Source: Olsenella profusa F0195 (GTDB taxonomy: Bacteria > Actinomycetota > Coriobacteriia > Coriobacteriales > Atopobiaceae). From it: a stretch of 34,137 bases of DNA. This document shows positions 1 through 34,137 of the stretch, piece after piece (positions within the stretch are counted from its first letter, which is position 1; each line of letters opens with the position of its first letter). The stretch spans positions 1 through 34,137 of the forward strand of contig NZ_AWEZ01000059.1 in NCBI RefSeq assembly GCF_000468755.1, in the 5' to 3' direction. The translations under genes were made by a program, and so were the position numbers. The notes under the pieces were generated by a model that saw only the letters and a program-made list of their open reading frames with translations, ran no database searches and had not been told where the DNA came from.

Positions 1-101
1 CTCTCCGCCAGCTGGCGCATCAGCTCCTGCATGTCGGTCGTGCCGTCCTCGAAGCGCGGCATGCGCAGGGCCGCCAGGGCCTGCTCTGATATGATTTCCA
101 T
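1..101 (-). CDS. Unidentified protein, N-terminal fragment
   Basis: The first 33 codons of a minus-strand gene are visible and the rest runs off the left edge. The fragment begins MEIISEQALAALRMPRFED and continues acidic and polar, with no signal peptide or membrane segment. The ATG at 101 is preceded by GGAAGGGA at a suitable distance, which supports the start. The fragment is too short to assign to a family and I do not recognise it. It faces away from the repeat-bearing gap at 102-797, so its promoter should lie between 102 and about 240. Confidence 0.55.
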   Translation of the reverse strand, partial: MEIISEQALAALRMPRFEDGTTDMQELMRQLAE

Positions 102-797
102 CGCGGTCGTCGTCCCTTCCTCGAATCCGACTTGTGGTCATCTCGGATTCCAGGACGGCGACCGCCCTCTCTACCTATGCGGCGTTTCCCCGCTTACACC
201 AACTTTCTCGACACGATCCATGATTATGTAGAGGTGCTCTTTATGTGGGTGCTTTCCGCTGCGTGTGGGTGTCTTTCCCCACCTCTGTGGGTGCCATATG
301 CTGCGTGTGGGTGCTTTTCTCCCGGATGTGTCTTTGACGACCTGCTGTTTCATGGTTCGTGTTCGGGAGAATGACACCCACACGAATCGATTGACACCCA
401 CAGGAGATGTGGTCAGTCAGATAAAAGTCGACACTCGGGACTGCGGTGGGAAATGCCTCCGTCGCCTGCTGAAGACGCATCTCATCCTCATCCATGAGAT
501 ACGCACCATGGAGCGCACACTGCATACGACGCCCACTAAGTGTTCCTGGTCGTGAGATCCAGACAACCGGACTTCAACCAGGACTCCAACTAGCTCTCGA
601 GATGGCTCGAGACGCCTGGCAACAAGACGGACACCACATATCCGAGCCGAATCTGCCCCATGTGGTCGCACCGACCATGACAGCAATTTCAGCCATAGCT
701 CGAACGATCGCGTCTATAGACAGTTAGCTCACATCAAGCCAATCAAGTAACCGACACATACAAGCAAGGTACGAACCGCCTGTAGCTCACGCCTCGC
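102..797. other. Long intergenic gap with one family A repeat element
   Basis: This 696-bp gap separates the left-edge gene from the toxin-antitoxin pair. It holds the family A element at 243-403. The part from 404 to 797 has visibly lower GC than the flanks and no convincing gene: a possible 77-residue plus-strand frame at 494-727 has no ribosome site and no recognisable features. A short run near 535-550 (TGCATACGACGCCCAC) resembles one right-hand unit of repeat family B and may be a decayed remnant. Confidence 0.6.
243..403. repeat. Family A palindromic repeat element, copy A1
   Basis: Units starting RTGTGGGTG begin at 243, 263, 285 and 305. The last is the left arm of a hairpin (305-324) that pairs with 364-383 at 17 of 20 positions, ending CTCCCG/CGGGAG at the loop. 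The 39-nt loop carries ACGACCTGCTGTTT at 337-350. One further inverted unit (384-403, ending ACACCCACAG) follows. Unit spacing is about 20-22 bp. The element sits in the gap containing the start of the left-edge gene. Mechanism and function are unknown. Confidence 0.85.
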
Positions 798-1124
798 TCA
801 GAATCTCCAGCCCAGGTGCCTCAGGGTGTCCTGCCTGCCATGCAGAAATGCGATGACGTCGACGATCCGCTCCGTATCATCGATGGTGAACCACATCGCG
901 TAACCCTTCACGTGACATCGACGCACCTCCACACCAACCGCATCGCTCATATCAAGGACCGGCGCATAGAGACAGGGGTTGCTTGAGAGAACATCCAGCT
1001 TTTCCTCGAATTCATCTGCCAGGACAGTCGCTGCCGACGGCTCCCGGAGCATGACGGCAATGTACGCCACGGCGCGTTCGAGTTCCTCCGCCGCAGGGGC
1101 GGCGACTCGAACCCTATATGCCAT
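798..1124 (-). CDS. ParE/RelE-family toxin of a type II toxin-antitoxin pair
   Basis: This 108-residue protein has the layout of the RelE/ParE toxin superfamily: an N-terminal strand (YRVRVAAPAAEELE), a helix with AVAYIAVMLREPSAA, a helix ending in LSSNPCLYAPV, then strands ending in IVDVIAFLHGRQD. Known members are mRNA interferases (RelE) or gyrase poisons (ParE), and the sequence alone does not decide which. The start overlaps the antitoxin stop by 11 bp and follows an AGAGG ribosome site, so translation is probably coupled. The size is typical. The pair has lower GC than neighbouring metabolic genes, in keeping with the mobility of such modules. Confidence 0.85.
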   Translation of the reverse strand: MAYRVRVAAPAAEELERAVAYIAVMLREPSAATVLADEFEEKLDVLSSNPCLYAPVLDMSDAVGVEVRRCHVKGYAMWFTIDDTERIVDVIAFLHGRQDTLRHLGWRF

Positions 1125-1380
1125 ATTTACCTCTAATGGAGCTGAGAGCCTCGTATGCGTCTTGGCACTCGCCGCGCTGGATGGCCTCGATGCCCTCCTG
1201 GATTGCGGTAGCAGTGCGGTTGGCGTTGGCCCTGCGCGCCAGCTCGTCGTAGGCGCTTGAGCTCATGATGACCATATCCGCATAGCCGTTCTTCGTCACA
1301 TGTATGGGCTCGTCGGACGCATGGCACATCTCGGAGATGCGCGCTCCGTCCTTCAGCTCCTTGATGGGAACAATCTGCAC
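1114..1380 (-). CDS. Phd/YefM-family antitoxin
   Basis: This is an 88-residue protein read from a GTG at 1380. It shows the Phd/YefM pattern: VQIVPIKELKDGARISEMCH forms the N-terminal DNA-binding part, followed by PIHVTKNGYADMVIMSSSAYDEL, the typical 'TKNG..VVMS..YE' core. The C-terminal part should wrap the toxin. An AGGAGG lies 5 nt before the GTG, and the inferred transcription start near 1412 lies downstream of the earlier in-frame ATG, so the GTG start is preferred. The gene precedes and overlaps the ParE-like toxin. Antitoxins of this family normally repress their own promoter, and an inverted repeat at 1428-1444 is the likely operator. Confidence 0.82.
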   Translation of the reverse strand: MQIVPIKELKDGARISEMCHASDEPIHVTKNGYADMVIMSSSAYDELARRANANRTATAIQEGIEAIQRGECQDAYEALSSIRGKYGI

Positions 1381-1410
1381 CTTGTCCTCCTGCCTTAGAA
1401 TGGGATTATT

Positions 1411-1444
1411 TGCTCCTAATAATACCATTACTTGTTCAAAGTAA
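1411..1444 (-). promoter_or_regulatory. Toxin-antitoxin promoter and candidate autoregulatory operator
   Basis: On the minus strand an extended -10 box, TGGTATTAT, covers 1419-1427 and would start transcription near 1412, about 30 nt before the GTG. Directly upstream, 1428-1444 reads TTACTTGTTCAAAGTAA, an inverted repeat with 6-bp arms and a 5-nt centre. No good -35 is visible, as is usual for extended -10 promoters. The operator role is inferred from position and from the known autoregulation of Phd/YefM antitoxins. Confidence 0.5.
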
Positions 1445-1836
1445 GGTGGGGATGACATATGATGGAGAGATGAGGGGCCTCATTCGAAGGGCACTGGAGT
1501 CATGTGGGCGGCATGGCACATGCCATTTTCACGCACGACGCGACTCTGGGCGTCCCTCTCCCAGAGCGATCATGCGCGAGAGGGGCACCCACAAGGCTCA
1601 TGCGGGCGGCGCCCCATACAATACGCGCCACCGGCACAGGAAAGGGGGAATGCCGGTGGCGCCTGGGACCTGTCTGCAGTGCGAGGAGAGGGTTCGCCTG
1701 CATCAGGTAGGGTAAAACACGCACACAAGTAAGTAACCCTTGTCTTACTTGCAGGGCCTATAATAACCTATGGCTTACTTTTTGCAAGCCCCTTGGGCCG
1801 AGAGGCCCGATTTGTGTGCATCCTGTGAACGCGCTG
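1445..1836. other. Intergenic gap with decayed repeat and strong hairpin
   Basis: No gene is seen between the toxin-antitoxin promoter and the helicase stop. From about 1501 to 1593 there is a decayed family A element: CATGTGGGCGGC, then GGGCGTCCCTCTCCC facing GAGAGGGGCACCCAC. A strong hairpin lies at 1625-1662. At 1725-1780 several AAGTAAG/CTTACTT words surround a TATAAT box at about 1759-1764, which resembles a promoter but has no plus-strand gene after it. Confidence 0.5.
1625..1662. repeat. Perfect 12-bp inverted repeat
   Basis: GCGCCACCGGCA (1625-1636) is followed after 14 nt by its exact complement TGCCGGTGGCGC (1651-1662). No T-run follows on either strand, so it is not a classical intrinsic terminator, although it lies 175 bp past the helicase stop. 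GGGACCTGTCTGCAG follows at once and recalls the GACCTGC core of family A loops. Confidence 0.6.
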
Positions 1837-4233
1837 TCACCCGAGCACGCGGGCACGGGCGCCCGCGACGTCCAGCACGCCCTCGGCAAAGCCCTTGCGC
1901 ACCAGTTCGGGGGGCAGGAACTCGTCGTACTTGTCAAAGATGGGCAGCTCCTTGGGATAGAGCAGGCTCAGGGGGTCGATCTCTGCGGCAAGGGCCTCGC
2001 TCAGGGCATCCAGGAACTCCTCGGCCGAGACGGCCATGCGGAACTGGATGTAGTAGGGTCGGCTCACGTCCACGCCCTTGATGCCCAGGCTCGTCGGCAT
2101 GCGCAGCTTGATGACGCGCTCGAGCGCCAGGAAGGCGTACGTGCCCAGCCAGGGGAAGAGCGCCCAGGTGTCCCCTCCCAGGTTGACCAGGGACATCTGC
2201 GACTGCCCGCCGCCGGACCTCCTGGCCCCCTCGGTGATGCCCGCAGCAGCCGCCTCGTGGCGCGCGGCGGCCAGTCGTGCCCGTGCGTTGTCACGCAGGT
2301 AGGGATAGTCTCGCTGCTCGGCCAGCACCTGGCGCATGCGCTCCAGGATGCGCGTGTTGATGTCGCCGGGGCACTCGCCAAAGTAGGCGGGCACCCTCCC
2401 CTTGACCTCCGTCACGTAGACGAGGCGCTTGCGGTGGTCCACCTCCTCCACGATCCACACGCTCCCCGCGATGGCGAGCTTCTCCCCCGGTGGAGGCGGC
2501 TGCACCACGGTGCCCAGCTCCTGACTGTCCGCCCGCACGGTGTACTCCTCGCTCTCCACGAACACGCCGTAGAAGCGGAAGTCGTTGGTCACACGCTCCC
2601 CGACCAGCCCCACGATGAGTCCACCCGTCTCCGTCCGCTCGATCTGCTCGGTATCGATGAGGTGGCGCAGGAGCGTGCGGTAGTCGTCCTGCGAGACGTT
2701 CGCGAACGGCGAGAGCGAGAGCACGCGCGCCGCCAGGGCGGCCGGCGTGAGCTCCCCCGACGAGGCGAGGGTGGCCATGGTCTGGTGGTAGAGCAGACTG
2801 TAGTGCCTCCTGTCTTCGCGCGGCGGTTCCACCCAGCGTTCCTCGAGATAGAGCTGGACCAGCGCGATGCCCTGCAGGAGCTTCCAGAGGATGGTCTCGG
2901 GCAGGAGCGCACGGGGCTCGGGCGGGTCCTCGCGCATGACGAACCATATCTCGGGCGGCTGGCCGCGCCTGCCCGTGCGGCCCATGCGCTGCAGGAACGC
3001 CGAGACCGTGAAGGGGGCGTCCATCTGGAAGGCGCGCTCGAGCCGACCTATGTCGATGCCCAGCTCCAACGTGGCCGTGGTGCAGGTGGTGAGCTCGCTC
3101 TCGGGGTCGCGCATGAGCTCCTCCGCCGTCTCGCGCAGACTTGAGGAGAGGTTGCCGTGATGGATGAGGAAGCGGTTGGGCTCGCCCCTCCTCTCGCAGT
3201 ATGCGCGCAGCGTGGACGTGACCTCCTCGCACTCCTCGCGCGAGTTGGAGAACACCAGGCACGTGTGGCCCCGCGTGTGCTCGAACACGTAGGCGAGGCC
3301 CGGGTCGGCCTCCTCGGGCGCCGTGTCCGAGGCGTCTGCCTCCAGGGCGGCATCGTCCGGTGTGGCGGTGGCGAGTGCAGCCGTGCCCTCCCCCGCCCGT
3401 TCGGGAAGTCCGGAGGGTTCCTCCTCCACATGTTCCACGAGGGCGTCCACATGCAGCGAACCCCCCGTGGTTCCTCCCGCACGCGCAAGCTCCTCGCCTG
3501 TGGCCCGCTTGGCAGCCTGCGGGCCATGGCTGTAGAAGTGCTCCATGGAGATGCGCCAGGTCTGACCCTGCTCCCGCACGCGCGGGACGACGGTGTCGCG
3601 CCCCGAGCCGGCCCCCAGGATGCGTGCCGTCGCCTCGGGGTCGCCGATGGTGGCCGAGAGGCCGATGCGCCGCGGGCGCACCTGCGCCAGACGTGAGAGC
3701 CGCTCGATGAGGCAGAGCGTCTGCGCGCCGCGATCGCCTCGCAGGAGCGAGTGGACCTCGTCTATGACCACGAAGCGGAGGTCTCCGAACAGCTTGGGGA
3801 TGGCGGCGTGACGATGCAGCAGCATGGCCTCGAGTGACTCGGGCGTGATCTGCAGGATGCCCGAGGGGTGCTTCATCAGGCGCGCCTTGTGCGAGGCGGA
3901 GACGTCCCCATGCCAGTGCCACACGGGGATGCCGCCCTCCTCGCAGAGATCCGTGAGGCGGTAGAACTGGTCGTTGATGAGCGCCTTGAGGGGACCCACA
4001 TAGACGCAGCCCACCGTTGCGGGCGGATCCTCCCACAGCTGCGTGAGGATGGGAAAGAAGGCCGCCTCCGTCTTGCCCGAGGCCGTGGACGAGGTGAGCA
4101 GCACGTTGTCCTCGGTATTGAGGATGGCATCGGCCGCCGCGACCTGGATGGCGCGCAGGGACTCCCAGTCGTGCTCGTAGATGAAGTCCTGCACGAAGGG
4201 GGCCAGCCGCTCGAACACGCCCGTATCTGCCAT
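1837..4233 (-). CDS. Lhr-like DEAD/DEAH superfamily 2 helicase, candidate SngC of a Shango-like system
   Basis: This 798-residue SF2 helicase has Walker A SSTASGKTE (residues 48-56), the box DEVH (158-161), motif III SAT (193-195), LVFSNSREECEEV, HHGNLSSSLRE, TTATLELGIDIG and QRMGRTGRRG. The order and wording resemble Lhr-type helicases. An Ala/Glu-rich insertion of about 60 residues precedes motif IV. A long C-terminal region follows, ending with LVNLGGDTWALFPWLGTYAF. The ATG at 4233 has GGGGAGG in front; upstream in-frame starts run through repeat DNA and are rejected. Helicases of this kind are the third partner of TerB-N/C and DUF2791 proteins (Shango SngC). Those two partners are encoded at 15714-18895 on the same strand. 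A free-standing DNA-repair role is the alternative, favoured by the LexA-like box on its promoter. Confidence 0.8.
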   Translation of the reverse strand: MADTGVFERLAPFVQDFIYEHDWESLRAIQVAAADAILNTEDNVLLTSSTASGKTEAAFFPILTQLWEDPPATVGCVYVGPLKALINDQFYRLTDLCEEGGIPVWHWHGDVSASHKARLMKHPSGILQITPESLEAMLLHRHAAIPKLFGDLRFVVIDEVHSLLRGDRGAQTLCLIERLSRLAQVRPRRIGLSATIGDPEATARILGAGSGRDTVVPRVREQGQTWRISMEHFYSHGPQAAKRATGEELARAGGTTGGSLHVDALVEHVEEEPSGLPERAGEGTAALATATPDDAALEADASDTAPEEADPGLAYVFEHTRGHTCLVFSNSREECEEVTSTLRAYCERRGEPNRFLIHHGNLSSSLRETAEELMRDPESELTTCTTATLELGIDIGRLERAFQMDAPFTVSAFLQRMGRTGRRGQPPEIWFVMREDPPEPRALLPETILWKLLQGIALVQLYLEERWVEPPREDRRHYSLLYHQTMATLASSGELTPAALAARVLSLSPFANVSQDDYRTLLRHLIDTEQIERTETGGLIVGLVGERVTNDFRFYGVFVESEEYTVRADSQELGTVVQPPPPGEKLAIAGSVWIVEEVDHRKRLVYVTEVKGRVPAYFGECPGDINTRILERMRQVLAEQRDYPYLRDNARARLAAARHEAAAAGITEGARRSGGGQSQMSLVNLGGDTWALFPWLGTYAFLALERVIKLRMPTSLGIKGVDVSRPYYIQFRMAVSAEEFLDALSEALAAEIDPLSLLYPKELPIFDKYDEFLPPELVRKGFAEGVLDVAGARARVLG

Positions 4234-4260
4234 GCTCGCCTCCCCTGTCACACCCAAGAT

Positions 4261-4282
4261 AGGAACACCTGTTCCTAGTATA
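4261..4282 (-). promoter_or_regulatory. Helicase promoter with LexA-like SOS box
   Basis: On the minus strand a TATACT -10 box (4277-4282) is followed at once by the palindrome AGGAACAGGTGTTCCT (4261-4276). Its core GGAACAGGTGTTCC agrees with the Gram-positive LexA consensus CGAACRNRYGTTYC at all but the first base. The expected transcription start falls inside the palindrome, an ideal place for repression. The ATG at 4233 lies about 35 nt downstream. LexA binding is inferred. Confidence 0.6.
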
Positions 4283-4298
4283 GCGATGCCGCTGCCCC

Positions 4299-4460
4299 AT
4301 GTGGGTGCCATCCGCTGCCGTGTGGGTGCCCTTTGCTGCGTGTGGGTGTCTTTCTCCCTCAACAGCCTCCGCTGACCTGCACCTCTGCCGGCGGCGCCAT
4401 GGCGATTGACACCCACACGGACAGAAGCGCACCCACACGGACAGAAAGGCACCAACAGCG
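4299..4460. repeat. Family A palindromic repeat element, copy A2
   Basis: Units start at 4299 (ATGTGGGTGCC), 4320 and 4340 (GTGTGGGTGTC). The last pairs with GACACCCACAC at 4408-4418, and two more inverted units end near 4438 and 4455. The loop carries CTGACCTGC at 4372-4380. Spacing is 20-21 bp. The element fills the gap between the divergent helicase and transporter genes, and its first unit overlaps the expected -35 position of the helicase promoter. Confidence 0.85.
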
Positions 4461-4551
4461 TTCGGGTGGCAGCCTGTTCGTCCGACGCCCCTTTCGGCTT
4501 GCGCCCATAGATGTGGAGATGTGCACACAGGTATTGGCCCGTACATCACGC

Positions 4552-4572
4552 GTCCGCATAGCTCGGACGGCT
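4552..4572. repeat. Short hairpin before the transporter operon
   Basis: CGTCCG and CGGACG pair around the 7-nt loop CATAGCT, about 50 bp before the ATG of the osmoprotectant transporter. It could be an operator or a leader hairpin. Nothing in the sequence decides between these. Confidence 0.3.
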
Positions 4573-4622
4573 TCGGGGCACCATAGGTCATATTGCCTCG
4601 TCACCTACTGGAAGGGGACCCT

Positions 4623-6167
4623 ATGCCCCAGGAGACGCTGAGTCCACTCACCGAGCGTGCAGGCTGGTTTGGCGGGCTGGTCCTCGAGCATCTGGCCCTA
4701 TCCGCCATCGCCATCGTGATAGCCATCGTGGTCGGTGGCCTCTTTGGCCTGCTCATCAGCGAGAGGGCCCGTGCCGCCAAACCGACGCTCGCCGTCATCA
4801 ACTTCCTCTACACCATCCCCTCCATCTCGATGCTGGGCTTTCTCATCCCCCTCTCGGGGGTGGGCAACACCACGGCGGTCATCGCACTGGTCATCTATGC
4901 CCTCCTGCCCATGGTGCGCAACACGTACACGGGCCTGACGAACGTGGACCCCGCCGTCATCGAGGCGGCGCAGGGCATGGGCTCCACCGACGGGCAGATC
5001 CTGCGCAGGATTAAGCTGCCGCTGGCCATGCCCGTCATCATGAGCGGCATCCGCTCCATGGCGACCATGACCGTCGCCCTTGCCGGCATCGCCTCGTTCA
5101 TCGGGGCGGGTGGCCTGGGCGTGGCCATCTATCGTGGCATCACCACCAACAACGCCGCCATGACCATAGACGGCTCGCTGCTCTGCGCCATCCTGGCGCT
5201 CCTCGTGGACGGCGTCCTCGGCTTCGTGGAGCATCGCATGCAGAAGAGCAGCGCCAAGGACAAGCGCACCAACCGGCGGCTGGTCCTGGGCACGGTGGCG
5301 ACGGCGGCCGTTGCCGCCGTCGTTCTCATCGCGCATGCGCTCATGCCGACGCCCGCGACCATCCACATCGCCACCAAGCCCATGACCGAGCAGTACATCA
5401 TGGGCAACATGCTCAAGGACCTCATCGAGCAGGACACCGACCTCAAGGTGGACCTCACGACCGGCGTGGGCGGCGGCACGGCCAACATCGAGCCCGCCAT
5501 GGAATCCGGTGCCTACGACCTCTATCCGGAGTACACGGGCACGGGCTGGAACGAGGTCCTCAACCGTACCGATACCTATGACGAGGGCAGGTTCGACGAG
5601 CTCAACGATGCGTATGGGAGCCAGCTCGGCCTCACGTGGGTGGGCATGTACGGCTTCAACGACACGTATGGCATCGCGGTGCGCAAGGAAGTTGCCGACC
5701 AGTACGACCTCCATACCTACAGCGACCTCGCCCGCGTGGCCGACACGCTCACGTTTGGCGCGGAGTACGACTTCTATGAGCGAGCGGATGGCTACCAGGC
5801 ACTCTGCGACACCTACGGCCTGCACTTCGGCAACACGATGGACTTGGACATCGGCCTCAAGTACCAGGCACTTGCCGAGGGGCAGGTGGACGTCATGACC
5901 GTCTTCACCACCGACGGGCAGCTGAGCACGGCAGACGCGGTGGTCCTCACGGATGATGGGGGCTTCTTCCCCTCGTACCGCTGCGGCAACGTGGTGCGCC
6001 AGCAGGTACTTGACGAGCACCCGGAGCTGCGCAGCGTGCTCGAGAAGCTCAACGACACCATCACCGATGCGGACATGGCCCAGATGAACTATGAGGTGGA
6101 GAGCGAGGGGCGCTCGCCCGAGGACGTGGCGCACGAATACCTCCAGCAGAAGGGACTGCTGTCATGA
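4623..6167 (+). CDS. Osmoprotectant ABC transporter, fused permease and substrate-binding protein
   Basis: This 514-residue fusion joins an OpuCB/ProW-type permease (residues about 1-215, five to six membrane segments; the EAA loop includes EAAQGMGSTDGQILRRIKLP) to an OpuCC/QAC-type binding domain. The binding domain starts after one more membrane segment (about 228-250) and contains TKPMTEQYIMGNML, DLYPEYTGTGWN and GYQALCDTYGLHF. Such fusions import glycine betaine, choline, carnitine or related quaternary amines, with the binding domain tethered outside the membrane. The ATG at 4623 is preceded by GGAAGGGG. The ATPase gene overlaps its end by 4 bp (ATGA). The exact substrate cannot be read from the sequence. 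Confidence 0.9.
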   Translation: MPQETLSPLTERAGWFGGLVLEHLALSAIAIVIAIVVGGLFGLLISERARAAKPTLAVINFLYTIPSISMLGFLIPLSGVGNTTAVIALVIYALLPMVRNTYTGLTNVDPAVIEAAQGMGSTDGQILRRIKLPLAMPVIMSGIRSMATMTVALAGIASFIGAGGLGVAIYRGITTNNAAMTIDGSLLCAILALLVDGVLGFVEHRMQKSSAKDKRTNRRLVLGTVATAAVAAVVLIAHALMPTPATIHIATKPMTEQYIMGNMLKDLIEQDTDLKVDLTTGVGGGTANIEPAMESGAYDLYPEYTGTGWNEVLNRTDTYDEGRFDELNDAYGSQLGLTWVGMYGFNDTYGIAVRKEVADQYDLHTYSDLARVADTLTFGAEYDFYERADGYQALCDTYGLHFGNTMDLDIGLKYQALAEGQVDVMTVFTTDGQLSTADAVVLTDDGGFFPSYRCGNVVRQQVLDEHPELRSVLEKLNDTITDADMAQMNYEVESEGRSPEDVAHEYLQQKGLLS

Positions 6168-6946
6168 GCGACAACGAGAGCACACCCCGCACGGACGCCG
6201 ACACCCCCGCCATCGAATTCCGCCACGTGAGCAAGGAGTACGATGACGCGGCAACCGGCGCCACAAAGCTCGTGCTCGACGACGTGTCCCTCTCCATTGC
6301 GCGCGGCGAGTTCGTGTGCGTGATCGGCTCCTCGGGCGGCGGCAAGACCACGCTGCTCAAGATGGTGAACGGCCTCATCAAGCCCACGTCGGGCGACGTG
6401 CTGGTGGAGGGCAGGAACGTGCGCGACGTCGATCTCGTGCAGCTGCGCCGCAACATCGGCTATGCCATCCAGGGCAGCGTCCTCTTTCCGCACATGACGG
6501 TGGAGCAGAACATCGCCTATGTGCCCAACCTCTGGAACGGCAGCGACCATGCCCGCACACACGCGGCCGTGCATAAGTGGATGGGCATCGTGGGTCTCGA
6601 GAACGACCTGCTGGGGCGCTATCCCGCGGAGCTGTCGGGTGGCCAGCAGCAGCGCGTGGGCATCGCGCGGGCGCTGGCGGCCTCGCCGGACATCCTGCTC
6701 ATGGACGAGCCCTTCGGTGCCGTGGACGAGATCACCCGCGAGCAGCTCCAGCACGAGCTGCGTCGCATCTTTGACGAGACGGGCATCACCATCATGTTCG
6801 TGACGCATGACATCCGCGAGGCGCTGCACCTGGCAACGCGCGTGTCCGTCGTGGACGGCGGACGCATCCAGCAGTACGCAGCGCCCGACGAGCTGGTGGA
6901 GGCACCCGCCACGGACTTCGTCCGACGGCTCGTGGCGGGGAGGTAG
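6164..6946 (+). CDS. Osmoprotectant ABC transporter ATP-binding protein
   Basis: A 260-residue ABC ATPase with Walker A GSSGGGKTTLL, signature LSGGQQQR, Walker B ILLMDEPF followed by GAVDEITRE, and the switch histidine in FVTHDIREAL. The lengthened EYDDAATGATKLVLDDVS start and the OpuCA/ProV-like core fit the glycine betaine/osmoprotectant importer class. It lacks the C-terminal CBS domains that sense ionic strength in OpuA-type ATPases, so osmotic gating would have to lie elsewhere. It overlaps the permease fusion by ATGA and is followed 1 nt later by the oxidoreductase, so the three genes form one operon. Confidence 0.92.
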   Translation: MSDNESTPRTDADTPAIEFRHVSKEYDDAATGATKLVLDDVSLSIARGEFVCVIGSSGGGKTTLLKMVNGLIKPTSGDVLVEGRNVRDVDLVQLRRNIGYAIQGSVLFPHMTVEQNIAYVPNLWNGSDHARTHAAVHKWMGIVGLENDLLGRYPAELSGGQQQRVGIARALAASPDILLMDEPFGAVDEITREQLQHELRRIFDETGITIMFVTHDIREALHLATRVSVVDGGRIQQYAAPDELVEAPATDFVRRLVAGR

Positions 6947-6947
6947 C

Positions 6948-7922
6948 ATGGGGGTTCCCGAGACGATGCGTGCCGTCGTGGTGAGCGAGGCCGGTGGCCC
7001 CGAGGTGCTGCGCCCCGCCGAGGTGGCCGTCCCAGCCGTGAGGCCGGGCTGGTCGCTCGTGCGCGTGCTGGCGTTTGGCCTCAACCACTCCGAGGTGTTC
7101 ACGCGCCAGGGGCTCTCCCCCTCCGTGCGCTTCCCCCGCATCCTGGGCATCGAGTGCGTGGGCGAGATGGCCGTCACGACCGACCCGCACCGGCTGCCCG
7201 AGGGACAGCGGGTCGTCTCCATCATGGGGGAGATGGGTCGTGCCTTCGATGACAGCTACGCCGAGTACGTGCTGCTGCCCAACGAGCAGATCCACCCCGT
7301 GAGGACCTCCCTCCCCTGGGACGTGCTGGCAGCCGTTCCCGAGACGTACCATACGGCGTTCGGCTCCCTGAAGAACCTGCGCCTTGAGGCTGGCCAGACG
7401 TTGCTCGTGCGCGGGGCGACCAGTGGCGTGGGGCTGGCGTTCGCGCGGCTCGCCCGGGTCGCCGAGCCGCACCTGCACCTGGTGGGCACCACCCGCACCG
7501 ACGCCCGTGCCCAGCTGCTGCTCGACAACGGTTTCGATGCCTGCGTGCTGGACACGGACGGCAGGTTGCAGACGAACGAACGCTTCGACCGTGCGCTCGA
7601 GCTCGTGGGCCCGGCCACCCTCAAGGACACCTGTCGCCATATGAGGGCGGGTGGCATCGTGTGCAGCACGGGGCAGTTGGGTGGCCAATGGTACATGGAT
7701 GGCTTCGACCCCATCATGGACCTACCGGAGGACGGCTACCTCACGAGCTTCTATTCGGGCCACGTGAGCGGGGCGGCGCTCGACGGGCTGCTCTCCTTCG
7801 TGGAGACGCACGACATCGACGCCACGCCGGAGCGCGTCTTCACGCTGGCCCAGCTGCCCGAGGCGCATCGCTGGCTCGAGGGGTCGCATGGCTTCGGCAA
7901 GGCCGTCGTCGTCAACGGATAG
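6948..7922 (+). CDS. MDR-superfamily zinc-independent oxidoreductase (quinone oxidoreductase-like)
   Basis: This 324-residue protein is a medium-chain dehydrogenase/reductase: a GroES-like N-terminal domain (GLNHSEVFTRQG, PRILGIECVGEM), then a Rossmann domain with LVRGATSGVGLAFARLA binding NADPH, and KAVVVNG at the end. The catalytic and structural zinc cysteines of alcohol dehydrogenases are absent, so it belongs with quinone oxidoreductase/zeta-crystallin-type reductases acting on quinones or enones. The ATG at 6948 follows GGGGAGG and lies 1 nt after the transporter ATPase stop, implying co-transcription. Its link to osmoprotection is unclear. It ends convergently with the aldolase gene, with a family B repeat between them. 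Confidence 0.85.
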   Translation: MGVPETMRAVVVSEAGGPEVLRPAEVAVPAVRPGWSLVRVLAFGLNHSEVFTRQGLSPSVRFPRILGIECVGEMAVTTDPHRLPEGQRVVSIMGEMGRAFDDSYAEYVLLPNEQIHPVRTSLPWDVLAAVPETYHTAFGSLKNLRLEAGQTLLVRGATSGVGLAFARLARVAEPHLHLVGTTRTDARAQLLLDNGFDACVLDTDGRLQTNERFDRALELVGPATLKDTCRHMRAGGIVCSTGQLGGQWYMDGFDPIMDLPEDGYLTSFYSGHVSGAALDGLLSFVETHDIDATPERVFTLAQLPEAHRWLEGSHGFGKAVVVNG

Positions 7923-7932
7923 GTACGGCTGC

Positions 7933-8053
7933 TTTGAGTCATTCGCAAATTTTTGCCGGTCAGTGGAGCCTTGCGGCAGTTATTTCAGAGACAACAACCC
8001 GTATACCTGCTCGTATCCGAAAACGGAGTCGTATGCATTTGCATACGACTCCG
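7933..8053. repeat. Family B palindromic repeat element, copy B1
   Basis: The left unit GAGTCATTCGCAAATT begins at 7936, a central GTATACCTGC lies at 8001-8010, and the right end (8024-8053) is a perfect palindrome with 14-bp arms CGGAGTCGTATGCA and TGCATACGACTCCG around TT. Read on the minus strand, the palindrome follows the aldolase stop by about 40 bp and is trailed by TTTTC, so it might also serve as a terminator. The element lies between two convergent genes. Confidence 0.8.
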
Positions 8054-8092
8054 ACAGACGCAGACGAAGCCAGCGACGCCCACCGAGGTCGC

Positions 8093-8755
8093 CTACGCAA
8101 ACGTGTCGCGCCCGAAGGCTGCGCTCCATGCCGCGTTGAACTCGTCCACGGCGACCTTGGTGCCCGGGTGGTCGAGCATGGCATACAGCACGTCAGGTGG
8201 CACCGTGACGGCGCCCACGCCCGCACGGATCAGCTCGTGCACCTGGCTGCCGTTCTTGAACGATGCGGCACAGACCTTGGCGGGCAGCTGATTGAGTTCG
8301 AGCATCTCCTGCAGCTCGCGCACCGCCTGGATGCCATCGCCGTAGTCGCACATGCGGTTCACGTAGGGCGCCAGGTAGTCCGCACCGTTCATGGCCGCAA
8401 AGAACGCCTGGTCAGCGGAATAGATGGCCGTTGCCAGCACGCCGAGTCCCTCACGCTTGAGCTGCTTGATGGCACGCAGGCCGTCATGCGTCACGGGAAC
8501 CTTCGCGTACACGTTCGTGCGCAGCGCGCAGATCTGACGCCCCTCGGCAAGGATGCCCTCGTAGTTGGTGGAGACGGTCTGCACGAAGAGCTTCTGCTCG
8601 GGGGCGAGGACCTCGTCCATCTCAGCACACACCTGCTCGGGGGTCTTGCCCGACCGCGTGATGATGGTGGGGTTGGTGGTCACACCCGAAATCGTGAGCA
8701 TCTCCGAGAGCTCATGCACGGCCTGCGCATCCGCGGTGTCAAGAATCAGTTCCAT
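8093..8755 (-). CDS. fsa: Fructose-6-phosphate aldolase (transaldolase-like FSA/TalC)
   Basis: A 220-residue short transaldolase-family enzyme, the exact size of E. coli FsaA/FsaB. It shows LDTADAQAVHEL, GVTTNPTII, and the Schiff-base lysine at residue 85 in NVYAKVPVTHDGL, the same position as in E. coli FSA. Family members cleave fructose 6-phosphate or 1-deoxy-fructose 6-phosphate to glyceraldehyde 3-phosphate and dihydroxyacetone or hydroxyacetone. It diverges from the glycyl radical activase and sits beside the glycyl radical enzyme, as fsaB does with pflDC in E. coli. That context points to anhydroglycolysis rather than central metabolism. ATG 8755 follows GGAAGGGA. Its -10 box is TATAGT at 8794-8799. 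Confidence 0.9.
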   Translation of the reverse strand: MELILDTADAQAVHELSEMLTISGVTTNPTIITRSGKTPEQVCAEMDEVLAPEQKLFVQTVSTNYEGILAEGRQICALRTNVYAKVPVTHDGLRAIKQLKREGLGVLATAIYSADQAFFAAMNGADYLAPYVNRMCDYGDGIQAVRELQEMLELNQLPAKVCAASFKNGSQVHELIRAGVGAVTVPPDVLYAMLDHPGTKVAVDEFNAAWSAAFGRDTFA

Positions 8756-8793
8756 GGGAGGTCCCTTCCTCTGTGATCGTTCCGTCTATGCGC

Positions 8794-8850
8794 ACTATAC
8801 CGCTTTGCCATTACTTTGTACGAAAATATTTTTTATTTCATTCGTAAGTT
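8794..8850. promoter_or_regulatory. Divergent promoters and candidate DeoR operator between aldolase and activase
   Basis: Minus strand: TATAGT (8794-8799) for the aldolase. Plus strand: TTGCCA (8805-8810), a 16-nt spacer, then TATTTT (8827-8832) for the activase. TACGAA (8819-8824) and TTCGTA (8841-8846) form an inverted repeat across the AT-rich centre. The word TTCGTAAGTT (8841-8850) recurs exactly at the glycyl radical enzyme promoter, so one regulator, most likely the local DeoR protein, probably binds both sites. Confidence 0.55.
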
Positions 8851-8907
8851 CTGTACCCCAGAGAGCGAAGCGAGTCGTATCATGGCAACGGAAACGAGGA
8901 GGCGTCC

Positions 8908-9852
8908 ATGGCACACGACGGCACCGACATCACGGCAACCGTGCTCGACATCCAGAAGTTCAGCGTCAACGACGGACCGGGCATTCGCACCACCGTGTTC
9001 CTCAAGGGCTGTCCCCTCCTGTGCCCCTGGTGCTCGAACCCCGAGAGCCAGGCGCGCGAGCCCCAGATGGAGTGGAACGCAACGGCCTGCACGGGCTGCG
9101 GGCACTGCCTGGGGCTCCTCGCGCCCCATGGTGCCCGGGCCTCGGTGCGGGACGGCAAGCGCCACGTGGACGTGGCAAGCGTGGACGCGACGAGTGCCCT
9201 CGCGGCCCAAGCCGTGCGCGAGTGTCCCGCCGGCGCCCTTTCCGTCTCGGGCGAGAGGCGCTCGCTCGAGGACGTCCTCGCAGTCTGTCTGCAGGACGTC
9301 CCCTTCTACGCGGAGTCGGGTGGCGGCGTCACCTTCTCCGGTGGAGAGGCGCTCCTGTGGCCCGGCTTCGTCTGCGCCCTGGCCGACCGCCTCCATGAGC
9401 GCGGCATCTCCACCTGCATCGAGACCACCTCGTATGCCAGCTGGGACACCTTCCGGCGCGTCACCAAGCGCATGGACCTCCTGCTGTGCGACCTCAAGCA
9501 CTGGGACGACGCACGCCACCAGGAGGTGGTCGGCGCACCGCTCGCGCCCATCGTGCGCAACATCGCCCGGGCCATTGGGCGTGGTGCGGACGTCCTTGTG
9601 CGCATCCCCGTCATCCCCGGCTTCAACTTCGATCCTACAGACCCCACCACGAGCGCCGAAGGCTTCTCGGGGCGCCTGCACGAGGTGGGGGCCACGCGCG
9701 TGCAGCTGCTCCCCTACCACAACCTCGGTGTGGGCAAGTACGCCCTCCTGGAGCGCGACTACGCGCTATCCGATGCGCCAGCCCTGCATCCGGAGGACCT
9801 TGCGGGCCTCATCGCAGCCTTTGCGGACCACGGCATCGAGGCGTTCACATAG
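8908..9852 (+). CDS. Glycyl radical enzyme activating enzyme (radical SAM, PflC-like)
   Basis: This 314-residue radical SAM enzyme carries CxxxCxxC at Cys35, Cys39 and Cys42 (GCPLLCPWCSNPES), preceded by FSVNDGPGIRTTVFLKG, both typical of glycyl radical activases. It uses S-adenosylmethionine to place the radical on the glycine of the partner enzyme encoded at 10807. Related activases carry an inserted ferredoxin domain with two Fe-S clusters. Here the insert has CTGCGHC (Cys61, 64, 67) but the fourth cysteine and most of the second set are missing, leaving only the Cys of ECPAGAL, so one cluster is the likely maximum. ATG 8908 follows GAGGAGG. It ends 8 bp from the convergent deoR gene. Confidence 0.92.
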   Translation: MAHDGTDITATVLDIQKFSVNDGPGIRTTVFLKGCPLLCPWCSNPESQAREPQMEWNATACTGCGHCLGLLAPHGARASVRDGKRHVDVASVDATSALAAQAVRECPAGALSVSGERRSLEDVLAVCLQDVPFYAESGGGVTFSGGEALLWPGFVCALADRLHERGISTCIETTSYASWDTFRRVTKRMDLLLCDLKHWDDARHQEVVGAPLAPIVRNIARAIGRGADVLVRIPVIPGFNFDPTDPTTSAEGFSGRLHEVGATRVQLLPYHNLGVGKYALLERDYALSDAPALHPEDLAGLIAAFADHGIEAFT

Positions 9853-9860
9853 GCTCTCGC

Positions 9861-10619
9861 CTACGCACCCTCACCCGCACACAGCAGCCCGATGCCCCGT
9901 GCCGCCAGCTGCGCGCGCACGCTGTCATCGATGCCCATGTCCGTGATCACATGCACGGGACGGCCGGACAGATCAAGCGAGACCACGCCCCGCTGCGAGA
10001 ACTTCTCCGACTCCGTCACCACGTAGACGTTCGCGGCGCGCTCGGCCATGTCGTGCACGGCCTGGGCGCGCAGGGCATCGGCGTTGGTGAAGCCGGAGCT
10101 CGCACTGTAGCCGTCCGTCCCCACGAAGAGCTTGTCCACCGAGAGCGACGCGACGGAGGCGCGCACGAGGGGTCCCACCGTCACCTGGGCGTCCATCTGG
10201 TAGTTGCCCGCCAGCAGGATCACGCTGGCATGGGGGAGGTCGCGCACGTAGGCGGCGATGAAGGCGCTGTTGGTGATCACCGTCACGTCGCAGCGGCACT
10301 CGAGGAGCGCCCGCGCCGTGAGGGCACAGCAGCTGCCGCTCTCGACCATGACCGTCTCGCCATCGCTCACCAGCTCGGCCGCACGGCGTGCGATGGAGAC
10401 CTTCTGCGCGTAGTGGTAGGCAAGGCGTCCGGCCACGTCGTTCGTGCTGCCCAGTTCCGCGAAGCCATGCTCGCGCCGCACGAGGCGGCGCCCGGCCAGG
10501 CCATCGAGGTCCTTGCGCATCGTCACCTGCGAGACGCCCAGCTCCTCGGCAAGCGTGGCGACGTCCATCCGCCCCCGCTCGCTCAGGGCGGAAAGAATCT
10601 GCGTATCCCTACGACCCAT
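9861..10619 (-). CDS. DeoR-family transcriptional regulator
   Basis: This 252-residue protein has an N-terminal DeoR winged helix (residues 4-55: RRDTQILSALSERGRMDVATLAEELGVSQ, with VTMRKDLDGL as recognition helix) and a C-terminal sugar-phosphate-sensing domain with VMVESGSCCALTARAL and KLFVGTDGYSASSG. DeoR proteins usually repress neighbouring sugar catabolic genes until a phosphorylated intermediate binds. It lies between the activase (convergent) and the glycyl radical enzyme (divergent), with matching TTCGTAAGTT words at both catabolic promoters. A sugar phosphate of this pathway is therefore the likely inducer. ATG 10619 follows GAGGAG. Confidence 0.9.
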   Translation of the reverse strand: MGRRDTQILSALSERGRMDVATLAEELGVSQVTMRKDLDGLAGRRLVRREHGFAELGSTNDVAGRLAYHYAQKVSIARRAAELVSDGETVMVESGSCCALTARALLECRCDVTVITNSAFIAAYVRDLPHASVILLAGNYQMDAQVTVGPLVRASVASLSVDKLFVGTDGYSASSGFTNADALRAQAVHDMAERAANVYVVTESEKFSQRGVVSLDLSGRPVHVITDMGIDDSVRAQLAARGIGLLCAGEGA

Positions 10620-10726
10620 GCGATCTCCTCACACACAGACCCTCTGTCTGCACAGGGGAAATCATAGCGACTCTCGTTCGCAACCATGCAGATATCGTGA
10701 CAATCGCTGTGGGGCGTCCCTTTCCC

Positions 10727-10800
10727 TTGACGTGCGGGCTTCCCACTTCTATAGTGCAATTATTACGTTCGTAAGTTTTATAACTTACTTTTGAAAGGGA
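10727..10800 (+). promoter_or_regulatory. Glycyl radical enzyme promoter with palindromic operator
   Basis: TTGACG (10727-10732), a 17-nt spacer and TATAGT (10750-10755) form a strong sigma70-type promoter. Downstream, 10771-10788 is the perfect palindrome GTAAGTTTTATAACTTAC, overlapped on its left by TTCGTAAGTT, which also occurs at the aldolase/activase promoter. The site covers the early transcribed region, so a bound repressor would block transcription. GAAAGGGA (10793-10800) is the ribosome site of the ATG at 10807. Confidence 0.65.
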
Positions 10801-10806
10801 TGTCCC

Positions 10807-13221
10807 ATGGAGAACGTCGCGCACTTTGGGAGCCTCACCCCGCGCATGAGCGCGTTCCGCGAGGAGGTCCTGAACGAGAGGCCCTACATCGACGCCGAGC
10901 GTGCCCTGCTCTGCACCCAGGCCTACCAGGGGAACAGCGCACAGCCTCCCGTGCTCAAGCGGGCACGCATGCTCGAGCGGATCCTCGCCGACATGACCAT
11001 CTACATCGAGGACCAGACGCTCATCGCCGGAAACCAGGCCACCAAGAACCGCAACGCGCCGATCTTCCCCGAGTACACCATGGGATTCGTCATCGACGAG
11101 CTCGACGCCTTCGAGCTGCGTGACGGCGACGTGTTCCACGTCACGGACGAGACAAAGGAGCAGCTGCGCTCCATAGCCCCGTTCTGGCGGGGCAACACCC
11201 TGCGCGAGAGGGGCGAGGCGCTCCTGCCCGACGAGGTGTCCGTCTTCATGGAGACGGGCGTGTTCGGCATGGAGGGCAAGCTCAACGCTGGTGACGCCCA
11301 CCTGGCCATCAACCACGAGCGGCTCCTGCGCGAGGGTCTCAGGGGCTATGCCGAGCGCGCCCGCGCGGCCCAGGCCGCCCTCGACCTCACCGATCCCAAC
11401 GCCATCGACAAGAACGTGTTCTACCGCGCCGTGCTCATCGTGTGCGAGGCCGTCCGCGCGTTCGCCCGGCGCTACGCCACGCTCGCCCGCAAGCAGGCCG
11501 CAGCGTGCGACGATCCCGCCCGCGCGAGGGAGCTCGAGCTCATGGCCCAGGTGTGCGAGCGCTCCCCCTGGGAGCCGGCCGCCTCCTTCCGCGAGGCCAT
11601 CCAGACCGTGTGGTTCATGCAGGTGATCCTGCAGATCGAGTCCAACGGCCACTCGCTCTCCTTCGGCCGCTTCGACCAGTACCTCTACCCCTACTACCGG
11701 GCCGACCTCGACAGCGGCAAGCTCACGCGCGAGGAGGCGCTGGAGCTCCTCACCAACCTCTGGATCAAGACCCTCACCGTGAACAAGGTGCGCAGCCAGG
11801 CCCACACCAACGGCTCGGCCGGCATGCCCATGTACCAGAACGTGACCATCGGCGGCCAGACCACGGATGGTCGCGACGCCGTGAACGACCTCTCCTTCCT
11901 CGTGCTGCAGTCCGTGGCCCAGACCCGCCTCACCCAGCCCAACCTCACCGTGCGCTACCACAGGAACCTCGATAGGCACTTCTACGACGAGTGCATCGAG
12001 GTCATGCGTCTGGGCTTTGGCATGCCCGCCCTCAACGACGACGAGGTCATCATCCCCTCGTTCGTCGCGTGGGGCGTGGCACCCGAGGATGCCTACGACT
12101 ACTCCACCATCGGCTGCGTGGAGTGCGCCGTGCCGGGCAAGTGGGGCTACCGCTGCACCGGCATGAGCTACCTCAACTTCCCGCGCATCCTGCTCGTGGC
12201 GATGAACGGTGGCGTGGACCTCACGACCGGTCGGCGCTTCGCCGGCGACTTCGGCCACTTCGTGGACATGAGCAGCTACGACGAGCTGTTCTCTGCCTGG
12301 GACGGGACGATTCGTGAGATGGCCCGCTCCTCCGTGATCGTGGAGAACGCCATCGACAAGGCCTCCGAGCGCGAGGTGCCCGACGTGCTCTGCTCCGCCC
12401 TCGTGGATGACTGCATCGCCCGCGGCAAGACGATCAAGGAGGGAGGCGCGCACTACGACTTCATCAGCGGCCTGCAGGTGGGCATCGCCAACATGGCCGA
12501 CAGCCTGGCCGCCATCAAGAGGCTCGTGTTCGACGAGGGGAGACTCACGCCTCGGCAGCTGTGGGACGCCATCCTGGACGACTTCTCCTCCCCCGAGGGC
12601 CAACGCGTGCAGCGGATGCTCGTGGACGACGCCCCCAAGTACGGCAACGACGACGACTTCGTGGACCAACTGGTCGTCGATGCCTACGAGCCCTACCTCG
12701 ACGAGATCGAGAGGTATCCCAACACGCGCCATGGCCGCGGGCCCATCGGCGGCATCCGCTACGGCGGCACGAGCTCCATCTCGGCCAACGTGGGCCAGGG
12801 CATGGGCACCATGGCCACGCCGGACGGTCGCCGCGCGCACGAGCCCTTGGCCGAGGGCTGTAGCCCCGCGCACGGCTGCGACCGCCAGGGACCCACGGCC
12901 GTCTTCAAGTCGGTCGCCAAGCTGCCCACCGAGAAGATCACTGGCGGCGTGCTGCTCAACCAGAAGATGACCCCGCAGATGCTTTCCACGAGCGAGAACC
13001 GGCAGAAGCTCGAGCTGCTCATCTCCACGTTCTTCAACCGCCTGCACGGCTACCACGTGCAGTACAACATCGTTGACAGAGCGACGCTCATCGATGCGCA
13101 GCGGCATCCCGAGGCGCACAAGAACCTCATCGTGCGCGTGGCCGGCTACTCCGCCTTCTTCAACACGCTCTCGCGGGCGACGCAGAACGACATCATCGGC
13201 CGCACGGAGCAGACGCTGTAG
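10807..13221 (+). CDS. PflD/YbiW-type glycyl radical enzyme, probable anhydrohexitol-6-phosphate lyase
   Basis: This 804-residue enzyme belongs to the pyruvate formate-lyase 2/glycerol dehydratase group. The active-site thiyl Cys437 and the base Glu439 lie in STIGCVECAVPGKWGYR, and the radical Gly780 in VRVAGYSAFFNTL. It lacks the adjacent Cys-Cys pair of true pyruvate formate-lyase, so the CxE pattern predicts C-O bond cleavage. As I recall it, E. coli YbiW and PflD open 1,5-anhydroglucitol 6-phosphate and 1,5-anhydromannitol 6-phosphate to 1-deoxy-fructose 6-phosphate, which FSA then splits. The FSA gene and activase here fit that scheme. Length is closer to YbiW (810) than PflD (765). Glycerol or propanediol dehydratase and sulfolyase activities are less likely alternatives. 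Confidence 0.85.
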   Translation: MENVAHFGSLTPRMSAFREEVLNERPYIDAERALLCTQAYQGNSAQPPVLKRARMLERILADMTIYIEDQTLIAGNQATKNRNAPIFPEYTMGFVIDELDAFELRDGDVFHVTDETKEQLRSIAPFWRGNTLRERGEALLPDEVSVFMETGVFGMEGKLNAGDAHLAINHERLLREGLRGYAERARAAQAALDLTDPNAIDKNVFYRAVLIVCEAVRAFARRYATLARKQAAACDDPARARELELMAQVCERSPWEPAASFREAIQTVWFMQVILQIESNGHSLSFGRFDQYLYPYYRADLDSGKLTREEALELLTNLWIKTLTVNKVRSQAHTNGSAGMPMYQNVTIGGQTTDGRDAVNDLSFLVLQSVAQTRLTQPNLTVRYHRNLDRHFYDECIEVMRLGFGMPALNDDEVIIPSFVAWGVAPEDAYDYSTIGCVECAVPGKWGYRCTGMSYLNFPRILLVAMNGGVDLTTGRRFAGDFGHFVDMSSYDELFSAWDGTIREMARSSVIVENAIDKASEREVPDVLCSALVDDCIARGKTIKEGGAHYDFISGLQVGIANMADSLAAIKRLVFDEGRLTPRQLWDAILDDFSSPEGQRVQRMLVDDAPKYGNDDDFVDQLVVDAYEPYLDEIERYPNTRHGRGPIGGIRYGGTSSISANVGQGMGTMATPDGRRAHEPLAEGCSPAHGCDRQGPTAVFKSVAKLPTEKITGGVLLNQKMTPQMLSTSENRQKLELLISTFFNRLHGYHVQYNIVDRATLIDAQRHPEAHKNLIVRVAGYSAFFNTLSRATQNDIIGRTEQTL

Positions 13222-13250
13222 CAGTTGTCCCCGTCCCCCACCTCGCCTCG

Positions 13251-13424
13251 TTTGAGTCGTATGCAATTTGCCAGGACATCAGGTTGAGTCGTTCGCAAAT
13301 TCATGGGGTACTGCAGGTATTGCGACAGAGTCAACGACTTATGTACCTGCATCTTCACAAATTCGGGGTCGTGTGCGTTTGCATACGACCCCGAATGTCC
13401 CCTACGAAAGATGCGTACGACTCC
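13251..13424. repeat. Family B palindromic repeat element, copy B2
   Basis: Left units TTTGAGTCGTATGCAATT (13251) and GTTGAGTCGTTCGCAAATT (13283) are followed by TGCAGGTA (13312-13319) facing TACCTGCA (13344-13351), then a 16-bp near-perfect inverted repeat (13361-13376 against 13381-13396, one mismatch). A further right-hand unit, ATGCGTACGACTCC, ends at 13424. It lies between the convergent glycyl radical enzyme and nitroreductase genes. Confidence 0.8.
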
Positions 13425-13447
13425 TCAGGGACGGCACCCACAAGGCC

Positions 13448-13972
13448 CTACTCTGCCCAGAGGATGCGACCGTCGTTGCGTGGCTTGGCAGGCGTCGGCC
13501 TGTCCGTGTAGCCCAGGGCGAGATGCCCGATGCCCTCGTATGCGCCGCTCACGCCCAGGTCGGCAAGTACCTGCCTGAACTCGGGCTGCTCGAACTCCTC
13601 CCGGGCGCGGTGAATCCAGCAGCTGCCCAGGCCCAGCGACTCCGCCGCCAGCATCATGGTCCCCAGCACGAGTGAGCCGTCGTACACATGGGTGGGCACG
13701 TCCTTGGAGGCAAGCACCACGAGCACGACGGGCGCGCCATAGAAGGGATCCGTGCCCTCCGTGCCGCCCATGATCCTGCGGTTGGCATCGGACAGGCGGT
13801 CACGCAGTGCCCGGTCGGTGACGGCGACGATGATGGGCGACTGCCGCCCCATACCGCTGGCCGCCCACGTGCCGGCCTCCATGACCTGCTCGATGAGCTC
13901 CTTGGGCACGGCGTCGGGCTTGTAGCTGCGCGTGCTGCGACGCTCCTCGATCGCCTTGATGACCTCGTTCAT
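13448..13972 (-). CDS. Nitroreductase family protein
   Basis: A 174-residue flavoprotein of the nitroreductase fold. AIEERRSTRSYKPDAVP at the start is the FMN-phosphate-binding RRSxRxY motif, followed by AGTWAASGMGRQSPIIV and, near the end, LGLGSCWIHRAREEF and EGIGHLALGYTDRPTPAKPR. Family members reduce nitro-compounds, quinones or other electrophiles with NAD(P)H, and the physiological substrate is unknown. It is a short, single-domain member. ATG 13972 follows GAGGGAGG. The gene is transcribed alone and ends at a family B element. Confidence 0.9.
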   Translation of the reverse strand: MNEVIKAIEERRSTRSYKPDAVPKELIEQVMEAGTWAASGMGRQSPIIVAVTDRALRDRLSDANRRIMGGTEGTDPFYGAPVVLVVLASKDVPTHVYDGSLVLGTMMLAAESLGLGSCWIHRAREEFEQPEFRQVLADLGVSGAYEGIGHLALGYTDRPTPAKPRNDGRILWAE

Positions 13973-14054
13973 GTGACGCCTCCCTCATCGCACATATCCC
14001 CGCAGGAGGGATATACCCGAGGAGCGATCCAGCAGACAGCATGATACGGGAAGG

Positions 14055-15377
14055 CTACAGATCGTGCACACGCAACCATCGCTGCGCGAGCGTCTCGCGA
14101 CTGGACACCAGCTCATCGAGGGGGTCGAGGTACCGCTCCTCGTCTGTGTCCAGCTCCTGATGGGCGAGCCTGAGCAGCAGGTCGGCCCACGCGCCCACAG
14201 GACGGCCGTACACGCGCGCACCATAACCACCCTCCTCATCCAGGATGAGCGCATCCTTGGCCGCCGTCACGTCCCACGCGCTCACGAAGCCGCCCTCGGA
14301 ACCCGCCTGCGACAGCTCGCCCTCGAGCACCGACAGGGATGCCTCGCCGTAGAAGAGCCCCTTGACGAGCGCCGCATAGGCAAAGGCATACGGTGCGGGC
14401 ACGGCGTCTGCCTGTCGGATCTCGAGGTACGTCTTCACGCGCACGTCCGGCCACTCCATGGACAGGGCGTGCTCGACCTCGGCGCGCGTCATCTCGCGGT
14501 CGCGGTACACCGCGGCAAAGGTCTGCGCACCCACGTAACGCCAGCCCCCCGGGGACGACTCGTCCGGCACCAGGATGGCAGGCACGCCAAGCACCCAGTC
14601 GGCGTAGCGTTCGAACGAGAAGCCCTGGCCCAGCGAGCCGGGAACCACCCCACAGCGGGCGGGATCCACGTCCTGCCAGATGCGCGTGCGCACCAGGTTG
14701 TAGCGACGTGGCCTGCCCTCATGGATGGGCGCGTTGTCCAGCATGAGCGCCATGACGGGGCCGATGGCATTGGCAATGCGCAGCTTGCGCGCGGCATCGC
14801 GCTCGTCGGAGAAGTCGATGGAGATCTGCAGGGACGCGCTGCCGCGCATCATCTGCGGGCCATAGCTGCCGATGGCCCGCAGATAGCGATCCATGCAGGC
14901 GTAGCGGAACTTGGGGCTGAGCGGCAGCTCGGCAGTGGGGGCCGTGGGATTGTAGCCCAGCTCTGGAAGGGAGAGCCCCAGCTCGTCCACGATGGGATCG
15001 ACCCATGAGCGCCAGCGTCGGTACTCACCTGCGAGCTCAGTGACGCTACCATGGGGGCCGGCACTTACCTCGGTCTGCAGGGAGGGCTCGGTGGTGACCG
15101 TCTCGCCGGGGCACGCAAGTCCCACGAGCCTGTCACCCTCGAGAAGGGGGGCGTCATAGTGCGGTCGCAACCGACGCAGCAGCTCGGCCACCCCATGCGG
15201 CCCTTCGTACTCCGCCGGTGCGGAACTGCCGTCGGGCAGCGCACGCAGAACCACGTGCTCCAGCTCGAAGCCGAGCATGCCATGTGCCCCGTCCTTGGGC
15301 CCTTTCGAGCCACTGCGCAGGTAGTCGGCAATCAGCTTACGATTGCGCTGATAATAGTCATCGTCCACCAAAGACAC
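14055..15377 (-). CDS. gshA: Glutamate-cysteine ligase family protein
   Basis: This 440-residue protein matches the GCS2-type glutamate-cysteine ligases: GMLGFELEHVVL near the N-terminus (the ATP/metal-binding GxExE-like start), SASLQISIDFSDERDAARKLR, and LDNAPIHEGRPRRYNLVRTRIW in the central glutamine-synthetase-like fold. The enzyme joins glutamate and cysteine to gamma-glutamylcysteine. The chosen start is the GTG at 15377, eight bases after GGGGGAGG; earlier in-frame starts run into a family B repeat. No glutathione synthetase is visible nearby, so the product may be used as gamma-glutamylcysteine. A glutathione-peroxidase-like gene occurs 10 kb away. Confidence 0.83.
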   Translation of the reverse strand: MSLVDDDYYQRNRKLIADYLRSGSKGPKDGAHGMLGFELEHVVLRALPDGSSAPAEYEGPHGVAELLRRLRPHYDAPLLEGDRLVGLACPGETVTTEPSLQTEVSAGPHGSVTELAGEYRRWRSWVDPIVDELGLSLPELGYNPTAPTAELPLSPKFRYACMDRYLRAIGSYGPQMMRGSASLQISIDFSDERDAARKLRIANAIGPVMALMLDNAPIHEGRPRRYNLVRTRIWQDVDPARCGVVPGSLGQGFSFERYADWVLGVPAILVPDESSPGGWRYVGAQTFAAVYRDREMTRAEVEHALSMEWPDVRVKTYLEIRQADAVPAPYAFAYAALVKGLFYGEASLSVLEGELSQAGSEGGFVSAWDVTAAKDALILDEEGGYGARVYGRPVGAWADLLLRLAHQELDTDEERYLDPLDELVSSRETLAQRWLRVHDL

Positions 15378-15713
15378 GCAGAGCACCTCCCCCTCGCCGA
15401 CTGCCCCTATCCTAGGGGACGCCCCACGACCAGACCGCACGACGGCTATGCTTTTACCCAATACCTTGCAGCCTCCACACGCGAACGCCCAGGCATGGGG
15501 AGGTGAGTCGTATGCAACCTCCCGGCCGGTCCCTCGGGGTCGTTCGCATTTCCCTGTCCGCTCGCACCAGATGTCACAAACACAGCAATCGGTGTACCTG
15601 CCCCGATACAGTACGGCACCCGCATGCAATTGCATACGACTCCCACAGGGACGGGCGAGAAGTGCGAACGACTCGACGAGCAACCCGACGAACGGCTCGA
15701 GGAAGGCACCGGG
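15378..15713. other. Intergenic gap filled largely by a family B element
   Basis: This 336-bp gap lies between the DUF2791 ATPase stop and the glutamate-cysteine ligase start, both on the minus strand. It contains the B3 repeat (15502-15675) and, at 15378-15500, the probable ligase promoter region. I see no gene in it. The open frame continuing upstream of the ligase start is judged accidental. Confidence 0.6.
15502..15675. repeat. Family B palindromic repeat element, copy B3
   Basis: Left units GTGAGTCGTATGCAACC (15503) and GGGGTCGTTCGCATTT (15536) face right units TTGCATACGACTCCC (from 15630) and GTGCGAACGACTCG (to 15675). The centre carries GTGTACCTGCC at 15592-15602. The two left units differ from each other in the same way as the two right units (GTATGC against GTTCGC), and their order is mirrored. 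It follows the stop of the DUF2791 ATPase gene. Confidence 0.8.
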
Positions 15714-17069
15714 TCACTCGATCGTGAACTCGGCAAAGGCGGTATCGTCACCGCCATCGGCCCCGGCATCGGCTGCCGCATGCCGGAAGTCATCGGACCC
15801 CAAAAGCCCCTCCACCGTCGCGTGCGGATCCTGCACCATGATGTCCAGCATCTCGATGAAGTCGCGGATCACCTCGCGCGGGGTCACGTGGGTGTCCGCC
15901 CCGACGCGCGCGAGCTCTATCTCCAGGAAGCGTGCCAGGTCGTCCTCCGTGAGGCGCCGCCCATAGCCAAAGAGCCCCGCATGGATGTCCGCGAGCTTCT
16001 CCACGAGCACGAGCAGCTCCTCTGGGGTGAGCGGCGTGAGGCGTATGACCGGCGCCAGCAGGTCCACGTGCCCCTCGCGCCCAAGACGCCCCTGCGTGAG
16101 GCGGCTGCGCAGCGCCTCGTAGGAGTACAGGCCGCGCCGGCGGTCCTCCACGCACTGGGGCGTGCCACTCATGATGATGCCCAGGTACGATGCCTTGCCC
16201 TGCAGGGTGTCGTTGTACATGGTCAGGATCTTCTCGTAGTTGTACTGACGGCTGATGGCGTTGGGGATCTTGTAGAGGTTCACGAGCTCGTCCACGAGCA
16301 CCACGAGCCCCTCGTAGCCGGCCCCGCGCAGGAAGCGCGCGAACAGCTTGATGTAGTCATACCAGTCGTCATCCGAGATGATCACGTTCACGCCCAGCTC
16401 AAAGCGGGCCTCCGCCTTGGTGCGGTACTCGCCGCGGAACCACTTGACCACGCTGGCCTTGACGTCATCATCCCCCGCGAGGTGCGCGCGAAAGTACGCC
16501 GAGAGGATCCTGGCGAAGTCGAACCCATGCACCAGCTCCTGCAGGTCGCTGATGACGGCAAAGATGCGCCGCTCCACCTCGTCAGCGAAGGCGGAATCGT
16601 CCGGCGCCACACCCAAGGCCACCACCTGGCTCTGCACACCTGAGATCCAGCGATCGAGGATGAGCGTGAGTGCCCCGCCCTCGGGCCGCGTCTTGGTGGA
16701 GAGGTTGCCGATGAGCTCGCGGTACGTCGCCAGCCCCTGTCCCTTCGAACCCGAAAGACGCCGCTCGGGCGAGAGGTCCGCATCCGCCACCACAAAGCCC
16801 TTGCCCATGGCATGGGTGCGAATGGTCTGCAAAAGGAAGCTCTTGCCGCTGCCATAACGGCCCACCACGAAGCGGAAGGAGGCACCGCCATCGGACACGA
16901 TGTCGAGGTCGCGCAGGAGGGCGGCGATCTCCGCCTCACGTCCCACGGTGATGTAGGGCAGCCCGATGCGCGGCACCACGCCACCCTTGAGCGAGTTGAT
17001 GATGACCGTCGCGATGCGCTTGGGCACGCGCGGACGCCGCACCTGCGCCGTCTCGTCCTGCATGGTCAC
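15714..17069 (-). CDS. DUF2791/BrxD-like ATPase, candidate SngB of a Shango-like system
   Basis: This 451-residue P-loop protein has Walker A GRYGSGKSFLL at residues 70-80 and Walker B LVVLVDE at about 255-261. PRIGLPYITVGREAEIAALL precedes the ATPase core, and AGYEGLVVLVDELVNLYKI and IIMSGTPQCVEDRRRGLYSYEALRSRL follow. These fit the 'BREX system ATP-binding' (DUF2791) family. The start is the GTG at 17069, whose GTGA overlaps the stop of the TerB-domain gene, with GGGAGG 7 nt before it. Overlap with a TerB-N/C protein is the gene pair seen in Shango (SngA-SngB). The predicted role is an ATP-driven step in phage sensing or DNA handling, based on family knowledge only. Confidence 0.82.
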   Translation of the reverse strand: MTMQDETAQVRRPRVPKRIATVIINSLKGGVVPRIGLPYITVGREAEIAALLRDLDIVSDGGASFRFVVGRYGSGKSFLLQTIRTHAMGKGFVVADADLSPERRLSGSKGQGLATYRELIGNLSTKTRPEGGALTLILDRWISGVQSQVVALGVAPDDSAFADEVERRIFAVISDLQELVHGFDFARILSAYFRAHLAGDDDVKASVVKWFRGEYRTKAEARFELGVNVIISDDDWYDYIKLFARFLRGAGYEGLVVLVDELVNLYKIPNAISRQYNYEKILTMYNDTLQGKASYLGIIMSGTPQCVEDRRRGLYSYEALRSRLTQGRLGREGHVDLLAPVIRLTPLTPEELLVLVEKLADIHAGLFGYGRRLTEDDLARFLEIELARVGADTHVTPREVIRDFIEMLDIMVQDPHATVEGLLGSDDFRHAAADAGADGGDDTAFAEFTIE

Positions 17070-18895
17070 GAAAGGGCCTCCCTCACGTCCTCGGCATAGT
17101 CCTCCACCAGGTACGGCTCGTCCCCATCGAACGCGATGACGGTATCGCCCACCAGGTCGAAGAGCAGCTCGTTTATGGTATCCACCGCAAGCGACAGCAG
17201 GGAGCCGCCCTCCGCTGCGGCGGCCCTCGCTGCGGCGACATCCCCTGCAAGCAGTGCCTGAAGGATGGCGCGTTGCGCGGAGGTGAGCGACGAGGCGCCC
17301 GACGGTGCGCCCACGGGATCAGGCGTGGGTCGTGCGGAGGATGCAACCGCTGCCGCTGGCATCCCCTTTGCAGCCTGCCGCACCGGCTCCCACTCGCGTT
17401 CCTCGTCCACCAGCAGCGCCTCGCGCGTACGACTCGCCGCCATGCGGATGTTCCCCAGCTGGGAGCGGTCGATGTGCACCTCTGCGGCACGCGCCGCAGC
17501 CCTCTGCCCCAGCCAGGCGGAGACCTCCTCCCCCACGAGCGCCGTGAGGTACTTGGGTGCGTGGCGTTCCTTGAGCGGGGGCACGTCCCCCACCCGCTCG
17601 CGCAGGATGCGGTCGACCGTATGCAGGACGAGGCCGAGCTCGCTGCTGGCCGAGCGCACCTCGCACGGCTCGGTCAGCCACCACGCGCCCGCACGGCACG
17701 ACACGACCTCCCCACTGGGCAGCGCGATGGTCACATCCTCGTGAGGCGGCTCCCCTGCGCACACGGCCGTGGAGTACATCATGTGATGATAGGTGCATGC
17801 CGCGCCAAAGAGCCCGTCCAGGAAGCTCGCCTTGCGGCGGCGCTCGCAGTGCTCCACCAGGCGCGCGAACACCTGCGGCAGGATGCCCCCGACATCGTCC
17901 GCATGCGTCCGCATCACCTTGGACGCGAGGATGTGGTAGGTGGACGCCCCGTTCAGCGCCCGCACGAGGACATCGCGTCCCGGCAGGCCCGGGACATCCG
18001 CATCCCAGCGCAGGTGCCGCCGTGTCCCGGATGCATGCCCTCCATCCCCGGCAGCGTGCGCCAGCAGCGCATCCTGGGCCGTCCGCAACTCCCTGACGGC
18101 CCGCACCACGGCATCCCCCCTACCCTGCACATAGGGCGCGAGTGCCGGTTGCGAGAGGTCGAGATCGTGGACGAGCGCATAGTCGCGTATCCACAGGGGC
18201 AGGTAGCGATCGAGGGCACGGCCTCGCCCATCGGCACCATAACCCTCATGGAGGCCGATCAGCTCGCGCAGCCCACCCTGTCCGGGTTCGACGCCCACGT
18301 CGGCAAGCACCTCATAGGCATGCACGAACACGAAGGCGGGCGGACAGCCGAGCACCTCGCCCCTGCGAAAGTGCGTACGCCAGGTGAAGTAGCCCCGCAG
18401 CACACGGTCGGGCATGTCCTCGTACGTGGGGTAGTAGCTGGAGAAGTTGCCCAAAAACGGCAGGTCGTCCGTGTAGTCTGCCATAAGGTGCGCCTGCTCC
18501 ACAAAGAGCTTGCCACCAGCCGGGCCATGGCCTTCCGTCCGCCGCTGCCGTGCCAGGGCACGCATGGCCTCGATCGGGGCGGTGCGCTCCACCTCAGGCT
18601 CATGTGGCGACAGCGGCAGCGGCCGGGGGCGACCCTGCGTCGGGGAATGTGCGCGAGCCGAGGGCCGAGCTGGATGGGGCGATCGCACCCGCTGGGCGTC
18701 CTTCCCCCAGCGTCGGTCGTTCAGCAGGTCGCGCCCCGTGCGCAGGAGAGGCTCATCGGCATACAGCCCGCCCTGCCGTACGCGCTCGCGCTCGTGCGGC
18801 GCAAGATCCGCAAGGATCTGCTGGAGTATGTCATCGGCCCGTGTCACACGCCCCTCCGTACCACATGCGTACACCTGTTCGTAAGTATACGCCAT
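17066..18895 (-). CDS. TerB-N/TerB-C domain protein, candidate SngA of a Shango-like system
   Basis: This 609-residue protein carries a TerB-N domain (about 105-310) marked by FVEQAHLMADYTDDLPF, YYPTYEDMPDRVLRGYFTWR and FRRGEVLGCPPAFVFVHAYE. A central TerB-like region contains CERRRKASFLDGLFGAAC, and a TerB-C region (about 470-600) contains EVHIDRSQLGNIRMAASRTREAL. A Pro/Arg-rich linker occupies residues 70-105 and an Ala/Pro-rich one about 525-550. The ATG at 18895 follows GAAGG; a GTG three codons earlier is possible. It lies 24 bp after the P-type ATPase gene and overlaps the DUF2791 ATPase by 4 bp. In Shango, SngA is the TerB protein and is thought to act with an ATPase and a helicase against phage. 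Confidence 0.8.
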   Translation of the reverse strand: MAYTYEQVYACGTEGRVTRADDILQQILADLAPHERERVRQGGLYADEPLLRTGRDLLNDRRWGKDAQRVRSPHPARPSARAHSPTQGRPRPLPLSPHEPEVERTAPIEAMRALARQRRTEGHGPAGGKLFVEQAHLMADYTDDLPFLGNFSSYYPTYEDMPDRVLRGYFTWRTHFRRGEVLGCPPAFVFVHAYEVLADVGVEPGQGGLRELIGLHEGYGADGRGRALDRYLPLWIRDYALVHDLDLSQPALAPYVQGRGDAVVRAVRELRTAQDALLAHAAGDGGHASGTRRHLRWDADVPGLPGRDVLVRALNGASTYHILASKVMRTHADDVGGILPQVFARLVEHCERRRKASFLDGLFGAACTYHHMMYSTAVCAGEPPHEDVTIALPSGEVVSCRAGAWWLTEPCEVRSASSELGLVLHTVDRILRERVGDVPPLKERHAPKYLTALVGEEVSAWLGQRAAARAAEVHIDRSQLGNIRMAASRTREALLVDEEREWEPVRQAAKGMPAAAVASSARPTPDPVGAPSGASSLTSAQRAILQALLAGDVAAARAAAAEGGSLLSLAVDTINELLFDLVGDTVIAFDGDEPYLVEDYAEDVREALS

Positions 18896-18919
18896 GTCGC
18901 GCACCTTCGTCCGACGACG

Positions 18920-21292
18920 CTACCGCAGTTCCGTCCCCTCATCCTCGCCATCAAGGCGCCTGAGCGAGAGGTCGTACAGCCTCAGGAACAGCGTGCAGGT
19001 CGCCAGACCAACAAGCAGCGCGAACAAGCCCGTATGAGGTTCGAGCAGCGCCACGCGGAAGACGGGGGCGAACACGGTGCAGCCCAGCGTGACGATGGCT
19101 GCCACCACCACCAGGAGAGTCGTACGCACGGGCGTGAGCGGCTGCGAGATGCGCCAGATGAGACACGTTCCCACGGCGGCCGTCAACACCAGACAGAGGG
19201 TGGACATCTCCGCGGACGAGAGCCCCCATGCGCCCCGCAGCACGAGCGCTGCGCCCAGCGCCACCAGGATGGACACGGACGCCGGAAGCGACCGCGCCAG
19301 CACATGCCGGAGGAACTCCCCCCGCACGAGGTCGTGGTTGGGCTCAAGCGCCAGGACGAACGACGGGACACCGATGATGGCAAGGGACAGCAGCGACATC
19401 TGGATGGGCAGGAAGGGGTACGGCGGCCAGAGGATGCACATGAGGGCCAGCACGGCCGTGTAGGCCGTCTTCACCAAGAAGAGCGAGGCGGAGCGCTGCA
19501 GATTGTTGATGGAGCGCCTTCCCTCCGCCACCACCTCGGGCAGATGGGAGAAGTCGTCATCCGCCAGGACGATCTCGGATACGTTGCGCGCCGCGGCCGA
19601 ACCCGAGGCGACCGAGATGGAGCAGTCCGCCTCGCGGAGGGCAAGGATGTCGTTGACGCCGTCGCCCGTCATGGCAACCACATGGCCATCAGCCTGAAGC
19701 GCCTGCACGAGCAGGCGCTTCTGCTCCGGCGTGACGCGACCGAACACGTGGCAGCGCCGCGCCGCCTGCCGCAGCTGCCGCTCCGTGGAGAGCGTCTGGA
19801 CATCGATGGTGTCCTCCGCATGGGGAATGCCGGCGCGCTGGGCGATGGCCGCCGCGGTTTGCGGGTCGTCGCCGGAGATGACCCGCAGGTCGACGCCCTG
19901 CACGCGAAAGTAGCGTATGGTTGCCGGCGCCGTGGGGCGCAGCTGGTCGCGCAGGGTCACCATGCCCAGAAGCTCCGCCACGCCAGTGGGCATGCCGTCT
20001 GCCGTGAAGCCCGCGTGCCGACAGACCACCAGGACGCGCTCGCAGGGGTCAGGCGACACGACGGCAAGCAGCTCGTCCGCCTGGGCGCGCTGGCCGCCGG
20101 CGAGCAGGAACCCCGCCGCACCCAGGGACAGTGCCTCCCCCGTTGGCGTCACACAGCCGGAGAACTTGCGACGCGAGCTGAACGGCACCGCGCGCAGCGG
20201 TGCTGCGCCCTCGGGGACGTCCCGTTCGGCGGCATAGGCGAGAAGGGCCTTGCCCGTCGCATTGGCATCCTCGGCCGTCGCGCGCGCGACGGCCGCCAGC
20301 GCGCGCATCACCTCCCCCTCGTCGTGTCCGGGCGCCGCCACGACGCGCGCGACCTCCATGTCGCCCGTCGTGATGGTGCCGGTCTTGTCCAGGCACAGCG
20401 TGTCCACGCGCGCGAGTGTCTCCACGCAATAGGACTGCTGCACGAGCACGCTGCGAAGGGCCAGGCGGGTGGTGGCGATGGCCAGGACGCTGGAGACCAG
20501 CAGCACGAGGCCCTGTGGGATCATGCCGACGACGGCGGCGACGGTCGAGAGGATGGCGTCATCGAGCGCAAAGCGCCCCGAGAGCCACATGCGCAGAAAG
20601 AGGCCGATGCCCAAGGGAAAGAGCGCAAATGTCCCCAGGCGAATGATGTGGTGGATGGCGTCGAGCATCTGCGAGCGTACCCGCTTGTCACGCTTGGCCT
20701 CGGCGCTGATGCGGGCGGCATAGCCCTCCCGACCGATGCGCACGATGCGCGCGACGACGCTGCCCGACTCGAGAAAGCTGCCGCTGAGCAGCTCGTCCCC
20801 CGCAACCTTGGGCAGGGGCTTCGACTCGCCCGTCAGGAGCGACTCGTCCACGTGCGCCTCTCCCGAGAGCACGCGCGCGTCCGCCGGGACCTGGTCCCCA
20901 TGGGCGAGCAGGATGACGTCGTCGAGCACCAGGTCGGACGGCGGAAGCTCGATGGTGCGGCCATCGCGCCGACAGCGCACGCGCTGCCGCGTGAGGATGG
21001 TCAGCCGATCCACCATGCGCTTGGCACGCACCTCCTGAAGGGTCCCGATGGCCAGGTTGCAGAGGACGACAAGCATGAAGAGCATGTTGCGCCACTGGCC
21101 GGTAGAGACAACGAGCAGGGCAAGGAACAGGTTGACGGCATTGAACAGCGTGCAGACATGCTCTTTGAGAATGCGGCCGACCGACTTGGTCTTGACGTCC
21201 GCGTCGCCGTTGACCTGGCCAGCCTGCTGGCGTGCGCGCACCTCGGGGGCGGTGAGGCCATGCGCGGGATGGTATGTGGCGTCGATGCTCAT
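18920..21292 (-). CDS. Cation-translocating P-type ATPase, CtpE-like
   Basis: A P-type ATPase of about 790 residues. It has TGES (154-157) in the actuator domain, phosphorylated Asp302 in LCLDKTGTITTGD, the hinge motif TGDGVNDILALREADCSI, and a MIPQGLVLLVSS motif in the fourth membrane segment (257-268). About ten membrane segments are expected. The PQGL/PEGL segment and lack of N-terminal metal-binding domains resemble CtpE, reported to move calcium in mycobacteria; the ion is not certain here. No ribosome site precedes any start. A promoter (TGGACC, 17 nt, TACAAT at 21300-21305) places transcription initiation at about 21292-21294, so the ATG at 21292 may be leaderless. A start at 21301 is the alternative. 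Confidence 0.87.
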   Translation of the reverse strand: MSIDATYHPAHGLTAPEVRARQQAGQVNGDADVKTKSVGRILKEHVCTLFNAVNLFLALLVVSTGQWRNMLFMLVVLCNLAIGTLQEVRAKRMVDRLTILTRQRVRCRRDGRTIELPPSDLVLDDVILLAHGDQVPADARVLSGEAHVDESLLTGESKPLPKVAGDELLSGSFLESGSVVARIVRIGREGYAARISAEAKRDKRVRSQMLDAIHHIIRLGTFALFPLGIGLFLRMWLSGRFALDDAILSTVAAVVGMIPQGLVLLVSSVLAIATTRLALRSVLVQQSYCVETLARVDTLCLDKTGTITTGDMEVARVVAAPGHDEGEVMRALAAVARATAEDANATGKALLAYAAERDVPEGAAPLRAVPFSSRRKFSGCVTPTGEALSLGAAGFLLAGGQRAQADELLAVVSPDPCERVLVVCRHAGFTADGMPTGVAELLGMVTLRDQLRPTAPATIRYFRVQGVDLRVISGDDPQTAAAIAQRAGIPHAEDTIDVQTLSTERQLRQAARRCHVFGRVTPEQKRLLVQALQADGHVVAMTGDGVNDILALREADCSISVASGSAAARNVSEIVLADDDFSHLPEVVAEGRRSINNLQRSASLFLVKTAYTAVLALMCILWPPYPFLPIQMSLLSLAIIGVPSFVLALEPNHDLVRGEFLRHVLARSLPASVSILVALGAALVLRGAWGLSSAEMSTLCLVLTAAVGTCLIWRISQPLTPVRTTLLVVVAAIVTLGCTVFAPVFRVALLEPHTGLFALLVGLATCTLFLRLYDLSLRRLDGEDEGTELR

Positions 21293-21299
21293 AGGGGAC

Positions 21300-21328
21300 A
21301 TTGTACCGAGAAACCCCAAGCGGTCCAT
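21300..21328 (-). promoter_or_regulatory. Probable leaderless promoter of the P-type ATPase operon
   Basis: On the minus strand TGGACC (21323-21328), a 17-nt spacer and TACAAT (21300-21305) form a recognisable promoter. Its expected start point coincides with the ATG at 21292. This would also drive the TerB-domain and DUF2791 ATPase genes downstream. Confidence 0.5.
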
Positions 21329-21365
21329 GAGCGGCTACGGCGGCGTGGCCCTGGAGAGCCGGAGG

Positions 21366-21389
21366 GCCGGGCATCCGTGGATGCCCGGC
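21366..21389. repeat. Perfect short hairpin upstream of the P-type ATPase
   Basis: GCCGGGCATC and GATGCCCGGC pair perfectly around the loop CGTG. No T-run follows on either strand, so termination is unlikely. It stands between the A3 repeat and the ATPase promoter, where an operator or structural role is possible. Confidence 0.5.
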
Positions 21390-21409
21390 AGCGCCAGCGG
21401 CATCCGGTC

Positions 21410-21590
21410 GTGTGGGTGCCGATTGCTTCGTGTGGGTGTCTTTCTCCCGAGAGGGGCTGACAGAGCCGCAGGTCGCGAGAAGCCAGAACAGGAGAAAAGC
21501 ACCCACATGCAGGAATTGGCACCCACATGCGACAGACAGCACCCACAGGGGTAGGGATCGGCACCCACATGCGGCAGGCAGCACCCACCC
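21410..21590. repeat. Family A palindromic repeat element, copy A3
   Basis: One left unit (21410) and a hairpin arm GTGTGGGTGTCTTTCTCCCG (21430-21449) face the right arm GGAGAAAAGCACCCACAT (21491-21508), followed by four inverted units ending at 21528, 21548, 21570 and 21590. The loop holds GCAGGTCGC (21468-21476), the complement of GCGACCTGC, so this copy is inverted relative to A1. It has the most units of any copy and starts 18 bp from the isomerase stop, in the gap upstream of the P-type ATPase. Confidence 0.87.
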
Positions 21591-21607
21591 CGCCTGACAG
21601 CCCGGCG

Positions 21608-22069
21608 TCACGACAGCGCGACGGTGCGCTCCCTGTCGATGGCGGCCACCTTGTCACGGCGACGCTGATACTTCTCGGCCGTGAGCGGCTCGGCGGACAT
21701 CCAAGCCTCGACGGTGGCCATGGCCAGCACCGGCCCGATGAGCTTGCCTCCTAGGCACAGCACGTTGGCGTCGTTGTGCTGGCGCGCCAGTTCCGCACAG
21801 ACCGGATCCTGGCAGACGCAGGCAAAGATGCCACGGAACTTGTTGGCGATCATCGCGGAGCCATAGCCCACGCCATCGACGAAGATCCCTCGGTCGCACA
21901 CACCCATTGCCACCACCTGCGCTGCCGGCACGATGAAGTCGGAGAGGTCGCACGAGCCACTGTCGTGCGTGCCAAAGTCGCGCACCTCGTGGCCCTGGGA
22001 CTCGAGCCATTCCCTTATCTGCACTTTGAGGTCGTACCCCGCGTGATCGTTGGCCATGGCGATGATCAT
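21608..22069 (-). CDS. RpiB/LacA/LacB-family sugar-phosphate isomerase
   Basis: This 153-residue protein has the RpiB fold: IIAMANDHAGYDLK at the N-terminus (substrate-binding Asp8 and His9), HEVRDFGTHDSGSCDLSDF, and VGYGSAMIANKFRGIFACVC. His98 in ARQHNDANVLCLGG matches the ring-opening histidine of E. coli RpiB. The proton-transferring cysteine of E. coli RpiB (in the CGTG context) is replaced by Asp65 (FVDGVGYG), so the substrate may not be ribose 5-phosphate. ATG 22069 follows GGAAGGG. It lies 73 bp downstream of the flavoprotein gene on the same strand, so the two are probably co-transcribed. Confidence 0.85.
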   Translation of the reverse strand: MIIAMANDHAGYDLKVQIREWLESQGHEVRDFGTHDSGSCDLSDFIVPAAQVVAMGVCDRGIFVDGVGYGSAMIANKFRGIFACVCQDPVCAELARQHNDANVLCLGGKLIGPVLAMATVEAWMSAEPLTAEKYQRRRDKVAAIDRERTVALS

Positions 22070-22142
22070 GACAAACCACCCTTCCTTCCCTGTGGTGGGC
22101 ATGGCTCGGACCACAGGGGGCCGGGCCGCCCGTCCCTGTCGT

Positions 22143-24143
22143 CTAGATCTCCATGCAGAGCTGATAGGCGTCCCAGATGGCATCCATGATGAGTCCCACC
22201 CCGTTGGAGTCACCGATGTTGTACACCAGCTTGTCGCTGTCTTGCAGCTCGTCATAGAGCGCGCTGTCGGCGCGGTAGCCCAACGACTCCATCACGGTAT
22301 CCGCCTCGACGGTCGCAAGCGAGCCATCCTTCTTCCTCACGACCAGCCCCGCCTCTTCCACATGGTCGGCCGATGTGGACTCCAGCACCTCCACCTTGTT
22401 GAGGGCCAGCAGGTCCTTGAGCATGTCGTAGTTGGCGAAGCACATGCCCTCCCCGCCCCGCAGGATCTTGGGCAGCATCTCGACGACCGTCACCTTGTGG
22501 CCGTGCTGTGCGAGCGAGAGTGCCGTCTCGCAGCCCACCAGGCCGCCGCCGATGACGGCGACACGCTCCCCAGGCTCCACCGTACCGGCGATGATCTCGT
22601 CCGCAAGGACGGTCTTGCCCGCCGGCCCACCAAGGTCGACGCTGATGGGCGTGGCTCCCGTGCCCACGACGACCACGTCGAAGTCACTCGCGTCCACCTC
22701 GGCCGCCGTTGCCTCGTGGTTCAGTTCCACCGTGATGGGGAGCCTCCTGAGCTGGCGCTCGTACCAGGCCAACAACTTGAGGTCATCCTGCTTGAAGTCC
22801 GGCGCGCCCGAGAGGCGCAGCTCACCACCGAGACGGTCGGTCCTCTCCCAGAGCGTCACGGCATGACCGCGGAGGGCCGCCACGCGCGCAGCCTCCATGC
22901 CACCCACGCCACCGCCGACGACGAGGACCTTCTTCGGCTCGGTCGTGGGGACGAGGCGGAACGTGCGCTCGCGCCCACAGGCGGGGTTGACGGCACAGGA
23001 GATCTGCTGACCCTGTTCCAGGCGTGCCATGCAACCGGCATGGCAGCTCAGACACGGGCGAATCTCCTCGATCTGGCCGCGTTTGACCTTGTTGGGCCAG
23101 GCGGCGTCAGCCAACAACGGGCGCCCGAGGGCGATCATGTCACAGTCGGGACCGAGGGACCCCACGCTCATGTCGGGATCATCCATGCGCCCTGCCAGGA
23201 TGATGGGGGTCTTGATGCCGTCCTCCTTCATCCGATGACCAAACGTGCGATAGATGCCCTTCTGGTTGAAGTACATGGGCGGGTGGTTCCAGTACCAGGA
23301 GTCATAGGTGCCAGCGTCCACGTTGAACAGGTCGTAGCCGGCATCCTCCAACAGATGCGCGGCACGCAGGCCCTCGTCGTAGTCACGCGCGGCCTCCTCG
23401 AACTCCTCGCCTGGCAGCGCTCCCTGGCGGATGGCCTTCACGAAGCCCTTGAGCGAGAAGCGCAGGCTCACCGGAAAGTCATCCCCACAGATCTCCTTGA
23501 TGCCCTGCACCACCTTGATGGCCGGCTTGAGGCCGTTCTCGAGGCAGCCTCCCCACTCGTCCGTGCGGTGGTTGTAGAGCGCCGTGGCAAACTGGTCGAG
23601 CAGGTAGCCCTCGTGCACGGCATGGATCTCCACGCCGTCGAACTGCGCGTGTCGGGCGCTTGCGGCAGCGGCTATCATGCCCTTGATCCAGCGGTCTATC
23701 TCTGCCGTGGTCATCGCGCGATGCTCGATGGAGGGATCCCAGCGGTTCTCGATCGTGGACGGCGCCCAGAACGTGGTGCCCATCGGCGGCATCATCGCAC
23801 GGCCAAAGCCCCCGGAGACCTGCAGGAACATCGTGGAGTTGAAGGCATGGATGCGCTCGTTCATGCTCCAGGTGGTCTTGGCGAACCAGACGGGGTCGTA
23901 GGCTGCGCACGGTGTGGCAAACGCGTACATCTCGTCGTAGCTTCCCAAGGTGACGCCGCTCATGACCAGACCGGTGCCGCCCTTGGCACGCTCGACGTAG
24001 TAGTCCTGGGCACGCTGCGAGAAGCCGCCACGGCTGTCGCTCATCATCACCATGCCGAGCGGGGCGAAGGCGATACGGTTCTTGAACGTGGTCTTACGCA
24101 CCGTGATGGGTTCGAACAGCTTCGCATGGAGACTCTTGGGCAT
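22143..24143 (-). CDS. Old yellow enzyme-type Fe-S flavoprotein (2-enoate/2,4-dienoyl-CoA reductase family)
   Basis: This 666-residue protein combines an N-terminal FMN TIM barrel (1-360), a 4Fe-4S site at Cys364, Cys367, Cys371 and Cys383 (RPCLSCHAGCMARL...ISCAVNP), and a C-terminal FAD/NAD(P)H part with VVGGGVGGMEAARVAAL and VIGGGLVGCETALSLA. IHAVHEGYLLDQF holds the barrel's active-site His and Tyr region. Relatives reduce activated double bonds in 2-enoates, dienoyl-CoAs, steroids or plant-derived phenylacrylates. The substrate cannot be deduced. ATG 24143 follows GGAGGGGAG. It precedes the RpiB-like isomerase gene. Confidence 0.9.
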   Translation of the reverse strand: MPKSLHAKLFEPITVRKTTFKNRIAFAPLGMVMMSDSRGGFSQRAQDYYVERAKGGTGLVMSGVTLGSYDEMYAFATPCAAYDPVWFAKTTWSMNERIHAFNSTMFLQVSGGFGRAMMPPMGTTFWAPSTIENRWDPSIEHRAMTTAEIDRWIKGMIAAAASARHAQFDGVEIHAVHEGYLLDQFATALYNHRTDEWGGCLENGLKPAIKVVQGIKEICGDDFPVSLRFSLKGFVKAIRQGALPGEEFEEAARDYDEGLRAAHLLEDAGYDLFNVDAGTYDSWYWNHPPMYFNQKGIYRTFGHRMKEDGIKTPIILAGRMDDPDMSVGSLGPDCDMIALGRPLLADAAWPNKVKRGQIEEIRPCLSCHAGCMARLEQGQQISCAVNPACGRERTFRLVPTTEPKKVLVVGGGVGGMEAARVAALRGHAVTLWERTDRLGGELRLSGAPDFKQDDLKLLAWYERQLRRLPITVELNHEATAAEVDASDFDVVVVGTGATPISVDLGGPAGKTVLADEIIAGTVEPGERVAVIGGGLVGCETALSLAQHGHKVTVVEMLPKILRGGEGMCFANYDMLKDLLALNKVEVLESTSADHVEEAGLVVRKKDGSLATVEADTVMESLGYRADSALYDELQDSDKLVYNIGDSNGVGLIMDAIWDAYQLCMEI

Positions 24144-24249
24144 GGGATGCTCCCCTCCGTGATGCGCCTCCCCCAAGGCGGCGTGCAGATGCTCACTGGC
24201 ATGGTAGGGCGCACGCCCTGCCCCACGGGACAGAATTGGGCAAGACGCA

Positions 24250-24263
24250 TGCAGGCGCCTGCA
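24250..24263. promoter_or_regulatory. Perfect 14-bp palindrome upstream of the flavoprotein
   Basis: TGCAGGCGCCTGCA reads the same on both strands and lies 107 bp before the flavoprotein ATG, between that gene and the terminator of its upstream neighbour. It is a candidate operator; no regulator gene is adjacent. Confidence 0.4.
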
Positions 24264-24309
24264 GACGTACGCGCGCGGGCATGGGGATGGTGACGGCAGC
24301 CAGAGAAGA

Positions 24310-24336
24310 GGGCGGCCGGCACGAAGCCGGCCGCCC
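24310..24336 (-). terminator. Intrinsic terminator after the small membrane protein gene
   Basis: On the minus strand GGGCGGCCGGC, loop TTCGT and GCCGGCCGCCC form a perfect 11-bp GC-rich stem followed by TCTTCTCT. It lies 28 bp past the stop at 24364 and separates that gene from the flavoprotein operon. Confidence 0.8.
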
Positions 24337-24363
24337 AGGCACCTCAGTCTGTGGGCCCTTGAC

Positions 24364-24735
24364 CTAGCCTAACGTGAGGGTGACGTATGGCAGCACGAAG
24401 AAGAACGCCAGGATGGAGATGACGGCGAACACGACGAAGACGACGTTGGAGACGCCCTTGGTGTGCCTCGTCAGGTTGTAGTTCCACAGGCAGCCGAAGA
24501 TGATGCCACCCGCAAACAGGTTGAGGAACGAGATGGTCCCTGCGTTCGTGAGCTTGGGACCGTCTGTGAAGTAGGATGGATACCAGACCAGGGCATACAC
24601 GATGAAGAGCACCATCAGGATGGCGTTGATGACCCTACCGGCCATTCCCATGTTGGTGAGCAGCTGATTGACGACTATGCCCACGACCGCGCCCAGGATG
24701 GACATGCCCACATTGGTCTTCCACGTTTCGTTCAT
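24364..24735 (-). CDS. Small integral membrane protein of unknown function
   Basis: A 123-residue hydrophobic protein with about four predicted membrane segments: VGMSILGAVVGIVVNQLL, INAILMVLFIVYALVW, ISFLNLFAGGIIFGCLW and FVVFAVISILAFFFVL. A short polar stretch, NYNLTRHTKGVSN, lies between the last two. I do not recognise a family. ATG 24735 follows AAAGGGGAG. An extended -10 box, TGGTATGAT, covers 24769-24777 on the minus strand. The gene ends at a strong terminator and is transcribed alone. Confidence 0.8.
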   Translation of the reverse strand: MNETWKTNVGMSILGAVVGIVVNQLLTNMGMAGRVINAILMVLFIVYALVWYPSYFTDGPKLTNAGTISFLNLFAGGIIFGCLWNYNLTRHTKGVSNVVFVVFAVISILAFFFVLPYVTLTLG

Positions 24736-24833
24736 GACTCCCCTTTCGATGCGAACACAACTTTGCTAATCATACCACGGATGGCGCGGGATTATCTCGG
24801 CAGGATGCTATTTCACTGCCATGGGCCCCATCC

Positions 24834-25025
24834 GTGTGGGTGCGGCCGCGCCGCATGTGTGTGCCGCCAATTGCGGCGTATGGGCGCCCTTCTCCCGCGG
24901 GCGGCCCATACGGCGGCAGATCGCCGGTGGCCCATCTGGGAGAGGGACGCCCACATGGATCGATTGACACCCATGGGAGTGGTGAAGGGCGCCCATACGA
25001 GGGAGGGCCACGGTCGTCCCATACG
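24834..25025. repeat. Family A palindromic repeat element, copy A4 (diverged)
   Basis: Units begin at 24834 (GTGTGGGTGCG), 24855 (ATGTGTGTGCC) and 24878 (GTATGGGCGCCCTTCTCCCG). The last faces GGGAGAGGGACGCCCACAT (24938-24955). Further inverted units end in ACACCCATGG, GCGCCCATAC and GTCCCATACGG. The loop carries GCAGATCGC (24916-24924), a variant of the complement of GCGACCTGC. Several changes in one arm are matched in the other (GGGCGCCC against GGACGCCC). It lies between divergent genes. Confidence 0.75.
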
Positions 25026-25043
25026 GGGTCGATAGCTTTCTCA

Positions 25044-25070
25044 ATTGTGTACAATTAGTTGCGCGCAATT
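25044..25070 (+). promoter_or_regulatory. Promoter and candidate OhrR site of the peroxidase-ohrR operon
   Basis: ATTGTGTACAAT (25044-25055) is an imperfect palindrome containing a TACAAT -10 box. TACAATTAGTTGCGCGCAATT (split at 25056) continues to 25070 and includes the inverted repeat TTGCGCGCAA. The left half TACAATT equals the half-site of the Bacillus subtilis OhrR operator TACAATTNAATTGTA; the right half does not match well. An OhrR gene is second in the operon, so autoregulation is likely but inferred. Confidence 0.5.
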
Positions 25071-25140
25071 TTCTTACTGCCTCGCGCACGGAGGCGGGGC
25101 ATACTGGCATCGTTCGCATGACCTTACGGAAGGGACTCCC

Positions 25141-25683
25141 ATGAGCTACTTTGACTACACCGTGACCGAGCGCGACGGCTCCACCACCAGCCTCACCAAA
25201 TACCAGGGCAAGGTGCTGCTCATCGTCAACACCGCCACGGGCTGCGGCTTCACCCCACAGTACGAGGACCTCGAGAGGATCTACGCCGACTTCAGGGACC
25301 GCGGCTTCGAGATCCTCGACTTCCCCTGCAACCAGTTTGCCGGCCAGGCGCCCGAGTCCGACGACGAGATCCACCAGTTCTGCACCATGAAGTTCGGCAC
25401 CGAGTTCCCACAGTTCAAGAAGATCGACGTCAATGGCGAGACCGCCGACCCCCTGTTTGCGGCACTTGCCACCGAGAGGCCCTTCGAGGGCTTCGGCAAG
25501 GGCCTCAAGGCCGCGGGCCTCAAGAAGTTTGCCGCTGCCAACAACAAGAGGTTCGGTGACAAGGCCTACATCATGTGGAACTTCACCAAGTTCCTCATCG
25601 GTCGCGACGGCCGGCTCATCGCGCGCTTCGAGCCCACGACGGACATGGCGGACGTGCGCAGCGCCATCGAGGCGGCCCTCTAG
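25141..25683 (+). CDS. Glutathione peroxidase-like thiol peroxidase
   Basis: This 180-residue protein has the GPx catalytic set: Cys35 in NTATGCGFTPQYE (cysteine, not selenocysteine), Gln65 and Cys63 in FPCNQFAGQAP, and Trp146-Asn147 in IMWNFTKFLI. Bacterial Cys-GPx enzymes reduce hydroperoxides, mostly with thioredoxin. The Cys that resolves the disulfide in thioredoxin-dependent forms would lie around IHQFCTMKFGTEFP. An insertion of about 20 residues (ERPFEGFGKGLKAAGLKKF) precedes the Trp motif. ATG 25141 follows GGAAGGGA. The next gene, 34 bp downstream, encodes OhrR, which implies an organic-peroxide response. Confidence 0.92.
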   Translation: MSYFDYTVTERDGSTTSLTKYQGKVLLIVNTATGCGFTPQYEDLERIYADFRDRGFEILDFPCNQFAGQAPESDDEIHQFCTMKFGTEFPQFKKIDVNGETADPLFAALATERPFEGFGKGLKAAGLKKFAAANNKRFGDKAYIMWNFTKFLIGRDGRLIARFEPTTDMADVRSAIEAAL

Positions 25684-25717
25684 ACCACAGGCACCAGCTG
25701 GGGGGAGGTACCCACCC

Positions 25718-26194
25718 ATGGCACACAAGGCCGCACGATCGACCACGGACGACGACCTACTCCTGCTGGACAGGCAGCTCTGCTTTCCGCTCTACGCATG
25801 CTCCAAGGAGGTCGTGCGCCGCTATGCTCCCCTGCTCGAGCCGCTCGGGCTCACCTACACGCAGTACATCGCACTCATGGTCGTCTGGGAGCAGGGGGCC
25901 ATCACGATGCATGACCTCGGGAAGCGCCTCCTCTTGGATTCCGGAACCCTCACCCCCCTCCTGCGCAAGCTGGAGGGGCGAGGCATTATCTCGCGCGAGC
26001 GCTCCTGCCAGGACGCACGCAAGGTGTATGTGCGTGCCACCGACCGGGGCATGGAGCTGCGCGAGCAGGCACGCTCCGTGCCCCGTGCCATGGGACAGTG
26101 CTTTGGCCTCACGCACGAGGAGGCGGACGACCTGCGCAGGATCCTGAAAAAGGTCACGCACAACATGCTCGCGCATGGGACGGACGAGGACTGA
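25718..26194 (+). CDS. ohrR: OhrR-type MarR-family organic peroxide sensor
   Basis: This 158-residue MarR-fold protein carries the OhrR hallmark LLLDRQLCFPLYACSKEV, in which Cys22 is the peroxide-sensing cysteine. GLTYTQYIALMVVWEQG, LLLDSGTLTPLLRKLEGRG and a wing with RERSCQDARKVYVR form the DNA-binding domain. A second cysteine, Cys28, lies six residues later. OhrR normally represses ohrA until an organic hydroperoxide oxidises its cysteine. Here the co-transcribed gene is a glutathione-peroxidase homologue instead of ohrA. ATG 25718 follows GGGGGAGG. Confidence 0.9.
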   Translation: MAHKAARSTTDDDLLLLDRQLCFPLYACSKEVVRRYAPLLEPLGLTYTQYIALMVVWEQGAITMHDLGKRLLLDSGTLTPLLRKLEGRGIISRERSCQDARKVYVRATDRGMELREQARSVPRAMGQCFGLTHEEADDLRRILKKVTHNMLAHGTDED

Positions 26195-26257
26195 CGCAGG
26201 GCGTTCGCATAGCGGGGCAGGCTGGATGCGTCAGGGCCACGGCAGACAGAGCATAGC

Positions 26258-26398
26258 CCGTGGGTGCGGTGCCCCTCGCATGTTGGTGCCAATCGCTGCA
26301 TGTGGGTGCGCCTCTCCTGCGTTGATGGCTTGCGACCTGCCGTTTTGTGAGCCTCATCCGGAAGAGAGGCACCCACAGCCAGCAAAGGGCACCCACGG
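26258..26398. repeat. Family A palindromic repeat element, copy A5
   Basis: Units start at 26258, 26280 (ATGTTGGTGCCAATCGCTGC) and 26300 (ATGTGGGTGCGCCTCTCC). The last pairs with GGAAGAGAGGCACCCACAG (26360-26378), followed by one inverted unit to 26398. The loop carries GCGACCTGCCGTTTTGT (26332-26348), close to the A1 core. It lies in the gap upstream of the fumarase gene. Confidence 0.85.
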
Positions 26399-26500
26399 GG
26401 GTGGGACGGCTCGCACGAGGCGGCCATGGCGTGACAGGGCGGCCCGAGATAGCTCAGGGAACCGCTCAACCCGCCGTCTGCGTCGCGTTCGTCACTCCAC

Positions 26501-26506
26501 TAGAAT
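26501..26506 (+). promoter_or_regulatory. Possible -10 box of the fumarase operon
   Basis: TAGAAT lies 30 bp before the fumarase ATG. No good -35 is visible at the usual spacing, so the call is weak. Confidence 0.35.
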
Positions 26507-26535
26507 GTTGCCGCGCAGACAACTGAGGAGGGCGC

Positions 26536-27939
26536 ATGGATCAACAACGGGCAGATGAGGCCTGGCGCATCGAGCATGACTCCCTGGGCGAGGTGAGGGT
26601 CCCCACCGATGCCCTCTGGGGTGCGCAGACCCAGCGCTCGCTCGAGAACTTCCACATCGGCACCGAGACCATGCCCCGCGGCATCATCCATGCCCTCGCC
26701 CTCGTCAAGAAGGCCGCCGCCCAGGCAAACGTCGAGCTGGGCGCACTCGAGGAACCCTATGGCGCCCTCATCGAGCAGGCAGCGGACCTGGTGCTTGTCG
26801 GACAGTGCCCCGACGCCTTCCCCCTCAGGGTATGGCAGACGGGGTCGGGCACGCAGTCCAACATGAACATGAACGAGGTCCTCGCCCACCTGGCGAACAG
26901 CCTCGCCCGCGAGCGGGGCATCGAGCTGCCCCGCCCCGTGCATCCCAACGACCACGTCAACTGCAGCCAGAGCTCCAACGACACCTTCCCCACGGCCCTC
27001 AACATGGCAGCGGCTCTCTCCCTCGCCCACGAGCTCGTCCCACCCGCGCAACACCTCATGGACACTCTCAAGCGCCTCGAGGTGGAGAACGAGGGCGTCG
27101 TCAAGAGCGGGCGCACGCACCTGCAGGACGCCGTGCCCATCGCCTTCAGCCAGGAGATCCATGGCTGGCGCGGCCTGGTGGCCACGCCCCTCGATCAGAT
27201 GGTCCACGTCCTGCCCTTCCTCTACCGCCTGGCGCTTGGCGGCACGGCCGTGGGCACGGGGCTCAACGCCCCCGCAGGCTTCGACAAGCTCGTGGCACGC
27301 AGGATCGCCGACCTCACGGATCTGCCCTTCCGCACCGACCCCAACAAGTTCCATGCCCTCACCAGCAAGGATGCCCTCGTCTTCGCCCATGGCGCGGTGA
27401 AGGCGCTCGCCGCCGACCTGATGAAGGTCGCCAATGACGTGCGCTGGCTGGCCTGTGGCCCGCGCAACGGCTTGGGCGAGATCACCATCCCCGCCAACGA
27501 GCCGGGCAGCTCCATCATGCCCGGCAAGGTGAACCCCACCCAGTGCGAGGCCCTCACCATGGTGGCCGTGCAGGTGATGGGCAACGATGCCGCCATCGGC
27601 TTCGCCGCCAGCCAAGGCAACTTCGAGCTCAACGTGTTCATGCCCGTCATCGCCTACGACTTCCTGCAGAGCTGCCGCCTCTTGGCGGACGCCATCCGCA
27701 GCTTCGACGTCAACTGCGTCCAGGGCATCCAGGCCAATCGCGAGCGCATGCACGACAACCTGCATCGCTCGCTCATGAACGTGACGGCCCTCAGCCCCCA
27801 TATCGGCTACGAGCACGCGGCCGAGGTGGCACAGAAGGCCCACTGCGAGGGCACGAGCCTCCGCACGGCCTGCACCTCCCTGGGGTATCTTACGGGGGAG
27901 CAATTTGACGAGGCGTTCAAGCCCGAGGAGATGGTCTAG
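26536..27939 (+). CDS. fumC: Class II fumarate hydratase
   Basis: This 467-residue protein has the full length of FumC and the fumarase/aspartase signature [16 protein letters not shown], whose serine lies on the catalytic loop. It also has [48 protein letters not shown] and [12 protein letters not shown], all part of the composite active site of the homotetramer. It interconverts fumarate and malate without an Fe-S cluster. In an anaerobe it probably serves the reductive branch of the citric acid cycle. Aspartase is less likely given the GTGLNAP wording. ATG 26536 follows GAGGAGGG. Confidence 0.95.
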
Positions 27940-28113
27940 GTGGCAGACGCCCCCCTGCATGACAGCCACGGACATGGCCCAACGTCCCGCCTGCGGGACA
28001 TGCCCGACGGCGACCGCCGCCTGGTGCGGGTCAGCTGCCAGATGCTCCAAGCATGTGTCCATGGCGCAGCCGGCATGATGGATCGTATCGTTACCGAACG
28101 CACGGGCAGGTAG
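27940..28113 (+). CDS. Small 57-residue ORF between fumarase and lysozyme
   Basis: A GTG immediately after the fumarase stop (TAG|GTG) opens a 57-codon frame ending at a TAG one base before the lysozyme GTG. GAGGAG (27925-27930) lies 9 nt before it. The product starts MADAPLHDSHGHGPTSRLRD and ends MMDRIVTERTGR. It is polar and basic, with three histidines near the N-terminus and two cysteines in VSCQMLQACVHGAAG. No family is recognised. The seamless coupling to both neighbours argues for a real gene; untranslated spacer is the alternative. Confidence 0.5.
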   Translation: MADAPLHDSHGHGPTSRLRDMPDGDRRLVRVSCQMLQACVHGAAGMMDRIVTERTGR

Positions 28114-28114
28114 C

Positions 28115-29212
28115 GTGGCGGCAAGGCGCAGCAGCTCCAAGATGGGCTCCCGTAGGACGGCCAGAGGCGGCGGCGCACGCGCCCGGCGCGCGGCTCACCC
28201 CACCGCGCGAACGGGCACGAAGCGCAGCGGCAGGCGCGGCGCCCGTCGCGCCCCAATGGCGCCCCCTCAGACAGGCCAGCGGCGCCAGGCGCGCGCCCGT
28301 GCGCACCGCAGGGGCCCGCGCCTGCGCAAGCGGCCGCTCATCATACTGGCCCTGACGCTCGTAGCCGCGCTCGCGCTGCGCCTCACCGCGTTCAAGGCCA
28401 CGACCGACCCCGTCACGACGTTCATCGAGGAGGAGCTCACGCCCGCCCCAGCGCCCATCTCCATGGCCGTCTCCCCCGACGACGTGCTCGCAAACCCCTA
28501 TGACTGGAGCAGGCTCTCGCATCCCGGCTACTTCCACGAGTACCGCGTGAATGGCACCGTCGCCTCCCGCGTGGGCGTGGACGTCTCGGAGTTCCAGGGG
28601 GCCATAGACTGGCCGACCGTCCATGACATGGGGGTCGACTTTGCCTACGTGCGTGTGGGCTACCGCGGCTCGACCACGCCTGACATCGTGGCAGACTCAC
28701 GCGCCGAGCAGAACATGGACGGCGTGCTCGACGCGGGCATGAGCCTGGGCGTGTACTTCTTCTCCCAGGCAACCACCGAGGACGAGGCCATCGAGGAGGC
28801 CGACTACGTCATCGACCACATCGGCGGCCGCCAGCTCACCTATCCCGTCGCCTTCGACCTGGAACCGGAGTCGACCAACGACTCGCGCGTGAGCGATCTC
28901 ACGAACGATCAACGCACGGCCGTCACCGTGGCGTTCTGCGAGCGCATCCGCGAGAGGGGCTACAACGCCGTCGTCTATGGCAACCAGTACGATCTCGGAC
29001 GCATGGACCTCGCGCGGCTTGCCCCCTATGGGTTCTGGTATGCGGAGTATGAGAGCGCGCCCACCTCGCAGATCGCCTTCGGCATATGGCAGTACTCACG
29101 CAGCGGCATGATAGACGGCATCGGCACCAAGGTGGATATCGACCTGGACCTCACCGGAGCACTCAGGCAGACCGTGCCCGATCCCACCGCCCATACATCG
29201 GACGCTGCCTAG
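28115..29212 (+). CDS. Membrane-anchored GH25 lysozyme-like hydrolase
   Basis: This 365-residue protein has a strongly basic N-terminus (1-73, Arg/Ala-rich), one membrane segment (RPLIILALTLVAALALRL, 73-90) and an outer GH25 domain (about 150-345). Catalytic residues are visible as Asp156 in GVDVSEFQGAIDW and Asp248/Glu250 in VAFDLEPES. GH25 enzymes cleave the MurNAc-GlcNAc bond of peptidoglycan, and this one probably acts in cell-wall remodelling from a membrane anchor. The GTG at 28115 follows GGGCAGG and the small-ORF stop by 1 nt. The unusually long basic leader might bind nucleic acid or phospholipid, or the true start could lie further in. Confidence 0.88.
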   Translation: MAARRSSSKMGSRRTARGGGARARRAAHPTARTGTKRSGRRGARRAPMAPPQTGQRRQARARAHRRGPRLRKRPLIILALTLVAALALRLTAFKATTDPVTTFIEEELTPAPAPISMAVSPDDVLANPYDWSRLSHPGYFHEYRVNGTVASRVGVDVSEFQGAIDWPTVHDMGVDFAYVRVGYRGSTTPDIVADSRAEQNMDGVLDAGMSLGVYFFSQATTEDEAIEEADYVIDHIGGRQLTYPVAFDLEPESTNDSRVSDLTNDQRTAVTVAFCERIRERGYNAVVYGNQYDLGRMDLARLAPYGFWYAEYESAPTSQIAFGIWQYSRSGMIDGIGTKVDIDLDLTGALRQTVPDPTAHTSDAA

Positions 29213-29232
29213 GGGCCTGGCGAACCCCTAGG
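29208..29232. terminator. Inverted repeat shared by two convergent stop codons
   Basis: CCTAGGGG (29208-29215) and CCCCTAGG (29225-29232) pair around a 9-nt loop. The stem contains the TAG of the lysozyme gene on one side and that of the nitroreductase gene on the other. It may stop transcription in both directions, though no T-run is present. Confidence 0.4.
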
Positions 29233-29815
29233 CTAGGAGCTCCTTCACGGAGAGCTTGGGCACATGGTGCACGTCGGCACCGTCGCGCCAATAGGCGACG
29301 TCGCCGCCCTGGGCATCATCCAACTCCACCGTCTCGGCAGGGTAGCCCAACGCCAGCAGCAACGCACAGGCCAGTCCCTGGCGGTCAAGACCCAGGCGCT
29401 CGTCAATCGTCGCATCGAAGCTCCTGATCATGCAGCCACCCATGCCGCGCGCCGTCGCCGCCAGCATGAGGGTCTGGGCGGCGATGCCCACGTCCACGAG
29501 GCGTATGGGGGTGGTGACCATCTGCCTGGGCACGCACACGGCGATGTAGGCGCAGGGACGCTCGCCCTCCTTCGGGCCCGCCCACTCCCGGTAGCGTGCC
29601 GCCCACCCATGGTGCGCGCAGCAGTAGGCCACGGCATCGGCATCCGTCACCAGGCGAAAGCGCAGCTGCTGCATGTTGTTGCCCGATGGGGCGAGACGGG
29701 CGGCCGCCACAAGCGCCAGCAGGTCGTCCCATGGGATGGGGCGACCTGGGTCAAAGCGGCGATAGCTGCGCGAGGCACGTGCCAGCTCCAAGAACTCGTC
29801 ATATGCCATGGCCAT
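29228..29815 (-). CDS. Nitroreductase family protein
   Basis: This 195-residue FMN protein has ARASRSYRRFDPGRPI at the N-terminus, then AAARLAPSGNNMQQLRFRLV (the 'PSxxNxQP' motif), TLMLAATARGMGGCMI and LALLLALGYPAETVELDD. These place it in the nitroreductase/oxidoreductase superfamily. The substrate is unknown, and it is not a close copy of the nitroreductase at 13448. The ATG at 29815 follows GGAGGGAG; an ATG two codons later lacks its own site. It lies 35 bp downstream of the HAD phosphatase gene, so the two may share a transcript. Confidence 0.9.
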   Translation of the reverse strand: MAMAYDEFLELARASRSYRRFDPGRPIPWDDLLALVAAARLAPSGNNMQQLRFRLVTDADAVAYCCAHHGWAARYREWAGPKEGERPCAYIAVCVPRQMVTTPIRLVDVGIAAQTLMLAATARGMGGCMIRSFDATIDERLGLDRQGLACALLLALGYPAETVELDDAQGGDVAYWRDGADVHHVPKLSVKELLA

Positions 29816-29850
29816 GGGTGCTCCCTCCGTCATCATCCACCCATCTCAGC

Positions 29851-30642
29851 CTACAGCAGGCCCAGCTTCACACAGGCGCTGTAGATGCCATCGTGGTCGA
29901 CGTCGCTCGTTACGAAGTCAGCCTGCTCCTTGACCTCGGGGTTGCCGTTGCCCATGGCCACGGAGGTACCCACCACGCCAAACATCGCGAGGTCGTTGCC
30001 GCCGTCACCAAAGGCGGCCGCCTCGTCGGCGTCAAGCCCGTAGCGCCTCAGCATGCGACGCACCGCCGCATGCTTGCCCCCATGGCGTGGAAAGGCGTCC
30101 ACAAAGTGCGGCGACCAGCGCGTGAGCTTGAGATGCTCCGTGGCATCGGTCACCACGCCCGTCTCACCCGGATGCAGGAAGACGTTGAGCTGGTAGATGT
30201 CATTATGCAGCGCCTGGTGGATGTCGCCCTCCTGGAAGTGCTGGCCGGTGGCCTCCTCGATGGCGCACACGTCGTCGTTGTGGCCGCTCACATAGCAGCG
30301 CCCCTTCTCCATGAAGAGACATTCGTAGAGACCCTGGTCAACCTGGTCCACCACGACCGCGATGTCTCCCTTGTCCATGAACTCGTCAAAGAAGACCTCG
30401 TCGCGCGTAAGGCAGAGCTGGCCGTTGAACAGGATGAAGGCCTCGAAGTTGTCGATGGATATCTCCTCCAGCTGATAGGGGGGACGCCCCGTTGCCAGGA
30501 AGCACATCACGCCCTTGCGCTTGAGCTCTGCAAGGGCCATGAGCGTCGTCTCCGGGACGCGGTGGTCCTTGAAGGAGAGAAGGGTTCCGTCAACGTCAAA
30601 GAAGATCGCCCGGATGGGGCGCGGGGTGTTCCAGATGGACAT
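29851..30642 (-). CDS. HAD superfamily hydrolase, Cof-type phosphatase
   Basis: This 263-residue protein has HAD motif I FFDVDGTLL (Asp16 nucleophile, Asp18), motif II in CFLATGRPP, a C2-type cap, motif III around GGKHAAVRRML, and motif IV AFGDGGNDLAMF. Cof-type enzymes dephosphorylate sugar phosphates or flavin/pyridoxal phosphates with loose specificity. ATG 30642 follows AAAGGAG. It precedes the nitroreductase gene on the same strand. No sequence feature narrows the substrate. Confidence 0.92.
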   Translation of the reverse strand: MSIWNTPRPIRAIFFDVDGTLLSFKDHRVPETTLMALAELKRKGVMCFLATGRPPYQLEEISIDNFEAFILFNGQLCLTRDEVFFDEFMDKGDIAVVVDQVDQGLYECLFMEKGRCYVSGHNDDVCAIEEATGQHFQEGDIHQALHNDIYQLNVFLHPGETGVVTDATEHLKLTRWSPHFVDAFPRHGGKHAAVRRMLRRYGLDADEAAAFGDGGNDLAMFGVVGTSVAMGNGNPEVKEQADFVTSDVDHDGIYSACVKLGLL

Positions 30643-30829
30643 GGTGCTCCTTTGTCTGTGAGGGAACGTCACGCCCGCACACGCATGGCGTCCCCGATAT
30701 CGATAGACTCATCATAATGTAGCCATTCGACGACCGCTCGCCGGAAATTCTCGTTTCCTGTGCTTTTGCCACATGCCGTTTGCAAACAGCGACGTAGGGC
30801 AGGGGGAGGTGGCAATTGTCGAAGAGAAA

Positions 30830-30877
30830 ACACATTATCTAGTGGAAGATTCTCGTGCAAAACACTAGAAATTGTGT
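30830..30877 (+). promoter_or_regulatory. Tandem NrdR boxes upstream of nrdD
   Basis: ACACATTATCTAGTGG (30830-30845) and ACACTAGAAATTGTGT (30862-30877) match the NrdR consensus acaCwAtATaTwGtgt at about 13 and 14 of 16 positions. Their starts are 32 bp apart, three helical turns, the usual spacing of paired NrdR boxes. They lie about 80-125 bp before the nrdD start. Repression by NrdR-dATP is expected from family knowledge. Confidence 0.8.
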
Positions 30878-30956
30878 CATAGTAGATATCACCGTCAAGT
30901 ATGTCTTCAGGAAAGCATCACCCACGACAACAAAACCTACCACCATGGGGGCACCA

Positions 30957-33179
30957 ATGAAGATCATCAAGCGCAATGGTTCAGAGGTCACGTTTGACAC
31001 CGAGAAGATCGTCAACGCCATCAAGGCCGCCAACGCCGAGGTGCCCGAGGGTGATCGTCTCACCAATCGCGAGATCAGGTTCGCCTCGCTCAACGTGGAG
31101 GACGAGTGCGCCTCCGCCGGCCACACCGTCACCGTGGAGGAGGTCCAGGACCTCGTCGAGGATCAGCTCATGGCCCTCGACCGCTTCGTGGTGGCCCGCA
31201 AGTACATCATCTATCGCTACCTGCAGAACCAGAAGCGCCGGAAGAACACCACGGATGACAAGATCCTCTCGCTGATCGAGTCCAACAACGAGGAGGTCAA
31301 GCAGGAGAACTCCAACAAGAACCCCACCGTGGTCTCCGTGCAGCGCGACTACATGGCCGGTGAGGTCTCCAAGGACCTCGCCTGCCGCCAGCTGCTGCCG
31401 CAGGACGTGGTGGAGGCCCACGACGCCGGCATCATCCACTTCCACGATGCGGACTACTATGCCCAGCACATGCACAACTGCGACCTCGTGAACCTCGAGG
31501 ACATGCTGCAGAACGGCACCGTCATCTCCGGCACCATGATCGAGAAGCCGCACAGCTTCTCCACCGCCTGCAACATCGCCACGCAGATCATCGCACAGGT
31601 GGCCTCCTGCCAGTACGGCGGCCAGTCCATCAGCCTGGCGCACCTCGCCCCCTTCGTGGACGTGAGCCGCAAGAAGATCCGCCGCCAGGTGTACGCCGAG
31701 CTCGAGGCCATCGGCGCCACCCCCGCCGTCGAAAAGATCGACCGGATCGTCGAGAGGCGCCTGCGCGACGAGGTGGCCCGCGGCGTCCAGACCATCCAGT
31801 ACCAGGTGGTCACCCTCATGACCACCAACGGCCAAGCTCCCTTCATCACCGTGTTCATGTACCTCAACGAGGCCAGGAGCGAGCAGGAGAAGGCCGACCT
31901 CGCCCTCTGCATCGAGGAGATGCTCCGCCAGCGCTACCAGGGCGTCAAGAACGAGGCGGGAGTCTGGATCACACCCGCGTTTCCCAAGCTCATCTACGTG
32001 CTCGAGGAGGACAACACCCACGAGGGCGACCGGTACTTCTACCTCACCAAGCTCGCGGCAAAGTGCACCGCAAAGCGCATGGTCCCCGACTACATCTCCG
32101 AGAAGAAGATGCGCGAGTACAAGCTCTCCCGTGGAGAGACCGAAGGCGAGGGCGACGTGTACACCTGCATGGGCTGCCGCTCCTTCCTCACGCCCGACCG
32201 CTCCGGCAACGGCTATGACAACGTGGCCAACGCCGGCAACTGGGAGCCGGGCAAGCCCAAGTACTACGGACGCTTCAACCAGGGTGTCGTCACCATCAAC
32301 CTGCCTGACGTGGCCCTCTCCTCCGAGGGCGACAGGGACGAGTTCTGGCGTGTGTTCGACGAGCGCCTCGAGCTCTGCCACAGGGCCCTGCGCTGCCGTC
32401 ATGACCGCCTGGTGGGCACCACATCCGACGCCGCGCCCATCCTGTGGCAGTACGGTGCGCTGGCCCGCCTGAAGAAGGGCGAGACCATCGACAGGCTCCT
32501 CTATGGTGGCTACTCCACCATCAGCCTGGGCTATGCCGGCCTGTACGAGTGCGTCAAGTACATGACGGGCCACAGCCACACCGATAAGGAGGCGACGCCC
32601 TTCGCCCTCTCCGTCATGCAGCACATGAACGACAGGTGCGCCGAGTGGAAGGCGGCCGAGAACATCGACTACTCCCTCTATGGCACGCCGCTGGAGTCCA
32701 CCACCTACAAGTTCGCGCGCTGCCTGCAGAAGCGCTTCGGTGTGGTCAAGGGCATCACGGACCACGGCTACATCACCAACAGCTACCACGTGAACGTTCG
32801 CGAGGACATCGACGCCTTCACCAAGCTCAAGTTCGAGTCCGAGTTCCAGCGCCTCTCCCCCGGCGGGGCCATCTCCTACGTCGAGGTGCCCAACATGCAG
32901 GACAACCTCGAGGCCGTCATCCGCGTCATGCAGTACATCTACGACAACATCATGTATGCCGAGCTCAACACCAAGAGCGACTACTGCCAGGTGTGCGGCT
33001 ACGACGGCGAGATCCAGATCGCCGAGGATGATGGCAAGCTCGTGTGGGAGTGCCCGCACTGCCACAACCGCGACCAGTCCAAGATGAACGTCGCCCGCAG
33101 GACCTGCGGCTACATCGGGACCCAGTACTGGAACCAGGGACGCACCGAGGAGATCAAGGATCGCGTGCTGCACCTGTAA
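30957..33179 (+). CDS. nrdD: Anaerobic (class III) ribonucleoside-triphosphate reductase
   Basis: This 740-residue enzyme begins with an ATP-cone (KIIKRNGSEVTFDTEKIVNA, about 1-95) for allosteric dATP/ATP control, followed by the ten-stranded barrel with the substrate cysteines. It ends with a zinc site (Cys677, Cys680, Cys699 and Cys702 in YCQVCGY and ECPHCHN) and radical Gly718 in RRTCGYIGTQYW. It makes deoxyribonucleotides from ribonucleoside triphosphates without oxygen and needs the activase NrdG, whose gene is not in this window. The ATG at 30957 follows GGGGG; an ATG at 30945 lacks a site. Two NrdR boxes lie upstream. Confidence 0.95.
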   Translation: MKIIKRNGSEVTFDTEKIVNAIKAANAEVPEGDRLTNREIRFASLNVEDECASAGHTVTVEEVQDLVEDQLMALDRFVVARKYIIYRYLQNQKRRKNTTDDKILSLIESNNEEVKQENSNKNPTVVSVQRDYMAGEVSKDLACRQLLPQDVVEAHDAGIIHFHDADYYAQHMHNCDLVNLEDMLQNGTVISGTMIEKPHSFSTACNIATQIIAQVASCQYGGQSISLAHLAPFVDVSRKKIRRQVYAELEAIGATPAVEKIDRIVERRLRDEVARGVQTIQYQVVTLMTTNGQAPFITVFMYLNEARSEQEKADLALCIEEMLRQRYQGVKNEAGVWITPAFPKLIYVLEEDNTHEGDRYFYLTKLAAKCTAKRMVPDYISEKKMREYKLSRGETEGEGDVYTCMGCRSFLTPDRSGNGYDNVANAGNWEPGKPKYYGRFNQGVVTINLPDVALSSEGDRDEFWRVFDERLELCHRALRCRHDRLVGTTSDAAPILWQYGALARLKKGETIDRLLYGGYSTISLGYAGLYECVKYMTGHSHTDKEATPFALSVMQHMNDRCAEWKAAENIDYSLYGTPLESTTYKFARCLQKRFGVVKGITDHGYITNSYHVNVREDIDAFTKLKFESEFQRLSPGGAISYVEVPNMQDNLEAVIRVMQYIYDNIMYAELNTKSDYCQVCGYDGEIQIAEDDGKLVWECPHCHNRDQSKMNVARRTCGYIGTQYWNQGRTEEIKDRVLHL

Positions 33180-33251
33180 GACGAGGGAACAACTTTCCAT
33201 CACGCAATGCAGAAGCTGAGGGGAATCGGAAGAACTGGAGGTCCAAGGCCG

Positions 33252-34112
33252 ATGGCTCGCAAGCGCTTCCTCAGCGCGGTGCAGCACATACTCAACATGA
33301 CCACCTATGCTCAGATCTCCGCAGGCACAAATATCATCGTGGCGGCTGAGCAAGGGAAGAGCCAACGTCGCGCCCACGCCGATGGATACGAATCCACCTG
33401 TTTTCTCCTACACGACTCCGATCTCGTCGACGTCGTGCCACGGGATTCAGAGCAGGACGAGGGCAAAGGGAGCGGTCAGGGTAACGGCAATACGATTACC
33501 CTGACCGTTCTCGTGCGCCGTCGACACCTCGAGAGACTGCTTCTTTCACTTGCCCCCTCATCCTCGCATCTCCTCCGCTCGGTCGTAGAGGATGCAACGA
33601 GGGGGGCAACGTGCCCGTGGATCAATATACGGCCCGATGACGCCGATATGCTCTGGGATATCGTCGAGATTCTGGTCATAGCCTATTCCGAGCGTCAGAC
33701 GGACTGGGAAGTGGAGGTGGATGCCCTCGTCGTGGCCTATCATGTCATTATGGATAGAAGTGTCGCCCCCGAGGGGCATCATGCCCCAGCAGACGTCGTC
33801 GTGTCACTCATTCTGAACGACATCTCCACGCACCCTGACTCCGTGACGCTCACGGAGCTCGCAGAGCGTTACTCGTACAACCCAAGCTACCTCTCGAGCC
33901 TGCTCCGGAGGAAGACAGGCCGTACGTTCTCCGAACTTGTCAACGCCCAACGCATGAACCGAGCGGCGCTACTGCTCCAGGAACCCAACGCCTCCGTACG
34001 GGCGGTCGCCTCGCTTGTGGGCTATTCAAGCGTAAGCAGCTTCCACAGGCAGTTCAGGAGCTTCTTCGGTATCACGCCATCCCAGATGATGCAGGGTGAC
34101 ACCGCCACATAG
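33252..34112 (+). CDS. AraC-family transcriptional regulator
   Basis: About 286 residues. The C-terminal 100 residues form a clear AraC double helix-turn-helix: VTLTELAERYSYNPSYLSSL with LRRKTGRTFSELVNAQRM, then VRAVASLVGYSSVSSFHRQF and FRSFFGITPSQMM. The N-terminal part is not a recognisable cupin and includes a Gly/Asn-rich stretch (DEGKGSGQGNGNTI) encoded across a perfect inverted repeat, so the start is uncertain. The ATG at 33252 has GGAGGT 9 nt upstream; the frame is open from 33207. GC is lower than in nrdD. Target and effector are unknown. Confidence 0.75.
   Translation: MARKRFLSAVQHILNMTTYAQISAGTNIIVAAEQGKSQRRAHADGYESTCFLLHDSDLVDVVPRDSEQDEGKGSGQGNGNTITLTVLVRRRHLERLLLSLAPSSSHLLRSVVEDATRGATCPWINIRPDDADMLWDIVEILVIAYSERQTDWEVEVDALVVAYHVIMDRSVAPEGHHAPADVVVSLILNDISTHPDSVTLTELAERYSYNPSYLSSLLRRKTGRTFSELVNAQRMNRAALLLQEPNASVRAVASLVGYSSVSSFHRQFRSFFGITPSQMMQGDTAT
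33473..33507. repeat. Perfect 12-bp inverted repeat inside the AraC-type gene
   Basis: CGGTCAGGGTAA and TTACCCTGACCG are exact complements around the 11-nt loop CGGCAATACGA, followed by TTCTCG. Within a coding frame this is unusual. It could be the nrdD terminator if the regulator's true start lies downstream, or a leader hairpin controlling the regulator. Confidence 0.55.
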
Positions 34113-34137
34113 AAACCCAGGGAGGAAGCGGGTGAGG

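Follow-up and report, generated by a model that had tools for sequence, protein, structure and literature searches.

Shango (sngABC) was tested in Pseudomonas aeruginosa PA14, where it forms one three-gene operon located in a defence hotspot, according to the available part of PMC10250203. That part names a TerB-domain protein, an ATPase, and a DEAD/DEAH helicase, which are the same three proteins as those encoded in the window, i.e., the whole 34,137-nucleotide stretch of Olsenella profusa F0195 DNA analyzed here. Unlike the published Shango, as far as the available text describes it, the sngC gene of the window is located 11.5 kb off, with its own putative promoter and ordinary chromosomal surroundings, and a LexA-type box before each unit further sets the window apart from the operon of that text. 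In the available part of PMC12278908, SngC is grouped with BrxHI, DruE, and DpdJ into one potentially distinct clade of SF2 helicases. BREX is another related system, as SngB falls in the BrxC/BrxD family and SngC resembles BrxH. In the literature searched, which was mostly outside subscription journals, we found nothing that links LexA or the SOS response to Shango as a helicase/ATPase system against phages. PMC13216270 describes Shango as strain-specific, and the occurrence of LexA seen in its available text falls within a reference on SaPI.

Identification of the Shango Genes

The sequence-only reading had proposed a Shango-like gene pair together with a lone helicase on the same strand, and the following genes were identified at these positions.

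1837..4233, minus strand: sngC, SF2 DExH helicase of 798 aa (PADLOC SngC, 4.8e-267; Pfam DEAD and Helicase_C)
15714..17069, minus strand: sngB, BrxC/BrxD-type ATPase of 451 aa (PADLOC SngB, 1.9e-188)
17066..18847, minus strand: sngA, TerB_N/TerB_C protein of 593 aa from the revised, most likely GTG start (PADLOC SngA, 1.4e-64)

The SngA, SngB, and SngC profiles were the best PADLOC matches for the respective genes. The helicase scored 886 bits as SngC and 408 bits (2e-122) as BrxH, its next best profile, which places it, as had been expected from its sequence, in the SngC family and not in an unrelated clade. Similarly, SngB scored 625 bits as SngB versus 178 bits as BrxD (1.2e-52), and the two pairs of scores distinguish the set from BREX. 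SngB gave 180.5 bits on the BrxD equivalog NF033438, below its cut-off of 350, and other BREX genes were not identified among the window proteins scanned. Pfam detected BrxC_BrxD (DUF2791) in the sngB product (4.5e-166), and TerB_N (9.7e-21) and TerB_C (1.2e-18) in the open reading frame at 17066–18904 on the minus strand; the two genes overlap by GTGA at 17066–17069, so that the proposed pair was borne out in both domains and coordinates. All three reading frames are intact, with the motifs GKT (53), DEVH (158), and SAT (193) in SngC and the Walker A sequence GSGKS in SngB. A profile search of the whole genome (2.72 Mb, 73 contigs) gave one match each for SngA and SngB and a single strong SngC (6.0e-267), the next among the matches listed being 1.2e-15.

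The start of sngA is most likely GTG 18847 rather than 18895 or 18904, judging from its sequence context. It is preceded by GGAGGGG, and the protein would begin with MTRADD, comparable to MSRADD, MPRADE, and MSRAEK of three genus relatives (leaders translated by eye). This revision moves the start from 18895, and hence widens the gap to the upstream P-type ATPase gene from the 24 bp noted earlier to 72 bp, within which a promoter-like element is located. The P-type ATPase had been suggested as an extra member of the system, which was not supported, since it gave no tblastn match (E 1e-3) in the 37 other Shango loci; its homologue in the relative G003 lies on another contig than Shango. Glutamate-cysteine ligase and phd/parE were also considered as extra members and rejected, with no match in the 37 other loci.

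The best Foldseek match to the predicted fold of SngC (pLDDT 72.7) was Lhr (5v9x; E 1e-22, TM 0.61), followed by MrfA (6znp; 1.9e-17), and sequence matches to both were also obtained. The identity to these Lhr-core and MrfA helicases is approximately 17–20% over the structural alignment, and SngC differs from them in traveling with SngAB. For SngA, the predicted fold had no significant match in the PDB, a solved relative was not found by sequence, and a phage search gave no match. Its C-terminal stretch was weakly winged-helix-like (LysR DNA-binding domain, E 0.61).

Promoters and LexA-Type Boxes in the Genome

The following elements were located in the leaders of the two units.

4263..4274, no strand assigned: LexA/SOS-type box, GAACAGGTGTTC on the minus strand, 30–41 bp before the sngC start (exact match)
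4277..4282, minus strand: −10-like TATACT of sngC, 2 nt upstream of the box (putative promoter, from the sequence)
18869..18880, no strand assigned: variant LexA/SOS-type box, GAACAGGTGTAC on the minus strand, 22–33 bp upstream of the revised sngA start (differing from GAACANNTGTTC by one mismatch)
18884..18889, minus strand: −10-like TATACT of sngA, 3 nt upstream of the box (putative promoter, from the sequence)

The leaders hence read TATACT-AG-GAACAGGTGTTC for sngC, whose box is the core of an 18-bp palindrome at 4260–4277, and TATACT-TAC-GAACAGGTGTAC for sngA. This arrangement is similar to that of the Gram-positive LexA regulon, in which the palindromic GAACA-N2-TGTTC lies beside a −10-like hexamer and lexA carries the same box. 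The genome encodes LexA (TIGR00498, 2.5e-68, L212; PF01726, 1.2e-22), and its lexA gene is preceded by GAACACGTGTAC, which is the same variant type as the sngA box. An operator like that of lexA is present in both putative promoters, exact for sngC and with one mismatch for sngA.

The 2.72-Mb genome contains 6 sites of the exact GAACANNTGTTC, compared with 1 site for a reversed control pattern. By eye, only some of these six sites hold a promoter position. The relaxed GWACANNTGTTY gave 17 distinct sites, with 23 strand hits versus 11 for its reversed control, so that single sites of the relaxed pattern are not proof. Six of the 17 precede lexA (two sites), a TIGR03916 gene, a UvrA-like gene, sngA, and sngC. 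The TIGR03916 gene (3.3e-169) encodes a putative DNA-repair radical-SAM protein; the match of the UvrA-like gene (7.7e-115) was obtained on a cut protein and stays under the UvrA cut-off, and another gene diverges from the same spot.

Distribution of the Box across Shango Loci

Among 15 genomes searched, lexA was present in 14, and GAACANNTGTTY in either orientation was located just upstream of it in 12 of these 14 related genomes, the two without a box upstream of lexA being G002 and G034. The box was then counted in 38 Shango loci of Coriobacteriia, which correspond to 37 genomes because L076 and L077 both belong to G010. L098 (G048) was left out as having no Shango, and L099, L100, L102, L105, L108, L111, L112, L113, and L134 as copies of genomes already included. 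Leaders were taken from −160 to +45 relative to the 5′ end of each profile match and make up 20,569 of the 676,930 bases. GAACA-N2-TGTTC with at most one mismatch was found 32 times in the leaders versus 9 times outside (approximately 656 kb), and the exact form 8 and 4 times, respectively, whereas 19 other permutations of the half-sites gave 0–2 in the leaders and 4–24 outside. The box of the window had been noticed first, and without the window the leader count changes from 32 to 30. A −10-like hexamer was counted in 23 of 32 cases, a figure without background control. At least one such box was present in 26 of the 38 loci, in some of which it lies before sngB instead of sngA, where the sngA–sngB gap is at least about 90 bp. 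The other 12 had no box within one mismatch; among these are G001 and G002 of the same genus, in which the box before sngA carries two mismatches.

Outside Coriobacteriia, 44 loci, mostly clostridial, had enough DNA before sngA, and 17 of these carry an imperfect box there. One-mismatch boxes numbered 17 in the leaders (10,164 bases) and 19 in the remainder of the 842,742 bases, compared with 0–2 and 16–75 for the permuted controls; several of the 17 come from close relatives (Ruminococcus flavefaciens), and no exact box was found in these leaders. Boxes before SngB were discarded for this group, as many of the matrix matches were the coding motif NEKLFD of SngA, which inflates the matrix counts; the permutation test on SngA only was used instead. 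One of two Shango loci on Paenibacillus plasmids has GAACGTGCGTTC and then TATAAT 160 bp before sngA, and the second has no box. Two loci from E. coli and one from Pantoea showed no E. coli-type LexA box within 500 bp, indicating that SOS control is not a property of all Shango.

It may be argued that the loci do share a real operator but that it is bound by another repressor, either Shango-specific or phage-type, with a GAACA-N2-TGTTC site, in which case the control would not be SOS. Many of the Shango boxes are indeed of the GTAC variant, and the 12 loci lacking a good box also point that way. This explanation is nevertheless unlikely, since the same box, GTAC variant included, precedes lexA, and also the TIGR03916 and UvrA-like genes in the genome of the window. 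Moreover, a matrix built solely from lexA promoters still picked out the Shango leaders (29 in leaders and 11 outside at 12 bits), and the site fits GAACN4GTTC, which we take to be the Gram-positive SOS box. LexA is the preferred candidate for the repressor.

Gene Order and Co-Inheritance in Relatives

The genus relatives G001, G002, and G003 carry the genes as A-B-C, with little distance between B and C. Of 80 named SngC loci, SngB was visible in the DNA examined for 73; B and C were within 230 bp in 64 of these, separated by a larger gap in 7, and arranged as C-A-B in 2. An ancestral-type three-gene cluster is thus seen in G001–G003 and most relatives, and the earlier proposal that such a unit was split fits this comparison. 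Since the three genes usually adjoin in relatives, the sngC of the window is considered to be displaced by ordinary chromosomal genes. The displaced state requires 9 changes on a SngC tree of 39 sequences (L094 left out), which indicates that the window is one of several independent displacements.

Co-occurrence was evaluated in 60 genomes including that of the window, taking E < 1e-100 as a strong match. SngB was found in 28 genomes, SngC in 28, and both in 27, with exceptions that lie at a contig end or in a fragmented assembly: G046 has SngB without SngC and a contig edge just 3′ of SngB, and G015 has SngC without SngB and pieces of SngA and SngC. Of the two findings that would have spoken against the sequence-only reading, a helicase from an unrelated clade and genomes with the pair but no such helicase, neither occurred. 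The distances of SngB and SngC to 27 relatives were correlated with r = 0.93 for the row of the window, and with r = 0.83 for all pairs of the 28 loci (Mantel, 0 of 999).

An own box was observed at 6 of 11 displaced SngC genes (7 when a weak one is included) and at 0 of 22 adjacent ones (Fisher p 4e-4), where displaced denotes a B–C gap of at least 230 bp, a cut-off set after viewing the data. A 500-bp cut gave 5 of 10 versus 1 of 23 (one-sided p of about 0.005, by hand). Phylogenetically independent pairs numbered 4.2 for the link, 0 against it, and 4.8 without difference (median p 0.125), and are too few for significance. Displaced SngC without a box in the scanned zone was found in L075, L096, L120, and L163, while L085 has a weak box only; in L096, a box lies approximately 400 bp upstream. 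The gap of L120 holds a co-directional permease gene, so that SngC there may still be in the operon. L125 has a box, with SngB absent from the 10 kb preceding SngC, and L077 has no box and carries SngC on another contig than SngAB.

A lone SngC with its own promoter and a fold nearest to Lhr and MrfA could alternatively be an independent repair helicase, leaving SngAB to act alone or decay, so that the genes no longer make up one system. We regard this as improbable, because the score of the helicase as SngC far exceeds that as BrxH, SngB and SngC are co-inherited in 27 of 28 genomes each way, all three reading frames are intact, and the promoter type is common to both units.

The Split Locus and Its Intervening DNA

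The three adjacent genes by which Shango is recognized as one operon are not found in the window, where sngC lies 11,480 bp downstream of sngAB and the genes in between occupy both strands; for this reason, the locus is filed as a split-locus variant and not as a canonical Shango. The intervening genes encode OpuBC/OpuA-type transporters, a zinc-type alcohol dehydrogenase, a nitroreductase, a pyruvate formate-lyase-like glycyl-radical enzyme, and a glutamate-cysteine ligase, together with transaldolase-like and DeoR-like genes (named by eye from translations). They sit elsewhere in genus relatives, as exemplified by the pyruvate formate-lyase-like gene, which lies approximately 31 kb (G001) and 300 kb (G002) from Shango. 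We also considered whether genes between SngB and SngC in other loci are extra defence genes, which was rejected on the basis of 20 proteins, a subset of the open reading frames, from 12 selected gaps; they were transporters, a hydrogenase-type enzyme, a permease, a methyltransferase, an Rrf2 regulator, and wall/lectin-type proteins, or had no Pfam match.

Palindromic repeat islands of a dispersed type flank the sngC block at 244–402 and 4300–4437, and approximately 29 similar ones (hand-grouped) occur in the genome. The idea that they are the ends of a mobile sngC cassette was dropped, because the segments enclosed by paired islands carry ordinary genes and one IS21-like pair (by eye), and a scan of the 37 other Shango loci gave no island. 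That the 11.5-kb distance is merely an assembly artefact at these islands, which recur across an assembly of 73 contigs, is very improbable, since the split itself is independent of any join at them, other DNA directly follows SngB on its 3′ side with no SngC remnant (best chance match, E 0.41), the putative promoter of sngC lies inside the 66 bp between sngC and the island, and displacements recur in other genomes.

Discussion

The window holds a complete Shango set (SngA, SngB, and SngC) in a split-locus form that is probably SOS-controlled. Our main reading, to which we assign a rough probability of 0.75, is that the sngC of this Shango was displaced by approximately 11.5 kb through rearrangement and that the set probably still operates as one machine under LexA/SOS-type control. 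Such joint operation is considered because both pieces stand behind near-identical putative promoters, in which TATACT is immediately followed by a GAACA-N2-TGTWC operator. The other possibility raised by the sequence-only reading, a related machine working from dispersed genes, holds in part, namely for the dispersed genes, because these look co-regulated.

Gene identity, displaced order, co-inheritance, and the boxes were directly established. What we infer is that LexA binds the boxes, that damage induces the genes, that the proteins assemble into one machine, and that they act against phages in this organism; the steps past the operator are postulated as follows. A chromosomal rearrangement would have moved sngC about 11.5 kb from sngAB, and LexA should repress both units. 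Phage attack or other damage would generate RecA-coated single-stranded DNA, leading to cleavage of LexA and a joint increase in all three proteins. SngC, as an Lhr/BrxHI-type SF2 helicase, may then translocate on single-stranded or branched DNA intermediates, and would act against the phage jointly with SngB, the BrxC/D-type ATPase, and SngA, the TerB-domain protein. The presence of an own promoter and an SOS-like site at each piece suggests that DNA damage switches on Shango in this group.

We lean slightly toward a broader view, in which Shango is an SOS arm in Coriobacteriia and part of Clostridia, whose scattered pieces keep or regain a LexA operator and so make up one regulon without one operon, a type of locus that adjacency-based finders would miss. 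If this is true, many Gram-positive genomes carry a LexA box ahead of Shango, and a broken operon has one ahead of each of its pieces. Such an operator would link Shango to DNA that is damaged or being replicated, a link to which its Lhr-like helicase also points. A defence set may then stay functional with its genes 11.5 kb apart, and programs that demand adjacency may overlook such sets.

Palindromic repeats and genes around sngC

Two families of intergenic palindromes occur in the window, where toxin-antitoxin genes lie downstream of sngC:

244-402, 4300-4437 and 21411-21569: palindromic islands of TGTGGGTG units, arranged +++---
798-1458: ParE-like toxin and Phd/YefM-like antitoxin genes
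8025-8047, about 13255-13440 and about 15497-15643: second family, palindromes around GAGTCGTATGCAA

Two of the three TGTGGGTG islands flank the block formed by phd/parE and sngC. About 29 such islands, grouped by hand, were counted genome-wide against 0 for the reversed control pattern, and none was seen in the 37 other Shango loci scanned. The GAGTCGTATGCAA palindromes, too, are found to either side of genes lying in the gap that separates sngAB from sngC.

Shango genes in relatives and on plasmids

In the related genome G010, sngC and sngAB are on different contigs, and a strong LexA-type site was located 2.1 kb behind sngB (L076:10714, the sngAB locus). In G034, an acyltransferase gene separates sngA and sngB (L089:11355-14067). 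SngB relatives were detected in 690 plasmid records of PLSDB, 542 of them typed as conjugative and 449 named Klebsiella.

Other LexA-type boxes in the genome

Further boxes were found on three other stretches of the window's own genome:

L206:1501-2956: box upstream of a putative DNA-repair radical-SAM gene (TIGR03916)
L205:1-1512: box before a UvrA-like gene
L179:1032-1512: exact box directly 5' of a small ORF without an NCBIfam match

The small ORF adjoins an exodeoxyribonuclease III-like gene, the latter named by eye. The boxed TIGR03916 and UvrA-like genes are candidates for a small SOS regulon in this genome.
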